A DNA stretch of 56,549 nucleotides from a virus. This document shows positions 1 through 56,549 of this stretch, one piece after another (positions within the stretch are counted from its first letter, which is position 1; each line of letters starts with the position of its first letter). The position numbers and the translations under genes are program-made. The stretch lies in IMG/VR virus record IMGVR_UViG_3300036846_000279, positions 1 through 56,549 of that record; one strand, written 5' to 3'. Below the pieces are notes generated by a model. It made no database searches, was not told the DNA's origin, and saw nothing but the letters and a program-made list of their open reading frames with translations.

Positions 1-127
1 CAGGATATAAGTGGCTAAAACCACCGTAGTTTACGCCTCTGATGGCACCATTGAGATTTCGGCTCCTTCAAATCCGAATATCCCACCCTACCCTGTGGTG
101 GTTTTGGACACAAGTGGCGCGATTTCC
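1..127. repeat. Long direct repeat, left copy
   Basis: These 127 bases are identical to 54758-54884. They cover the last codons of a beta-sandwich structural gene (complete only in the right copy) and nearly all of a 43-codon ORF. The match stops near the end of that ORF. The window therefore begins inside a duplicated module, which could reflect a real fibre-module duplication or an assembly that broke at a repeat. Confidence 0.9.
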
Positions 128-142
128 ACAAGTGCAACCTAG
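11..142 (+). CDS. 43-residue fibre-associated protein, copy A
   Basis: The ORF starts with GTG and overlaps the stop of the preceding gene, as in the right copy at 54768-54899. It differs from that copy only in the last residues (STSAT versus VSDT). The peptide is Pro/Val rich with no signal peptide or membrane helix. Its place between a beta-sandwich structural gene and a collagen-like fibre suggests a virion or fibre-assembly role, but that is inference. The stop codon TAG is the first unit of the 9-bp repeat that follows. Confidence 0.55.
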   Translation: MAKTTVVYASDGTIEISAPSNPNIPPYPVVVLDTSGAISTSAT

Positions 143-226
143 TAACCCTAGTAACCCTAGTAACCCTAGTAACCCTAGTAACCCTAGTAACCCTAGTAAC
201 CCTAGTAACCCTAGTAACCCTAGTAA
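141..226. repeat. 9-bp tandem repeat (AGTAACCCT)
   Basis: Nine perfect copies of AGTAACCCT span 141-221, followed by a partial unit. In the frame of the upstream small ORF each unit reads TAG TAA CCC, so the array is a string of tandem stops. In another frame it reads Ser-Asn-Pro repeats. The right copy of the module has no such array between the same two elements, so it arose after the duplication or was lost there. Confidence 0.95.
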
Positions 227-252
227 ACATGAGCCACCTAGTAAAGCCCCGG

Positions 253-310
253 TAATTATATTGGGCTTGTAGGTGCTTGGGCCGCCCGCCCTACAAGCCC
301 AACATAATTA
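253..310. terminator. 21-bp stem-loop before fibre A
   Basis: A near-perfect inverted repeat has arms of about 21 bases with one A-C mismatch and a GC-rich loop. The identical 58 bases lie at 54910-54967 in front of fibre B. No clear U-tract follows, so it may be a processing site or transcriptional attenuator instead of a classical terminator. It lies 16 bases upstream of the fibre start codon in this copy. Confidence 0.6.
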
Positions 311-326
311 AGCTAAACCACTCCCC

Positions 327-2780
327 ATGTCAACTCAACACCTAGTTATTGATCCCGCTACCGCCGTCCGTGTGAATGATGGTGTGCCGCCTAATTCGCT
401 TGGCGAAGATACCGATCTGTATGTCGATGATGACACTGGTATCTGGTACGAGCGTCAGTCAGGAGTATATGTAGCTCTGCCCGGAGTTAGTGGTACTAGC
501 TCAATATCCTATTCAGGACATTGGTCTTGGCAAGCTGGGACTGGCGCTCCTTCAACGGGAGCCATCAACATTGATACAACAACGTGGGCTGCCGCAGCGC
601 ATGTTTTGATCAACAAGATTAATACAGCAGGCACGGATACATCGCGGGCGCTTGAGACAATCAATGTTGGGGATGATATTGAGCTACAGGATGCTGCTAA
701 CTCGGCAAACTGGGGTCGCTACAACATTACAGCTTTGCCTACTGACAACGGGACGTATCTCTCATTCCCTGTAACGTATGTTGGTGGGGCAGGAGTTATC
801 CCAGGCAATAACAGAGACACGATACTTGCACTTATTACACAAGGTGCTGTGCAAGGTCCACCTGGCGCAACTGGTCCACAAGGACCAACAGGTCCACAAG
901 GCCCGAAAGGTGATACAGGCTCACAAGGAGCAGCAGGCACGCCAGGTGCAACAGGACCAACAGGTGCAACAGGAGCACCAGGTGCTCAGGGTGTTAAAGG
1001 TGATACTGGTTTAACTGGTGCAACTGGCCCGCAAGGTCCACAAGGACCTATTGGTAATACTGGCCCAACTGGCCCAACTGGTCCAGCATCTACAGTACCA
1101 GGTCCAATAGGTCCAGCTGGTCCAACAGGCTTAACAGGCCCAACAGGTGCTACGGGATCACAAGGCCCACAAGGTGTACCTGGCACAACTGGAGCAACAG
1201 GTCCACCTGGTGCAGATAGTACAGTACCAGGTCCAACTGGTCCTACTGGTGCAACAGGCGCACAGGGTAATCCAGGTGCAACTGGTGCTACTGGACCACA
1301 AGGTCCTATTGGTAATACTGGTCCACAAGGCCCGATAGGAAATACTGGCCCAACAGGTGCAACTGGTGCAACTGGTAGTCCAGGTGCAACAGGTGCAACA
1401 GGACCAGGAGTACCCGTAGGTGGTACAGCAGGCCAGATACTAAGTAAGCTTAGCAGTACTGACTATGCTACTCAGTGGATATCTGAAGCAAAAGTTCTCA
1501 ATGGCACGCTTGCTACGCGGCCTGGTGCAAGTACAGTCCCGATAGGGACACTGTACTACGCTACCGATACTGACGTTGGCTACGTCAGCGATGGTGTCTC
1601 GGTTTGGACACCCGTTATCTATGGTATCCCACCGGGTGGCACAACGGGACAAGTCCTAAGTAAGAATAGCGCCACTGGTTTTGATGTTGGTTGGTCTACT
1701 CCGACTGGTGGTAGTGGCGGCGGTGGAGCGGTTGTACCAATTGCTGATATTATCCTAGCTTCGCCTACAGCATCATTCGATATTTCGAGTATCCCATCAG
1801 GCTTTGCTGATCTGATACTCCATACAGAACTCCGTGATGATAGTACGGGTGCCGGTCTTACTGCTGCTAGTATCCGTTTTAATGGCGATGCAGGTACAAA
1901 CTACGATCTTCAATATGGAGAAGCTCAGGGTAATGCTTCCGGTGCTGGCGAAACATATGCGAACACATCTTTGGGTGTAGCTCTGGAAGGAACGAATGGA
2001 AACGCCGCTGGATTGTTTTGTGAATCTGATCTGAGTATTCCAAACTACTCAGGAACTATTGCTAATAAGACGGTTCTTGGTGTTACAGTCTCTAAGATTG
2101 GCGTAACTAGCGGTAGCCAACGTACACGTACTGTTGGTGGACACTGGCGTAGCTCTGCTGCGATCAACCGCATTACGATCACACCTAATCTTGGTAGCAA
2201 CTTCATTGCCGGATCTAGAGTTACGCTGTATGGTGTATATGGCACCGTACCTTCAACAACTCCACCAGTACTCACAGCCCCCGTACCTGCCACAACACTT
2301 CCCGCATCGCCTGGCGATGGTCAGCAAGCAATTCTTGTAGATAACACAACTACGCCAACATATGTTTGGACATTTCAATGGAGTGCAGCCGCAGCTAAGT
2401 GGTTTGCTATTGGTCCTACTCCACTAGCGAACGAGAACCCAACCGCAAGTGCTCTTGCTAACGTTGGTGCGACTTGGACACCGCTTACAAACAGTCCAAC
2501 AATAACAATCCCGCGCGCTGGACGCTATGATCTCACGTTTGGTGGCTGGCAACAGGGTGGCTCTTGTAACGTAGCTATCAATAGTGCAAGTATTATCCCG
2601 AGTGATGCTGATAGCATAGCTGTTTCTCAGTCAACTGGTATGTACGCTTCCTGTTCGCGCACGATTTTTAACCGGCAATGTGCCGCAGGCGATGTTTGCA
2701 CACTTCGCTATCACGGCAACTTGTCGGGTTGGTCATTTCAGAGCGCGTTTCTTGCGGTTATCCCGATTTGGGTTACGTAA
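327..2780 (+). CDS. Collagen-like tail fibre, copy A
   Basis: This 817-residue protein has a short conserved head (residues 1-52, shared with fibre B), a segment at about 53-175 that fibre B lacks, Gly-X-Y collagen-like repeats at about 177-370 and a beta-rich C-terminus. After the collagen region comes a GTLATRP...YYATD.DV.Y...G..W module, also found in fibre B and in the protein at 21962-23053. Collagen-like stretches in phage fibres form trimeric rods that carry a receptor-binding tip, so this is probably a host-recognition fibre. No strong ribosome-binding site precedes the ATG. The gene sits directly upstream of the terminase, an unusual place for a fibre, consistent with duplication. 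Confidence 0.85.
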
Positions 2781-2783
2781 CAC

Positions 2784-4190
2784 ATGGCTAAAGCGATTCC
2801 ATCGGCTGAACCTGGTATTGATATGAAGGCTCTATTCAAGAAGATTGAATTTGAGCCTCATAGTCCTGCTCAGTGGGAGTATTGTAGCTCACCTAGCCGG
2901 TTTAACATCCCTTGCTGTGGGCGTCGTTGGGGTAAATCGCAGGCAGCAGGTCATCGTATGACTTACAAGCTTTTCGTGCCTGACTCGTACAACTGGATTG
3001 TCGGTCCTACGTATAAGCTCGGTGAAAAAGAGTTCAGAGTTGTGTGGCATGACTTCAGGAAGCTCGACGTGCTGAAGTATTGTAAGAAGTCCTACTCAGC
3101 TAAGCAAGGCGATATGCGAATTGAAACCCCTTGGGGTGCTGTTCTCGAAGTTGTGAGTGCAGATAAACAGGATTCCCTCCTGGGTGAAGGACTCTCACAT
3201 GCGATTATGTCTGAGGCTGCTCGTCATCATCGCAGTACGTGGGAACAATTCATCGAGCCTGCTTTGTCTGATCTTCTCGGAACTTGCGATTTCCCCAGCA
3301 CCCCAAAGGGCTTCAATTGGTATCACGGCCTGTGGGATCTTGGACAAAGAGGGCTTGGAAATGATGGATCAACATATAAATCATGGCAATTCCCAAGCTG
3401 GACAAACCCAATTCGCTATGCTGGCGGGCTTGAGAATGATGAAATTAAGCGGATCAAATCCATCGTCAGCAAGCTTTGGTTCGATCAGGAGTACGGAGCT
3501 AGCTTTACTGCTCTTAGCGGCTCCATCTATGAAGAATGGTCCGACCAAATTCATGTTAAAAATCATGAATTTAACCCCAATTGGCCCAACTTCTTGGCCT
3601 TCGACTATGGATTCGCAAATCCATTTGTCTGTCTAGACATTCAGATCACACCATCAGACGACGTGATTGTATGGCGTGAATATTACGTCAGCTACAAGAC
3701 GAATTACGACCACGCTCAAACGTTGAGGGACCGTGACAATCCAGACGGTTATCGTATTGATGGTGCTTGGGGCGATCCTCGTGATCCAGATGCAGCGTTG
3801 ACTCTATCGACTATCCTTAACACGTATGTCGGTAGTCAAGATGTTCTGTGGGGCAACGGCGTTGAAGAAATTAAGCGTATGCTCAAGATCCCCAAGCTGT
3901 TTGTCTCGCCTCACTGTCCAAACCTCATCAGGCAGATGAGTCAGCTCCATGTTCGTGAGATTGCACACGCTACCTCGAATCTAAATGAAACAACGGGAGA
4001 CAGGAACATTCAACACAAGGTAGATGACCATGCTGCTGACGCTTTGCGTTACTTCATTGGTCCCTACTACGTGATGGGAGCTAACTCTCACCTGGAGGAT
4101 ATCTATGGACAGAACTATTACAAGTCAGAAAGCCATGATTTCTTCACGCTCAATTCAGGCATAACTTTGGATACCAGGGTAACGCTATGA
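2784..4190 (+). CDS. terL: Terminase large subunit
   Basis: This is the ATPase and nuclease that drives DNA into procapsids. Residues 46-52 (GRRWGKS) form a Walker A motif, E144 in IMSEAAR is the Walker B glutamate, and STPKG near 172 is the coupling motif. The C-terminal RNase H-like nuclease shows D274 (AFDYG), an acidic GDPRDPDA block near 335 and DDHAADALRY near 428. At 468 residues it is normal length. It starts four bases after the fibre stop and overlaps the portal start by an ATGA. Confidence 0.93.
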   Translation: MAKAIPSAEPGIDMKALFKKIEFEPHSPAQWEYCSSPSRFNIPCCGRRWGKSQAAGHRMTYKLFVPDSYNWIVGPTYKLGEKEFRVVWHDFRKLDVLKYCKKSYSAKQGDMRIETPWGAVLEVVSADKQDSLLGEGLSHAIMSEAARHHRSTWEQFIEPALSDLLGTCDFPSTPKGFNWYHGLWDLGQRGLGNDGSTYKSWQFPSWTNPIRYAGGLENDEIKRIKSIVSKLWFDQEYGASFTALSGSIYEEWSDQIHVKNHEFNPNWPNFLAFDYGFANPFVCLDIQITPSDDVIVWREYYVSYKTNYDHAQTLRDRDNPDGYRIDGAWGDPRDPDAALTLSTILNTYVGSQDVLWGNGVEEIKRMLKIPKLFVSPHCPNLIRQMSQLHVREIAHATSNLNETTGDRNIQHKVDDHAADALRYFIGPYYVMGANSHLEDIYGQNYYKSESHDFFTLNSGITLDTRVTL

Positions 4191-5782
4191 GTAACTGGTT
4201 CACAAGATTGATGGGCTTCCCTGAAAGGCCGCGCCCTGCACAACCAACACGTAACCTAGCTGTGCCGCCTACAACAGTTGCGCCTGCACAGCCCGCACAA
4301 GGTACTTCAGCTAGGAAAGCTACTGTTGGGACTTCATATACTGCTAAAGGCATGGCTGGTGTAGCGCCACCTTCGCTTGATACGGAGCTTGGTAGCTCCC
4401 AGCCAACAAGAATTATCGAGCAAGTACCGGATCTACTGCCAGGATATCCGAGACTTGTAACCTACAACGCAATGATGAATGATGCTGGCGTCGATGTTAG
4501 CATCAGGGCAGCTAAAACTCCTGTTCTTGGAGCTGAATTCTTCGTTGAAAGTTTCAGTGATGACCCCCAAGATCAGGAGATTGCTGAGTTTATCTGGGCA
4601 AATCTGGCTGAAGGAATGAGCGCACCGTTCCTAAACTCTCTTGAAGATATCCTACAGTTCTATACTGATGGATATTCTGTCCTTGAGAAGGTTTATGAGA
4701 TGCGTGAGTGGTCGCCCAGGCGTAGCAAGGCTAACACACGTCAGTATACGATGCTCCAGAAGCTCGGTTATCGTCCAGCAAGCACAATCCTCAGGATCGA
4801 CTACGACGATAACGGTGGTCCGCTCGATGTAGTGCAAAACGCGATTCAGGCAGACAACTCGATTACCGAAGAGACTTTGGATATCTCAAAGATCATCATC
4901 TTCACGTTCTCTAGGCGTGGTGGTGATCTAACTGGTCGTTCTCTGCTTCGCACCGCGTATCCACACTGGTATTACAAGACACACTTGTATAAAATTGATG
5001 CAATCCAGAAAGAACGCAACTCTCTCGGCATTCCGAAAGGTATGCTGAAACCGGGCTACACTCAGAACGACAAAGTGGCTCTGAGAACGTTGCTAAGCAA
5101 CTTGAGAAGCAACGAAGAATCGTTTATGATCCTCACGCCCAACATTGACGTTGAGTTTACTGAGGTAAAAGGCCAGCTAGCCAACGTTTTGGAGTCTGCT
5201 TCTCACCACAACATGATGATTCTCATGAATGTGTTGGGTCAGTTCCTTGGTTTGGGCATAGATCATGGTAGTGGTGGAGGCAAAAACACTGGTAGTACAC
5301 AAGCTGATTTGTTCATGAAGTCGCTCAGATACGTGGCAAATTATATCGCTGACTGCATTAACATGTATCTGATCCCTGAATTGGTCGTCTGGAACTACCC
5401 AACTACCAACTTCCCAAGGCTACAGGTGCGTAACGTTGGAGAAACTAAGGACATTCAGATGCTCGCAGCCGGCCTTGCTAATCTCGCAAGTCAAGGTCTG
5501 GTCACAATGGACTTCGAGACAGAGCAATGGGTTAGGCGCGCATTTGATATGCCTGCAAAGCAGACTGTTCCAGCCGAAGAAGCTGGTGAAGCTGGCGTCA
5601 ACGATACTCTACCACCAGGCGAAGTATTGCCAACACCAGGACAACCAGCTCAACCTCAGCCACCCGGTCCACCAAATAAGCCAACTCCACCAACACCAGG
5701 GAGTAATGGAAGTGGAAAAGGCTCAGTTCCAAACAGAGTCAGACCCGGGAATGTTGGCAAGTCGCCAACTTCGCCTAATTAA
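4187..5782 (+). CDS. Portal protein (DUF935 / Mu gp29-like)
   Basis: This 531-residue protein sits between terminase and protease, the usual place for the dodecameric portal. The GGDLTGRSLLRTAYPHWYYK segment followed by IQKERNSLGIP resembles the DUF935 portals. Residues 1-65 are Pro/Ala rich and probably disordered. The C-terminal 60 residues are again Pro/Gly rich. It starts at the ATGA overlap with terL. Confidence 0.85.
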   Translation: MSNWFTRLMGFPERPRPAQPTRNLAVPPTTVAPAQPAQGTSARKATVGTSYTAKGMAGVAPPSLDTELGSSQPTRIIEQVPDLLPGYPRLVTYNAMMNDAGVDVSIRAAKTPVLGAEFFVESFSDDPQDQEIAEFIWANLAEGMSAPFLNSLEDILQFYTDGYSVLEKVYEMREWSPRRSKANTRQYTMLQKLGYRPASTILRIDYDDNGGPLDVVQNAIQADNSITEETLDISKIIIFTFSRRGGDLTGRSLLRTAYPHWYYKTHLYKIDAIQKERNSLGIPKGMLKPGYTQNDKVALRTLLSNLRSNEESFMILTPNIDVEFTEVKGQLANVLESASHHNMMILMNVLGQFLGLGIDHGSGGGKNTGSTQADLFMKSLRYVANYIADCINMYLIPELVVWNYPTTNFPRLQVRNVGETKDIQMLAAGLANLASQGLVTMDFETEQWVRRAFDMPAKQTVPAEEAGEAGVNDTLPPGEVLPTPGQPAQPQPPGPPNKPTPPTPGSNGSGKGSVPNRVRPGNVGKSPTSPN

Positions 5783-5951
5783 AGGGCAGTACTACACAGA
5801 CGGCTTTGACTTGTTCTTCGTGAAGGATATTGTGACTGACAAGCTCCTTATTTTGGTTGAGGATTGCAAGACCAATAAGGCTTCGTGGGTTTCAATGGAA
5901 GTAGCAAGTCAATTGTTCCTCTCCTTGGTCATGCTTGAGAATGGAGTGTGA
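5751..5951 (+). CDS. Small protein between portal and protease
   Basis: This 66-residue ORF overlaps the last ten codons of the portal in another frame and ends in TGATG, coupling it to the protease start. The coding body beyond the portal stop (GQYYTDGFDLFFVKDIV...) reads like a compact alpha/beta protein, with no membrane helix or known motif. Exact nesting in a late operon with no other explanation for 5783-5950 supports it being real. Function is unknown; a head-assembly role is only a guess. Confidence 0.6.
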   Translation: MLASRQLRLIKGQYYTDGFDLFFVKDIVTDKLLILVEDCKTNKASWVSMEVASQLFLSLVMLENGV

Positions 5952-7816
5952 TGGGATTGCGGGATTATGTGAAAGTACTTACAAAGATTCGGGAGACTCC
6001 CTGGCTCATCACACAGGAAGGCTTGGAAGTCATCCTTGGTATCGTCAATGAGCGTCTTGCAAATGGTAAGCTCACTGACGAGGAAATTCAGGCTAGACTC
6101 GGAATGCCTGGGTCTGGCGAGTCTAGCCTGAATAAAAACGGAAACAGCAACGGGTATAGCCAAAACATCGGAGTACTGCCTTTGCAAGGTCCGCTGTTTG
6201 GTAAGGCAAATCTCATGACTGAGATGAGCGGAGCTACATCGCTTGAGATGTTCCGCCAAGATTTCAGGACTATGATGGCTGATCCAGGGATCACGGATAT
6301 CATCCTCGAAATTGATAGTCCTGGCGGAACTTCTGAGCTAGTGCAGGAAGTAGGAGACGAAATTTTCGCAGCTAGGGGAGTTAAGCCAGTCTACGCACTA
6401 GCAGATACTACCGCCGGTAGTGCTGCTTACTGGCTTGCTTCGCAGGCTGACAAGCTCTACGCAACTTCTAGTGGAATGGTGGGTAGCATTGGTGCATATA
6501 CCGTCCACGAAGATCAATCCGGTCACGATGAACAACAGGGTAGGCACTATACTTATGTATCTGCGGGAGAATACAAGACCGAGGGTAATCCACATCAACC
6601 GCTCTCGGATGAAGGGAGAGAATATAGACAAGAAGTGATCGATGAACTATATGGGGATTTTGTATCCGCTGTCAGTAAAGGACGTAATAAGTCGGGGGGC
6701 GAAGTTATGTCCGATTTCGGTGGCGGGCGTATGCTTACAAGTAAGTCTGCGCTCGCCGCCGGAATGATCGACGGTATTATGTCTATGGACGATCTTGTAG
6801 GTCAGATCGGTTCTGCACCACAACAGGTAACGATCACAAACCAGTCAGGTGTCGCGTTTGCGTCAGGTCAACTGACAGATGGAGTTGTGACGTTGGACGC
6901 CTACACCACTCCTGTGGGGCTTTTGAATGAATGGCCCGCAAGAAATGATTGGTCAGATGCTCGTTTGGAAAGCAAGGATATGGAGCATAGTGAGCCTGGT
7001 ACAGGTTCACCACCTGCGCCAAGAATTGATGAATCGGGTGCAGATGATCTAGCTATTCAGGGTCGTTGGCGTAGGGATCAGTTGCCGCGTGATCCTAACG
7101 ATCCAACATCACCGACACCTAATCCACCACCGCCGCATACAAAAGCTTGGAAGGAGGATAGTAAATTGAGTGCAGTTGAAAGTACAGCGAAGACCGCAGA
7201 AGAGATTGTTGCTGAGCTACGCACAGGACTCAATCTCAAGCCTGACGAGGATCTAGTAAGCAACGTCAGGAATCTGTTTGAGGAGTCACAGGCTCTTGAG
7301 GCTAGCGTAGCTGCTGCTTCTCAGGAAGGTGAGTTTGCAACGAAGTATCCGGCTCTTTGGGCTGAGCATCAGGATCTTCTGAATGATAGGGCTGAGAGTA
7401 GGGCTAAGTTGTTTGCAGCCAACGTTCAGACTATCGGCCAGATGGAAGGCGAGGTTCTCAAGCCTTCTAAGCTCGGTCTGAGTGCTCTTGCAGTTGAGGA
7501 AATCGCTCAGTGTCACATGAAGTTTGCTGCTGGTCATGCTTCACTGGCTGACTTCGAGAATGTTGTGACTCGTATTACGCAGGGTGGTATTGTTCAGTAT
7601 GGTGAGACTGGTAGTGCTCGTCAGGCTGAGCTTCCTGCATCGTTTGATCCTAGCACCGCTGAGGGTGTTGTCGGTGTTCGCAAGGAATTCGCACAGAAGG
7701 TTGCGGAAATTCAGAAGAATGACAATCTGTCATATCCGCAGGCACTTAGTGAGGCAACCAAAGCGTATCCTGAACTCGCCGCAGCGTATCGCATGGCAGT
7801 TCCGATCAACAACTGA
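5951..7816 (+). CDS. Capsid maturation protease (S49 family) fused to scaffold
   Basis: The N-terminal half is an S49/SppA-ClpP-like serine protease: TTAGSAAYW carries the likely nucleophile Ser and SAGEYKTEG the general-base Lys. A Pro-rich linker follows (about residues 330-405), then a helical, Glu/Ala-rich region typical of scaffolding domains. ATG at 5951 (TGATG overlap) is preferred to the GTG three bases upstream. The layout matches lambda gpC/Nu3, in which the scaffold is also made from an internal start (7166 here). Confidence 0.87.
   Translation: MGLRDYVKVLTKIRETPWLITQEGLEVILGIVNERLANGKLTDEEIQARLGMPGSGESSLNKNGNSNGYSQNIGVLPLQGPLFGKANLMTEMSGATSLEMFRQDFRTMMADPGITDIILEIDSPGGTSELVQEVGDEIFAARGVKPVYALADTTAGSAAYWLASQADKLYATSSGMVGSIGAYTVHEDQSGHDEQQGRHYTYVSAGEYKTEGNPHQPLSDEGREYRQEVIDELYGDFVSAVSKGRNKSGGEVMSDFGGGRMLTSKSALAAGMIDGIMSMDDLVGQIGSAPQQVTITNQSGVAFASGQLTDGVVTLDAYTTPVGLLNEWPARNDWSDARLESKDMEHSEPGTGSPPAPRIDESGADDLAIQGRWRRDQLPRDPNDPTSPTPNPPPPHTKAWKEDSKLSAVESTAKTAEEIVAELRTGLNLKPDEDLVSNVRNLFEESQALEASVAAASQEGEFATKYPALWAEHQDLLNDRAESRAKLFAANVQTIGQMEGEVLKPSKLGLSALAVEEIAQCHMKFAAGHASLADFENVVTRITQGGIVQYGETGSARQAELPASFDPSTAEGVVGVRKEFAQKVAEIQKNDNLSYPQALSEATKAYPELAAAYRMAVPINN
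7166..7816 (+). CDS. Probable nested scaffolding protein
   Basis: Inside the protease gene and in its frame, AAGGAGGATAGTAAA precedes a TTG codon at 7166. This is one of the best Shine-Dalgarno sequences in the arm, placed exactly where the disordered linker ends and the scaffold-like helices begin. Initiation here would give a 216-residue scaffold. Lambda Nu3 within gene C is the established precedent. Internal initiation itself is inferred. Confidence 0.65.
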   Translation: MSAVESTAKTAEEIVAELRTGLNLKPDEDLVSNVRNLFEESQALEASVAAASQEGEFATKYPALWAEHQDLLNDRAESRAKLFAANVQTIGQMEGEVLKPSKLGLSALAVEEIAQCHMKFAAGHASLADFENVVTRITQGGIVQYGETGSARQAELPASFDPSTAEGVVGVRKEFAQKVAEIQKNDNLSYPQALSEATKAYPELAAAYRMAVPINN

Positions 7817-7830
7817 GGGGGTGAATATAA

Positions 7831-8232
7831 ATGGCATGGGGAAACTTCCTACTTGATGTAGGTTTCAACGTTGCACCTGCCTCAGGCGGTCTTACGAAGT
7901 TTCGCTTCGTAAAGCTAAGCGGTAACCCCGAGGAAGTCACTGTTGTTGCAGCTATCGCTGATGATCCTATCGGCATTTCTCAGTATAGCGTTACGGCTGC
8001 TGAGATTGTCAAGGACAAGGGTTGCTCTTGTCGCGTTTGGGGAATCAGTGAATGCGAAGCTTCTGGCGCAATTCCAGTAGGTGCTCGTTGTACGCTTGAA
8101 ACTAACGGTACTGTAAGTGCTATGGTAGCTGCAAGTGGTAAGCGTATTGTTGGTAAGTGTGTTGGCTCTCCTGCCGTCAATGCTGGGGATCGCATTTCTT
8201 TGCTGATCTTCCAGGATGGCGCGCTCGCTTAA
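7831..8232 (+). CDS. Capsid decoration protein (DUF2190-like)
   Basis: This 133-residue beta-rich protein has the Gly/Val/Ala-rich pattern of small head-decoration proteins, including a DDPIGISQY stretch and a C-terminal AGDRISLLI. It follows the protease and precedes the major capsid gene, the usual order. GAGGGGGTGA gives a good ribosome-binding site. It probably stabilises the capsid exterior. Confidence 0.7.
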   Translation: MAWGNFLLDVGFNVAPASGGLTKFRFVKLSGNPEEVTVVAAIADDPIGISQYSVTAAEIVKDKGCSCRVWGISECEASGAIPVGARCTLETNGTVSAMVAASGKRIVGKCVGSPAVNAGDRISLLIFQDGALA

Positions 8233-8256
8233 GGATAAAAGGAGGAGGTGAGATAA

Positions 8257-9279
8257 TTGTACGATCCTGGTACCCTATATATTGATCCGATCCTAACCAA
8301 CTTCTCAGTTGGGTTTCGGGACCAGTCACTCTATGGCGATCAAATCATGCCAACAACGCCGGTCCGCACGAAATCGGGTCAATACCGCGTCTTCGACCGT
8401 TCAGCGTGGCTCATCTTTGAAAGCAGGCGTGAGCCGGGTACGGTAGCACATGAAATCGCAGGAGGCAAGTGGAGTTACGATGTGTTCCAGGTTCAGGAGC
8501 ATTCACTCCAGGTTCCCATCAGCGATGAAGAAAAGCAGACGTTGTATTCACAGGGCGGTCTTGCTGATCCAGTCTTTGGTGGTGCTTTGCAGCTTGACCC
8601 CGAAGTAGATGCAGTAACACTAGCTACCAGATCACTCATGCTTGCACATGAGGCTAAGGTATCCGGTGTTGTGCGTAACCCTGCCAACTATCCGACTAAC
8701 AACAAGATTGCTCTGTCGGGTACAAGTCAGTGGGATAACTACACGTATGGTACGCCTGGTATTCCTACTACGGTTGTGTCTGATCCTGTTGGCGTCATCA
8801 TGCAGGCTATGAGGACAATTCGTACTGCTACCGGACGTTGGCCTAACACGTTGGCTATCCCTGCGATGGGACTTAGCTATATCGAGAACCATCCTCGCGT
8901 AGTTGATCGGTTCAAGACATTTAGCTTGTCGGAGCCTGACGCATTCCAGACGTTGACAGGCTTTGAAGGTCAGATCCTCTTGGTCGATTCGCTGTACAAC
9001 GCTGCAAACAACATGGATGCAGTAAACAACATCACGTACTTCTGGGGTAAGGACGTCTGGCTCGGCATCGTAGATCCTAACCCGACTACTATGTCGTTCA
9101 CGTTTGGCAAGACGTTCTCATGGCTCTATCCTAGTGGTGACATTCGGCCTACGGATAGATGGCGTGAAGAGCCTCGCAAGTCTGATCTGGTTCGTACCAG
9201 TTGGAACTATGACACGAAGATCGTGTCTAGCATCGCTGGCTATCTCATCCAGAACGCATTTAGCGCAACTGCCTTCTAG
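8257..9279 (+). CDS. Major capsid protein
   Basis: This 340-residue protein is the right length and in the right position (after decoration, before neck genes) for the shell protein. The sequence resembles the gpE-type HK97-fold capsids of contractile phages, with an N-terminal arm, a beta-rich core and a C-terminal domain rich in aromatic residues. The start is TTG at 8257, behind an almost perfect AGGAGGTGA, which fits strong expression. No protease site could be assigned by eye. Confidence 0.8.
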   Translation: MYDPGTLYIDPILTNFSVGFRDQSLYGDQIMPTTPVRTKSGQYRVFDRSAWLIFESRREPGTVAHEIAGGKWSYDVFQVQEHSLQVPISDEEKQTLYSQGGLADPVFGGALQLDPEVDAVTLATRSLMLAHEAKVSGVVRNPANYPTNNKIALSGTSQWDNYTYGTPGIPTTVVSDPVGVIMQAMRTIRTATGRWPNTLAIPAMGLSYIENHPRVVDRFKTFSLSEPDAFQTLTGFEGQILLVDSLYNAANNMDAVNNITYFWGKDVWLGIVDPNPTTMSFTFGKTFSWLYPSGDIRPTDRWREEPRKSDLVRTSWNYDTKIVSSIAGYLIQNAFSATAF

Positions 9280-9290
9280 GGGGTGAAACT

Positions 9291-9752
9291 ATGGCATATG
9301 CATGGACGAATCTCCTCACGTATGACGAGAATGGTAAGATGAATAAGATCCCGCCTGGTGATGAGGTAACGGCGGCTGATCTGAGTATCACTGATGAGGA
9401 GTTTGCAGAACTCGAATTCATCGGTGCTGTTCGTGAGCAGGATTATCCTGTTCCCGAGGGATACGATGGTAGTCCTGTCGAGTATGCTAAGGAGCAGCTC
9501 TTCAACATGGCTCAGGAAGGTGAGGGTTTTTTTCCTCCCCTAGAAGTAGCCCAACTGCCAGCGTATCAGGAAGCGATGGACAAGATCGGATATGATCCCG
9601 AGAAAGGTCCAGAAGAGCAGAGCTTGAAAGACACTGTAGATGAGGATGCAGAAGAAGTTGCTGCTGCAACTACTGAGGCATCTGCTTCAGCAGTCAAGCC
9701 TCCAACACAGCCGGCGTCTACAAGCGCAGGTCCTACTGGCTCACTAAGTTAA
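9291..9752 (+). CDS. Acidic head-associated protein, unknown
   Basis: This 153-residue protein has an ordered-looking first two thirds and an Ala/Thr/Ser/Glu-rich tail. It lies between the capsid and connector genes, where phages often encode a minor head or Rho-like N-terminal protein. No family recognised. A seven-T run (GGTTTTTTTCC near 9530) could promote polymerase or ribosome slippage or be a sequencing-error hotspot; the frame is open across it. Confidence 0.65.
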   Translation: MAYAWTNLLTYDENGKMNKIPPGDEVTAADLSITDEEFAELEFIGAVREQDYPVPEGYDGSPVEYAKEQLFNMAQEGEGFFPPLEVAQLPAYQEAMDKIGYDPEKGPEEQSLKDTVDEDAEEVAAATTEASASAVKPPTQPASTSAGPTGSLS

Positions 9753-9768
9753 TCGGGTAGGGTGAAAC

Positions 9769-10245
9769 ATGGCTGAGATACTAGCCAGCTTAGACGACAT
9801 TAACGCGAATCTTCCTTCTGAGGAAAACGTGGTAGTTGAGGCTACCACAGCTAACTCTGACTTGATTCAGGTAAGTGTCGCGCGTATTGTGCGAGGTTAT
9901 CTCAGCAGTACGCTAACCAGCGAAATCCTGATGAGCTGGTCATCGCCCGATGTGACACCACAGATCATCAGGGAAATCGCTGGAAAACTGATCGCAGCAC
10001 AGTTGTTCTTCCAAGAAACGTCTAAGTCTTCGCTAGACATTGATCCAAATAGCTTTGCCCAGCTTTTGTATAACCAGGCAATAGCTCTGCTAACTGGCAT
10101 CGTAGCTGGTAGTATTTGGATTGATGTTCCCGAAGGTGGTCTTCCCATACCCGACACAGGAATGTCTACTCTCGATTTCTTTCCTGTAGATCAGACGGAT
10201 ATGGTGTTCTCAAAGGGTATGAAGCTCTACGGACAGAATATCTAG
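9769..10245 (+). CDS. Head-tail connector (head completion) protein
   Basis: This 158-residue, mostly helical protein directly precedes the tail-completion genes. Length, helix content and position match the adaptor proteins that dock under the portal (gp15/gp6-type). Assigned from context more than motif. Confidence 0.6.
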   Translation: MAEILASLDDINANLPSEENVVVEATTANSDLIQVSVARIVRGYLSSTLTSEILMSWSSPDVTPQIIREIAGKLIAAQLFFQETSKSSLDIDPNSFAQLLYNQAIALLTGIVAGSIWIDVPEGGLPIPDTGMSTLDFFPVDQTDMVFSKGMKLYGQNI

Positions 10246-10248
10246 GCT

Positions 10249-10743
10249 ATGACTTTCCGTATCGTTGATTTCGGTGATGCAACTAAGGTGGCGAGGAAAC
10301 TCAAAACCTCGGGTAAGCTAGCAGAAAATACAAAGCCTATCATGGAAGAAATTGCTGATGATATGCTACGTATCGAAGCTATCGTATTCAGTTCAGGTGG
10401 TCGTCGAGGCGGCGGAAGTTGGGCAAGGCTTAAGCCAGATACCGTCCGTAAGAAAGGTGACACAGAAATACTCCGTACAGAGAATGCCAACCCCGGCTAC
10501 TCAGACATCGGTGGTAATGCTCTATTTAAGAGCTTGACTGAACGTGATGCTCCGTTCCAAATTCTGGACGTGACTGCTGTGTCAGTAGAACTTGGAACTG
10601 ATAGACCGTGGGCATTCGTGCATGAGTATGGAAGTGCCAAGAAAAAGATCCCCGCTCGTCCGTTTATTAGATTCCTCCCGACTGATATTGCAAAGTGGAG
10701 TAGATGGATCGGGAGTTATGTAACGGAGCCGTTTCGTAAGTGA
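10249..10743 (+). CDS. Virion morphogenesis / tail completion protein (Mu gpG, HK97 gp10-like)
   Basis: The 164-residue protein has an N-terminal helix, a basic GGRRGGGSW segment, and a C-terminal half containing ELGTDRPWAFVHEYGS and IPARPFIRFLP. The combination of 'Y.. HE.G' and 'PARPF' is characteristic of the phage virion morphogenesis / gp10-like neck family. It overlaps the next gene by GTGA. Confidence 0.8.
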   Translation: MTFRIVDFGDATKVARKLKTSGKLAENTKPIMEEIADDMLRIEAIVFSSGGRRGGGSWARLKPDTVRKKGDTEILRTENANPGYSDIGGNALFKSLTERDAPFQILDVTAVSVELGTDRPWAFVHEYGSAKKKIPARPFIRFLPTDIAKWSRWIGSYVTEPFRK

Positions 10744-11360
10744 CAAGCTCAGTCATCAGCCCGCAGTTTAGTAAGATCTTCGTTGCTTCTGATTTGGAGC
10801 AGTCAATACTCGACTCTTTGAGTACATGGTTTCCCACGTATCTCAGAGAAATCGAGCGTCAGACAGGTATCACTGTAGGCTCAACCAAACCTCCAGTAAA
10901 CTACAGCAACCGCAACAAGTTCGATACTCTAGCTGGTGAAGCTGTACCCAAAGTCGTGTGTATCAGTCCTGGGACTGTTGGCGGTCCGATAGTTAGTGGA
11001 CGATCAATTTCTATGACTTGGGCTGTAGGGGTTGGTGTGGTAATGGCCGCTAGATCTGAAGGGCTTGCTAATAAGCAAATCAAGATCTACGGCGCTGCTG
11101 CGAGAGCAATCGTACTACAGCAGTTCCTAAGGACAGGCGTAGTAGTCGATATACAATTCCTGTCTGAGAACTACGAAGATCTGCCAGTACGTACTCAGAA
11201 TCAACACGCCAGAGCTGCTGGTGTTTACTTTGCAATGAATGTCTCGGATATCGTTAGAAAAGGTGGAATGGGTATCGGACCATTGGAGCCTGACGAAGAT
11301 CCTTACACGTATGGTGAAGCTGAAACAATCATCATTGACCTTGAAAAGGAGGATCAATGA
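10740..11360 (+). CDS. Tail terminator / neck protein
   Basis: The 206-residue protein starts with GTG in the GTGA overlap. It lies between the gp10-like gene and the sheath, the place of the tail-terminator family that caps the tube. The central VSGRSISMTWAVGVGVVMAAR stretch suggests the alpha/beta fold of that family. No diagnostic motif is visible. Confidence 0.6.
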   Translation: MTSSVISPQFSKIFVASDLEQSILDSLSTWFPTYLREIERQTGITVGSTKPPVNYSNRNKFDTLAGEAVPKVVCISPGTVGGPIVSGRSISMTWAVGVGVVMAARSEGLANKQIKIYGAAARAIVLQQFLRTGVVVDIQFLSENYEDLPVRTQNQHARAAGVYFAMNVSDIVRKGGMGIGPLEPDEDPYTYGEAETIIIDLEKEDQ

Positions 11361-11575
11361 AGCGCCGTTATGTTGGTAACTACGCTCGCGAAATCAAGGT
11401 CGGTGATGCCTATGTTCAGACTGCTCCTGGTGATTTCATCGAGCTTGACGCCACAAACGAAGAAGAGACAGAGAACAAAGAACTGATTGACAATGGGACT
11501 CTGATCCCTGCTAATGGTGAGACAGTAAAGCCTGTTCCGGTAGCCTCAAGTAAGGTGGAAGGGGGTGACAAGTAG
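11357..11575 (+). CDS. Small beta-rich protein upstream of sheath
   Basis: This 72-residue protein overlaps both neighbours (ATGA with 11360, TAGTG with the sheath) and is therefore translationally coupled. Such short acidic proteins are common just before sheath genes in contractile phages, but I cannot assign a function. Confidence 0.6.
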   Translation: MKRRYVGNYAREIKVGDAYVQTAPGDFIELDATNEEETENKELIDNGTLIPANGETVKPVPVASSKVEGGDK

Positions 11576-12996
11576 TGCCGCGTCCTGGTGTAGATGTTAG
11601 TATTCTAGAACTACCTGGTGCTGTATCTGTTCCTACTGATACTGGCGTTTGGTTTGTTACTGGAATCACTGAAAGAGGTCCACTGACTCCTTCACTGGTA
11701 CAGTCTCTCAACGACTTCAACAACCAGTTCGGTCAGAGAGTCAGCTATTCCATCATCTACGACTGCATGGAAACGTATTTCCGCGAAGGTGGTAACTCAG
11801 CTTACATCGCGCGTGTTGTTGGTCCTGCCGCAGCTGTGGGGACTTTGAATCTTCCCGACGCTTCCGCAGCGATTTCACTTGTCGCAAATGGTAATGGTCC
11901 GGGTGCTTGGTCAGCTAACTACAAGATCGCTGTAATTGCTGGTGTCACTCCTGGGACATACATCATTGAGGTTGAAGATCTACTCGGCAACATCTTGGAA
12001 AGCTCAGGAGAATTGCCGGATCAGCCTTCTGCTGTTGCGTGGAGTCAGTATTCAAACTACGTTCGTATTACTCAAGGCGCGGCTCTTGATAACCCTGCAC
12101 CTATGGCTGCTACTGCACTTAGTGCAGGTAATGATGATAGAGCTAATGCTACTGATGCTCAGTATCAGGCTGCTCTTGATTCGTTTGGTATCGGTCTTGG
12201 GCCGGGTCAGGTTTCTTCGCCTGGTCGCACTACTGCCACAGCATATGCACAGTTGGTTGCTCACGCAGACGCCAAGCGTCGTGTAGCAATTCTGGACGGG
12301 GCTAACACTCCTACAGCGGCGACTCTAATTAGTGCGTTTTCAACCATCACTGATAGATTTACTGCTGTTTTCGCACCTTGGATGATTATCCCTGGTGTCG
12401 TAGTTAACACGACTAGGACTGTTCCTCCGTCTCCGTTTATCGCTGGACTGTGTTGCCAGAACGATCATCTACTTGGTCCTAACGCAGCTTCGGCAGGTAA
12501 CGATGGTCAGTCAGCGTTTGCTCTCGATCTGACTCAGCCTGACTGGAATGATACCGATAGAGCAAATCTGAACAACAACGGCATCAATGTCATCCGTAGA
12601 ATGTATGGCGGAATTCGTAACTACGGTTGGCGTTCTCAGGCTAACCCGAACAGTGATAGAAACTGGCTGAGCTTTGGTAACAGTCGGTTGTATATGGCTA
12701 TCGCCGCTGAGCTTGATCAGGCTGGCGAGAATTATATGTTCAGTGAGATTGATGGGCAGCAGGGACTTACAATCCAGATGTTTGGTCAGGCTCTTAACTC
12801 GGTGCTTGACTCACACTGGCGCGCAGGTGAATTGTTTGGTACTGCTGCTCAGGCTTACTCGGTTGATGTAGGCCCCACAGTCAACACTCTACAGACAATC
12901 GCAAACCTCGAACTTCATGCGGTTTGCTATGTTCTGATGAGTCCGTTTGCTGAGTGGGTAGAAATTCAGGTTGTCAAGAACAAGATCGGTCAGTGA
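11575..12996 (+). CDS. Contractile tail sheath protein
   Basis: At 473 residues this is a typical sheath. The N-terminus (PGVDVSILE...) and the early TGVWFVTGITERGP segment are recognisable sheath features, and the C-terminal domain contains the conserved YGGIRNYGWR-like region. The start is GTG, overlapping the previous stop. Its presence defines the phage as a myovirus. Sheath subunits contract around the tube to drive injection. Confidence 0.9.
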   Translation: MPRPGVDVSILELPGAVSVPTDTGVWFVTGITERGPLTPSLVQSLNDFNNQFGQRVSYSIIYDCMETYFREGGNSAYIARVVGPAAAVGTLNLPDASAAISLVANGNGPGAWSANYKIAVIAGVTPGTYIIEVEDLLGNILESSGELPDQPSAVAWSQYSNYVRITQGAALDNPAPMAATALSAGNDDRANATDAQYQAALDSFGIGLGPGQVSSPGRTTATAYAQLVAHADAKRRVAILDGANTPTAATLISAFSTITDRFTAVFAPWMIIPGVVVNTTRTVPPSPFIAGLCCQNDHLLGPNAASAGNDGQSAFALDLTQPDWNDTDRANLNNNGINVIRRMYGGIRNYGWRSQANPNSDRNWLSFGNSRLYMAIAAELDQAGENYMFSEIDGQQGLTIQMFGQALNSVLDSHWRAGELFGTAAQAYSVDVGPTVNTLQTIANLELHAVCYVLMSPFAEWVEIQVVKNKIGQ

Positions 12997-13014
12997 GGAA
13001 GGAGGTTGGTATAA

Positions 13015-13473
13015 ATGGCTGCGCCTGTTCAGTGGACTGCACCTACTAGGCAAGATACATGGCAGATCACGGTTCATCTTGGAGGAAACACCACAGGTGT
13101 TTGGGACAAGAGAACTGGTGGTGAGCTGGATTCAGAGGAAACCAAGTATAGCCCTGGTGGAATGAATCCTCAGCTTTCACTCGGTGGTCGTCATGTTCCT
13201 GGTAACGTTGTGCTACAGAGGATCTATGATCGCGTTGCCGATCATGCTATTTTGCAGGACTGGCTTGACGGTGTAGGTCATGAAGTAGTTGATGTTTACA
13301 CTCAGCCTATGGACCCGAACGGCAATGTGTATGGTCCGTCTATCTATCACACAGGAAAGCTCAAGAAGGTTGCATTTCCTGATGTGGATAGCGAATCAAG
13401 CACCGCTGCCTTGTTTGAAATCGAGGTATCTATCGGTGCCGATCCTAAGATGGCTGCATTCCCAGGTTACTAA
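13015..13473 (+). CDS. Tail tube protein
   Basis: The 152-residue protein directly follows the sheath, as tube genes do. It contains GGRHVPGNVVLQRIYD and ends with a Val/Gly-rich strand region, consistent with the beta-barrel tube fold. The start has an AGGAAGGAGG Shine-Dalgarno. Confidence 0.85.
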   Translation: MAAPVQWTAPTRQDTWQITVHLGGNTTGVWDKRTGGELDSEETKYSPGGMNPQLSLGGRHVPGNVVLQRIYDRVADHAILQDWLDGVGHEVVDVYTQPMDPNGNVYGPSIYHTGKLKKVAFPDVDSESSTAALFEIEVSIGADPKMAAFPGY

Positions 13474-13493
13474 GCTAGTCAGGAGAGAGAAAA

Positions 13494-14081
13494 GTGAGTA
13501 GTTTCGACGAGGATGAAGGCGCCGAAACTGTAATCCTGAAACGAGAAGAGTTTAGTGATGATGGTCCCACAATGTTTAGGGATGCATCGTTGGTCGATCT
13601 TCTCAAACAGGATCTACAGGAGATTACAGAAAACAAAGAGGTATATATCTCCGTTGTGGGATATGAGAAAACTGGTCTAGCAGTTAGATATCATCTGCCC
13701 GAGAACGGTAAGGAGCTTGACAACATCGGGCGTAAGGTGATGCGTGAATACAAAGACCAGTTTTCTCGCAACCTCTATATCGGGATTGACACGATGATTC
13801 ATCTATGTATGGGTCTATACATCAAGCCTCCCGGTATTTCTGAAGAGTACATTGAACTTGATCCAGAAATGGAAGGCTCACCTGTGGGGTTTGATTACAG
13901 ACTCGCGGGTATTCTCGGTATGGATCAAGACGGTAGTACCGCACGTCTGGTAGTCAAAAAGGTCTTCGGTAACAACGATCTAGCTATTATCGGTCATGCT
14001 GAGAAGCTCAACCGTTGGTTGATGAATACCAAGGCTGATCTCAGCTTGGAGTTGTGGCAAGTGGGGGAAGCCCAAGAATAG
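13494..14081 (+). CDS. Tail assembly chaperone, N-terminal product
   Basis: This 195-residue protein sits between tube and tape measure, the position of the gpG/gpE-type chaperones that bind the tape measure during assembly. The start is GTG behind CAGGAGAG. It overlaps the next ORF by 28 bases in the -1 frame, and the overlap holds a five-G run (GTGGGGGAAG at about 14060-14069). Slipping back one base there would make a fused long form, as is well known for this gene pair. Confidence 0.78.
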   Translation: MSSFDEDEGAETVILKREEFSDDGPTMFRDASLVDLLKQDLQEITENKEVYISVVGYEKTGLAVRYHLPENGKELDNIGRKVMREYKDQFSRNLYIGIDTMIHLCMGLYIKPPGISEEYIELDPEMEGSPVGFDYRLAGILGMDQDGSTARLVVKKVFGNNDLAIIGHAEKLNRWLMNTKADLSLELWQVGEAQE

Positions 14082-14266
14082 TCGAATCAGCCGCACAGCT
14101 AGCTTTTTTCGGCTTAGACCCATTCAAGTTTCTTAACTGCCGTGATCCCGTAGAGAGAATGATCTTCATAGAGATGGCCAAATATCTCCAAAAGATGCAC
14201 GAAGTTAGGGATCACAACCTAGCTGTAGAAATTGCAAATCAAGTAGGACGCTTGTTCAAAAAGTAA
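14054..14266 (+). CDS. Tail assembly chaperone, frameshifted C-terminal part
   Basis: The -1-frame partner of the preceding gene adds about 66 residues. It begins with a GTG in the overlap, but it has no good ribosome-binding site, which favours frameshift expression. The segment is helical (DPVERMIFIEMAKYLQK). A second slippery heptamer, T TTT TTC, occurs at about 14104-14110 in this frame, but slipping there reaches a stop within a few codons. Confidence 0.7.
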   Translation: MASGGSPRIVESAAQLAFFGLDPFKFLNCRDPVERMIFIEMAKYLQKMHEVRDHNLAVEIANQVGRLFKK

Positions 14267-14280
14267 TGACTGGAATGTGA

Positions 14281-16272
14281 ATGCCATTCGCTAGTCTTAG
14301 TGCAGGCGAGAGAATTCGCGTCATCCTAGAACTTCTAGGTGGTGCTGAATACGTCGCTAAAACTGATGCAGCGTCAGCGGCTACTGCGGGTTTCGGTGAA
14401 AGAGTCAAATTCGCAGGAGATCAAGCTGTCAAAGCTAGCAAGAAGACATTTGCATTCCAGCAGGGAATCTTTACCCTAAGACGTATCGCATTCTATAGCA
14501 CTCTCGCACTTGGCGCTTTGGGATTTGAAGCAATCAAGATGGGGCTTTCATTTGATGCCTCAATGCAGAATGCTACAATCGCGTTTCAGGGATTTCTTCC
14601 AAACGCACGAGCGATTAAAGATGAACTCCATGGATTGTATGTTTATGCAGCGCAAACGCCGTTTCAGTTTCCAGATCTTGTAATTGCTACAAGACGGCTT
14701 TTGCCATTCATTGGTAATGTAAAAGTCACTAATCAGACTGTTCGTGCTCTCAGTGATTCACTGGCTGCGGCAGGTACGCCTACTGGACCAGCTTTGACAA
14801 GAGCTACGCTACAGATAGCTCATATGGCTAACGTCGGTAGACTGACAGGCCAGATTCTTCTGAGCTTGGGTCGTGATAACATTCCGATGATGAAAGCTCT
14901 GCAAGCTGCGTTCCACAAGACTGGTGCTGAAATCAGAGCAGCGATTAGTTCTGGAGCTATTGATGCTCAGACGGCCCTCACAGCTCTAATTCAGTATACG
15001 CAGACGACGCCTGGTTACATCAACAAGGCTGTAGAGTTCTCACGACATTCGGTTACTGGTGCATTCAGCACGTTCAAAGATCTCGTTCGTTTTGCATTCG
15101 GTTCAAGCACAACGGGTGTTTTCAATGGAGCACTCTCAGTACTGAATAAGATCAACGATGCTATTCTGCCACTGGTAAAAGGCAATAAGCCCGTCACTAT
15201 TACAAATCTGGCCCAGGCCATTGATAGAGGTCTAACACCAAAAACCCATATTCTAATCAATACATTCATTGCGTTACAGACGACGTTGAAAGATGTATAC
15301 TCATTCTTTAAAACTGTTGCGGGAGTGGTTTCATCACTTGCGAATGCTTTTGATTATCTAACAGGGAAGACTCATAGTACAGGTCTAGCCGCCAGGACTT
15401 TTGGTCATATCTTGGGGGGAGTTGTCATTGTAATTCTTCTCGCTGAGGCTAAGACAATTCTTCTGCGTAACACTCTTATAGTCTTGAGTGCGGGCGTATG
15501 GCTAGCTAATACTGCTTGGATTGTTTTTACTGGTAGACTTCTCTTCGCAGAAAAAGAAATCACTGTTGTCCAAACACTTTTGTACAAACTTAGATTGGCA
15601 ATCATTGCGACTTCTAGTGCGCTCTGGGATCTAATTGGACCATTCATAATCGCATTCGGCTGGGAAATTGCAATTGTGGCAGTAACTCTGATCTTGGCTG
15701 GTGCGTTGATTTACCTCTACTTCAAGTGGAAATGGTTCCATGATCTAGTTAATAGCACAATAGAGATCATGTGGAAGTATTGGTATATTCTAGGGCTACT
15801 CACCCTAATGATTCCAATCTTTGGGCCGTATATCTATATAATCGGTCTGTTGGTTAAGTACTGGAAGTACGTGAAAGATGCCATCGAAGCAGTCGTTTCT
15901 GCCGTTCAGACTCTTTTCCATTGGTTTACTAGGCTATTCAACATCAATACCAAAGGTGGAGTGCTTGGTGTACTAGAAAGATTGGGCGGAATAGTTACTA
16001 ATCCAGTGGGCTCCTTAGCTGGTGCTGTGGGTCTACATTTCCAAGCCGGTGGTATCATGCCAACCACGGGAATGGCTATTGTTGGTGAGCATGGTCCTGA
16101 AGTTGTGCATCTACCAGCAGGATCACGAATCAGTCCTAGACCGAATACAGATTCAGTTTTTGATCCACAAGCTACCAGTAGTCAGCCAATCACGATTCAG
16201 CTAGTTCTGAATCGCAGAGTCCTTGAGGAAGCAATAGTGGATATTCAGCAGAGGCGTAATGGCCGCTCCTAG
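14281..16272 (+). CDS. Tape measure protein
   Basis: The 663-residue protein has a conserved-looking N-terminal region (to about 290, SFDASMQNATIAFQGF type) followed by several strongly hydrophobic segments between about 370 and 550 and a Gly-rich C-terminal segment (AGGIMPTTGMAIVGEHGPE). That GEHGPE motif is common in actinophage tape measures. It sets tail length and probably inserts in the host membrane. The length predicts a rather short tail. It overlaps the next gene by 14 bases. Confidence 0.85.
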   Translation: MPFASLSAGERIRVILELLGGAEYVAKTDAASAATAGFGERVKFAGDQAVKASKKTFAFQQGIFTLRRIAFYSTLALGALGFEAIKMGLSFDASMQNATIAFQGFLPNARAIKDELHGLYVYAAQTPFQFPDLVIATRRLLPFIGNVKVTNQTVRALSDSLAAAGTPTGPALTRATLQIAHMANVGRLTGQILLSLGRDNIPMMKALQAAFHKTGAEIRAAISSGAIDAQTALTALIQYTQTTPGYINKAVEFSRHSVTGAFSTFKDLVRFAFGSSTTGVFNGALSVLNKINDAILPLVKGNKPVTITNLAQAIDRGLTPKTHILINTFIALQTTLKDVYSFFKTVAGVVSSLANAFDYLTGKTHSTGLAARTFGHILGGVVIVILLAEAKTILLRNTLIVLSAGVWLANTAWIVFTGRLLFAEKEITVVQTLLYKLRLAIIATSSALWDLIGPFIIAFGWEIAIVAVTLILAGALIYLYFKWKWFHDLVNSTIEIMWKYWYILGLLTLMIPIFGPYIYIIGLLVKYWKYVKDAIEAVVSAVQTLFHWFTRLFNINTKGGVLGVLERLGGIVTNPVGSLAGAVGLHFQAGGIMPTTGMAIVGEHGPEVVHLPAGSRISPRPNTDSVFDPQATSSQPITIQLVLNRRVLEEAIVDIQQRRNGRS

Positions 16273-17152
16273 AAAGAAACCACCAGCTCATCGTGTTCCA
16301 CAAGCTAAGCCTAAGGCTAAAGCTCCACCCCATCGCATTCCATCAGCTAAGCCTAAGAAAAAAGCTCCGCCTAAGCATGTTCCGCCTAAGCCCAAGCCTA
16401 AGCATATTTCAACAGGCGGTAGAACTGCTCCAGCACCACCTAGTTTTGCGCCTATTCCAGCACCAAAGTATTTCGTAACCTTTCAATCTACAGGCATCAC
16501 GCCTGTGGTGGTCTTGTTAGGAACGACCCCGATCACCATAAGTGGAGGTTATGGAGGTTGGACTGTAACAAGCAGAGAACGTAGAGTAGGACTGACTACA
16601 TGGGCTGGTCGTGATCCGTTACGTATGCAGGTGCCAATCTTATTTGACGGCTTTGCCAATAAGATCAGCCAAGAGCTAGCTATTTCTCGGTTGAGTAGAA
16701 TGGCTGTTGGGACTGCAACACAAGAAGAACCTCCACTTGTTACAGTTGGCGGGCCTGGTGTCCCAAAACCCACAGGACCAACTCAATGGGTTATTGAGAG
16801 TCTCACTTGGGGAACCAATGTCATTTGGGATTTCTCATATCTAGGCGTAATGTCACGTCTGCGTCAGGATTGTACTGTCAATCTGTTGCAGTACGTGGCA
16901 GGCGACAGAGTAGCTTTTAAGAACCTCAAGGTTGGCACGGGTATTCAAGCTGCGCCCAAGAGTACCAAGGTAGCTCCGAAAGGTTGGCAACAAACGGTTA
17001 CCGCAAGACAAGGTGATACGCTCAAGAAGATTGCAGCTAGAGTGTATAAGCCTGCTAACCCAGGAGACTGGAAGCTTATTAGTAAGGCTAATAACATTCG
17101 TGATCCCAACCACATCAAAAAAGGCACCAAGATCAGGATTCCGAAGAAGTAA
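16259..17152 (+). CDS. Baseplate/tail protein with C-terminal LysM domain
   Basis: The 297-residue protein starts with a Lys/Pro/Ala-rich repetitive segment (residues 1-60, KPKAKAPPHR-type units), has a beta-rich middle, and ends in a LysM motif (about 240-297: RQGDTLKKIAARVYKP...DPNHIKKGTKIRIP). LysM domains bind peptidoglycan. Proteins of this size with terminal LysM follow the tape measure in many myoviruses (gp53/XkdP-like) and join the tube to the baseplate. The basic N-terminus is unusual. Confidence 0.78.
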   Translation: MAAPRKKPPAHRVPQAKPKAKAPPHRIPSAKPKKKAPPKHVPPKPKPKHISTGGRTAPAPPSFAPIPAPKYFVTFQSTGITPVVVLLGTTPITISGGYGGWTVTSRERRVGLTTWAGRDPLRMQVPILFDGFANKISQELAISRLSRMAVGTATQEEPPLVTVGGPGVPKPTGPTQWVIESLTWGTNVIWDFSYLGVMSRLRQDCTVNLLQYVAGDRVAFKNLKVGTGIQAAPKSTKVAPKGWQQTVTARQGDTLKKIAARVYKPANPGDWKLISKANNIRDPNHIKKGTKIRIPKK

Positions 17153-19362
17153 TGGCTAAGAAAAACGTACCCAAGCAGCCATCTGCAATCCAACAGCTTC
17201 GTCCATCAAAGCTGAATCAAACTCAGCTTGAATTGCTGGGCAACGATATTGATCTGAGTGATCTTTATCTCGCGTTCAATCACAAAGATATCAATATCGA
17301 AGAAGCCGTGACTGACATTACTGTTGATCGTAGCATCGAGAGTTCCAGTACCGTGACTGTGGAGGTTTTGGACAGGGATCGCGTGCTATTGACTTCTGGG
17401 CGTTTGTCAGCTAGGCAAGATATCGAGATTGATGGGCTGTACTTTAGGCTTACGGCGGTCAGAAAAACTGGCCCTGTTATCGAGCTATCCTTTGAGGATC
17501 GTGAGATTGCTCTGCTACGAACCTATGCTAAACTAATCAAACAATCGGGTGCTACTGCTCGCGGAAGTGTCACAAGAGCACAATTCATTCTACGGATGAT
17601 TAAGGAAGTCAAAGAGGTTAAGATTCCTTGGATTATCCCTGAATTGAATATCCCACAGCCTATAGATGGAGCCTCACAAGTTCTGCCAACTCTACAGCAG
17701 ACAGCTCAGCGTGGATTGGGTATCCCTAAGGTCAATGATCTTATGGTTAAAACCAAGCATATGAGCGAAGAGCAGCGTAAAAATGTCAACATGATTATTA
17801 ACGCTGGTCGCTCTAGGATTTATCCACGTCCTGTGATAGTCATGGCGATCATGTGTGCTATTCAGGAGAGCAGTATCACAAACCTGTTGCCTTGGCCTAT
17901 GGGTGGTGGACACGCAAGCGATACACCTGGCTACAATCCTGTAGGTGTTTTCCAACAGATTCCTTGGTACAATGGAAATAGAACTGCTTGGCCAGCAAGC
18001 CGAGATGTTACCAAGGACGCTATTGGATTCATGTCGGTTTGCGTAGGAAAATATAAAGCTGACCTTCATGGACATTATGGTGATATCATTGAGTCGGTCC
18101 AGCATTCCGGCAATGATGGACAAAAGACCTATGGGCAATGGAAGACTCAGGCAGAACGTATTGTAGACGCTTTCGGGTTTACTAAGGATGCTTCGACCGC
18201 AAATAACACACAGCAAGGTGCTATTGTTGGAGCATCAAACTACGAATTTTACCGCGGACTTCCGCCGAATAGTGTTATCCGTAAGCAAAAGTATAACGGG
18301 CGTTGGGGTCATGAGGATAGCTGGACTGCTATTCAAAGATTGGCCCGCGATGTAGCCTGGCGTGCATTCTTCGTGAGTGGAACATTCTACTATATCTCCG
18401 AAGATGATCTGTTCAGAGCGCAGCCGATCGCTGTTGTCAACGAGGAAGTAGATGGAGTTATATCTCTCGATGGCAACTACGACGAGTACAGCAAAAGTGC
18501 CGATCTGACTCTTCAGTGTCAGATGGATCGGTGGGCTGCTCCGCCAGGATCAATCGTGCAGATTACAGATATGGGACCTTGGGATGGGCGTTGGCTAGTC
18601 AACGATATCTCCAAATCACTGTTTGATCCTCAAGGTACTATCACACTCAAGAAGCCTATGCCTAAGCTGCCTGAGCCTAGTGGTGGAAACCTCGTTAAGG
18701 GTCAATCTCAGTCTCTTTGGACTCTTAAACCTAAGGCATTGAAATGGCAATCAGGTAGAGGTTCTTCGAGAACTCCTGTAGGTGATAGAACCTCACTGGC
18801 AAATGAGTTGCTAACGTTCCATGATCTTGGTCAGTGGAGAGACGATAACGGTAAGGGTCTGGATCAGATCAGAAGAACTGCTGCTGGCATGATGGTATCT
18901 AGCCAAGATCCTAGAGTAGGACAATGTTATCTTCAGGCAGATGTGTTGAGAGTAGTTGTTTGGCTAATTCATCAGGGATGGAAAGTCGGTACTTTTGCTT
19001 GGTGTTCTGACCATAGTGATGATTCAAACTGGGCATTAGGTGGTGCTCATGGTCATGCCGGTGGTTGGGCTGTAGATATATCAAGCCTGAATGGTTTGGC
19101 TATCAATCAATACACCAATCAATGCTACAAGAATGTGTATCAGGTAGACACGCTTCTACGTAATAGCAATCCGCCTCTACTGCCTCGCCAGCTAATTACT
19201 GGTGGTTACGGAAATGTTCGTAACATGACTTTGAGCGCATTCTGTATACCGGCTGCCGATTCATTTTATGGAGCAAAAACGATGGGTGAGCACTGTAACC
19301 ATATTCATGTAGGATATGGTATGAGAGCAGCCGATGGACATTATGCGTGGCCTGGTGCTTAA
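17152..19362 (+). CDS. Baseplate hub with transglycosylase-like and M15-like domains
   Basis: This 736-residue protein appears to combine an N-terminal hub region (1-200, gpD/XkdQ-like), a wall-lytic domain at about 205-350 (IMCAIQESSITNL with the likely catalytic Glu, then GVFQQIPWYNG), a second hub-like beta segment to about 510, and a C-terminal region resembling M15 DD-peptidases (HGHAGGWAVDI near 632 and HCNHIHVGY near 720, giving H-x6-D and H-x-H zinc ligands). This would let the baseplate cut both glycan and peptide of the host wall during injection. Domain edges are approximate. Confidence 0.72.
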   Translation: MAKKNVPKQPSAIQQLRPSKLNQTQLELLGNDIDLSDLYLAFNHKDINIEEAVTDITVDRSIESSSTVTVEVLDRDRVLLTSGRLSARQDIEIDGLYFRLTAVRKTGPVIELSFEDREIALLRTYAKLIKQSGATARGSVTRAQFILRMIKEVKEVKIPWIIPELNIPQPIDGASQVLPTLQQTAQRGLGIPKVNDLMVKTKHMSEEQRKNVNMIINAGRSRIYPRPVIVMAIMCAIQESSITNLLPWPMGGGHASDTPGYNPVGVFQQIPWYNGNRTAWPASRDVTKDAIGFMSVCVGKYKADLHGHYGDIIESVQHSGNDGQKTYGQWKTQAERIVDAFGFTKDASTANNTQQGAIVGASNYEFYRGLPPNSVIRKQKYNGRWGHEDSWTAIQRLARDVAWRAFFVSGTFYYISEDDLFRAQPIAVVNEEVDGVISLDGNYDEYSKSADLTLQCQMDRWAAPPGSIVQITDMGPWDGRWLVNDISKSLFDPQGTITLKKPMPKLPEPSGGNLVKGQSQSLWTLKPKALKWQSGRGSSRTPVGDRTSLANELLTFHDLGQWRDDNGKGLDQIRRTAAGMMVSSQDPRVGQCYLQADVLRVVVWLIHQGWKVGTFAWCSDHSDDSNWALGGAHGHAGGWAVDISSLNGLAINQYTNQCYKNVYQVDTLLRNSNPPLLPRQLITGGYGNVRNMTLSAFCIPAADSFYGAKTMGEHCNHIHVGYGMRAADGHYAWPGA

Positions 19363-19616
19363 TGCCAGACTTTCGCGATTTGATGCCAGATCCTCCAGAG
19401 CCTTGGGTGGTCTGGAATGGAATTGTCTCAAAAAACATTACAAACTTCGCCGACCTATTGATGGTAATTTTGCCTGATTGGGATGACACACTTGAATGGG
19501 GTCCTTGTCGCTGGCAACCTAGGGACGCAGTTACTCTTCCAAAAAAGGGCGATGAGTGTTTAGTGTTGCTTGACAACAATCGACAACCGTGGGTCGTAAC
19601 GTGGTGGCCTTTTTAG
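19362..19616 (+). CDS. Small baseplate protein, OB-fold spike-like
   Basis: Starting at the TAATG overlap gives 84 residues. The C-terminal half, with PRDAVTLPKKGDECLVLL followed by N-NRQPWVVTWWP, has the strand pattern of the OB-fold of tail spike proteins (gpV/gp5 N-terminal domain). Position between hub and gp25-like gene agrees. No spike tip or PAAR domain is present. Assignment is tentative. Confidence 0.55.
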   Translation: MPDFRDLMPDPPEPWVVWNGIVSKNITNFADLLMVILPDWDDTLEWGPCRWQPRDAVTLPKKGDECLVLLDNNRQPWVVTWWPF

Positions 19617-19644
19617 TTCGCGAGGTATGAAGGGGGTGAATGCG

Positions 19645-19740
19645 ATGAAGTTCGGTACTATGGTGGTTAGCGTAAGTGATATTGCACTCGTAGTGATTGC
19701 GATCTTTGTGGTACTCGCGTATTTCAACGGTTGGGGATAA
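19645..19740 (+). CDS. 31-residue single-helix membrane peptide
   Basis: The short ORF has a strong AAGGGGGTGA site and ends in TAATG, overlapping the start of the gp25-like gene. The peptide is a single hydrophobic helix (about residues 10-26) with a short polar tail. Its place inside the baseplate operon is odd: it could be a holin-like or pore peptide, or a structural component. Function unknown. Confidence 0.55.
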   Translation: MKFGTMVVSVSDIALVVIAIFVVLAYFNGWG

Positions 19741-20108
19741 TGGCTACCACAGCAGATATTCCACACTTCGATCATCCGTTTAGATTTGGTCCTAGTCTAG
19801 CAGTTGTAGTTGAGCAGGACAGTCCTGAAGACATTATCAATTGTGTTGCAGCTATTCTCCGTACAGAGCTTGGGGAGAGAGTAGATTTGCCCGAGTTTGG
19901 TATCAATAGTCCTGTGTTTGAAACTCAGCCAATTGATATCGCTCCTATCATTGAATTGATCGTTGAGCAGGAACCTCGGGCTGTTGCAGTAATCGACCAA
20001 GAACAGGACGTGATTGACCAACTGATTGTCAATCTGCTAGTCAATGTTACTCAAGCAGAAACACCTAATGTTCAGGTCCAGTTTGGGGTAGAGAATGTCC
20101 AGTCTTGA
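19740..20108 (+). CDS. Baseplate wedge protein (gp25-like)
   Basis: ATG at 19740 gives 122 residues. The motif pattern of an early aromatic-rich strand, then ILRTELGERVDLPEFG, closely matches the gp25/gpW lysozyme-like wedge family, where a conserved E-R and 'P.FG' appear. It forms the inner baseplate wedge with the J-like protein next to it. Confidence 0.85.
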   Translation: MATTADIPHFDHPFRFGPSLAVVVEQDSPEDIINCVAAILRTELGERVDLPEFGINSPVFETQPIDIAPIIELIVEQEPRAVAVIDQEQDVIDQLIVNLLVNVTQAETPNVQVQFGVENVQS

Positions 20109-21282
20109 AACTGAATACATCACACTCCCTGTAGACACTGACCCACAGGATATTCTGAATGATGCGTACACTTTTATTCAGACAGTTATCCCAGGCTGGA
20201 CACCTTCTGATGGACACCTAGATGTTTGGCTGTTGCAGAGTATTGCATCTGTGGCGTCTGAATCACGCGACGTAGCAAGCGCAGTCACACGCTCAATCTT
20301 TCGATGGTATGGAGCATATCTTATCGGACTGCCACCGATTGATGCAACAGCAGCTACGTCAACGACTACGTGGACAATGGTAGACAATCAGGGATATCTG
20401 ATTCCCGCTGGTACTCAGGTAGGAATTATTGATCCTGATGGTAACATCATCCCGTTTGAGACTACGGATGATGTTTCAGTCTATCCGGGTAGTACTGCTA
20501 CCGCTGTGGGGGCTGTTACAATCCAAGCCTCTGATCCTGGTGCTGATGGTAATGCTATCGGTACAGCAGGCAGTCAAATCAATCTGATTGATCCTCTGGC
20601 GTTTGTCGATACAGTTACGCTTGAAGCGGTTACATCTGGTGGACAAGATGCTGAGAGCGATGACGCTTATCTCAATCGTCTGAGTGCTCAGTTGCAATTG
20701 CTAGCTCCGCGTCCTATTGTGCCTGAGGATTTCGCTATCTTTGCTCGTAATATTCCAGGAGTGTATAGAGCTACAGCTATTGATCTTTACAATCCTGGTC
20801 CGCCAATTGTGACAAATGCTGATAGAACAGTCAGCGTCGCTATAACCGATGAGAATGGTCAGCCATGCTCAGCTTCGGTTAAAGCTGCTGTTGATGCAGA
20901 CTTGCAAGCACGTAGAGAAGTGAACTTCAACGTCTTCGTGATTGATCCGACATACACCACAATTGCGGTGACTACTACAGTTCAAGGTCTTTCGGGTTGG
21001 GATGCTCCGACTACTCAATCAGCTATTGTGACAGCTCTGCAAGCCTACTTCAATCCTGCAAACTGGGGACAATCAGATTCCGACCCACAAGCCTGGATTA
21101 ACACACCCACTGTCAGATACCTTGAAGTCTCTCAGGTAATCAACAGTGTACCAGGAGTCGATTATATCGTCAGTCTGACAATTGGCGCACCCACTATGGG
21201 TACTGCTGATCTTACTATGGCTGGCGTAGCTCCGTTGCCTGAACCTGGTACTATGACAGTGACAGTAACGCCTGGTCCATGA
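20095..21282 (+). CDS. Baseplate assembly protein J-like
   Basis: The 395-residue protein has features of the baseplate J family: an N-terminal helical part, a conserved GTQVGI-type segment, AGSQINLIDP, and GGQDAESDDAYLNRL, the well-known 'G.D.E.DE..R.R' signature of gpJ. It overlaps the gp25-like gene by 14 bases and the next by ATGA. It forms the wedge ring around the hub. Confidence 0.87.
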   Translation: MSSLETEYITLPVDTDPQDILNDAYTFIQTVIPGWTPSDGHLDVWLLQSIASVASESRDVASAVTRSIFRWYGAYLIGLPPIDATAATSTTTWTMVDNQGYLIPAGTQVGIIDPDGNIIPFETTDDVSVYPGSTATAVGAVTIQASDPGADGNAIGTAGSQINLIDPLAFVDTVTLEAVTSGGQDAESDDAYLNRLSAQLQLLAPRPIVPEDFAIFARNIPGVYRATAIDLYNPGPPIVTNADRTVSVAITDENGQPCSASVKAAVDADLQARREVNFNVFVIDPTYTTIAVTTTVQGLSGWDAPTTQSAIVTALQAYFNPANWGQSDSDPQAWINTPTVRYLEVSQVINSVPGVDYIVSLTIGAPTMGTADLTMAGVAPLPEPGTMTVTVTPGP

Positions 21283-21941
21283 GTACGCCTACGCCACCTA
21301 CACTAGAGAGCTTTGCACAGCAGCTCTATGATTCTATGGAGCCTATGCAATTCGCTGAAGCTGATTCTTCAGTAGGCTTCGCTTTGGCATACTTCTGTGG
21401 ATCAATTGGTACAATGTTCCAAATGCTAGAAGATTATGGACGTGACCAAACTCTAGCTGATGGCTCAGATGCACCAGGCTGGTCACAACTCGTAGATATC
21501 GAGAGAACGCCGGATGAGGCACTTCCGTGGTTTGGTCAGTTTACTGGAGCACGATTTCCTCCAGGGCTTACCTCAGATCAGCAGAGAGCGTATATTGTCA
21601 ATGCTCCACAGTGGCGTAGAGGTACACTCAGATCGTTCCAAGATGTAGCTAGTATCTATCTGACAGGGAATCAGACGCTAATCATCAAGGAACGCTATGA
21701 CCCTGCTAACCCAACTGTTGATAGTCCTGGGCATTTGACAATCTACACATACGCTCCCGAAACTCCAAACCCCACAGCAGTCCAGAATGCGTTGATGGCT
21801 GTTAAGCCGGCTGGTATCATCTTGCATTACCAGGACTTGACTGGTCAGTTGTATTCGACGGTTAAGGCCAACTTTGCAACGTATGCAGCAGTCAATACCA
21901 AGTATGCTACCTACGACGAAATGCGTCAGGCACCGCCGTAA
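21279..21941 (+). CDS. Tail protein I-like (baseplate wedge tip)
   Basis: The 220-residue protein follows gpJ as gpI does in P2-like baseplates. A region with WRRGTLRSFQDVASIYLTG and the later RYDPANPTVDSPGHL agree with the family, which links the wedge to fibres. The start is in an ATGA overlap. Confidence 0.7.
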   Translation: MSTPTPPTLESFAQQLYDSMEPMQFAEADSSVGFALAYFCGSIGTMFQMLEDYGRDQTLADGSDAPGWSQLVDIERTPDEALPWFGQFTGARFPPGLTSDQQRAYIVNAPQWRRGTLRSFQDVASIYLTGNQTLIIKERYDPANPTVDSPGHLTIYTYAPETPNPTAVQNALMAVKPAGIILHYQDLTGQLYSTVKANFATYAAVNTKYATYDEMRQAPP

Positions 21942-21961
21942 GATGAAAGGACGGTGATGGT

Positions 21962-23053
21962 ATGGGTTCAGTAACGACTAGACTAAAGCTACGTTATCCG
22001 CTTCTTTCTGATCCGGCAGATGTGCCTACCGATATCACGAATCTAGCGAATGACATTGATATAGCTGTAATCTACAACCAGGGTGCTCAGTCTGCTAGAC
22101 CACCATCAGCATCAGGTACGCCTGGTATTGCGGGACGTATGTTCTACAATACCGATACAGGAATCAGTACTGGTGATCTACAGTTTGATTTCGGTCAAGG
22201 CTATCGCAAGGTTACTATGTATAAGACCGATGGAAACTTGGATCTTACTGCTGCTGCTCAGCTACAATGGTCACTTGATACAATTCTGCATCGCATGGCT
22301 CCTGGTGTTCTACAGACTGATGGGCTGTTCAAAGCTCTCCAAGGTGTGTATGTCGGTGAGCTTACTACTGCTCAGCGTGATGCTCTACCTGCTGGCGCTA
22401 GACCAAGAGGCACAATCGTATTCAACACCGATAGCGTAAGACTGGAAGTAAACATCGGTTCTGATGCCGTACCTAACTGGTCTGCCATTGGTAGCGGTGG
22501 AGTAGTAGCTTCTGGAACGTTGGCAACAAGACCTGCGTTTAACGCTACAAACGCTCCAAATATGTACTACGCCACAGACCAGGACGTGACGTATCTCAAT
22601 ACTGGTGCAGCTTGGCAACGTAGCGGTGCTCAGCCTGGTGATCTGTTCTTCACCATGAACGATGTAGCTAACGTAGGTCGTGTGCTGTTGACTGGTCAGG
22701 CTTGGCCAGCTACTACAGGTCTTTATGCCGACTTGTATGCCAAATGGTCAGCTAAGTTCCCAGGTAACCTGCCCGATATGCAGGGTCGTATGCCAGTAGT
22801 CAAAGGTACACATGCAGACGTGAATGGTATTGGTAAAACCGAAGCTGGTAACTTGCCTGCCAACCAGCGTAGATTCGTTCATAAACACACTGTGGTAAGC
22901 AATGCTCAAACGCAAGTTAGTGGTAATGGTCCTCCTGGTGGTTATGGTACTCCTGTGCTAGCGAATGCAACTACCACTGTTGGGCCACAAACAGGCTTTG
23001 AACCTACTGATGGTCCGGCAGCATTCACAGTAAACGTGGAAGCCAAGCTCTAA
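21962..23053 (+). CDS. Tail fibre with collar-type tip
   Basis: This 363-residue fibre has an N-terminal baseplate-attachment region, the GTLATRP...YYATDQDVTYLNTGAAW module shared with both collagen-like fibres, and a C-terminal segment (PGDLFFTMND...PGNLPDMQGRMPVVKG) typical of phage collar domains (PF07484-like). It probably forms the short fibre of the baseplate. Good Shine-Dalgarno GAAAGGACGGTGA. Confidence 0.8.
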   Translation: MGSVTTRLKLRYPLLSDPADVPTDITNLANDIDIAVIYNQGAQSARPPSASGTPGIAGRMFYNTDTGISTGDLQFDFGQGYRKVTMYKTDGNLDLTAAAQLQWSLDTILHRMAPGVLQTDGLFKALQGVYVGELTTAQRDALPAGARPRGTIVFNTDSVRLEVNIGSDAVPNWSAIGSGGVVASGTLATRPAFNATNAPNMYYATDQDVTYLNTGAAWQRSGAQPGDLFFTMNDVANVGRVLLTGQAWPATTGLYADLYAKWSAKFPGNLPDMQGRMPVVKGTHADVNGIGKTEAGNLPANQRRFVHKHTVVSNAQTQVSGNGPPGGYGTPVLANATTTVGPQTGFEPTDGPAAFTVNVEAKL

Positions 23054-23073
23054 CCTGTGGGGGTGTTTGAATA

Positions 23074-23286
23074 GTGGCCCGCGCTAGAAAAGCTCGCGCG
23101 CCTATTAAGATCAAGAAATCAAATCAAGGTAAGCTGCGCCGCAGTACGCGCACGAAGAAAGGTCAGAAGATTCCAGTGAGTACGCTTCAACGGTTGAAAA
23201 ACTCCAAGAATCCAAAGACACGTAAACGCGCTACATTCGCTCTGAATGCTAGAAAGTGGAAGCATACAGGCAGGAAGAAAAGCTAA
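23074..23286 (+). CDS. Small very basic protein
   Basis: The 70-residue protein starts with GTG and is rich in Lys and Arg throughout (about 40 percent), with a KIPVSTLQRLKNSKNPKTRKR core followed by ATFALNARKW. Small basic proteins with a similar '..K.IP...L.......R..A.FA...R' pattern occur in many phages near capsid or lysis genes, but I know no proven function; DNA binding is plausible. It overlaps the endolysin start (TAATG). Confidence 0.65.
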   Translation: MARARKARAPIKIKKSNQGKLRRSTRTKKGQKIPVSTLQRLKNSKNPKTRKRATFALNARKWKHTGRKKS

Positions 23287-24158
23287 TGACTGAATGGTGG
23301 GAGAAAGCTTATCCAGGCGGTAAAATGGTAGCGGTCAAGGGATTTCCTAGACCACTATATCCGCCTGATGCAGCACCAAACTACAAGCCATCAACCGATG
23401 GTAGCGATGTAGAAGCATATAAGCGCACAGTTAGTCGAGCGGGTCGTTGGGTTTGGCAGAAATTCGATCAAGCCTACTCCAACAACTTTGCTCATGGAAA
23501 GCCGGGTGGAAATGTACCCGAGACAGGTATCGCAGGGGTACAACGTCAGAATGGCCTTCAAGACACTGGCTATGTAGGAGAGAAAACTTTCAATCTACTG
23601 CGTTCTATCATTATTCCTAAGCCTCTACCGCACGCAGGAGAGTATGCAATGGATGCAACTGCGGTAGAACTGATTAACGCAGCATGGGAGAGATTCAAGG
23701 GTAAGGAAGATCAAACCCCCACAGGCAAGATTAGTCTCGGCTCAGTGGGTGAAGGTCCAAGTGTGCGTGAATATGATCTAACTCACGCTACTTCAGGTAT
23801 TCCACTTTATCCAGCATTTGATGCAGTTTGGTATACCGGCAAAAATGTGCTCGCGCCTGAGGGCATGAAAGTAACACGAGTTGGCACCGCGTCACATGGT
23901 ATTGCGTTTTATGCTGATGGTGATTCGGGATTACGTTGGTGGTTCGGACACTTAGATTACCAACCCACCGTAGGACGTTATTTTGCTCGCGGTGATATTG
24001 TCGGGCATGTAGCATATCACTCCGACTCGCCGCACGTCCACGTAGGTGTAAACGTTGAACGTCTGTGGGGCGCAGGAAAACAAATGAGCCATCATACTAA
24101 CTATACGCATGGTGGGCCATTGATAGGCGCTCAACTCGATGCAGGTCACGCCCTTTAA
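23286..24158 (+). CDS. Endolysin: peptidoglycan-binding region plus M23-like domain
   Basis: ATG 23286 (TAATG overlap) gives 290 residues. Residues 45-110 resemble a PG-binding type 1 fold (VWQKFDQAYSNNF...GYVGEKTFN). The C-terminal half resembles an M23 zinc peptidase: WWFGHLDY, RGDIVGHVAY and SPHVHVGV (H-x-H) are present. The usual first zinc histidine of H-x3-D is replaced by Tyr (LYPAFD), so catalysis may be altered or absent. The holin candidate follows directly. Confidence 0.72.
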   Translation: MTEWWEKAYPGGKMVAVKGFPRPLYPPDAAPNYKPSTDGSDVEAYKRTVSRAGRWVWQKFDQAYSNNFAHGKPGGNVPETGIAGVQRQNGLQDTGYVGEKTFNLLRSIIIPKPLPHAGEYAMDATAVELINAAWERFKGKEDQTPTGKISLGSVGEGPSVREYDLTHATSGIPLYPAFDAVWYTGKNVLAPEGMKVTRVGTASHGIAFYADGDSGLRWWFGHLDYQPTVGRYFARGDIVGHVAYHSDSPHVHVGVNVERLWGAGKQMSHHTNYTHGGPLIGAQLDAGHAL

Positions 24159-24176
24159 AGGATCAGATAGCCCTAA

Positions 24177-24353
24177 ATGAAGCGAGCCAGAAAGCAGGCG
24201 TATCTAATTATTCTGGCGGTGATTGCGTTGGTCCTTGCAATCATTGTGATTTTCACCGCTCACAATTTAGATATCAAGGCGCTCGGCGTGGTTGCGATAG
24301 TTGGAGGGATAGCAATGGTGATTGTATCGTTACCAGATAACGGAGACAAATAA
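24177..24353 (+). CDS. Holin candidate, two transmembrane helices
   Basis: A 58-residue ORF starting at ATG 24177, 18 bases after the endolysin stop. A basic N-terminus (MKRARKQ) precedes two hydrophobic helices (about 8-28 and 34-52), with a charged C-terminus (DNGDK). Size, topology and position next to the endolysin fit a small class II holin. It is the last plus-strand gene before the terminator. Confidence 0.7.
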   Translation: MKRARKQAYLIILAVIALVLAIIVIFTAHNLDIKALGVVAIVGGIAMVIVSLPDNGDK

Positions 24354-24364
24354 GTCTAGACAAA

Positions 24365-24417
24365 GTTAGAGGGCGCGCCCAACGATCTCTCTCCCGTATG
24401 GTGCGGCGCCCTCTAAC
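24365..24417. terminator. Bidirectional terminator between convergent arms
   Basis: GTTAGAGGGCGC at 24365-24376 pairs perfectly with GCGCCCTCTAAC at 24406-24417, followed on the plus strand by CCTTTTAA. It lies between the last plus-strand gene and the last minus-strand gene, so it probably ends transcription from both sides. Confidence 0.8.
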
Positions 24418-24421
24418 CCTT

Positions 24422-24955
<534 letters not shown>

Positions 24956-25072
24956 TTACTAGACATGTGGGGATGACTACTTGCGCTCCCACTGAGTTGC
25001 ACAGTGACCCACATGGAGCTAGTTATCTATCGCTGATTGCACCTTCCTTTCCTGTTTGCTTTTGTTGTAGGC

Positions 25073-25123
25073 GGGGGGCAAGAAATCGCTATCCGGGGAG
25101 GTGGCTAGCGACTTATGCCCCCC
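25073..25123 (-). terminator. Strong GC-rich hairpin after 25144 gene
   Basis: GGGGGGCA pairs with TGCCCCCC, extended by a second helix (AAATCGCTA with TAGCGACTT, one mismatch). On the minus strand it lies just beyond the stop of the replication operon and about 140 bases before the Rpf-like gene. It could terminate or attenuate that transcript. No clear U-tract follows. Confidence 0.55.
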
Positions 25124-25143
25124 ACGGTGCTAAACTAACTAGC

Positions 25144-25332
25144 TTATTCGTCGGCTTCTGTATCTTCAACGTCGATGCAAAGAACACCGTCGTCGATATA
25201 GACAGATGAAACCATCATCTTGGTAGCGTCGGGCTGACGAAAAACCGCCACAGGAATGGCAGGCTGTTCTTTGTCACCTGAGAACTCTTCAACTGCAACA
25301 AAACCAAGATTGGCTTCTCCAGCCTTAGTCAT
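25144..25332 (-). CDS. Small conserved-looking beta protein
   Basis: ATG at 25332, four bases after the start of the RuvC stop codon (TTAGAATG), gives 62 residues. It is a beta-rich acidic protein with no recognised motif. It closes the replication operon. Confidence 0.6.
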   Translation of the reverse strand: MTKAGEANLGFVAVEEFSGDKEQPAIPVAVFRQPDATKMMVSSVYIDDGVLCIDVEDTEADE

Positions 25333-25333
25333 T

Positions 25334-25807
25334 CTAATCCTCCCACTTGTCGAGACGGATAGCAAAGAGCTTCTGTCCGCCATTATATTGAAAGCCGCTT
25401 CCAAAGGTGAACCACTGTAGAAGGTGTCGTGTAGCATCCATCGCATGTGGTTTACCCCTGACGTATAGGTCTTTGTTTTTCAGCACTATATCAGTATAGT
25501 AGCTCTTACCTTGTGCTGCTTTCTGTATATGGATCGCTACCTGACCCTGGGTCAATCCGTAGAGTCTAGCTACTCCGATAGCTTGTACCGGAAAGAGATT
25601 GAGTCCCGTCTTACGTTGTGCTACGCCTCCCCGAAACTCAAAATCTTCGATTATCAGATGACGAGGTTTGAATCCGTCTAGGCGCCTCCATAGGTCGTCT
25701 ACATCATCAACCGCCTGAAATGGGTAGTACATAAGTCTACCGTCAGGCGAAATCTTAGCATAGCAATATCCAGACTGTATGCCTGGATCAATGGCAATGA
25801 TGTTCAC
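25334..25807 (-). CDS. RuvC-like Holliday junction resolvase
   Basis: The 157-residue protein begins NIIAIDPGIQSGY, the classical RuvC/RNase H-fold first strand with catalytic Asp. A second acidic strand is seen in HLIIEDFEF, and HAMDATRHLL supplies the C-terminal catalytic Asp. RuvC proteins resolve four-way junctions and phage versions debranch DNA before packaging. Start GTG overlaps the upstream stop. Confidence 0.85.
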   Translation of the reverse strand: MNIIAIDPGIQSGYCYAKISPDGRLMYYPFQAVDDVDDLWRRLDGFKPRHLIIEDFEFRGGVAQRKTGLNLFPVQAIGVARLYGLTQGQVAIHIQKAAQGKSYYTDIVLKNKDLYVRGKPHAMDATRHLLQWFTFGSGFQYNGGQKLFAIRLDKWED

Positions 25808-26343
25808 TAATAGCCCGCCAGTCTTTCCAATTCTTCCTCCCGTTTTCTCTGATCTTCTCTGAAGTTACGCCTATAGTCAGTGTCACTATCGCCATGCCGC
25901 TTGTAATAATCTTTCTCTGTCTGTGGGGTTTTTGGTTCCACACCCCGCGCGACTGCACCATATTTAATTGAGTCACGACTGTGAACTACACCATCGTCTC
26001 TCAATTGTCGCAAAAGAGCCATAGCCTTTCCAACCGTGGATTTTCTAACGTATGGCTTCTGACCATTGAGTAGCCTACGGAGGCTTGAACGATTATAAGG
26101 AATCTGCCTAGACGCCTCTTGGAAACCAATTCTTCTAACAATTTCCTCGAAGATGAAGAGTACGCGATCTCTGGGTATCCACGAACCAGGCTTATCAAGA
26201 TGACTCTTGATATTCTTAGTCGGCTTACGACGACCACAACACGGACAGTATTCGCCATCTAGGATCGTAACACTTTCTATGATGTGTTGGATCTCTTCTG
26301 GCAACTCATCAAAAAACTTCCTGCTCCCGTTTACTCTGGACAT
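25807..26343 (-). CDS. Zinc-finger and HTH DNA-binding protein
   Basis: The 178-residue protein has C-P-C-C near residue 33 (GEYCPCCGRRKP), a possible single zinc-binding knuckle, then a helical region (about 78-125) with RIGFQEASRQIPYNRSSLRR resembling a helix-turn-helix. The C-terminus is highly charged (EDQRKREEELERL). It lies between polymerase and RuvC-like genes. A role in replication control is plausible but unproven. Confidence 0.6.
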   Translation of the reverse strand: MSRVNGSRKFFDELPEEIQHIIESVTILDGEYCPCCGRRKPTKNIKSHLDKPGSWIPRDRVLFIFEEIVRRIGFQEASRQIPYNRSSLRRLLNGQKPYVRKSTVGKAMALLRQLRDDGVVHSRDSIKYGAVARGVEPKTPQTEKDYYKRHGDSDTDYRRNFREDQRKREEELERLAGY

Positions 26344-26344
26344 T

Positions 26345-28795
26345 TTAAGCTGCGATCTGTTCGTAATCGTTCAAGGTTCCCCAATCGTAACCAACTGACA
26401 GATCAGCTACATATGGAAAATCCCATTCTATAGCTTCTAGCGGTGTGTTTTCCATCTCAGACTTGATGAGATGCGCTACCTCGTCTACATGGCTTTCGCG
26501 ACAGTTCACTACGATGTTGTCGTGAACCGTGATACGTGGCTGAGCAATACGCCAGTCGAGCTTTTCTGCAATGTTGCATAGCGCCCAAAGAGTAATATTT
26601 GCCGCAATGTTTTGCGGCAAAAAGTTGATACCCTGCTTGACAACATGCAGTCTACCTCCTTCATCGGCGGGGATAACATAGAACCTACGCTTATGACCGA
26701 ACGGAGATTGTATCTCACCTTCAGTCATCACACGTTGTTCCATTTCCTTAGTCCACTCGTAAACCTTTGGGAATCGTGACCACCAAAAGTCAATGTATTC
26801 CTGCGCTTCACTCTGCGGCATGTAATACATTTGAGCAAACGAGAATGCTGACTGCCAATACGCTACACCGAAGTTGATGTTCTTAGCACGAACATACTGT
26901 TCATAGGTGTAGTTCTCACCATAGAATTGAGACGCTACCTCTCTATGTAGGGATCGTCCTGTGTCGGTGTATATTGCCTTAAGCTCGTCATCACCTGAGA
27001 GAACGGCGATGGTACGAAGCTCGGCTTGAGACAAGTCAGCAGAAAGAAAAACGCATCCTGAATCTGGAACAAAGGTACGCCGAATGTTTGGGAGTCCTTC
27101 TTTTGTTCTGGTGATGTTCTGGAGATTAGGTCTGCTTGAACTGAGACGACCTGACTCTGTGCCATGTATCTTAAAGTCAGTATAAATTCGTCCGTCTTTT
27201 CCACGACGAAGCACCATACCTTCCAGATATGTCCCCCGCTGTTTGTCAAGTTCTTTGAACTTGTCGAGCAGACTAATAAACTGGCCGATGGCTTCTCTGT
27301 CTACATTTCTAGTTGATCTGTAGTCATCACGAAGGATCTTCTCACGAACAGATTTATCAGTGGAACGCTTACCTTGATTCTCAATCCTCGGTCGCTTCAG
27401 GTTGTGAGTAATACCCCACGACTCATAGAGCAACAGTTCTAGTTGCTTAGGCGAATTGGGGTTGAGTTTTGGGTCCCCCGAGATTTCTTGCATACTGTGG
27501 CGCCACTCTTTGAGAGTAGGCCAAACTTCGCCTTCAAGGATATCGCAAGCTTGTTCGGCATCGTAAATGATTCCCTGAGCTTCAACCCTTGACAGGGCTT
27601 CGCTGAGTCGAATGAGTAGAGATTTATAGGGTCTATCCCAAACGCTGTCATTGATAGCCCTTTCTTTTAGAACGGGGAATAGTGCTCTAGTACCAGCACA
27701 GTCTTTCCCGTTGTATTCGTACAAATCAATACGACTGCGTAGATCGGGTAACTCACCAGTACGTTTGTAATGCCTCACTGACGCGGGTTCATACTTAGGC
27801 CAACCTAGCTCATCTTTCAGTAGCCATTCAAGTGAATGACCACCAGCGCCAGATTCAGGATCACCAGGACGTTCATCAAGACACCAGCTCAATAGCATAG
27901 AATCCTCATCTACGCGAGCTGCAATGTCAAAGTGCCTGAGAACCTTTACGTCATACTTCCCGTTATGCCATAGATATCTCAGACCTTCAATTGTAAGCAA
28001 CGGTTCTAGAAACTCTTGCCTGAAATCTTCATCTTGAACTACTGGTACACCAAAGACAACCGCGCGCTCGGGTCTAGTCGAAAACCCCACAGCAGTCATC
28101 CCTGTATAGAAACCCTCGATATCGCAAGAAACCAATCTTTCATCATCAGAGTAGAATGAACCGGCTTTAACAGAGAGTTGATCGTATATCTGCCTAGCCC
28201 AATCTCTAGCCTCGTCTAGCTTTTCTGTCCATCTAACCATAGGCATCTCAGGCTGCGGAAGAGGATTAATAGCCAGTCTGAAGTCACGTACTAACTCAGG
28301 GAAGTTACCATCATCACGCAACACAACGGCAGGGTTATTTGTAACGATGACTCGTTGAGTCTTGTCACTCATTGGACTGTCACGATAATGCACGTAACCG
28401 CGATTCCTGGCAACGTTGGGATCGCCTGTAACGGCCTTAGCCGCCTCACGACCAGCAGCTATAACAGTGGTAACCTCGGCAATCTCAGCCTCTAAGCGTG
28501 GCTCACAGCAAGCCTGAGCGAACGCAAAGCCTGACTCAGTACCGTCAGACTGACAGAGTACCACATTTGTAGCTATTACTTCATCTCGTGAAGTACCATG
28601 CAATTGCAGCAAATGGTCTAGTACCTTACCACTAGGACCACTAAACGACTTACCTGCCATAGACTCGTAATGCCCAGGACTACGAGACACCACAGCGATA
28701 GTAGCATCTTCAGGGCCAGTAGTTAGAGCTACTGGCTTATGTTTGAATGGGCATTGTTCGCATAGTGCGAACGGAGCCTTAGGCAGCTTTGACAA
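26345..28795 (-). CDS. Family A DNA polymerase with N-terminal UDG-like domain
   Basis: The N-terminal 180 residues resemble a family 4/5 uracil-DNA glycosylase: C-x2-C near residue 12, SRSPGHYESMAGKSFSGPSG, and TNVVLCQ. The usual C-terminal His motif reads NNPAVV, so glycosylase activity is doubtful. A 3'-5' exonuclease follows with all three motifs (CDIEG near 225, HNGKYDVK, YNGKD). The polymerase domain has motif A (DLSQAELR), motif B (RAKNINFGVAY) and motif C as VHDN near 758, in which the usual Glu of HDE is Asn. UDG-Pol fusions are known in SPO1-like phages. TTG at 28795 with GGAG upstream is preferred; an ATG at 28837 would overlap the kinase further. Confidence 0.88.
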   Translation of the reverse strand: MSKLPKAPFALCEQCPFKHKPVALTTGPEDATIAVVSRSPGHYESMAGKSFSGPSGKVLDHLLQLHGTSRDEVIATNVVLCQSDGTESGFAFAQACCEPRLEAEIAEVTTVIAAGREAAKAVTGDPNVARNRGYVHYRDSPMSDKTQRVIVTNNPAVVLRDDGNFPELVRDFRLAINPLPQPEMPMVRWTEKLDEARDWARQIYDQLSVKAGSFYSDDERLVSCDIEGFYTGMTAVGFSTRPERAVVFGVPVVQDEDFRQEFLEPLLTIEGLRYLWHNGKYDVKVLRHFDIAARVDEDSMLLSWCLDERPGDPESGAGGHSLEWLLKDELGWPKYEPASVRHYKRTGELPDLRSRIDLYEYNGKDCAGTRALFPVLKERAINDSVWDRPYKSLLIRLSEALSRVEAQGIIYDAEQACDILEGEVWPTLKEWRHSMQEISGDPKLNPNSPKQLELLLYESWGITHNLKRPRIENQGKRSTDKSVREKILRDDYRSTRNVDREAIGQFISLLDKFKELDKQRGTYLEGMVLRRGKDGRIYTDFKIHGTESGRLSSSRPNLQNITRTKEGLPNIRRTFVPDSGCVFLSADLSQAELRTIAVLSGDDELKAIYTDTGRSLHREVASQFYGENYTYEQYVRAKNINFGVAYWQSAFSFAQMYYMPQSEAQEYIDFWWSRFPKVYEWTKEMEQRVMTEGEIQSPFGHKRRFYVIPADEGGRLHVVKQGINFLPQNIAANITLWALCNIAEKLDWRIAQPRITVHDNIVVNCRESHVDEVAHLIKSEMENTPLEAIEWDFPYVADLSVGYDWGTLNDYEQIAA

Positions 28796-29348
28796 GTACG
28801 TTCTCCAGTTTCTCGTACAGTTCCTCAACCGTACCATTGTTGTCTATATGATAGTCGAAGTCTGTCATTATCGTCTCAGACCTGTGGGGGTCTTGTTCAA
28901 CGAGCTGCCTCGGGCGACTAACCTTAATGATTGTGCCTCCGAGATAGTGAATACGCGCAGCCTCATTGGTGAACCTAACATCAGTGACTATGATGTTCCG
29001 TCCATCGTAGAAGCCATCAGCGGGCATAACTAGATCTACCCAAAAGTCATCACCAATCTCGGGAATATCTCTATGTGCCTCAGTACCGTAGTACTGGTGA
29101 AATTGACGAAATGTCATTTCCCTAATTGGTTCCCATTCTCCCGGCGCATGACGAATACCAAGCACCACAGTCACACGATGATCGTCTTTGTATCTCTCCA
29201 CAACCGAGTAAGGGATATCGAACAGACTAGCTATAGACTTCTTCATGGGGTGCGCGAATGCCACGCGCTCAAACCCATGTTCCTTGACAAAGTACGCACC
29301 CGCTGTATCTTTGCCTGAGTGTTTGTTTCCTGCAATACCTATAATCAT
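28779..29348 (-). CDS. Deoxynucleoside monophosphate kinase
   Basis: ATG at 29348 (ATGA overlap) gives 189 residues. GNKHSGKDTAGAYF is a P-loop with the GKD form seen in phage dNMP kinases (T4 gp1 family). HPMKK and VDLVMPADGFYDGRNIIVTDVRF agree with the Walker B/lid region. It supplies dNDPs for phage DNA synthesis next to the polymerase. Confidence 0.85.
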   Translation of the reverse strand: MIIGIAGNKHSGKDTAGAYFVKEHGFERVAFAHPMKKSIASLFDIPYSVVERYKDDHRVTVVLGIRHAPGEWEPIREMTFRQFHQYYGTEAHRDIPEIGDDFWVDLVMPADGFYDGRNIIVTDVRFTNEAARIHYLGGTIIKVSRPRQLVEQDPHRSETIMTDFDYHIDNNGTVEELYEKLENVLVKAA

Positions 29349-31531
29349 GTGGGCCAATATCTCCAACCTGTGCCGGATCGTTCTTTTGTAACTAGACCAC
29401 GCTCTTCAAGCGTACCCAAAATAAGATCCGCGTCTCGTTTATCGAGTTTATAACGCTTCATAATCGAGCCTCTAAGAATTCCGGGCTTATCGACTATGAT
29501 CTTATAGACCTTCTCCATCATTCGCTCTCTTGGTAGAGTACCTGCATTTGTTATCAATTGAATTGAGTGTCTTCCCCACCTTTGAATGTACCATGCCGCA
29601 TTAAGCACATCACCTTCCTCAACGATTATTTTGTTGTCTGCGGGAACCTGACGCTCTGCCGCAAACAGTACAGAAAGCTTAAGCATTGATTTGGATAATC
29701 GACTGAAGGTTGGTTGTGCCATAGCTCTGATAGAGCTTTCTGCGGCTAGCTTATCCATTCTCAATTCAAAGTCCTGAAACATTTTCCAGGCATCAAGAGT
29801 TGGGTCTGCCACAAATCTCTGAGGCATCCTTACTTTCTGCCCACCGATCTTTGCCACCACTTCTGTGGAGTATAATTCATAGATATCTGCTATACGAGCT
29901 AGAATCAAAGATCGTTTGTTCGTACCAATTTCTGTAGGTGGTCCTGTGGGTTTGATCCTTTCAAAGTCAGGATCACCAGACACAACTAGAAATCTCGGCA
30001 AAAATCCACTGGTGACATATTCCTCGTTTACTGATTCGTAGACTCTATCTCTAACTCCACCACCGAAGAAAATAAAAATCGGATGCTCAATACTGATTGT
30101 CTCTTTGCGAAGCTTCCGACGAAACACTGGTGGACAGTCGTACAACTGAGTCAGTGTCTCTGGCATCCCTGACAAATATTCCTTGCGACGCATAGATTCA
30201 AAGAGTCCAGAGATTTCGTCTTTGAAGAATACGCTTGTCTTGTTGGGTCTTACAGCTAACGCTTCTAGAATACCCTCAGCAGATCCTTCTGTGGCTACAA
30301 TCATTTCTGGATCAATAGCCATCACAAAATCTACTGCCATCTTCATCGCAGTAGTCTTTCTAGTGAGAGTCGAATCGCCAAGCAACATACCCCAAAGGTT
30401 CGGAGAGATTTTGTCATACTGTGTTTCAATTGTTACACTGTTAGCAATAACAGCACTTAGCAACATAGCAGCCGCAAGTTCATGGTATTCCTCAACCGCG
30501 TCTGTAGCTTCAACAGCCCAATCTTTGTATTGATCTATGAAGGTAGTGCTGTGGGGTTCTTTGACAAGTTCCAGCATTTCGAGAGCCGTAAACCCATCCT
30601 CACCACCATAAGCTATATAAGACTTATGCGCTTTAGTTACATCACGCCACAGATGCTCAGGCGGTCTACCATCACGCGCATATTTATTACATGGAGCGCC
30701 CAACATAACGGCAAAAACTTCCTCCGGCTCCATTCCAGCCTCAAAGCAGATATGGATAAGCTTCCATACAAGTGTAGACCAATCATCGTCATACCCAGGC
30801 TCTTGGAAGTAAGCTATACTAAAGACTGATTTGTTAAGAGCAGTTCTGTACTTATAGATTACGGCCTCATCTATTGGCAGCTCATTCAGATTGGGCATTT
30901 CAGAATATCCGGGTGGTGGCTTCTCATCTTCCACCATAGGCAAGACCGTATCGAATAGAGCTGGCGGCGCTTGTGTTTCTAGAGCGCGCACAATATCTAT
31001 TCCAGGCTTGTTTTTATACTTGAAATTGGTAGTCAGCGGGACTCGCATAAGCTGCGTCAAATCCCAACCTGACTTATCGGCGCCTACATAGTAAGCCATT
31101 CGCCTGCTGTAATTCTCAGCTAGCCTGGGTTCCAATTTGGTAGTAGTACGCCAGTAGGCTTGCCATTTATCATCCGATGAGCTTACCAAAATTCCTGGCG
31201 GAATTGTTTTAAGCAGCTCCGAATCGGGACTAACCCCATCTAGATCAGACCAAATGAAGTTTGAAGGCAAAGCGTTAGCCTTGATACGCTGTGGGTTCTC
31301 TAGAAGATTCACACAGAAGTAAACGTTGAGCTTTTCTTCGTACTTGAGAATATGATTCTCGACCTTCAGAAACTCATCAGGCCATACAAAGAATGATTGC
31401 TTGAACGTTGTCTTAGGCATATCAGGATGGGTGGTGGCTACTGTAAACCACCCTTCTTGATCGCCAAAAAGAAGCTCAAAGAACATGAGCCTAATCTTGC
31501 TTTTGGGATTCTCTGGGGCGAATCTTGGCAT
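29345..31531 (-). CDS. Primase-helicase (AEP-like primase plus DUF3987-type ATPase)
   Basis: The 728-residue protein has an N-terminal domain with WSDLDGVSP (D-x-D metal motif of AEP/RepB-type primases) and SSDDKWQAYWR, then WDLTQLMRVPLT. The second half contains a P-loop-like segment (GDSTLTRKTTAMK near 390), FFKDEISGLF as Walker B, and FFGGGVRDRV, typical of DUF3987 ATPases. The end (about 660-728) resembles a winged helix. Together these would prime and unwind DNA. A terminator hairpin lies directly upstream, so read-through or an internal start may regulate it. Confidence 0.75.
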   Translation of the reverse strand: MPRFAPENPKSKIRLMFFELLFGDQEGWFTVATTHPDMPKTTFKQSFFVWPDEFLKVENHILKYEEKLNVYFCVNLLENPQRIKANALPSNFIWSDLDGVSPDSELLKTIPPGILVSSSDDKWQAYWRTTTKLEPRLAENYSRRMAYYVGADKSGWDLTQLMRVPLTTNFKYKNKPGIDIVRALETQAPPALFDTVLPMVEDEKPPPGYSEMPNLNELPIDEAVIYKYRTALNKSVFSIAYFQEPGYDDDWSTLVWKLIHICFEAGMEPEEVFAVMLGAPCNKYARDGRPPEHLWRDVTKAHKSYIAYGGEDGFTALEMLELVKEPHSTTFIDQYKDWAVEATDAVEEYHELAAAMLLSAVIANSVTIETQYDKISPNLWGMLLGDSTLTRKTTAMKMAVDFVMAIDPEMIVATEGSAEGILEALAVRPNKTSVFFKDEISGLFESMRRKEYLSGMPETLTQLYDCPPVFRRKLRKETISIEHPIFIFFGGGVRDRVYESVNEEYVTSGFLPRFLVVSGDPDFERIKPTGPPTEIGTNKRSLILARIADIYELYSTEVVAKIGGQKVRMPQRFVADPTLDAWKMFQDFELRMDKLAAESSIRAMAQPTFSRLSKSMLKLSVLFAAERQVPADNKIIVEEGDVLNAAWYIQRWGRHSIQLITNAGTLPRERMMEKVYKIIVDKPGILRGSIMKRYKLDKRDADLILGTLEERGLVTKERSGTGWRYWPT

Positions 31532-31545
31532 TAAGGGGAGGAAAA

Positions 31546-31583
31546 ATAGGGTGACAGCCCTGGCTACAAGACTGTCACCCTAT
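31546..31583 (-). terminator. Intrinsic terminator before primase-helicase
   Basis: On the minus strand ATAGGGTGACAG pairs with CTGTCACCCTAT, followed by a five-U run (31542-31546). This is the most classical intrinsic terminator in the window. It lies after the DUF669 gene and only 15 bases before the primase-helicase ATG, so it probably acts as an attenuator. Confidence 0.85.
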
Positions 31584-31593
31584 CGTAACCAGT

Positions 31594-32097
31594 TTAGAGC
31601 AAGCCGCTGCTAGCTTCTACTCCAGCGATTGAGCCAGCAGGCTTGACTCCCTTAACTGGATTGTTAAACTCATCAGCGATGAGGTTACCCTGTCCATCTC
31701 TGCGCTGTTCCTTACCAAGCACAACAACGCAACCACGACCGATGTAATCCTCAAAGTCTGGATCAAAGCTCCCGCTCATCACAGACTCTTCCGAATCACC
31801 AAGAGCCATAAAAAAGCGAGCAAGCATACCCTTCAGCTTAGCTGCCTTATTAGGATCGTAGCTATCGGGAGGAATGACATACTGTACCCAAGCCCGCTTA
31901 TTCTCCACTTCAGGATCAGTCAGCTTAAACTGAACCTTTACCATCGGAGTGCCAGCAGGCATCTTACCTGTGCCGGATGCGTTCTTGACTGCATCCATCG
32001 TAATCTCGAAAACCTCTGCGTTATACCTACCAGGCTCTACTGCCTCAAAGCCTTTAAGGTCAGCATCAGCGAGATTAAGGGGACCAAATGCACTCAT
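31594..32097 (-). CDS. DUF669-like protein (probable ssDNA-binding)
   Basis: ATG at 32097, behind AGAAGGAGAGAG, gives 167 residues. The start FEAVEPGRYNAEVFE, the middle KVQFKLTDPEVENKRAW and the region around ARFFMALG match DUF669, proteins encoded next to Sak4-type ATPases and thought to bind single-stranded DNA. The gene directly follows such an ATPase here. Confidence 0.78.
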   Translation of the reverse strand: MSAFGPLNLADADLKGFEAVEPGRYNAEVFEITMDAVKNASGTGKMPAGTPMVKVQFKLTDPEVENKRAWVQYVIPPDSYDPNKAAKLKGMLARFFMALGDSEESVMSGSFDPDFEDYIGRGCVVVLGKEQRRDGQGNLIADEFNNPVKGVKPAGSIAGVEASSGLL

Positions 32098-32137
32098 GTT
32101 ATGCTCTCTCCTTCTGGGTGTTTGATTAGCTTTTGGC

Positions 32138-32986
32138 TTACAGTTCAACTGTTGTTACTGTGCTGTGAATCAGATCCCACATTTGTGGAACCGAGGTATT
32201 CTCCATCAAAGTACCAAGAGCACTTGTTCGATCTTTCGCTACTACCCTCCGAGTTCCTTGGACTTGTAGCTTTCTAACGATCACCCCGCTTCCTGGCTCG
32301 ATTTCAGGATAAAGGTAGCCTACGATATCCATAAAGCCTGGAATCTCTGTACGTAGCTTACCAGCAAATCCAGGGAAGTATTTGGTAGGTTGACCTTCTT
32401 CTTGAAGTGTTCCAAGCTGAGCGGTGAAAATGGTATGAGCGGGAAGATCACGAAATGCACGTACAATAGTTCGCATATGAACTCTTGACTTTCCCCACTC
32501 GCGTTGCGACGGAACATCTTTATCAACTTTATCGGGATTCCTTCCATACGCTTCCTTCATGATGAAGCGCATATCAAGGTCTGCAAGTTCAGGCAACGAA
32601 TCGAGCATCAGTGTCTTGTAATGCATCGTTCCGTTTTGAATGCTGTGGTAAAGGTCGTTATGCAACTTCTCAAGCTCAGGCATAGACCTTACCGTTACCA
32701 CGTCAACGCCTTGCCTGTGGCGAAGTGTAGTAACACCGCCTTCAATATCAACTACCAACAACGGACGAGTACGCTCATCATCATCGGCAGTACCACCAAG
32801 CCATGTTTTACCTGCTCCTGGCTCACCATACACAAGAAGGTTAAGCCAGTCAACAATCTGGCTAGGTGGCTTGACTTGTAGAAGCTCACGTAGCTCAGTC
32901 GTTCCATTGACTGCTACGCTATGTTCCTCGACTGTGGCGGTTTCTGACATAGGAACCGCTTGCTCAGTCACTTCTTCAACTGACAT
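32138..32986 (-). CDS. Sak4-like RecA-family ATPase
   Basis: The 282-residue protein carries GEPGAGKTWLGGTA (Walker A near 55) and LLVVDIEGGV (Walker B near 76). Length and the single RecA core match Sak4/phage AAA recombination ATPases. It pairs with the DUF669 protein in single-strand annealing. The start overlaps the upstream stop (TAATG). Confidence 0.82.
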   Translation of the reverse strand: MSVEEVTEQAVPMSETATVEEHSVAVNGTTELRELLQVKPPSQIVDWLNLLVYGEPGAGKTWLGGTADDDERTRPLLVVDIEGGVTTLRHRQGVDVVTVRSMPELEKLHNDLYHSIQNGTMHYKTLMLDSLPELADLDMRFIMKEAYGRNPDKVDKDVPSQREWGKSRVHMRTIVRAFRDLPAHTIFTAQLGTLQEEGQPTKYFPGFAGKLRTEIPGFMDIVGYLYPEIEPGSGVIVRKLQVQGTRRVVAKDRTSALGTLMENTSVPQMWDLIHSTVTTVEL

Positions 32987-33315
32987 TAGCTTAGCACACC
33001 TTTCGCTACCAGCATTTCGTTCATTATTCTTACTAGGTGAGTTGAACAGTAAGGAATGCCTTGGAACTTGTAGTACGTGGGTGAACTACAACCACGACTA
33101 GCACAACGCATTTCATTATCTGTTATTCTCAATGGACCTAGCTGTGGCTGAGTTGGATACTTCTTGCGTGGACTTTCCTCTGTTACTCCGTCCGCAAGTT
33201 TCTGCCACTTAGGTCTACGATCAACCTTTTCCTTAATAACGGAGCTGAGTAGTGAGGTTACTTCCTCACTACTCAGCCCCTTGATCTTACTAATGCCTAC
33301 GTTTTCTATAGGCAT
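32986..33315 (-). CDS. Small Cys/His protein upstream of Sak4-like gene
   Basis: ATG at 33315 behind CAAGGATC gives 109 residues. The C-terminal part has CASRGCSSPTYY...GIPYCSTH, a likely zinc knuckle (C-x4-C...C-x2-H). An upstream in-frame start at 33375 would lengthen it by 20 polar residues, but lies inside the basic ORF. Function unknown; coupled to the recombination ATPase. Confidence 0.6.
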   Translation of the reverse strand: MPIENVGISKIKGLSSEEVTSLLSSVIKEKVDRRPKWQKLADGVTEESPRKKYPTQPQLGPLRITDNEMRCASRGCSSPTYYKFQGIPYCSTHLVRIMNEMLVAKGVLS

Positions 33316-33466
33316 TGTTGATCCTTGCTGGTCCTGCTTTGAGCTTTTTTGATCCTCGTTTGTTGGCTGTGGCATAGAATACTGTTTTTCCCTTTTTTAG
33401 TCCGTATGTTTTAATCATTGCTCTTCTAGCTTTTTGCGCTGACTTACTGTAGTTCTTGATGGGCAT
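33290..33466 (-). CDS. 58-residue very basic protein
   Basis: The ORF starts three bases after the PEHPI-protein stop and overlaps the next gene by 26 bases in another frame. The peptide is strongly basic (MPIKNYSKSAQKARRAMIKT start) with a helix near the N-terminus and a basic tail. It resembles in composition the protein at 23074-23286 but is not obviously homologous. Nucleic-acid binding is likely. Confidence 0.6.
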   Translation of the reverse strand: MPIKNYSKSAQKARRAMIKTYGLKKGKTVFYATANKRGSKKLKAGPARINNAYRKRRH

Positions 33467-33468
33467 TG

Positions 33469-34476
33469 TTAGTGATGCTCTACCTGCGGCGGATATACTG
33501 CCGCTTCATCAGGAACCCAAGCATAAGTAAGCGCCCTTCCGAGAATCGTAACGATCCATCTACCAGGCAAACCTTCTGTAGGATACACAGGTGCTCTCTT
33601 ATCAGAAGGCTCACCAAACGGATTTGTTACGAAACTCCAATTGAGTACTCCATCAACCTCTACCCAACACCAAAAACCATCCCTAAGATCGGGAAGCTCA
33701 GGCGGCGGAGGTACATCTGTTTCCAAATCCCAACCAGGAAGTGAGTTAGGCGGAAGCACAATAGGATGCTCAGGCTTAGCATCTGGATAGAAGATCGGAT
33801 GACTAGGATGAGCACCACTATCCCCACCACCATCAACAGGCGGCTTAGGCCAAATTTCAGGCGGAATAGGATGCTCAGGATGACCAGGCCACCAAGGTGG
33901 TGTATCTGGCGGAAGTACAATAGGATGCTCAGGCATATCAATACCTGAACCAGGAGGCCAGATTTCTGGAGGTAGATAGATAGGATGAGACGGCCTATTA
34001 CCACTATCTATCGGAGGCGGCAAAACAATGGGATGCTCCGGGTGATCTGGATTAGGCCAAATCTCAGGCGGAATAAAGATAGGATGCTCAGGACGAGCAC
34101 CACTATCAGGTGGTGGAAGCACAATAGGATGCTCAGGGCGAGCATCTGGCGGAAGTACAATAGGATGCTCAGGATACGGAGGCCAGTAAATCGGATGCTC
34201 AGGCTTAGCACCTTCATCTACTGGTGGTACTTCACCAGCACCATCAGGCGGTGCAATTGCCTCACCATACCAGTTAAATGTTCCCTGCTCTCCTGTGTTG
34301 CGATAGACACTCCAACCCCAAAAAGTTGGACCCTGTGACTCTGCATCAGAGTTATGCCAACCCGCAACTAGATGATCGCCTGCATCACGACCAGCTACAT
34401 ATTCAGCGACCCAACCAACATGATCGCCATACTGATCGTGGTAGACAATCTGACGTCCAACATCACCTTCTGCCAT
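33469..34476 (-). CDS. Pro-rich PEHPI-repeat protein
   Basis: The 335-residue protein has an N-terminal globular part (residues 1-80, Trp/Gly/Tyr-rich), ten units built on P-E/S-H-P-I followed by hydrophobic-PP (about 90-250), and a C-terminal globular part (about 260-335, FWCWVEVDGVLNW...). Both ends are Trp-rich and may be related beta domains. The repeat would be extended, polyproline II-like, possibly histidine-mediated metal binding. No function is known to me. It lies in a recombination operon, an odd place for a linker protein. Confidence 0.75.
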   Translation of the reverse strand: MAEGDVGRQIVYHDQYGDHVGWVAEYVAGRDAGDHLVAGWHNSDAESQGPTFWGWSVYRNTGEQGTFNWYGEAIAPPDGAGEVPPVDEGAKPEHPIYWPPYPEHPIVLPPDARPEHPIVLPPPDSGARPEHPIFIPPEIWPNPDHPEHPIVLPPPIDSGNRPSHPIYLPPEIWPPGSGIDMPEHPIVLPPDTPPWWPGHPEHPIPPEIWPKPPVDGGGDSGAHPSHPIFYPDAKPEHPIVLPPNSLPGWDLETDVPPPPELPDLRDGFWCWVEVDGVLNWSFVTNPFGEPSDKRAPVYPTEGLPGRWIVTILGRALTYAWVPDEAAVYPPQVEHH

Positions 34477-34556
34477 GCGTAACCTCTTTCTTTCATAGTT
34501 TGTTTTACTGGGGACAAACTACTGAGGTACGTTAGCCTCCTTCCCGTTTGAGATGG

Positions 34557-34703
34557 CTACTTAATGAGGAGCCTGATTACTGCTAGAATCACCACAGTCT
34601 CAATACTGAGCACAAAAATAACAAAGCTCAGCCTGAGGATGAAACGCAGCCATCTGTCCTCACGATTAAAGCTAGCAGTTTTACTGAAATCAAACAGATC
34701 CAT
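34557..34703 (-). CDS. 48-residue membrane protein
   Basis: ATG at 34703 overlaps the stop of the nuclease gene (TAATG). A charged N-terminus (to about 22) precedes one hydrophobic helix (about 24-46, LRLSFVIFVLSIETVVILAV). A single-helix membrane peptide of unknown role. Confidence 0.6.
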   Translation of the reverse strand: MDLFDFSKTASFNREDRWLRFILRLSFVIFVLSIETVVILAVIRLLIK

Positions 34704-35932
34704 TACCTGTCTTTGGCTGTGACGTAGTTATCCCGTAGGAGTTGCGAATAATCCCCACCGTCTTCTCTGGCGATACACGGAATGCGAAATACACAGTTGA
34801 GACATTGGTAAGTGTTTGAGATGTTCGGGTAGATACGCGGGTCACCAAGCATATCCAACGCTTCCAAGTAGATGCGATACCCTGCATTGTTGAGCTGGTG
34901 ACGATTACGTCTGACCGCCTTACGGATGATGAATTGCTCATCCCCTACCTCTCGAAGGTAGTCCACGTAGGCTTCTTGCTTTTCGGACAAGCGTACACCC
35001 GGTATGTGAGTCTTGATCCACTCTTGTAGCATATCGTAAGTCGTGGACTCCGTGTCTCTGGCAACAGAGAACATACCGTTTTTGAGTTCTGTAGGCGGCG
35101 ACGGATATGCTTTTCGCAAAGTGTTATAGATGACTTCTTCAAGTGGCTCACCTTTATGAGGAAGGTTATAGTATTGAGCCTCAACTTCTGCGGCCCAAAG
35201 ATAACTGGTACACTGTTCATCGGTTTCCAGCTTAGCGAAGTATTCTTCTCCTACTTTCTCCGCTGTCTTGTGGTCGATAATACCCATCTTACCACTAGGC
35301 TTAACCGTCAAACCATCCAATCTTCCTCTAGCGTGAACCTCCAACTCTTTACCGTAGTTGGGTGATTCTTCACGAACATCAATCCGCTTGAGAATACAGT
35401 TGTTCTCGTAGTCCCAAATCGGAACTGAGAAATCATGCTCAGTCATAAAGACTATGAAGTCATCATTCACTACCGCATACTGCTTGTAGAACTTCATCAT
35501 TTCGATACCCAAGACCTTAAGAGCTTCAAACTCTTCATGGTCAGGATCAGGAATGATATCCTCCAAGCCTCTCACAATCCACAGACTAACATCGTCTGGC
35601 TTAGGACGAGGCTTTAGATCGTAAACCTTATCGAGCCATTCAAGCTCTACAGTCCCGCCACGCCATTGAATATCGAACCATGTCATCCATGCTTCGACAG
35701 GATCACGACTAAAGCCAGGATTGTAATAGTGTTCCAAGGCCCAATGAATACCCGTACCAAACCACATGGGGATATTCACCCCATGAACATCAGCACGAAT
35801 AGAAAGGTTGTTACGAGCGGGACTAGACCAGTCCCAATATCTGCGACACCGCTTAAACGATGCCCGATCACTGTTGTGAATCGGCACTACGTCCCATTTA
35901 CTAGGTATCTCTGGAGGCTTAAATGCCCCCAT
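34703..35932 (-). CDS. PD-(D/E)XK nuclease (Cas4/RecB-like)
   Basis: ATG at 35932 gives 409 residues. The core motif is RGRLDGLTVKPSG...GIIDHKTAEK, with catalytic Asp of LDG and D-x-K in IDHKT. A Cys in FKRCRRYW near residue 28 and the C-terminal CLNCVFRIPC suggest a four-Cys Fe-S cluster of the Cas4/AddB type. It probably acts as the exonuclease of the DUF669/Sak4 recombination module. There is no good ribosome-binding site, and the HNH gene ends only four bases upstream, so expression may depend on coupling. In-frame starts further upstream lie inside that gene. Confidence 0.83.
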   Translation of the reverse strand: MGAFKPPEIPSKWDVVPIHNSDRASFKRCRRYWDWSSPARNNLSIRADVHGVNIPMWFGTGIHWALEHYYNPGFSRDPVEAWMTWFDIQWRGGTVELEWLDKVYDLKPRPKPDDVSLWIVRGLEDIIPDPDHEEFEALKVLGIEMMKFYKQYAVVNDDFIVFMTEHDFSVPIWDYENNCILKRIDVREESPNYGKELEVHARGRLDGLTVKPSGKMGIIDHKTAEKVGEEYFAKLETDEQCTSYLWAAEVEAQYYNLPHKGEPLEEVIYNTLRKAYPSPPTELKNGMFSVARDTESTTYDMLQEWIKTHIPGVRLSEKQEAYVDYLREVGDEQFIIRKAVRRNRHQLNNAGYRIYLEALDMLGDPRIYPNISNTYQCLNCVFRIPCIAREDGGDYSQLLRDNYVTAKDR

Positions 35933-35936
35933 AGAT

Positions 35937-36470
35937 TTAGAAGTTGAGTCTTGCGAAATCACCAAATGCCTCTCTCGCTGCTTCATCATAGGCTCTAGCT
36001 GCATCTTCTTCATCAGTAAAAGAGCCTAGATATCTGCGTTTGCCATTAGCTTTAATTTGTGCCATCCATTTTCTGTTTTTGATAAGCCAAGTTACGCCTC
36101 TGTATTGCGAGGTCGTGTTAGGCGGTCTATCTCTATTAACCATATTCTGTGATCTTGTGGCGAGACGCATGTTCTCACGTCTGCAATCAAGACCGTTCCC
36201 GTTTATATGGTCTACTTCCGAATCACCTGGGCCAAGACCTAAAATGAATCTATGCAAGTAAGTCAGTCTTGGCAAGCCTACGGAATTTGATATACCATAT
36301 TCTTTTCCGTGCTGAAGAGTGTATGACCAAATATGTTCAGACACTCTTTCGTAATCTTCTTCACTTACTAAAGCTACTTTTCCCTGACTCAGTGGAATCT
36401 GTCTCACAGATTTACGAGATGCCGTATCCGCGGCTTCTGTAAGAGCTGTCATTCCTGCGATAGGTGCCAC
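35937..36470 (-). CDS. HNH-AP2 homing endonuclease 1
   Basis: With GTG 36470 after GACGGGAGACAA the protein has 177 residues; an ATG at 36485 is also possible. Order: SQGKVALVSEEDYERV N-terminal motif, HNH core (EVDHINGNGLDCRRENMRL with His and Asn), then an AP2-like DNA-binding domain (YRGVTWLIKNRKWMAQI...YLGSFTDEEDAARAYDEAA). It is a free-standing homing endonuclease. It has its own promoter and sits directly in front of the PD-(D/E)XK nuclease gene, suggesting insertion there. Paralogue at 39265-39726. Confidence 0.88.
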   Translation of the reverse strand: MAPIAGMTALTEAADTASRKSVRQIPLSQGKVALVSEEDYERVSEHIWSYTLQHGKEYGISNSVGLPRLTYLHRFILGLGPGDSEVDHINGNGLDCRRENMRLATRSQNMVNRDRPPNTTSQYRGVTWLIKNRKWMAQIKANGKRRYLGSFTDEEDAARAYDEAAREAFGDFARLNF

Positions 36471-36503
36471 TTGTCTCCCGTCCATAATTCGTGGCGAAGG
36501 GGC

Positions 36504-36532
36504 AGTCTAGCATAAATGACTCCGGTTGTCAA
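36504..36532 (-). promoter_or_regulatory. Extended -10 promoter for homing endonuclease 1
   Basis: On the minus strand TTGACA (36527-36532), a 17-base spacer and TGC-TAGACT (36504-36509). The predicted start point is about ten bases before the ATG at 36485, which would give almost no leader. A downstream GTG behind GGGAG fits better. Confidence 0.75.
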
Positions 36533-36578
36533 GGGCTGTGGGGAAATTTTTATCCTGGGGTAACTGTGAAAGGTAATA

Positions 36579-36749
36579 GATATCTCAGAAATATTACTCA
36601 GCTAGGTAGTTACTTTGTGACAATGAGCACAATGACTCCAGCGGCGCGGGAGTTTGTGCCATTCGTCACTAACTTTCCAGCGACTCCTTGCGGAATACCC
36701 TTTCCGAGATAGCCACGAAAGATTGCAGCTATCTCAGAAAGATTACTCA
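36579..36749. repeat. Structured region flanked by 22-bp direct repeats
   Basis: Two 22-base direct repeats (36579-36600 and 36728-36749) match at 20 positions (core ATCTCAGAAA-ATTACTC). Between them, on the minus strand, CTTTCTGAGATAGC pairs with GCTATCTCGGAAAG, GTTAGTGAC with GTCAC, and ACTCC with GGAGT. Neither strand has a convincing gene. This is a structured intergenic element between a two-helix membrane protein gene and the homing-endonuclease promoter. Confidence 0.6.
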
Positions 36750-36750
36750 A

Positions 36751-36918
36751 CTAACTAGCTTTATCCCAGAAGTTCCACCACCACCATACGAACCAAATAG
36801 CGACAAGTGGAATACCGACGCCAATAGCCCATAGGTTGTGGGATGCAAGCATTGCCGTTATAGAGATAATACTGATGGCAACAGTTCTCTTCTTATTTGG
36901 GGGTCTGAACTGATACAT
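36751..36918 (-). CDS. 55-residue two-helix membrane protein
   Basis: ATG at 36918 directly follows the upstream stop. The peptide has a basic N-terminus (PPNKKRT), hydrophobic helices at about 12-30 and 31-48, and a WWWWNFWDKAS end, very rich in Trp. Unknown role; holin-like proteins share this topology, but no lysis gene is near. Confidence 0.6.
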   Translation of the reverse strand: MYQFRPPNKKRTVAISIISITAMLASHNLWAIGVGIPLVAIWFVWWWWNFWDKAS

Positions 36919-37233
36919 CTAAAGACTCTTCACCCACTCCCAAACATCGCTACGTTTGGTGAGCGTGATCCTGTTCTGCTTCGGATTCCTGTATTGCCTA
37001 CGGACTCTAATCATAGGCCGAGGACTGAGAAATCCTGTGAAGAAGAATTGCCTACCATCAGGCAACTCTGTAAACCAGCTATTCGATCCTGGATCTAGAC
37101 GTGTGGACTTGATTACATGACCAGGACACTCCAGATTGAGAGCCAGAGATAGCTCCATAACCAGTGGCTCTAGAGCCTTTGCATGATGCCGAATAGCATA
37201 CACCACTGGATGCATGTTGTTTTTTCTTTTCAC
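36919..37233 (-). CDS. Small hypothetical protein
   Basis: The 104-residue ORF starts with GTG behind GGAG. It has a helical N-terminus and a beta-rich middle (SWFTELPDGRQFFFTG), and is basic overall. No family recognised. Confidence 0.6.
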   Translation of the reverse strand: MKRKNNMHPVVYAIRHHAKALEPLVMELSLALNLECPGHVIKSTRLDPGSNSWFTELPDGRQFFFTGFLSPRPMIRVRRQYRNPKQNRITLTKRSDVWEWVKSL

Positions 37234-37248
37234 TTTTAGCTCCTATTT

Positions 37249-37656
37249 TTACCATTTTCTTCTTGAGACACGAAACAGAAACTCACGTCTTAGAAGATTA
37301 GCATGTTCGTCGTCGGCATTGTCGTACACATCGCCGAACTTCTCAAGAGTCTTACCACGTACAACTTCACGACCAAGATCAGTCAGTTCCCACTGACCTC
37401 TGACCTTAGCCTTTTCTAGCAGGCCCAACCTACTCATATGCGAAAAGCGAATTGACACGCAACGAATTGCGTGCCAATGCCAATCTGGATCACGTTTACC
37501 TCTGGGCCAGATTTGCAGAGCAACTTCTTCGATATCCGCAAGACCATCACTGTTACTCAAATCTCTCGCAATCGCTAGTAATTCACGATCTGAGAAATCA
37601 GTGATTCTTAGTGATGGGCCGCTACCGTTCCTGTTGTTATTCCTTCCACGCGGCAT
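37249..37656 (-). CDS. Winged-helix DNA-binding protein
   Basis: ATG at 37656 (behind AAGGTGGCGG) gives 135 residues. After a disordered N-terminus, FSDRELLAIARDLS...IEEVALQIWP...IRCVSIRFSHMSRLGLLEKAK...WELTDLGREVVRG is a typical wHTH pattern with the wing before 'LT..G'. It overlaps the upstream gene, itself a wHTH protein, so the two may act together as early regulators. Confidence 0.7.
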   Translation of the reverse strand: MPRGRNNNRNGSGPSLRITDFSDRELLAIARDLSNSDGLADIEEVALQIWPRGKRDPDWHWHAIRCVSIRFSHMSRLGLLEKAKVRGQWELTDLGREVVRGKTLEKFGDVYDNADDEHANLLRREFLFRVSRRKW

Positions 37657-38053
37657 AAGCGTGCCCGCCACCTTGCACACTACGAGTAGCACGAATCAGA
37701 TTGTTCTCACGCAGCCATGCCATTGATTTACCAGCGGTGGAAGGATGAAGCTCAGTAACGTTGGCAATCTCTGTGACTGTCCAATCTTCCTTCTCTGAGT
37801 CGTTCATCACTTTGAGAAGCTGGTCAGCAGTCGGTGGCTTACCTGTGGGGTTTTTGCTATTGCTGCTGCTACGCTTACCAGTGTTCTTCTTACCAGCAAG
37901 CACAGTGAGAGTTTTCTCAACACGCTTGTATTCACGCTTAGCTGTATCAAGTTCCTTTTCCAATCTAACGACATTCAAGGAAAGATCAACAGCAGCACTT
38001 TCGAGGGATTCTTTTACCCTAGTCAGAACCTTGTCTACATCTACTTCTGACAT
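37637..38053 (-). CDS. Coiled-coil plus winged-helix protein
   Basis: The 138-residue protein has an N-terminal coiled coil (about 5-50: VVRLEKELDTAKREYKRVE), a Ser/Lys/Asn linker, and a C-terminal wHTH (WTVTEIANVTELHPSTAGKSMAWLRENNLI). It starts 8 bases after AAACGGGAG, one of the best copies of the start-associated motif. Probably a dimeric DNA-binding protein. Confidence 0.7.
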   Translation of the reverse strand: MSEVDVDKVLTRVKESLESAAVDLSLNVVRLEKELDTAKREYKRVEKTLTVLAGKKNTGKRSSSNSKNPTGKPPTADQLLKVMNDSEKEDWTVTEIANVTELHPSTAGKSMAWLRENNLIRATRSVQGGGHAYAAWKE

Positions 38054-38085
38054 TTTCTCTCCCGTTTAGCTGTGGGGTTTTTAGC

Positions 38086-38247
38086 TTAGGTCAGTACGAC
38101 TTTAATCTCGTCGTCTTCAAACCTTACGTCTTTGAGATGGAGCTTTGTAACAACTTCACCTGAAAGCCAAAACGTGACTGACTCTTCACCATGATCGTCG
38201 ATAAGTAACATCAAGTCTTCGACCATGTTAGCTTCATTAGGCTCCAT
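38086..38247 (-). CDS. Small acidic protein
   Basis: ATG at 38247 behind AAGGGAGG gives 53 residues with two strands in the second half (VTFWLSGEVV, FEDDEIKVVL). Unrecognised. Part of a run of five overlapping small acidic genes. Confidence 0.6.
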   Translation of the reverse strand: MEPNEANMVEDLMLLIDDHGEESVTFWLSGEVVTKLHLKDVRFEDDEIKVVLT

Positions 38248-38258
38248 TGTTGCCTCCC

Positions 38259-38429
38259 TTAGTAGACGAGACACACTTCGATAATGACAGCGTTCTCGGT
38301 CTTGTCGTAGTTGATATCGGTAATCATCATGCGATTACCTTCATCATCAAAGATGATGAGCTTACGATCAGGCTGCGACTCCATCTGAGCCTTCAATTCC
38401 TCAGTAGCTTCTTCATGTGTCAGTTTCAC
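38259..38429 (-). CDS. 56-residue small acidic protein
   Basis: GTG at 38429, in a GTGA overlap with the upstream gene and after AACGGGAGCAGAT. The protein starts helical (THEEATEELKAQME) and continues as strands (KLIIFDDEGNRMMITDI, NAVIIEVCLV). It resembles the C-terminal strands of the neighbouring small genes. Function unknown. Confidence 0.6.
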   Translation of the reverse strand: MKLTHEEATEELKAQMESQPDRKLIIFDDEGNRMMITDINYDKTENAVIIEVCLVY

Positions 38430-38641
38430 ATCTGCTCCCGTTCTTCAAGATACTCTTCGATGTTTTCGATCATGGCCTTGATTGTGTCTTGGGTCATAAA
38501 TTCGTGGAAAGAATCCATATCCTCAATGTCTCCGTGGATATGGATAGCCACATTTCCATCCCAAACCTTGCTAACCATAATCGACTTGAAGAAATCAAGT
38601 GCTTCTTTCGGATCTTCAAAGACTACCGTAACGGAAATCAT
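38426..38641 (-). CDS. Small acidic alpha/beta protein
   Basis: ATG at 38641 (TGATG overlap) gives 71 residues with a beta-alpha-beta-alpha pattern (ISVTVVFEDPKEALDFFKS...VAIHIHGD...IEEYLEERE), ferredoxin-like in outline. No family assigned. Confidence 0.6.
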   Translation of the reverse strand: MISVTVVFEDPKEALDFFKSIMVSKVWDGNVAIHIHGDIEDMDSFHEFMTQDTIKAMIENIEEYLEEREQM

Positions 38642-38847
38642 CAGCAGATACACTCTGTGGTCAAAGCCTTGAAATGCGCTGCTGGCTTTTCTTCATCAGA
38701 GTAAGTTGCTGTGATCCACCAATTAGTTTCCGTTCCATCAATGGGTCCGAAATCAATCATATCCAACTTGACTTCGACACCACGCTTAGCAGCCTTTTCC
38801 TTCATTCTCATAAGCGAATCGAAGTTGCATGGCGTAAGCTCACTCAT
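38641..38847 (-). CDS. Small hypothetical protein
   Basis: The 68-residue protein overlaps both neighbours. It contains a helix (MRMKEKAAKRGVEVK) and a strand-rich end with TETNWWITATYSDEE. Unrecognised. Confidence 0.6.
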   Translation of the reverse strand: MSELTPCNFDSLMRMKEKAAKRGVEVKLDMIDFGPIDGTETNWWITATYSDEEKPAAHFKALTTECIC

Positions 38848-39013
38848 AGGGACCTACCTTGTTACGCTTGGCAAAAGCGTCTGCCACGATAACACCCGAT
38901 AAAACTCGTGGCAGATTCTGCATCAGACCACAAGTGCATACATCACTTGTGAGTCCCTTCTCACATTCTTCAGAGTGATACACATACCTTCTGAAGAATT
39001 CAACGATCGACAT
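38840..39013 (-). CDS. Small Cys-containing protein
   Basis: ATG at 39013 after GCGGAGAT gives 57 residues. C-x8-C-x-C (ECEKGLTSDVCTC) might bind zinc. Longer upstream starts pass through the Asp-codon repeat of the previous gene in another frame and would give a poly-Met run, so they are rejected. Confidence 0.6.
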   Translation of the reverse strand: MSIVEFFRRYVYHSEECEKGLTSDVCTCGLMQNLPRVLSGVIVADAFAKRNKVGPYE

Positions 39014-39020
39014 ATCTCCG

Positions 39021-39272
39021 CTACTCATCATCATCATCATCATCATCATCATCTTCATCAGTCGGTGCGATTCGATCCCCAAAAGGGCCACTAGCACTCT
39101 CAGTAACAAAGATATTAGTAAGCCCGTTTGGTTCATCAACACGCATTACAGCCATCTCATGCTCTATGCTTGGATTAGACAGAAAGAGAAAATCATGAAT
39201 GTCTCCAGCTATCTTCAAGATTTCCTCTTCTGTCTTATCCCTAATGACGAATTCCAACTGGTAATCATTCAT
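39021..39272 (-). CDS. Small protein with poly-Asp tail
   Basis: ATG at 39272 gives 83 residues. The body is alpha/beta; the C-terminus is EDDDDDDDDDE, encoded by a GAT trinucleotide repeat (about 39025-39055). Such a repeat is prone to length change. The gene follows the second homing endonuclease, whose C-terminus (DDEDDE) is also acidic. Confidence 0.6.
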   Translation of the reverse strand: MNDYQLEFVIRDKTEEEILKIAGDIHDFLFLSNPSIEHEMAVMRVDEPNGLTNIFVTESASGPFGDRIAPTDEDDDDDDDDDE

Positions 39273-39726
39273 CATCTTCGTCGTCTTTCTGGACTCCGAA
39301 GATCTTTGCAAGCACCTTTTGTTTGGCTTCTTGGTAGGCTTGTGCTGCATCTTCTTCTCGATCAAATCGACCAAGAAAGATTGGCTTATAATCTATACTT
39401 ATCATCGCCTTCCATTTCTTCCTTGAAGATTCCCAATGATAACCTTTAGCCTCACGCCAGCGAAGATGCTGATTGTCGCTATTTGTTCCCACTTTTAGAT
39501 TCTCTCGTCTGTTATCTAGACCATCATCATTCAAGTGAAGAACTATTTTGCCGCTTCCTGGCTTTGCTATGAACTCGTGCATACTAAGCCACGGATTACC
39601 ACTCTCATATGCGTACCAATGACCTTGCCAAGTAACTCTAGCAATCCATTTACGTTGTGATACACGTTCGTAATCTTCGTCAGAAACGAGAGCTGTTTTG
39701 CCCTGAGTTAGGCTAATCTTCCTCAT
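39265..39726 (-). CDS. HNH-AP2 homing endonuclease 2
   Basis: ATG at 39726, overlapping the helicase stop by 14 bases, gives 153 residues beginning MRKISLTQGKTALVSDEDYE, parallel to homing endonuclease 1. The HNH core is changed from DHINGN to LHLNDD, keeping His and Asn. The AP2 part (GYHWESSRKKWKAMISI...FLGRFDREEDAAQAYQEA) is intact. It is inserted directly after the SNF2-type helicase gene. Confidence 0.85.
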   Translation of the reverse strand: MRKISLTQGKTALVSDEDYERVSQRKWIARVTWQGHWYAYESGNPWLSMHEFIAKPGSGKIVLHLNDDGLDNRRENLKVGTNSDNQHLRWREAKGYHWESSRKKWKAMISIDYKPIFLGRFDREEDAAQAYQEAKQKVLAKIFGVQKDDEDDE

Positions 39727-41293
39727 CAACCTGGGACCCGAAGATTTGCATGAACCAGCCATGCTTGGTATTGACTGCATCAAGCACTCTGTAGTCTACA
39801 GTATTCCTGGCTCTGATGTAGATAAGCTGTGCAGGCTGAGTCTGTCCTGGTCTAAACACTCGACCTATAGCCTGCTTATTCTTAGCAGGCGACCAATGCT
39901 GATCGAGGAAGATAGCTCTGTGGGCGCTTGTGAGGTTGATTGATTCACTACCTACATCAAGCGTACACATGAATACCTGATGCTTCTTGGCAGGGAATGT
40001 CTCCTTCCACATCTCAAACCGCTGCTGTTCATTCATCTCAGCTCGCAGATGGAGATAAGGAATCTTAGCCTTAGTCAGTCTACCTTTCAGCAACTCCAGT
40101 GGATCTTTGAAGTTACTGAACACAACGATCTGATCCTTACGTTCCTCATCCCATTCCAGTGACTCGATAACCTCCATCGCAGCATCAAGCTTAGAAGACG
40201 GATCTTCGAGTTTAACCTGAATCACACGCCTACCCATTTTCCAATCGAATTCATCCCGAATTACCTTCGGAGTAGCGACTGAAATCTGACGCAAACGATT
40301 GAGCATTGATAGAACGTTAGGTGACTGCAACGGCTCACCTTGCTGATCGAGAGTCTGAAGGTACTTCAGAATCTCATCATACATCTTACGCTGAGTAGCG
40401 TTAAGATCAACAGGCACAACCGTTTCGATAGGCTCAGGAATGTTGGGGAAGCATTCAAGCATAGTACGCCTAACGCCTACCCTCTTAACTAGATCCCTGA
40501 ATTCAGCCTCACGCTGAGGTTTGATACCTACGATCTTACGATAGCCACCATCGTAATCCTCTTCACAGTAAGCCTCACGGAACTTCCAATAAGACGAGTA
40601 AGTCTTAGGATACAAGAAGTTCAGCAGCGACCAGATTTCCGCAGGGTTATTGACAAACCCGGTTCCAGTCATAATATGCTTATACTGCGCTTTGAGTTTC
40701 TTGATGTTCTTCGTCCACTGTGTATCCTGGTTCTTCATACGGTGAGCCTCATCGACAACCACCATATCCCAATGCATACGAAACAGAACGTTACACTTTG
40801 GGATCACCATTTCAAACGTACCATCATCGTTAATGATGGGCATTCCATGCTCGTCCTTAGCTTGACGAGGAATACATGCTTTGTTGGTGAAGCAGTTATA
40901 GTGAGCCACAACCACCACAGGATGCATGTTCAGTGGATCAGGCAACTTCACATCAACCGGAACAGGCTTACCACCGACAACCAACTGAAACTTCGTTGTG
41001 CTGGTAGTAAAAACTGTCCAGTCAGGCAATACCTCCGGCAAAGATTCGTAGTACGTTCCCTTACCAGATTTGGTTGTGATAACCAAGATGCGCGGATTAG
41101 GGACGTGACGAGTTTTATGACTCCAAAGCCACTCAGCAGTTGAAGTCTTCATCGCGCCCATCTCACTGAAGTTAGCAGAACTATCCTGCTCAATCAGCCT
41201 AGTCAAATCTTCACGCTGGAAATCGTGCATGAAGAACTTACCACCTGGCTTCTTCCTCAGTAGAGGCTGCCGCACCAGCATTTCTTCACTCAT
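39713..41293 (-). CDS. SNF2-type DEAH helicase
   Basis: The 526-residue protein has SEMGAMKTSTAEW as an altered motif I (GAMKT), VVVDEAHRMKN as motif II, MTGTGF as motif III, then VFSNFKD (motif IV), TLDVGSESINLT (motif V) and QAIGRVFRPGQ (motif VI). The order and spacing match SNF2/RapA-like helicases used by phages for replication or recombination. Its last base region overlaps the homing endonuclease start. Confidence 0.88.
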   Translation of the reverse strand: MSEEMLVRQPLLRKKPGGKFFMHDFQREDLTRLIEQDSSANFSEMGAMKTSTAEWLWSHKTRHVPNPRILVITTKSGKGTYYESLPEVLPDWTVFTTSTTKFQLVVGGKPVPVDVKLPDPLNMHPVVVVAHYNCFTNKACIPRQAKDEHGMPIINDDGTFEMVIPKCNVLFRMHWDMVVVDEAHRMKNQDTQWTKNIKKLKAQYKHIMTGTGFVNNPAEIWSLLNFLYPKTYSSYWKFREAYCEEDYDGGYRKIVGIKPQREAEFRDLVKRVGVRRTMLECFPNIPEPIETVVPVDLNATQRKMYDEILKYLQTLDQQGEPLQSPNVLSMLNRLRQISVATPKVIRDEFDWKMGRRVIQVKLEDPSSKLDAAMEVIESLEWDEERKDQIVVFSNFKDPLELLKGRLTKAKIPYLHLRAEMNEQQRFEMWKETFPAKKHQVFMCTLDVGSESINLTSAHRAIFLDQHWSPAKNKQAIGRVFRPGQTQPAQLIYIRARNTVDYRVLDAVNTKHGWFMQIFGSQVDEED

Positions 41294-41313
41294 TTGTTAC
41301 CTCCCTTCGTGCC

Positions 41314-41754
41314 TTAGCTAACAAAGTAGTTTTCCCAATGATTGCCACCATCTTGCTGACCATCAGGGAAGACTATCACGTAAGGCTTCTTACGCTTTCT
41401 AGCAAGTCTAACGACCTGCCATGTACCTGAGCCACGATGTAGCTCAGACTTGTTGAACGGAGCAATCACCACAACATTGCTAACTCTCACAATGTTCTGA
41501 TTCCTAATTGAATAGGGCTGCGGAGGTTCAACTTCCGTAGCATTGCAGTAGGCTCTCTGCTTAGGATTCTCAGGAGGATGCAGACGAATATTGTAACCAA
41601 GATCCATAGCAATACGATGGACCTCTTCGTCTGACCCTTCACAATCACCATGATTGAGCCAAGTACCTAATTTAGCAGAGCTAAGCAGCCGTGAGATTAC
41701 GGCTGTTTGAGCAGGTGTCATACCCCTGCGAGTTCCGCTGAATCCTACTTCCAA
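41314..41754 (-). CDS. SLOG-family protein (YspA/DprA-like)
   Basis: TTG at 41754, behind AACGGGAGACAAC, gives 146 residues. FSGTRRGMTPAQ at the start, NHGDCEGSDEEVHRIA, and VVIAPFNKSELHRGSGTW are typical of the Rossmann-like SLOG superfamily (GTR-G and G..G.D motifs). SLOG proteins bind nucleotide-derived ligands; phage homologues are often in early regions with unproven roles, possibly counter-defence signalling. Confidence 0.75.
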   Translation of the reverse strand: MEVGFSGTRRGMTPAQTAVISRLLSSAKLGTWLNHGDCEGSDEEVHRIAMDLGYNIRLHPPENPKQRAYCNATEVEPPQPYSIRNQNIVRVSNVVVIAPFNKSELHRGSGTWQVVRLARKRKKPYVIVFPDGQQDGGNHWENYFVS

Positions 41755-41785
41755 AGTTGTCTCCCGTTCGAGCTATATTGCTTAC

Positions 41786-42190
41786 TTATGATAACTCACT
41801 GAGAATATGAGCTAAAGCGTCTGTCTTGCTCATACCCTTTTCACGATACAAATAGACGTATCGCCGTGAGTATCTTCTACAGCTTTTGTATTTTCTACAG
41901 AAGATGGCGTTGCGTTTACCTCGCTTTATTCGATTGCCACACACAATACAAATAGGGCGCGCTGGCCCAAGTGAGATAGCATCAATTGCTTGCCAAACTG
42001 ACAAGCCACGCGAGATGTAATATTCAAGATGATCTGCGTTAAGCCTTAGATACCCTTCTACTGTGTCTCTTAGCTTGGGTACGCATTCTTCACAGAATCC
42101 TGAATCAGTTTCACCTTCGTAGAATTTCCCGCAATTAGGACAGACATAGCTTTCTGTTTGCCCTAAACTTTGAGTAACGGAGGAGCGCAT
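41786..42190 (-). CDS. Double zinc-finger protein
   Basis: The 134-residue protein has one C-x2-C...C-x2-C finger (CPNCGKFYEGETDSGFCEEC) and a second Cys cluster (CIVCGNRIKRGKRNAIFCR followed by SCRR). It is basic at the C-terminus. Probably DNA- or RNA-binding. Promoter 42281-42309 lies upstream. Confidence 0.65.
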   Translation of the reverse strand: MRSSVTQSLGQTESYVCPNCGKFYEGETDSGFCEECVPKLRDTVEGYLRLNADHLEYYISRGLSVWQAIDAISLGPARPICIVCGNRIKRGKRNAIFCRKYKSCRRYSRRYVYLYREKGMSKTDALAHILSELS

Positions 42191-42210
42191 TTCCCCAGAA
42201 TGCGAACTAG

Positions 42211-42480
42211 TTAAATGCGCTTCACTCCGTTACTACGACTGTCACCCGAAACGGGAGAAACGGATGACACCGCATGACACAGGGTAGCATAATTGCTAGC
42301 CTTTGTCAAGTCATTCGCTTCACCAGTTACACCATCAGTCGCGGGTCCCCAAGTTACACCATCATTCGTGAGAACCACACGATAGCCACGATTGAGGATA
42401 TCTTCAATCTCATCATATCCCCAAATCGCAATCTCATGGTCAAGAAACTTGCGCTCAGTTGTGTAATCAACTGCGGTCAT
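42211..42480 (-). CDS. Small protein with promoter inside its 3' end
   Basis: The 89-residue ORF starts at an ATG with AAGGAGCT upstream. The first 55 residues look globular (WGYDEIEDILNRGYRVVLTNDG). The codons for about residues 55-67 contain the TTGACA/TGCTACCCT promoter of the next gene, and the C-terminal 30 residues are low-complexity Ser/Val. Confidence 0.6.
   Translation of the reverse strand: MTAVDYTTERKFLDHEIAIWGYDEIEDILNRGYRVVLTNDGVTWGPATDGVTGEANDLTKASNYATLCHAVSSVSPVSGDSRSNGVKRI
42281..42309 (-). promoter_or_regulatory. Extended -10 promoter
   Basis: Minus strand TTGACA (42304-42309), 17-base spacer, TGC-TACCCT (42281-42286). It points to the zinc-finger gene at 42190. Confidence 0.65.
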
Positions 42481-42502
42481 AATAAGCTCCTTGTTTACTG
42501 TG

Positions 42503-42585
42503 GGTGAGCTTGTTGAGTCTCAATCTACCCTCCCCAGAGAACTAGACTGAGACTCAACAAGCTCACCTAGTTAGACTAGGTGAGC
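42503..42585 (-). promoter_or_regulatory. Overlapping double hairpin (element F)
   Basis: A 20-bp perfect inverted repeat (42503-42522 with 42548-42567) shares GCTCACC at 42561-42567 with a second 10-bp hairpin (GCTCACCTAG with CTAGGTGAGC, 42561-42585). The two folds exclude each other. It fills the gap between the genes at 42605 and 42480. No U-tract. Confidence 0.8.
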
Positions 42586-42604
42586 CTGCTTAGTTGGCTT
42601 AACC

Positions 42605-42928
42605 TTAGACTGCAACCTCGTCGGCAACCTCAGCCGTCTCAGTCTCATCGACAAGGCCAGAAGCCTGAAGGTTGATGAGGTAAACCTGATCCTCATTAGC
42701 GATAACCTTCACGTACTCGCTACCCTCCTTAGCCTCCTTGTTTTCCTTCGCGTTCTCGAAACCCTGCTTAAGAGTCGTAGCCTTTTTGTCCTTCAGTTCC
42801 GGCCACGTCTCGTTTACCAGAACACCCTGCTCGCCTGATGCGAGAAAAGCATTCAGCTTCTCGATATACATACCCTTCGTGCGAGTCTTGCTAAGAAGGG
42901 CTGCAATCTGATCGGCGGTAAGTGCCAT
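42605..42928 (-). CDS. Small early protein, QIxxLL family
   Basis: The 107-residue protein has an N-terminal ADQIAALLSK helix and a core (YIEKLNAFLASGEQG...ETWPELKDKKATTLKQGFENA) clearly paralogous to the protein at 50700-51035. The acidic C-terminus ends EVADEVAV. Similar N-terminal QI-x2-LL motifs occur at 43520 and 52938. Function unknown. Confidence 0.7.
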   Translation of the reverse strand: MALTADQIAALLSKTRTKGMYIEKLNAFLASGEQGVLVNETWPELKDKKATTLKQGFENAKENKEAKEGSEYVKVIANEDQVYLINLQASGLVDETETAEVADEVAV

Positions 42929-43035
42929 ATGTTTTAACTCCCTTTCGTTGTTTTGCCATTCGGCAATTGATTTACGTGCAATCGCTGTAACTCTCTCCGT
43001 TCCAGCGAAACCTTTTTAACTCCCGTTACCTGACC

Positions 43036-43527
43036 TTACTTGGTAACCTCGCTGTCACGCTCTAGCTGTGACAACCGATTTTCGTGATTCCTTAGTGCCT
43101 GACTGATATTTATACCTCCTTGTGATTCGCGCCACGCTTCCAACCGTCTCACGCGGGTTTCAAGCTCTACTAGAAGTGTAGCAGGGTTCGCGCCGTGAGT
43201 CAAGCCCTCGAATGTAAAATCTTCCGGGGGACGATACAGCCGCACTTCCGACCCTACCCCCCGAGCGCCTCTCTTTACTATCTGAATTGACCCACTTTGG
43301 ATAAGCATTCGTCGAATCCTAGAATAATAGGCTGACGAGATTCCCAATTGATTGAAGAGTTCCGTGACCTTTCCGACAAACACATGAACGTCGTCTTCCT
43401 GGTAACTCCGCTCTAGCATAGCGTCATACAACCTTCGTGCATGAGTAGCGATTGCTAGCTCTTTCTCTTCAGCGGGCTGTTCAGGCTGAGCGGGCTGAGC
43501 GGACTGACTGGTTTCTACTTCACTCAT
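43036..43527 (-). CDS. Winged-helix/coiled-coil protein
   Basis: ATG at 43527 (overlap with upstream stop) gives 163 residues. After a Pro/Glu/Gln-rich N-terminus comes a wHTH-like part (VGKVTELFNQLGISSAYYSRIRRMLIQSGSIQIVKRG) and a C-terminal coiled coil (LLVELETRVRRLEAWRES). Probably an early regulator. Confidence 0.62.
   Translation of the reverse strand: MSEVETSQSAQPAQPEQPAEEKELAIATHARRLYDAMLERSYQEDDVHVFVGKVTELFNQLGISSAYYSRIRRMLIQSGSIQIVKRGARGVGSEVRLYRPPEDFTFEGLTHGANPATLLVELETRVRRLEAWRESQGGINISQALRNHENRLSQLERDSEVTK
43175..43203 (-). promoter_or_regulatory. Extended -10 promoter inside 43036 gene
   Basis: Minus strand TTGACT (43198-43203), 17-base spacer, TGC-TACACT (43175-43180). It lies within the coding sequence, and would drive the gene at 42928. 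Confidence 0.55.
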
Positions 43528-43834
43528 CTGTATCACTTCCTACCTGCAATTGGTTGGGGTTTATAGCCATCCAACCTTCGAGAAAACAGATCCGACACAT
43601 AAACTGTCCACTAACCATAGCCACGACAGTCTTGTGTTTATCTCTCAGATCTGGACAATCGGGATTCTCACATATTGCTAGCTCACCAGTCTCTTCATCG
43701 AGAATCTTGTGAGCTAGCAAGAACCATGTTTTGTAATCCCTAACCGATGTATCTGGACCAGTCTTGCGTTTTCCACCACGCTTCTTCTGTGGTAGAGCTA
43801 GCAAGGCTTTAATCTGATCTGCCGATAGGCTCAC
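43520..43834 (-). CDS. Small zinc-ribbon protein, QIxxLL type
   Basis: GTG start at 43834, 104 residues. The N-terminal SADQIKALLALP repeats the small-protein motif seen at 42605. A zinc ribbon follows: CENPDC then CRIC. A basic stretch (KKRGGKRKTG) suggests nucleic-acid binding. Confidence 0.65.
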   Translation of the reverse strand: MSLSADQIKALLALPQKKRGGKRKTGPDTSVRDYKTWFLLAHKILDEETGELAICENPDCPDLRDKHKTVVAMVSGQFMCRICFLEGWMAINPNQLQVGSDTDE

Positions 43835-43851
43835 TACTGAGCCGCCTTTCT

Positions 43852-44160
43852 TTAGCTACCGAAACTGGGGATCGGTGGCTGAGCAGTCTGTACAGGCTCA
43901 GTAGGCTTAGGCGTCACAGCACTTACGGCATTCTGATCTTCCGTAAGACTGACTCCACCCTCAACACGCTCAGGCACAACCTTGTAGCTGTTTGCGATAG
44001 ACTCCTGAATGACTGCAATACCAGCCTCAAGAGCCTTACCGAGAACTTCCATGTTAGGAAGCTCACGACCATTAACACTCAAGCCGATTTCACACTCGAC
44101 TTTAGTGTAACGATCCCGAGTTTGCAAATCGAAGTTCTGACGAATACCTGTCTTAGGCAT
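43852..44160 (-). CDS. Small hypothetical protein
   Basis: The 102-residue protein starts after AAACGGGAGAAATGAAAGG. The first 60 residues are ordered; the rest is Pro/Thr/Val-rich. Unrecognised. Confidence 0.62.
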   Translation of the reverse strand: MPKTGIRQNFDLQTRDRYTKVECEIGLSVNGRELPNMEVLGKALEAGIAVIQESIANSYKVVPERVEGGVSLTEDQNAVSAVTPKPTEPVQTAQPPIPSFGS

Positions 44161-44191
44161 ATCTACCTTTCATTTCTCCCGTTTATGGGAC

Positions 44192-44401
44192 TTACGGACT
44201 TACCAGAACAGGCTGCTCAGGCACAGTCTCTTCAATCGCAATCATGATTGAATCACTAGCCTTAGCAACCGTTGCTTCTTTCGTACCGCGAGTCACTGTA
44301 ATCTGCCGTGACATATTCGCGGAGACTTGATCTACAGCGTTACGAATGTCACGCCAAAAGATCTCGTCTTCAGTATTTACTACGTTACCTTTACTAGCCA
44401 C
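44192..44401 (-). CDS. Small hypothetical protein
   Basis: The 69-residue protein starts with GTG overlapping the upstream stop. The sequence (FWRDIRNAVDQVSANMSRQI) suggests a helix followed by strands and a Pro/Val tail. Unrecognised. Confidence 0.58.
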   Translation of the reverse strand: MASKGNVVNTEDEIFWRDIRNAVDQVSANMSRQITVTRGTKEATVAKASDSIMIAIEETVPEQPVLVSP

Positions 44402-44696
44402 GATCCAACCAATGCCTATTCATGGCTTTAAGCTCAAACCAACCGCAAGGAACAGTACCTTCGATAGGACTGACCCAAGCAAAACCAGGCCGCTTATCGT
44501 AGTTAATCTTGTATTCCCTACCGTTGTCAAGCCTAACCTTCGGAAGCTTATGCTTGAAGGTTGCAATCAGAACAGTCTTGTTCAGCGGATTCAGCCAATC
44601 GTAATACTTATCCTTCTCATTGGCTTTCTCCACTGACGGACTTCTTGGTTGCACAGGTTGGTTCGCAAGAATACGATTGCCTTTAACTTGTGGCAT
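44394..44696 (-). CDS. Small hypothetical protein
   Basis: This 100-residue protein is Pro/Lys/Trp rich, with no known motif. It is coupled on both sides (ATG in overlap with the upstream stop, downstream GTG overlap). Beta-rich C-terminal half (KVRLDNGREYKINYDKRPG). Confidence 0.58.
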   Translation of the reverse strand: MPQVKGNRILANQPVQPRSPSVEKANEKDKYYDWLNPLNKTVLIATFKHKLPKVRLDNGREYKINYDKRPGFAWVSPIEGTVPCGWFELKAMNRHWLDRG

Positions 44697-45010
44697 TATC
44701 CATCCTCGCCTTGTAGTTCTCTGCTTAGAGCAGACATTCTACCTTCAGCCAATCGAGTCATACTTGTACTCAACTCAATCAGCCTTACCAGAACTGTCTG
44801 ACATTCCCTGACATTCCTTAGTACCGTATCTGCTGCTCTAAATGTCCTATCATCGGGCATCGAAAGCAATATACTGACAGGTACTACTTGTTCAGTTATC
44901 TTGTCATTCAATTCTAGAACTTCACCAACGAGAGCCTGATTATCCAGCATGAACTGCTTGAGATATTCAGCCTCAAAAGCGATTTGTTCCGCTCTTTTCT
45001 GAGTAGGCAT
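44696..45010 (-). CDS. Helical small protein
   Basis: The 104-residue protein is helical throughout (AEQIAFEAEYLKQFMLDNQ...), with coiled-coil character near the end. Unrecognised. Confidence 0.58.
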   Translation of the reverse strand: MPTQKRAEQIAFEAEYLKQFMLDNQALVGEVLELNDKITEQVVPVSILLSMPDDRTFRAADTVLRNVRECQTVLVRLIELSTSMTRLAEGRMSALSRELQGEDG

Positions 45011-45023
45011 TAACTCTGCCTAC

Positions 45024-45209
45024 TTAATCCTCGATCTTGCAGTACCAACCCTCGGGCAGCATATCGTTGATAACGTTCTCGACCTTACCAAGGTCAAGTT
45101 CGTTAACCTCAACTTCAATACCACGCTCAGCCAAATCAATATTTGGCTCACCCGAAACATCAGGACCCATGATCCTGAGCCGGTAACTAACAATACGAGT
45201 TGTACCCAT
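45024..45209 (-). CDS. Small acidic protein
   Basis: The 61-residue protein starts behind TTAGGAGGTAAC, an excellent site. It is a beta-alpha protein ending in GWYCKIED. Unrecognised. Confidence 0.6.
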   Translation of the reverse strand: MGTTRIVSYRLRIMGPDVSGEPNIDLAERGIEVEVNELDLGKVENVINDMLPEGWYCKIED

Positions 45210-45217
45210 GTTACCTC

Positions 45218-45301
45218 CTAACCAAGGTAGTACCTAAATGCGATTACCGCCTCAACTGTGAGGATAAGTACCGCTGCATAGACTACTACCCATTTGGTCA
45301 T
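45218..45301 (-). CDS. 27-residue membrane peptide
   Basis: ATG at 45301. The peptide is one hydrophobic helix (WVVVYAAVLILTVEAVIAF). The stop TAG is part of the ribosome-binding site of the next gene. It is too short for routine calling, but its position between a structured element and a coupled gene supports it. Confidence 0.5.
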   Translation of the reverse strand: MTKWVVVYAAVLILTVEAVIAFRYYLG

Positions 45302-45332
45302 TGTGGTCTTGCTAACTTCAGCTAATGCTAAA

Positions 45333-45390
45333 GTTAGTGGAACGGCTAGCGCCGCACAGAGAGCCGCTCCACTAACCCTAGTGGGTTAGC
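45333..45390 (-). promoter_or_regulatory. Overlapping double hairpin (element E)
   Basis: GTTAGTGGAACGGCT (45333-45347) pairs with AGCCGCTCCACTAAC (45362-45376, one mismatch). CTAACCC (45372-45378) also pairs with GGGTTAG (45383-45389) across a four-base loop. The stop codon of the membrane-protein gene at 45386-45571 is embedded in the second hairpin. Confidence 0.8.
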
Positions 45391-45571
45391 CGGGAATCCA
45401 ATCATCCCAATCTTTATGACTTCCATTCCCGTTTGTTGAAGTTTTGTCCTTGATTTTTTGCGGTGTCCTGTGGGGTTTTTTACGAGTGGGCGTGATTTTT
45501 ACGTGATCGATTCTATACAAGATAGAACCTAACACAACTATCACTATCACTATCGTTCCAAACACACCCAC
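45386..45571 (-). CDS. 61-residue single-helix membrane protein
   Basis: The GTG start overlaps the preceding stop. An N-terminal hydrophobic helix (about 3-20) is followed by a basic stretch (KITPTRKKPHRTPQK) and DDW near the end, so it is probably anchored with its tail in the cytoplasm. Unknown role. Confidence 0.6.
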   Translation of the reverse strand: MGVFGTIVIVIVVLGSILYRIDHVKITPTRKKPHRTPQKIKDKTSTNGNGSHKDWDDWIPG

Positions 45572-45756
45572 TATGCAATGTCCTTGAGGAACTCAAAGCC
45601 AATTACAACCATAGCTTCTGTTGCCCGTTTCTTCATGTTACTACTAGGCACCATACTACCCGGCAAATCATCTTTGGTGAAGATAGTTCCAAAGACAAAA
45701 TCAGGATGCTCTTTTACCTTGTCAAACAGGCTGTAAATTGATTCAGGTTCACTCAT
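45571..45756 (-). CDS. Small hypothetical protein
   Basis: ATG at 45756 (inside the stop region of the upstream ORF) gives 61 residues. The sequence (SIYSLFDKVKEHPDFVFGTIFTKDD) is alpha/beta. No known motif. Confidence 0.55.
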   Translation of the reverse strand: MSEPESIYSLFDKVKEHPDFVFGTIFTKDDLPGSMVPSSNMKKRATEAMVVIGFEFLKDIA

Positions 45757-45904
45757 CGACTTTAACCTCGATTGTTGCAATCTGACAGTTCTCAGTTGCA
45801 GCGATACCTTCTGCCCATTCTCTACAATCATGGAGCGCGTCTTCCTTGTTAGGATAAGGCAATCCAGAATCGTAGAGAATCACAGTGAACGTGTAGTTTT
45901 CCAC
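45749..45904 (-). CDS. 51-residue small protein
   Basis: GTG at 45904 overlaps the upstream stop (TAGTG), and the ORF ends by overlapping the next ATG (ATGAGTGA). The reading YTFTVILYDSGLPYPNKEDA is beta-alpha, ending in a strand (IATIEVKVDE). Coupling on both sides supports it. Confidence 0.58.
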   Translation of the reverse strand: MENYTFTVILYDSGLPYPNKEDALHDCREWAEGIAATENCQIATIEVKVDE

Positions 45905-46086
45905 TACAGACCTACCTGTTCGCAAACATCGTTCATGTAACCTCGAAGCTTACGAATGTCGTCTTTTACTGCTTGTTCATCTTCCTCAGTCTTTACAGTC
46001 CAACTGTGGAGTCTTGTCTGAAGCACCACTGTTCGATGTTGCAGAGCAAACAGCGAAGCTTGTAGTCTATCAATATCCATTTCCAC
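45904..46086 (-). CDS. Small coiled-coil protein
   Basis: With GTG 46086 (TAGTG overlap, GGGAG ten bases upstream) the protein has 60 residues and is a heptad-rich helix (DIDRLQASLFALQHRTVVLQ). Dimerising protein of unknown role. Confidence 0.58.
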   Translation of the reverse strand: MEMDIDRLQASLFALQHRTVVLQTRLHSWTVKTEEDEQAVKDDIRKLRGYMNDVCEQVGL

Positions 46087-46640
46087 TAGCTTGATTCTCC
46101 CGTCCATGTTACTCTACCACGACACTTTGCACAGCGATAACTAATCCCGCTTTGTGCTCTGCGGTGTCTTGTGGAACCCATCTCATGTTTCGTTCCACAG
46201 CTACAAGTGTAGCGAAACTTCTTGGTCTTCTTAGCTGGTACTACATCGTACTGATGACAACGATCTGCTGGCAAATTCAGCCTATGCATGATGTTTGCCC
46301 ATTCCCAACCATGACTCTTTGCCTTAGGATACAAGTCATGGACTACACAATGTGCAATCTCATGCGGCAGAACTTGATTGACCATATCATCGTAGTACCT
46401 TGGATCGTTAAGCATCGTGCTATTCAATCTGATAAGCCTTGTGCCATAAGCATAACCGGCAGTAGCACCTTTCAGATCATAGACAATCTTAGCACGTTCA
46501 AGCTTAACACCCAGTGATACCTCAAGAGCTGAATAGACAAGCTCAGCCTTACTTTCAATCTCCGCAACTTTGCGGCTGTCTACGGTGCCAAGCAGATTTA
46601 TAATCTGCTCAGTTTGTAATCCCACCAGTGAGCCAGTCAC
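46086..46640 (-). CDS. SprT-like zinc metalloprotease
   Basis: The 184-residue protein has VLPHEIAHCVVHD, the H-E-x2-H zinc site of SprT/Spartan proteases near residue 91, and a C-terminal zinc ribbon (CSCGTKHEM...YRCAKCRGRV). Cellular relatives process DNA-protein crosslinks; phage versions are common but poorly understood. GTG start in a GTGA overlap. Confidence 0.85.
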   Translation of the reverse strand: MTGSLVGLQTEQIINLLGTVDSRKVAEIESKAELVYSALEVSLGVKLERAKIVYDLKGATAGYAYGTRLIRLNSTMLNDPRYYDDMVNQVLPHEIAHCVVHDLYPKAKSHGWEWANIMHRLNLPADRCHQYDVVPAKKTKKFRYTCSCGTKHEMGSTRHRRAQSGISYRCAKCRGRVTWTGESS

Positions 46641-47308
46641 GCTAGGCCGAGCTTGTTGAGTAGGTCCAATTCATCACTACTCGCCTGACCATACAAGCGA
46701 GCAGCACAAATTGGCCCAATACCTTGAAGCCTTGAATCCTTATCTGTGAGAATTCTGTTACAGACACCGCAACGTCCAAGCCTCATACCATATTCATTCA
46801 TAGCTGTGACTGGATCTTTAGCGATTTCTGCCAGAACTGCCTTACGATGGTCAGGACTCTTCACTGGATAGAAGAAATCACTTGCCTGAACTGCCAGGAA
46901 AGTGTAACCTTCCCAACGATCCTTGCCTTTGTTAACCCGAAAGAACTTTTCCTTACCATCTGTCGGATCAACGATAAAGAAGTAACCAGGCTCAACATCA
47001 CAATCTACCTCAGCCATAGGAACTCCCGTTGGGTGTGGGGTAGTTGGCTGAACCGGCTGGTTTGGTTGAATAGCATCGGGATCACTAATCAGTGGCCGAG
47101 GCTGCTCAACAGCAGGCTTAGCTTTCTTAGGACAAGCAAGCAACGTCTTAATGACTGCACTTGCTTGCTCCATACTAAGCCGCTTGATATCACCAGTCAA
47201 CAGAAACTCTCTTTGAGCTTCATTCAGACTGGACATATCCTGGCTAGCAATCAGATCCCCAACAAACTTAAGTTGCGGAGCCGAAATACTACCGGGCGTA
47301 GTATCCAT
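46637..47308 (-). CDS. DUF6011-type zinc-finger protein
   Basis: The 223-residue protein has an N-terminal helical part (1-60), a Pro/Thr linker, a central beta region, and a C-terminal GRCGVCNRILTDKDSRLQGI followed by GPICA, the DUF6011 signature (C-x2-C...G-I-G-P-x-C). Such proteins are frequent in actinophages. The start follows AACGGGAGGTACT and a structured leader (47327-47427). Confidence 0.75.
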   Translation of the reverse strand: MDTTPGSISAPQLKFVGDLIASQDMSSLNEAQREFLLTGDIKRLSMEQASAVIKTLLACPKKAKPAVEQPRPLISDPDAIQPNQPVQPTTPHPTGVPMAEVDCDVEPGYFFIVDPTDGKEKFFRVNKGKDRWEGYTFLAVQASDFFYPVKSPDHRKAVLAEIAKDPVTAMNEYGMRLGRCGVCNRILTDKDSRLQGIGPICAARLYGQASSDELDLLNKLGLA

Positions 47309-47326
47309 AGTACCTCCCGTTATTTA

Positions 47327-47427
47327 CCTGTGTTAGTTACAACACAGGATTGAGCCTAGCAACGAGCGATAGTCGGTATCCCCTCAGACACAACCCTCAA
47401 ACTTGCTGCTAGACTCAATTCTGTGTT
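47327..47427 (-). promoter_or_regulatory. Switch-like leader (element O)
   Basis: AACACAG at 47341-47347 can pair with CCTGTGTT (47327-47334) in a small hairpin, or with CTGTGTT at the outer end of a 21-base inverted repeat (47341-47361 with 47407-47427, three mismatches). On the minus strand the small hairpin lies directly in front of the AACGGGAGG site of the DUF6011 gene. Confidence 0.72.
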
Positions 47428-47430
47428 GCT

Positions 47431-47595
47431 TTATGCTGCTGTTGCTGCTTTACGGTCATAACATTGATGCCGTCCCTTTTCATCAATGACATAATGCCTT
47501 CGCAAACGTCCATCACGAAGGACAGCAATCGGTCTTTCGCAAGTTACACAACGCTTAAAGCGTTCATTACCAAACTTCAAGATAACTTCTGTCAT
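47431..47595 (-). CDS. 54-residue Cys-containing small protein
   Basis: ATG at 47595 behind AAAGGAGGACAGC. CVTC near residue 16 and a later His/Cys (RHQCYD) could bind one zinc. The protein is basic (RDGRLRRHYVIDEKGRH). Two structured elements flank it. Confidence 0.62.
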   Translation of the reverse strand: MTEVILKFGNERFKRCVTCERPIAVLRDGRLRRHYVIDEKGRHQCYDRKAATAA

Positions 47596-47620
47596 GCTGT
47601 CCTCCTTTCGTTTTCAAGTT

Positions 47621-47766
47621 AGGTTAGTGAAGTAACAAGAGACAGGGTTCTTACGCTTACCGCCGCCCTGTATTCCTGCTGGCACAGGCAGACGCTTTAT
47701 TCTCTATCCTGCCAGAGATAAGAGTCTTTGTCGCCTCTTTATTAACTCCTGTTACTTCACTAACCT
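47621..47766 (-). ncRNA. Multi-helix structured element (element A)
   Basis: A perfect 17-bp inverted repeat (47621-47637 with 47750-47766) encloses about 110 bases. Inside, ACAGGG (47642-47647) pairs with CCCTGT (47666-47671), and TATTCTCT with AGAGATA is a third possible helix. No ORF is seen in the interior. It looks like a closed, multi-branched RNA between two small genes. Its end overlaps the stop of the upstream gene. Confidence 0.55.
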
Positions 47767-47903
47767 TACTTGTTGACCTGAGTTTTCCAAGCGTTGCGTT
47801 CTGACCTTTTCAAGTGCCGTCTTTCTTGTCTGCGACCCTTGCCAGAGTCACCATAGACACGACAGCAGCCATAAGAACATCTGACTGCTTTGTTACCTAG
47901 CAT
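47766..47903 (-). CDS. 45-residue basic Cys-rich protein
   Basis: ATG at 47903, with AACGGGAG 17 bases upstream. The peptide has CSYGCC near residue 9, and is otherwise Arg/Lys-rich (GRRQERRHLKRSERNAWK). Likely a small nucleic-acid-binding protein. Promoter 47951-47979 lies 50 bases upstream. Confidence 0.62.
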   Translation of the reverse strand: MLGNKAVRCSYGCCRVYGDSGKGRRQERRHLKRSERNAWKTQVNK

Positions 47904-47950
47904 TTTCAATTCTCAACTCCCGTTCTGGACGCACTTTCCCCGTCTCGACC

Positions 47951-47979
47951 AGTGTAGCACCATATCAGGTTCTTGTCAA
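47951..47979 (-). promoter_or_regulatory. Extended -10 promoter
   Basis: Minus strand TTGACA (47974-47979), 17-base spacer and TGC-TACACT (47951-47956), matching the consensus of the other early promoters. It drives the basic Cys-rich gene. The upstream 48000-48100 contains only a possible 21-codon ORF beginning at an ATG near 48042. Confidence 0.75.
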
Positions 47980-48108
47980 GCAGGATTTACGATTTCCTTA
48001 CATCTTGGTTCCTGCGGATTCAGCGGTATGCTAATATCCATTCCTATACCGTGGCCCTATTTAACAAGACCTCCCACAGGTGTGATGCTTTGGTGATGTA
48101 AGTTAGAG

Positions 48109-48174
48109 TTGGTGAGATAGTAGGATGACTAGGGTAAGGGGGTCCTACTATCTCACTAACCCTAACCGGGTTAG
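48109..48174 (-). promoter_or_regulatory. Overlapping double hairpin (element D)
   Basis: A 17-bp inverted repeat (48109-48125 with 48143-48159, one mismatch) shares CTAACCC (48156-48162) with a second hairpin closed by GGGTTAG (48168-48174). The stop codon of the 32-residue membrane peptide is inside GGGTTAG, as in element E. Confidence 0.8.
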
Positions 48175-48269
48175 CCGAGCTTTGTGCCGATTAGATATAG
48201 AGCACAAGCCCAAATACCAAACGCAACAGCAGTTCCGACGATAGCAAGGATCTGTGTGCTAGTCAGCAT
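48171..48269 (-). CDS. 32-residue membrane peptide
   Basis: ATG at 48269 follows two bases after the stop of the upstream membrane protein. The peptide is one hydrophobic helix (ILAIVGTAVAFGIWACALYLI) with a short basic end. It is likely co-expressed with the larger neighbour. Confidence 0.52.
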   Translation of the reverse strand: MLTSTQILAIVGTAVAFGIWACALYLIGTKLG

Positions 48270-48271
48270 GA

Positions 48272-48571
48272 CTAATAAACAGTGCTTGCAGACTCAGGAG
48301 ATTCCTGAGCAGCTACCAGATTGAGCAGATAAGTCTCCTTGGGGAAACGCATCTTACTCATCTGAAGCTTCACCGGATCGTACTGGTAATTCTTACGTGC
48401 CCAACTTGAGTTAGGCTTGGCATACCTACATGCCGCGATATAGACACACGGCGTGAAGAGTAGCCAACCAAGAATTACCATAGTTGTCTTGCCTTTCTGA
48501 ACACCTACAACAGACGCCCAAATGAGCGTACCGAGATAGGCGAGCAGAAAGACTGCAACCGCTGCTCCCAT
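48272..48571 (-). CDS. Two-helix membrane protein
   Basis: The 99-residue protein starts after AAACGGGAGTTGACAATCT. Helices at about 4-23 and 31-48 are separated by a KGKTT loop; the remaining 50 residues are basic and soluble. Unknown role in the early region; superinfection exclusion is one possibility. Confidence 0.65.
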   Translation of the reverse strand: MGAAVAVFLLAYLGTLIWASVVGVQKGKTTMVILGWLLFTPCVYIAACRYAKPNSSWARKNYQYDPVKLQMSKMRFPKETYLLNLVAAQESPESASTVY

Positions 48572-48612
48572 AGATTGTCAACTCCCGTTTTGTGAGAACT
48601 TAACTTGAGCGG

Positions 48613-48765
48613 AACAATTCTTGTAATTGCTCCATAAGGCCAGTGGCTTATCCCTGGCTAATAGTGGACCAAGCGACAGTAGCGTTCCCTAGGCTACTAC
48701 TCTCATGCCCTTGAGTTAGCTTGGTTTTTGCCACTGACCTTATGCAGCAATTGATTTGTATTGTT
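48613..48765 (-). ncRNA. Long rod-like inverted repeat
   Basis: Bases 48613-48647 pair imperfectly with 48730-48765 (AATTGCT/AGCAATT, ATAAGG/CCTTAT, CAGTGGC/GCCACTG). Nested inside, ACCAAGC pairs with GCTTGGT and GTAGC with GCTAC. The fold is one long rod of about 150 bases with successive helices. There is no minus-strand ORF. It may be a structured RNA or a protein-binding DNA palindrome. Confidence 0.55.
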
Positions 48766-48777
48766 AACTCTCCCTCT

Positions 48778-48951
48778 ATGACGATGGCTTGTTTGGCTTG
48801 CAAGATGTTGCCCGCAGGTCATCTTCCAAATCTGCATCCACACATTGACATTCATTCGCTTTGGCCGCTTGAGGCTCTATTTCAGCCTGGCTGTTTGATT
48901 AGACACGATTGTGTCGCCATCAGCGTTTTTTATCACGGGTCTTCCGCCTAG
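48778..48951 (+). CDS. Possible small plus-strand ORF with C-x2-C
   Basis: A 57-codon ORF on the strand opposite to its neighbours reads TMACLACKMLPAGHLPNLHP..., with Cys and His that could bind zinc. There is no ribosome-binding site (upstream CTCTCCCTCT), and all nearby genes run the other way, so it may be chance. It is recorded because no minus-strand gene fills the stretch. Confidence 0.22.
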   Translation: MTMACLACKMLPAGHLPNLHPHIDIHSLWPLEALFQPGCLIRHDCVAISVFYHGSSA

Positions 48952-48991
48952 TCAGCGTTAGCTGTGTTGTGGAGGTACAAACGAGTTATTA

Positions 48992-49080
48992 GTTCGGGGG
49001 TTAGATCGTTCACTCAATTCGTGAGGATTGGAGAACGCTGCATAGACCTATTGGCCTAGCGTTGAAAATAACCCCCGAAC
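48992..49080 (-). promoter_or_regulatory. 12-bp stem with inner helix (element P)
   Basis: GTTCGGGGGTTA (48992-49003) pairs perfectly with TAACCCCCGAAC (49069-49080); inside, AACGCT (49034-49039) pairs with AGCGTT (49058-49063). No coding sequence. It adjoins element C, so 48.99-49.21 kb is a continuous structured tract. Confidence 0.6.
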
Positions 49081-49112
49081 CTTGTCACCTTTTCATTGTT
49101 GAACTGTGAAAA

Positions 49113-49207
49113 GGTTAGTGCAGGGTAGCTTACTCGCGCTAGGACGCTATTAACTTACCAGGTTACCTAGTTGAGACAACTACCCTGCACTAACCCTTTC
49201 GGGTTAG
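49113..49207 (-). promoter_or_regulatory. Overlapping double hairpin (element C)
   Basis: A perfect 16-bp inverted repeat (49113-49128 with 49180-49195) shares CTAACCC (49190-49196) with GGGTTAG (49201-49207). On the minus strand the small loop is GAAA. A third hairpin (ACTAGTT with AACTAGT) lies just beyond, before the stop of the gene at 49254. Confidence 0.8.
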
Positions 49208-49253
49208 CTTACTAGTTAGGCGCTGCGTTTAAAGCGCGTACAACTAGTCTTTG

Positions 49254-49400
49254 TTACTGATCGAGCCTTCCTTTGTCTTCACCATCACGAGCACCGGAAA
49301 CTTTGCACTTGCAAGTAGACCACTTGGAGTTCCAGCACTTAACGGAATGACCGTTCCGCAATTCCTTGCGGCGCCTGGCAATCCTTGCTTCAGTTGCCAT
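49254..49400 (-). CDS. 48-residue basic Cys protein
   Basis: ATG at 49400 behind AAAGGAGTTACGA. The N-terminal half is a basic helix (ATEARIARRRKELRNGHSV); C-W-N-S...CKC follows. Nucleic-acid binding is likely. Structured elements flank it on both sides. Confidence 0.6.
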   Translation of the reverse strand: MATEARIARRRKELRNGHSVKCWNSKWSTCKCKVSGARDGEDKGRLDQ

Positions 49401-49557
49401 TCGTAACTCCTTTCTTAAGTTATTGAGCTAAGTTGCGAATGTGCGTTTCCCTAGCAAGTCTAGGTCAGGCCGCACCCCCTGGTATCCCCGTTTGGTTAGG
49501 GGACAACCGCTCCTAATAACATGGTGTCTTAGCCATTGAGACATAGCGCCATAAGCG

Positions 49558-49665
49558 TTACCTCGTTAGCCGTTCCAGATCCATTCGTCTGGCCTCAGTT
49601 AGTAGGTAGTTGTCAGTTTTGTTTGCCCGCTCAGAGTCATACTGAGTCAAGTCACAGACTTGCAT
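49558..49665 (-). CDS. Possible 35-residue helical peptide
   Basis: ATG at 49665 gives MQVCDLTQYDSERANKTDNY followed by a basic amphipathic helix (LLTEARRMDLERLTR). The composition looks protein-like, but the ribosome-binding site is weak (GTGAGC). It would account for part of the 49.4-49.75 kb gap. The 49401-49557 stretch downstream holds only short hairpins. Confidence 0.4.
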   Translation of the reverse strand: MQVCDLTQYDSERANKTDNYLLTEARRMDLERLTR

Positions 49666-49745
49666 CGCTCACAGTTTAGATGTGATTACGAATCTGCCGC
49701 TATCATACCGCATAGCTACCGGGCATTGTGTTAACTCTTGGAAGA

Positions 49746-49827
49746 GTTAGTGAGCAGTCAGAGCTACTTTCCCCGGCGATCAACCCGGCGAGATTCAGTT
49801 GACTGCTCACTAACCCTTCCGGGTTAG
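49746..49827 (-). promoter_or_regulatory. Overlapping double hairpin (element B)
   Basis: A perfect 15-bp inverted repeat (49746-49760 with 49800-49814) shares CTAACCC (49810-49816) with GGGTTAG (49821-49827). The enclosed loop has its own GCCGGG-rich segment. It follows the gene at 49853 on the minus strand. Confidence 0.8.
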
Positions 49828-49852
49828 CCTTACTCAGTCTACAGATTTGTTG

Positions 49853-50347
49853 TCAGACCGAGACGTTCAGGAATGCGATTTTATCGCACTGGTACTCGTA
49901 CACTTCCTTGGTTGTCTCAGGGACGATTTCCACCCCTGTCACAACTTTCTTACAGACTACCTGACGAGTTGAGTAAAACTCGACTCGACCGATAGAAGTC
50001 TCACTGAGGATGACTTTGAATTCATCATCAGTGTACTTCTTTTCCACCTTGTAGCCTTCCCTACGTGCCCACTGAACGACTCTGGCAAACTCTTTGATAG
50101 TTGCCTCTTCATCCAGAGGATAGCTACCGTCTTCGTCCGCTGTGTTGTGATACTTAGCAACGTTGACGTAAGCATTGCCCGTAGACCGAGAAGCCCCATA
50201 AGGAATCTCGATACCTTCAGCGAGAACTTCACGCCAAAAGTTCTGATTCTTGATGAGCTTCTCAAGACCTTCCCGACAATCCCTGTCATACTTGACCAAT
50301 TCCATGTCAGGTGAGTTGGCGGGGTGGACTGAGCTGCTTTCACTCAT
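49853..50347 (-). CDS. Hypothetical early protein
   Basis: The 164-residue acidic protein has a helical N-terminal half (VKYDRDCREGLEKLIKNQNFWREVLAEG) and a beta-rich C-terminal half (EFKVILSETSIGRVEFYSTRQVVCKKVV). ATG at 50347 follows AAACGGGAAACAG. Promoter-like element at 50386. No family assigned. Confidence 0.68.
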   Translation of the reverse strand: MSESSSVHPANSPDMELVKYDRDCREGLEKLIKNQNFWREVLAEGIEIPYGASRSTGNAYVNVAKYHNTADEDGSYPLDEEATIKEFARVVQWARREGYKVEKKYTDDEFKVILSETSIGRVEFYSTRQVVCKKVVTGVEIVPETTKEVYEYQCDKIAFLNVSV

Positions 50348-50385
50348 AGATTTTCCTTTCTGTTTCCCGTTTACTTGCTAAGCAA

Positions 50386-50414
50386 AGTGTAGCACATGGC
50401 TAAGCACTTTGCCA
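50386..50414 (-). promoter_or_regulatory. Extended -10 promoter in hairpin (element L)
   Basis: Minus strand TGGCAA (50409-50414), 17-base spacer, TGC-TACACT (50386-50391). The -10 lies in a hairpin (AAAGTG with CACTTT), preceded by CCAGGCTTGCCTGG, whose last bases are shared with the -35. Confidence 0.55.
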
Positions 50415-50436
50415 GGCAAGCCTGGTTAAGTTCTTG

Positions 50437-50583
50437 TTAATCTTCCCAGTAGTCTGGGTGATCGTCGTCGCCTGAGGCGATACGATCATAGACGGCTTGC
50501 TTGATCGACTCATCCGATCCATACAGCAAACCTTCGCAGTCACCAAGTTCGTGACCGCAGCATGGGAAATCCTCGCATGCCAT
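50437..50583 (-). CDS. MACEDFPCCGH-type small Cys protein
   Basis: ATG at 50583 gives 48 residues starting MACEDFPCCGHELGDC. Short proteins with this C-x4-CC-GH-x3-DC start are widespread in actinophages. Four Cys and one His suggest zinc binding. Function is unknown. Supports an actinobacterial host. Confidence 0.78.
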   Translation of the reverse strand: MACEDFPCCGHELGDCEGLLYGSDESIKQAVYDRIASGDDDHPDYWED

Positions 50584-50626
50584 ATTGTTGACCATCCTTT
50601 TCTATTTCACTCTTTAACTTGCAAGA

Positions 50627-50676
50627 GTTAGTAAGTAACTAACTTAGTTAGTTACTTACTAACCCTTGCGGGTTAG
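50627..50676 (-). promoter_or_regulatory. Overlapping double hairpin (element G)
   Basis: GTTAGTAAGTAACTAACT (50627-50644) pairs with 50646-50663, giving a nearly loop-less palindrome. CTAACCC (50659-50665) also pairs with GGGTTAG (50670-50676) over a four-base loop. Confidence 0.8.
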
Positions 50677-50699
50677 CAGGATGGGCTTAGCTTGGTTAG

Positions 50700-51035
50700 C
50701 TAAACCTCCTCGGTGACCTCGGCTTCGTCGGTTGCACCGTTGACAGCCAGACCAGCGCGCTCCTTGTGCAGAATGAACACACTACCATCATTCTGAAGAA
50801 TGCGAATCTGATCGGCAACCTCAGCCTTCTTTGCAGCGGTAAGGAAACCCTGGTAAAGAGTTGAGGCATTCTTCTTGCCAAACTCCAGCGGCCAAGCCTC
50901 AGCAGGATTGATTCCTGCCTCATCAGAATTGATGAAGTCCAGAAGCTTAGGACCATAGGTGTTGCGCTGGCGCGACTCACCCATGAGCTTCTCAATCAAC
51001 TCAGGAGGAAGACCAACAAAGTTGGACTCAGACAT
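50700..51035 (-). CDS. Small early protein, paralogue of 42605 gene
   Basis: The 111-residue protein shares with 42605-42928 the pattern PELIEKLM..., YGPKLLDFINSDEAG, AEAWPLEFGKKNASTLYQGF and an acidic Glu/Val end. The ribosome-binding site GAAGGAGGTGA is perfect, and TTCACC just upstream can pair with GGTGAA of the site, so translation may be gated by a hairpin. Likely a highly expressed early protein of unknown function. Confidence 0.72.
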   Translation of the reverse strand: MSESNFVGLPPELIEKLMGESRQRNTYGPKLLDFINSDEAGINPAEAWPLEFGKKNASTLYQGFLTAAKKAEVADQIRILQNDGSVFILHKERAGLAVNGATDEAEVTEEV

Positions 51036-51435
51036 TTATTTCACCTCCTTCGGTGAATTTAGGTTGTTTGTTGCTTGGTCTTGCTTGGTAAAGCCAATGT
51101 AGCACAGCGGCTTTTCCATGGAATCACCCGAAAGGGGGATTTCATGCAAAAGCGGCTTATCGCTGAAAACTCCCGAAAATCCCTGAAAATCGTTTACAAA
51201 GAAAGTTCCTGGTTTTGTAGTAGTATCTTAGGTGTAGTAGGTATTAAGTAGTTAAGGAATATTCCTTAATTCCTTAAAGGATTAGTGGGGGCTGCAAGGG
51301 TAAAGCCTACTATTGTAAGCTTTCTTGACAACAGACCCGAACAGACGTTCTACCTACTTGCCTGGTTCCTGGGTTTTCCGTGCTTTCTTACTGACCCCAC
51401 CTTAGCAGACTCAGGGGCTTTTGTCAAGTCTTGGG
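51036..51435 (-). other. 400-base non-coding leader region
   Basis: No ORF is supported here. At 51060-51145 there is a hairpin resembling the double-hairpin family with TGC-TACATT (51096-51101). A perfect 18-base palindrome, TTAAGGAATATTCCTTAA, lies at 51252-51269, with a partial copy (TTCCTTAAAGG) directly after. A promoter lies at 51399. The region could be a long leader, a regulator-binding site or a replication origin; nothing decides between them. Confidence 0.5.
51399..51427 (-). promoter_or_regulatory. Extended -10 promoter
   Basis: Minus strand TTGACA (51422-51427), 17-base spacer, TGC-TAAGGT (51399-51404). It directly follows the zinc-ribbon gene and would give the 51035 gene a leader of about 350 bases. 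Confidence 0.65.
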
Positions 51436-51669
51436 CTAAATAAGCCCAAGACTTGCCAGAAGTCTCTGATCCCCCTTCTTTTTGTTGGTAGCCTTGGTTT
51501 TCTGGACTTGGTAGCAATCCTCGCATTGTCTGCGGGACTGACCAAGACTGTTGAACCGCGCGACGAGAAATTCCGTCTCGCAATCCTTGGTTGAACAAAC
51601 AAGGATACCCACCTTGTTGTTCTTCATCTTCTGCGCCTTGACTTCAGGCCGCATTGATGTTTTGGCCAT
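51436..51669 (-). CDS. Small zinc-ribbon protein
   Basis: The 77-residue protein starts behind GGAGGAAGGAAAACAGAG. Zinc ribbon: CSTKDCETEF then CEDC. The rest is basic (KTKATNKKKGDQR). Of the overlapping frames in this stretch this one has the ribosome-binding site and motif. Confidence 0.7.
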   Translation of the reverse strand: MAKTSMRPEVKAQKMKNNKVGILVCSTKDCETEFLVARFNSLGQSRRQCEDCYQVQKTKATNKKKGDQRLLASLGLI

Positions 51670-51703
51670 CTCTGTTTTCCTTCCTCCGTTCTTTGTCTTG
51701 CTT

Positions 51704-51759
51704 GGTGATACCTACAAGGTAGCACTTGTCTACCTTCTAGGTATCACCCGTTAGGGTGA
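51704..51759 (-). promoter_or_regulatory. Overlapping double hairpin with -10 (element J)
   Basis: A 19-bp inverted repeat (51704-51722 with 51730-51748, one mismatch) shares TCACCC (51744-51749) with GGGTGA (51754-51759). On the minus strand TGC-TACCTT lies in the loop and right arm, so the element may be terminator for the gene at 51762 and promoter for the one at 51669. Confidence 0.78.
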
Positions 51760-51761
51760 TC

Positions 51762-51899
51762 TTAGTACCACTGGTGGGTTTCGATATCCTCCAGCGTCGT
51801 ACCCATATCTTCCAGCATGAAGAGCAACTCTTCCTCATTGTCTGCAAGACCTTCGTTGAGCAACTCGGCGATGAGTTGATCTTTGCGGGACTTGGTCAT
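51762..51899 (-). CDS. 45-residue acidic helical protein
   Basis: ATG at 51899 behind GAAAGGAAAACTCAG. MTKSRKDQLIAELLNEGLAD followed by EEELLFMLEDMGTTLEDIE suggests two short helices. Small proteins of this type are common in actinophage early regions. Function unknown. Confidence 0.6.
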   Translation of the reverse strand: MTKSRKDQLIAELLNEGLADNEEELLFMLEDMGTTLEDIETHQWY

Positions 51900-51934
51900 C
51901 TGAGTTTTCCTTTCTGTGTTCTCTTGCTTGACTT

Positions 51935-51990
51935 GGTGATACTCACAGTCTAGCACTTGGTTAGACTCTGAGTATCACCCTTTCGGGTGA
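51935..51990 (-). promoter_or_regulatory. Overlapping double hairpin with -10 (element I)
   Basis: An 18-bp inverted repeat (51935-51952 with 51962-51979, one mismatch) shares TCACCC (51975-51980) with GGGTGA (51985-51990). On the minus strand TGC-TAGACT sits in the loop and right arm, about 50 bases before the gene at 51899. Confidence 0.78.
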
Positions 51991-52000
51991 TCTTACTTGC

Positions 52001-52102
52001 TTACTTCGCGCGCGGAAGTTCGTTGACGTGTGAAGCGTAGTTCGTCTTGCGAGGTGAACGCGGCTTCACAGTCGCGACAGCGCGATGGGAAACTTGAAAC
52101 AT
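52001..52102 (-). CDS. 33-residue basic peptide
   Basis: ATG at 52102 behind AGAAAGGACAATCC. The peptide (FQVSHRAVATVKPRSPRKTN, ending NELPRAK) is basic and disordered. Another hairpin with TGC-TACAGT lies at about 52137-52168 upstream. Confidence 0.5.
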   Translation of the reverse strand: MFQVSHRAVATVKPRSPRKTNYASHVNELPRAK

Positions 52103-52217
52103 GGATTGTCCTTTCTGGCTTGTTTCGTGCTTGACTTGCTACGCACACTGTAGCAGGCTTGCTACAGTCTGCGAGGCTAGTTGTATTAAGCTAGTGTTTA
52201 GTTGGTGCTGGTGGGGA

Positions 52218-52613
52218 TTATTCCCCACCAGCAGGATTGCGCGCTGCCCATTCCTGAGCGAATTGCTTGCGCGCGGTAACGTGGCGCTTGACTGATTCCT
52301 CGCGCTTGACGGCTTTTTCAGTCCTGCCGAATCCGTGCGCAGACTCAACCGAGGTTACGCCGTTTTTGGTGACTTTGACAGTATGTCCAGCCGCGCCGCG
52401 ATGGGCGATGCCGAATGTCCTACCGCGCATACCGCGCGTCCAGCAATCATCGCTGGCGCGATATGTGCGGTTTTTCTCGCTAGGCTCACCAGTAAGCCCG
52501 CGTGAGTGATGGTAGTCAGTCTCCACAAGGGATTCCTGCTCCGCCACCAGACGCGCGTAACGGCGTCTACGGTCGTTATCGGTGATTGCCTGCATACGCT
52601 CCGCGTATGACAT
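52218..52613 (-). CDS. Basic GC-rich early protein
   Basis: ATG at 52613 behind CTAGGAGGG gives 131 residues. It is Arg/Lys/His rich with a helical N-terminus (YAERMQAITDNDRRRRYARL). Base composition is more GC-rich than neighbouring genes, and codon choice seems different, hinting at recent acquisition. No family recognised. Confidence 0.65.
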   Translation of the reverse strand: MSYAERMQAITDNDRRRRYARLVAEQESLVETDYHHSRGLTGEPSEKNRTYRASDDCWTRGMRGRTFGIAHRGAAGHTVKVTKNGVTSVESAHGFGRTEKAVKREESVKRHVTARKQFAQEWAARNPAGGE

Positions 52614-52937
52614 GCGCAAACCCTCCTAGGTTGTCGGTGCCTGACGTGCTGGACGCAAGGTAGCTCAGGCTGCACAGCCGTCGTATCACCCTTTTGGGGG
52701 ATTTCATAGTGAGGCTACTAACGTGGACAGCCTACTAAGCAGACTCAGGCGAGCATCGCCGTGGAGGCATCTGTAAGCCACGCTCACGCCCTCGCAGCCT
52801 GAGTGAAGGGAATCACCCTAGCGAGGCATCGATCGCCTGAGCGTGGCCTATACGCAGCCTGGAGCGATTGTAAAGGGACTGTAAAGCTGAAAGCGTGCTT
52901 GATCGGGAACTGTCTTCGGAATTGTACCGAGCACTAT
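52614..52937 (-). other. 324-base GC-rich structured non-coding region
   Basis: No ORF is supported. GCCACGCTCA (about 52777) pairs with TGAGCGTGGC (about 52836), and TCAGGCGA with TCGCCTGA. GAGGCATC and GCAGCCTG each occur twice. A hairpin with CCCCCTTTTGGGGG-like arms lies near 52690, with CTACCTT further toward the gene. It could encode a structured RNA or hold protein-binding repeats. Confidence 0.5.
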
Positions 52938-53321
52938 CTATGTTTGACTTAGATATTTCAGTGCCCTTTCCAATCCTTCAACGTTGTCTCCCAGCAACGC
53001 AATCCCATGATTACATCTCCTACATAGAAGTCCTCTGACCTTGCCAGTCTCATGGCAATGATCCACATGCAGGAGTACTCTATCTAATTCTCTAGCAGCA
53101 ATGCCTTCCCCACCACAAATAGCACAGAGCCCATTCTGCTTATTGTAAAGCTCATCATAATCCTCAATGGTTATTCCATAGAGCTTTTTTAGATTAGTAG
53201 CTCTATGGCTTAAGTAGTCCCTCTGTCTTCTTACTCCTTTTTTCCTGCCTCTTCTTTTATCCCTCTGTTCATATGCAAGCAAATCTGCTATCTGAGCCGG
53301 CGTTAAAGCTGCCATTCCCAT
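52938..53321 (-). CDS. Endonuclease VII-like HNH protein
   Basis: ATG at 53321 after AACGGGAGGCTCTT gives 127 residues. The N-terminus TPAQIADLLAYEQ echoes the QIxxLL motif of other early proteins, followed by a basic stretch. The catalytic part is that of recombination endonuclease VII: LYNKQNGLCAICGG, HVDHCHETGKVRGLLCRRC and NHGIALLGDN. It would cut branched DNA or act as a homing nuclease. It has its own promoter. Confidence 0.85.
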   Translation of the reverse strand: MGMAALTPAQIADLLAYEQRDKRRGRKKGVRRQRDYLSHRATNLKKLYGITIEDYDELYNKQNGLCAICGGEGIAARELDRVLLHVDHCHETGKVRGLLCRRCNHGIALLGDNVEGLERALKYLSQT

Positions 53322-53347
53322 AAGAGCCTCCCGTTCGCTAGATAACC

Positions 53348-53376
53348 AGCATAACACAAACTCCTGGCAAAGTCAA
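53348..53376 (-). promoter_or_regulatory. Extended -10 promoter
   Basis: Minus strand TTGACT (53371-53376), 17-base spacer, TGT-TATGCT (53348-53353), followed by AACGGGAGG and the nuclease ATG. It begins the leftward early operons. Confidence 0.72.
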
Positions 53377-53406
53377 GTCTTGGGGAGCGATCCAACAGAG
53401 TAGCAA

Positions 53407-53415
53407 TGCTAGAAT
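53407..53415 (+). promoter_or_regulatory. Extended -10 of rightward promoter
   Basis: TGC-TAGAAT precedes the plus-strand gene at 53468 by about 50 bases. The -35 region is a poor match. It is divergent from the leftward promoter at 53348-53376, so 53322-53467 is the divergent control region. Confidence 0.45.
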
Positions 53416-53467
53416 ACCGGCGACCACACTTCCACAGGTCTATTCACATTTCAAAGGAGACACAGTA

Positions 53468-54256
53468 ATGTCAGCAACAGAGGAAGACCCTACAAATGAG
53501 GAACAAGCACAAACGGAAGAAGATGAGGACGGAACAGAAGACGAAGACGAGTCAGAAGACGAGGACGAATCAGATAGCGGATCGGGCTCAACAGGAACAA
53601 GAAAAGAGACTAGCACTATCAAGAGCCCGAGCACAGAAGAGGAATCAACTCTAACACAAGTAGCTGACCCCACCAAGCCTAAACTACCACCACCGCCTAG
53701 CTCACCTTTGGCTGCGATTATTAAGGAGGCACAAACCCATCATGGCAACAGGGAAAGCACCAGCCCCAAGTCAATCAACCACAGCGACACATCAAGCAGC
53801 GATGACGAAGCCTCCGAACACGAAGACAGTATCGAAAGGCGGAAGTTCGACAGGCCCAACAGGCCAGAAGTGCTAGCAAGTAAAAGTGAACCAACCGAAC
53901 CGACCTACGAAGAACTTATTAAGGACCCCGAGCTGACTGAGGAAAGTTTGCAGACTACGCTCAATGCTTATGCCAATGCGATTAAGCAGGAGTATGAGCT
54001 GTCTGTCAGGGAAGCGCCTGATAATGTCGAGGAATACACACGCGACTTTTTCAAGCGGAATGTTCACAGCGCCGCAGCTCAGATCGTCTGGCTAGCTAAC
54101 AACGCTGAGTCTGAATCCGTAAGGCTTAAGGCTGCTGTCACAGTTGTGCATGAAGCTCTTACCGACGCCCGAGCAGATGGCGACCCCATCAAGAACCTGC
54201 TCCAAGAGCTTACCAACAACGATAAAAAACCACAGCCCCAGCCACAGAACAACTAA
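53468..54256 (+). CDS. Acidic disordered protein, possible small terminase subunit
   Basis: The 262-residue protein begins with 110 residues of acidic and Ser/Thr-rich low complexity. From about 145 on it is helical (ELTEESLQTTLNAYANAIKQ... then ESESVRLKAAVTVVHEAL). The latter resembles helical parts of small terminases, and the gene precedes a fibre/terminase block, but the match is weak. A 44-codon ORF in another frame (53742-53876) lies inside, with AAGGAGG upstream. The stop TAA is followed in frame by the next gene. Confidence 0.5.
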   Translation: MSATEEDPTNEEQAQTEEDEDGTEDEDESEDEDESDSGSGSTGTRKETSTIKSPSTEEESTLTQVADPTKPKLPPPPSSPLAAIIKEAQTHHGNRESTSPKSINHSDTSSSDDEASEHEDSIERRKFDRPNRPEVLASKSEPTEPTYEELIKDPELTEESLQTTLNAYANAIKQEYELSVREAPDNVEEYTRDFFKRNVHSAAAQIVWLANNAESESVRLKAAVTVVHEALTDARADGDPIKNLLQELTNNDKKPQPQPQNN

Positions 54257-54376
54257 CAAACAACCACAAAACTAATCAGCGAGCAACCCATCAAACTAGA
54301 TCCCGGCCTTACAAACAAGCTAACGATCGAGATAATCAACCCAATAACTCTCGAACGACCGCGATTTCTGCTTAAA

Positions 54377-54775
54377 ATGGATCCAATAACATCACCTGCA
54401 TATCAGATTGTCCCAGGATTGCCTGTCAATATCGACATTTCTGCGTACTCAGGTGATACTTGGAGCCAGAAGTTCAGACTTAAATCTGGATCACCACCAA
54501 TCACTTTTGATCTAACTCCATACACCATAATCTGCTGGATTGAGAGTGGATACAACGACGAAAGCTACGAACTTACTACCACCATTCTCGATCAGACAGA
54601 TTCCACGTCAGACACATTTGGCTGCTTTATCCTTAGTCTGCCCTCGGATATGTCACCATATCCCCCACCGGCTAACTATGCCTACGATTTAAAGCTAAGT
54701 GATGGCAATACACCACCCATAATCACCACTTGGCTAGCAGGCAGATTCTTCCTAAACCAGGATATAAGTGGCTAA
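54377..54775 (+). CDS. Beta-sandwich fibre-associated protein
   Basis: From ATG 54377 the protein has 132 residues with the pattern YSGDTWSQKFRLKSG...PPITFDLTPYTI...PPANYAYDLKLSDG...GRFFLNQDISG, typical of small beta-sandwich proteins encoded before phage fibres. The 40 codons upstream to the TAA at 54254 are open and read like protein (KLDPGLTNKLTIEIINPITL), while the ATG has no ribosome-binding site. A longer product made by stop read-through or an unusual start is therefore possible. Confidence 0.68.
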   Translation: MDPITSPAYQIVPGLPVNIDISAYSGDTWSQKFRLKSGSPPITFDLTPYTIICWIESGYNDESYELTTTILDQTDSTSDTFGCFILSLPSDMSPYPPPANYAYDLKLSDGNTPPIITTWLAGRFFLNQDISG

Positions 54776-54899
54776 AACCACCGTAGTTTACGCCTCTGAT
54801 GGCACCATTGAGATTTCGGCTCCTTCAAATCCGAATATCCCACCCTACCCTGTGGTGGTTTTGGACACAAGTGGCGCGATTTCCGTAAGTGATACATAG
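54768..54899 (+). CDS. 43-residue fibre-associated protein, copy B
   Basis: The GTG start overlaps the stop of the beta-sandwich gene (AAGTGGCTAA). It is identical to copy A for 39 residues (VAKTTVVYASDGTIEISAPS...). Conservation of the ORF in both copies supports it being translated. Confidence 0.6.
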   Translation: MAKTTVVYASDGTIEISAPSNPNIPPYPVVVLDTSGAISVSDT

Positions 54900-54909
54900 A
54901 AACCCCCGG

Positions 54910-54967
54910 TAATTATATTGGGCTTGTAGGTGCTTGGGCCGCCCGCCCTACAAGCCCAACATAATTA
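54910..54967. terminator. 21-bp stem-loop before fibre B
   Basis: Identical to 253-310. It separates the small ORF from fibre B. Preservation without change while flanking sequence differs suggests selection or recent duplication. Confidence 0.6.
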
Positions 54968-55002
54968 TAAACTAACCAACTAATACACTCCCTCAGCCCC
55001 AG

Positions 55003-56549
55003 ATGACTCAACACGTAGTAATTGATCCAGCAACCGCCGTCCGCGTAGGGGATACTACGCCGTCAGATTCGCTTGGCGAAGATACCGACTTGTATGTCGA
55101 TGATGCCACTGGTATCTGGTATGAGCGTCAAGGTGGAGTATATGTAGCCTTACCTGGTGGCGGTGGTGGTGCAGCAGGTCCACCTGGCCCAACTGGTCCA
55201 GCAGGTCCACAAGGTCCACCTGGTCCAACAGGACCAGCATCTACAGTACCAGGCCCAGCAGGTCCAACTGGTCCACAAGGTGCAACTGGTGCAACTGGTG
55301 CAGCCTCTACAGTACCAGGTCCACAAGGTCCCAAAGGTGATACAGGTGCGACAGGTGCAGCATCTACAATACCAGGCCCACCTGGCGCAACAGGCCCACA
55401 AGGTGCAACAGGAGCAACAGGACCTCAAGGACCAATAGGTAATACGGGCGCGACAGGCGCCACAGGTGTACAAGGCCCTAAAGGTGATACTGGCGCAACG
55501 GGTGCTACTGGTGCTGATTCAACCGTACCAGGTCCTCCAGGTGCTACTGGTGCTACAGGTGCTACAGGCCCACAAGGCCCGATAGGTAATACAGGCCCAA
55601 CAGGCCCACAAGGAAATCCCGGTGCAACTGGTTCACAAGGACCAGCAGGTAGTACAGGTGCAACAGGACCAGCAGGCCCAGGAGTACCCACAGGTGGTAC
55701 AGCAGGTCAGATACTAAGCAAGTTAAGCAGTACTGACTATGCTACTCAGTGGGTTACTGAGGCAAAGATCCTCAACGGTACACTTGCTGCCAGACCTGGC
55801 GCGGGTACTGTTCCTATTCAAACACTGTACTACGCTACCGATCAAGATATCGGTTACGTCAGCGATGGTGTCTCGGTTTGGACTCCTGTTATCTATGGTA
55901 TACCGGCTGGTGGCACAGCGGGCCAGGTACTAAGTAAGAACTCACCCACCAGTTTTGACGCTGGTTGGTCTACACCTACTGCTGGTGGCGGTGGCCTAAC
56001 ATACAAAGGCGATTGGGTAGCAGGCAGCTACAACGATGGCGATATTGTTGTCTACAACGGCATAGCGTACGTCGCAGATAAGGCAACATCTGCTACGCCC
56101 GTTCCCTGGCAACAAGCAGGCGGCGCAACTATTCCTGTTACGGTACTTCCTGCTACGCCATATGATGGTCAGCCGGTAACACTTGTCGATAACTTGACAA
56201 CACCCACATACTCTTGGGGATTTGTATGGAGTGCCTCTGCTGCTAAATGGATATTTACAGGTGGAGCGCCGCTTATCGTGGAAGTGACGACAAACGAGAC
56301 TCGCTCGGGTACTGGTACTTTCGGCGATCTGGCTACGGTCGGTCCAACATTCACAACTCCGCGAGCCGGTGATTGGATTGTGGGTTGTGGTTGCGACTCA
56401 CAGATCAATGCAACGGCACAAAATGCTTTCGGTATTTCTTTTGCGGGCGCAGTACCAGTTTTGAATACACCTTTTTCTGCTACGATTGACCACAGAACAA
56501 CTGGACAGGTAATGACCGGATCACTTGCGCCACATAAGAAAGTTGCGTT
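55003..56549 (+). CDS. Collagen-like tail fibre, copy B (partial)
   Basis: The ORF starts at ATG 55003 and runs off the window after 515 codons. Its head (residues 1-50) matches fibre A, then collagen-like Gly-X-Y repeats run from about 55 to 225, without the 53-175 insert of fibre A. The GTLAARP...[18 protein letters not shown] module follows, then [20 protein letters not shown], resembling a carbohydrate-binding (CBM5/12-like) motif absent from fibre A. Two fibres with different tips would broaden receptor use. Confidence 0.83.

Follow-up and report, generated by a model that had tools for sequence, protein, structure and literature searches.

The window considered here comprises all 56,549 bases of virus record IMGVR_UViG_3300036846_000279, a soil phage genome whose late genes lie on the plus strand (including that for the terminase large subunit, 2784-4190) and whose replication and accessory genes lie on the minus strand (including that for DNA polymerase, 26345-28795). 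The phage also encodes a recombination endonuclease VII and a transglycosylase-like domain (Pfam PF06737), the latter presumably a hint of a host among the Actinobacteria; no RNA-processing enzyme was found among the 30 phage proteins scanned against Pfam. The two ends of the contig, 1-1721 and 54758-55995, resemble each other (96% over 148 b, then 66-80%); being imperfect, this is not an exact terminal repeat, and its left copy, on the 1-1721 side, is tail-fibre coding.

The tract of interest is one intergenic gap of a minus-strand early/accessory operon extending over 41-53.5 kb, between the cistrons for a 48-aa protein (upstream) and a hydrophobic 99-aa protein (downstream) that is likely a membrane protein. 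It holds three intercistronic RNA elements, E6, E5 and E4, listed in Table 1 with the other features of the region. All three structures reported by the first-pass annotation are present: a rod at 48613-48765, a three-way junction at 48992-49080 and a double hairpin at 49108-49207. They are built on the inverted repeats I1 (48625-48661/48716-48752), I12 (48992-49003/49069-49080) and I2 (49108-49135/49173-49200). Fold z-scores were taken against 100 dinucleotide shuffles for each strand; on the minus strand all three elements are far more stable than the shuffled sequences. The same annotation had found no supported gene here, and this stands: tblastn against relatives detects no protein homology in the tract, and its lone plus-strand ORF has no match at E<=0.01 in the relatives compared, unlike the flanking minus-strand genes, which do have tblastn matches. 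The 48-aa protein and its homologue have RRRKELR-GHSVKCW in common, as judged by eye.

Table 1. Features of the tract and of the surrounding accessory region; fold z-scores are given with the interval scored where this differs from the feature
Feature	Position	Strand	Fold z	Remarks
E8, simple hairpin	50615-50676	-	-8.6	after 111-aa gene; same family as tract elements
E7	49740-49827	-	-7.5	after 164-aa gene; same family as tract elements
Neighbouring non-coding RNA candidate	49467-49621	-		conserved in G005 (L052 6142-6271, +); compensatory changes CCAGA/TCTGG vs CCATG/CATGG
48-aa gene	49254-49400	-		upstream of tract; carries RRRKELRNGHSVKCW motif; L074 6587-6763 encodes a homologue, behind which lies a different RNA element
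E6 SL1, short hairpin	49190-49207	-		CTAACCC-GAAA-GGGTTAG in RNA sense; five copies in window; covaried copy CTAGCCC/GGGCTAG in G001
E6 SL2, long hairpin	49108-49200	-	-7.8 (49087-49210); plus strand -6.1	23-bp P1 GGGTTAGTGCAGGGTAG..CTACCCTGCACTAACC enclosing 51-nt core
E5, three-way junction	48992-49080	-	-5.4 (48986-49086); plus strand -4.7	closed by perfect 12-bp P1
Spacer between E4 and E5	48771-48985 (215 bases)		-1.6	ordinary structure; no gene support
Plus-strand ORF	48778-48951	+		unsupported; listed as 48721-48951 from TTG
E4, rod	48613-48765	-	-7.2 (48605-48770); plus strand -4.9	inner 15 bp serve as P1 (GCATAAGGTCAGTGGC/GCCACTGGCCTTATGG)
99-aa hydrophobic protein gene	48272-48571	-		downstream of tract; 60% identical homologue in G001
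E3, hairpin	48102-48174	-	-7.4	after 99-aa gene; same family as tract elements
E2, long element	47615-47772	-		core AAGAGGCGACAAAG..CGTCTGC, directly inside P1, in common with G008 (L057 89-230)
Further element	47340-47428	-		2 nt past stop of 54-aa gene
E1, hairpin	45328-45389	-		same family; stop codon of gene above at its foot
E9, two hairpins with common arm	42501-42594	-		10 nt past a stop codon

No nucleotide match to the region exists in the named phage or plasmid collections, and queries with the 164-aa protein, a 223-aa protein and the exact hairpin end recovered no relatives from viral contigs. The DNA polymerase, used as query, did find relatives in viral contigs (their polymerases being 43-66% identical), and the syntenic accessory regions of these polymerase-bearing relatives formed the comparison set. 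The species genomes scanned in search of a host contained no relative of the polymerase.

In the double hairpin E6, the 3' arm of the short hairpin SL1 doubles as the foot of the long hairpin SL2, so that one fold can preclude the other; SL2 starts 53 nt past the stop codon of the 48-aa gene. E6 and four other elements of the window have in common on the minus strand the anatomy CTAACCC-GNNA-GGGTTAG (with a loop variant in two), the second arm of which also opens a long hairpin GGGTTAGTG..CACTAAC. Past this common foot the stem sequences differ and pairing is kept: 98.5% of cells are paired, both sides have changed in 11 of 17 pairs, and 0 of 500 shuffles reach this, though these closing-helix statistics are partly circular, inverted repeats having been the means of finding the elements. 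The length of the closing helix, P1, has a median of 23 bp in the class, and is likewise 23 bp in E6, 15 bp for the inner P1 of E4 and 12-13 bp in E5. An integron attC site was also considered for these ends and rejected, as GCTAACCC..GGGTTAGTG breaks the RYYY of the attC core RYYYAAC/GTTRRRY.

The tract is not unique in the genome. Minus-strand folding is strong throughout 41-53.5 kb (mean z -1.92, vs -0.38 in the late genes), and inverted repeats scoring at least 15 number nine there, two in 0-24 kb and none in 24-41 kb, with about 0 in Markov controls; dozens more such elements occur in the relatives recovered with the DNA polymerase. The flagged tract is a typical rather than the best example of a general phenomenon. 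Among neighbouring features, the non-coding RNA candidate at 49467-49621 (minus strand) has a constant CGAATGGA loop and a possible pseudoknot, AGGCC/GGCCT. Three more hairpins lie at 51411-51979, with four antisense wobbles and no sense wobble among few pairs, and perhaps belong to a plus-strand transcript. The best promoter-like site of the region (47979-47951, minus strand; TTGACA-17-TACACT, with TG ahead of the second hexamer) follows E3.

Placement was tabulated, using a simple gene caller, for 51 elements from the accessory regions of both the window and its relatives. Only five of the 51 overlap coding sequence over more than half their length (57% expected), 19 start no more than 60 nt past a stop codon (12% expected), and about 20 end some 14-61 nt ahead of the next start. 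In contig L079 an element stands at nearly every gene boundary, spanning the distance from stop codon to ribosome-binding site. Within the tract, E5 sits between E6 and E4, and E4 ends 41 nt ahead of the start of the 99-aa gene. As to strand, the G-U wobbles, an independent test in which the scoring is strand-symmetric, fall 50:23 on the coding strand vs the opposite one (p=0.002), and 23 vs 14 in further loci; this bias indicates that it is as RNA, transcribed in the sense of the operon, that the structures are maintained. Together with the minus-strand fold scores, the bias bears out the first-pass reading of the tract as structured RNA.

The class that emerges, which is well supported and typical of this phage clade, has a small, often multibranched core enclosed by a closing helix P1 that is near-perfect and free in sequence, and its members usually lie between one stop codon and the following start. 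In a set of 47 elements, 22 P1 arms contain CTAGC (2.4 expected), 16 contain CTAGT (1.5) and 13 contain TAGTG (1.6). Chains of elements at L079 6349-6612 and L046 1616-1899 have arms that can each pair with the left or the right neighbour (A-A'-A-A'), and may represent an alternating fold.

Cores were compared by the 24-nt stretches immediately inside each P1 arm, over 59 elements (1711 pairs), against shuffled scores. Five pairs beat every shuffled score: three join members of a first core, one joins the two copies of a second, and the fifth matches E2 to the element at L057 89 (G008). The first core (family R1) is found at L071 6425-6575, L045 19141-19282 and L074 6762-6947, and a covariance model made from these three phages found it in a fourth, G002 (L046 1691-1811, E=2e-12); the core is truly conserved, under unrelated P1 stems. 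The pattern of the family, CCTAACTCAGCCGGATAA..GCTGTAAC.AATG.CGGTGATG with variable P1, is thus present in four phages and has no counterpart in Rfam within the scans made; the relatives hold at least one new conserved RNA family. The second core, GATGAAGTCC-stem-CGGAACGC-stem-GG-hairpin-GCTGCGACTCTC, occurs at L041 6614-6731 (minus strand) and L079 7693-7807.

Recurrence of the cores in the tract itself is less firmly indicated. E5 has its junction sequences TTTCAACGCTA and TATGCAG in common with L052 5357-5475 of phage G005; TTTCAACGCTA lies flush with P1, the collinear TATGCAG falls outside the score, and 0.45 chance pairs are expected. A covariance model of this pair (R2) matched its own two seed sequences alone, MAFFT left the TATGCAG motif unaligned, and an 18-base E5 pattern occurs in 33 contigs of the viral collection, about the estimated chance number; the closing helix is found in the G005 relative only, a result that to some extent repeats the way the pair was identified. 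With this single partner, sequence comparison suggests with moderate strength that the E5 core recurs. For E4 the possible partner is L071 7295-7513, with AAAACCA and CAGGGATAA flush with P1 (0.15 chance pairs expected), again a single match and a weak indication of recurrence. No relative of the E6 or E7 core turned up among the 1900 inverted repeats compared, and a search with the E2 pattern in viral and genome contigs behaved like that with the E5 pattern.

The same gene boundary is occupied by different elements in different phages. The 48-aa gene is followed by E6 in the window and by the first core, overlapping the stop codon, in L074. The gap between the 111-aa and 164-aa genes contains E8 and a small ORF in the window, the first core alone in L071, and the first core with two more elements in L045; downstream of the 111-aa gene stand the E5-like element in G005 and three elements in a chain in L079. 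The gene boundaries are therefore slots with changing RNA content, and the order of genes and elements alike is shuffled between phages.

Known RNA families do not account for the elements of the window. Rfam gave no match above its gathering threshold there, the only matches at E<=5 being chance-like ones to eukaryotic miRNAs, and ARAGORN found no tRNA gene in the window. A tRNA or tRNA-like identity for the flagged elements was dropped: strict scans give acceptor plus T-arm patterns in relatives and none in the window. At 49615-49735 the minus strand takes a degenerate cloverleaf-like fold, in which the loop TTCGTAA resembles that of an anticodon arm and the acceptor is TGCCCG/CGGGCA; ARAGORN does not call it a tRNA. 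Odd tRNA-like RNAs do occur in the relatives (L045 4231-4277 and 15679-15741, minus strand; L052 5522-5658; L057 671-740; L041 ~4735-4795, minus strand); they have the acceptor and T-arm, with the other arms absent or enlarged, and the smallest measures 46-47 nt. In the element at L042 13607-13762 the core finishes with a canonical tRNA T-arm (GTGGGTTCAAATCCCAC), which gives its P1 the look of an extended acceptor stem. One relative carries a tmRNA gene (L052 15383-15676; Rfam RF00023, E 5e-29).

The explanation we propose, and to which we give about an even chance, is that the elements punctuate the polycistronic phage mRNA, for processing or for protection. We infer a minus-strand transcript that would carry long duplexes between its cistrons; the long P1 would either be cut by a host double-strand RNase of the RNase III type or block exonucleases, and the flanking cistrons would thereby become separate mRNAs of differing stability, with the structured core capping or shielding their ends or else being released. 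A P1 of free sequence and preserved length fits selection by a double-strand-specific RNase or the need for a stable plug. Bacterial RNase III needs about 20 bp, and the class median of 23 bp is near that length. The P1 helices of E5 and E4 fall below such a full substrate, so the model fits E6 best, and these short helices are the weakest point of the cleavage version. The "cluster of phage small RNAs" suggested at first pass is compatible with the data, since some cores recur between phages, their release as separate RNAs being putative. Extended to the clade, that reading would make of it a shuffled library of small structured RNAs, excised by host RNase III from sequence-free stems in polycistronic mRNA and acting in trans, for instance to counter host defence or at the ribosome; we put this forward tentatively, and doubt it more than we believe it.

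Several other roles were weighed against punctuation of the mRNA by processing or protection. Transcription terminators, alone or joined to promoters in the manner of the promoter early stem-loops discussed below, could insulate small transcription units, and would account for elements that sit just past stop codons and for hairpins with common ends that recur at gene boundaries; there is one good promoter after E3 (47979-47951), and in G005 TTGACA-17-TAAACT can be seen by eye past a hairpin at 4814-4894. We consider this rather unlikely, because no T run stands behind the hairpins and a terminator scan lists none at E1-E8, because the loops of most elements (17-104 nt) are unlike those of the short G+C-rich hairpin type, and because promoter-like sites are not enriched over 42-53.5 kb (8 vs 11.9 expected, none of them in the tract); the conserved cores would in any case be superfluous for termination. 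It is unlikely, too, that the elements only shield mRNA ends from exonucleases, as REP-like 3' blocks or as 5' blocks against RNase J, and are themselves uncut. Very stable coding-strand stems between cistrons and branched cores are what such shields would call for, but by itself shielding leaves the sequence conservation of the cores, and their swapping between positions, unexplained; the intergenic stem-loops of the cip-cel operon both stabilise processed ends and serve as cleavage signals (PMC10311766).

Action of the elements as DNA, whether as cruciforms, as points of cassette recombination or as parts of an origin or packaging site, would suit the shuffled order of genes and elements and the phage's own endonuclease VII, but the wobble bias of the coding strand points to RNA and we hold a DNA role to be very unlikely. 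The first-pass alternative of a replication or packaging locus is likewise not supported: the tract has neither iterons nor a GC-skew turning point, the terminase lies near the left end of the contig, and elements of the same kind are scattered along more than 8 kb, at the ends of genes. Those elements adjacent to starts might instead be riboswitch-like cis-regulators gating the ribosome-binding site of the next gene, as E4 might for the 99-aa gene, given its distance from that start and the many elements that end 14-55 nt ahead of one. A variable P1 with a conserved junction is the usual riboswitch pattern, and in E6-type elements SL1 and SL2 are in competition for a single arm. Against this, a P1 of about 20 bp is too stable for switching, one and the same core is found ahead of different genes, and E6 and E5 are far from any start, so that we regard such regulation as highly improbable.

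Punctuation of the mRNA by such elements has partial counterparts among known systems. The early mRNA of T7, about 7,000 nt long, is cut by RNase III at five sites (PMC4858673), which like the present elements are double-stranded RNA signals on the sense strand between cistrons of a phage polycistronic mRNA; the present elements, unlike those of T7, often enclose branched cores with conserved sequence and are several times more numerous, their cleavage being putative. Six intergenic regions of the Ruminiclostridium cellulolyticum cip-cel operon have stem-loops that act as cleavage signals and stabilisers of processed ends (PMC10311766); this is a bacterial operon with simple stem-loops, and the available part of the account describes no swapping of cores between genomes. 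The promoter early stem-loops (PeSLs) of T4-type phages are repeated stem-loops among small accessory genes subject to intense gene shuffling (PMC4503421), and a stem-loop between shuffled small genes is seen here as well; they differ from most elements here, which have no promoter behind them and no terminator features, and have conserved branched cores instead.

GOLLD and ROOL are phage-associated RNAs. They are large, conserved and structured, belonging to the ornate non-coding RNAs, and cryo-EM structures are given for them (PMC12286853); they are far larger single families, and neither matches here in Rfam. Mycobacteriophages D29 and L5 have highly expressed intergenic non-coding RNAs without canonical terminators (PMC5712189), for which the accessible section of that paper reports no repeated closing-stem design.

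Hairpins between phage genes are already known. A clade that has, at nearly every accessory gene boundary, a long sequence-free stem with a different and partly conserved RNA core was not found in the literature searched. If confirmed, the elements would represent several new RNA families, and the pairing of a variable excision or capping stem with a conserved core would provide a simple design rule for finding phage non-coding RNAs in metagenomes. They would also connect RNA processing, in a way that can be tested, with the modular shuffling that small phage genes undergo; and if the possibility of a trans-acting RNA library proved true, that library would be a non-coding counterpart of phages' small accessory proteins.
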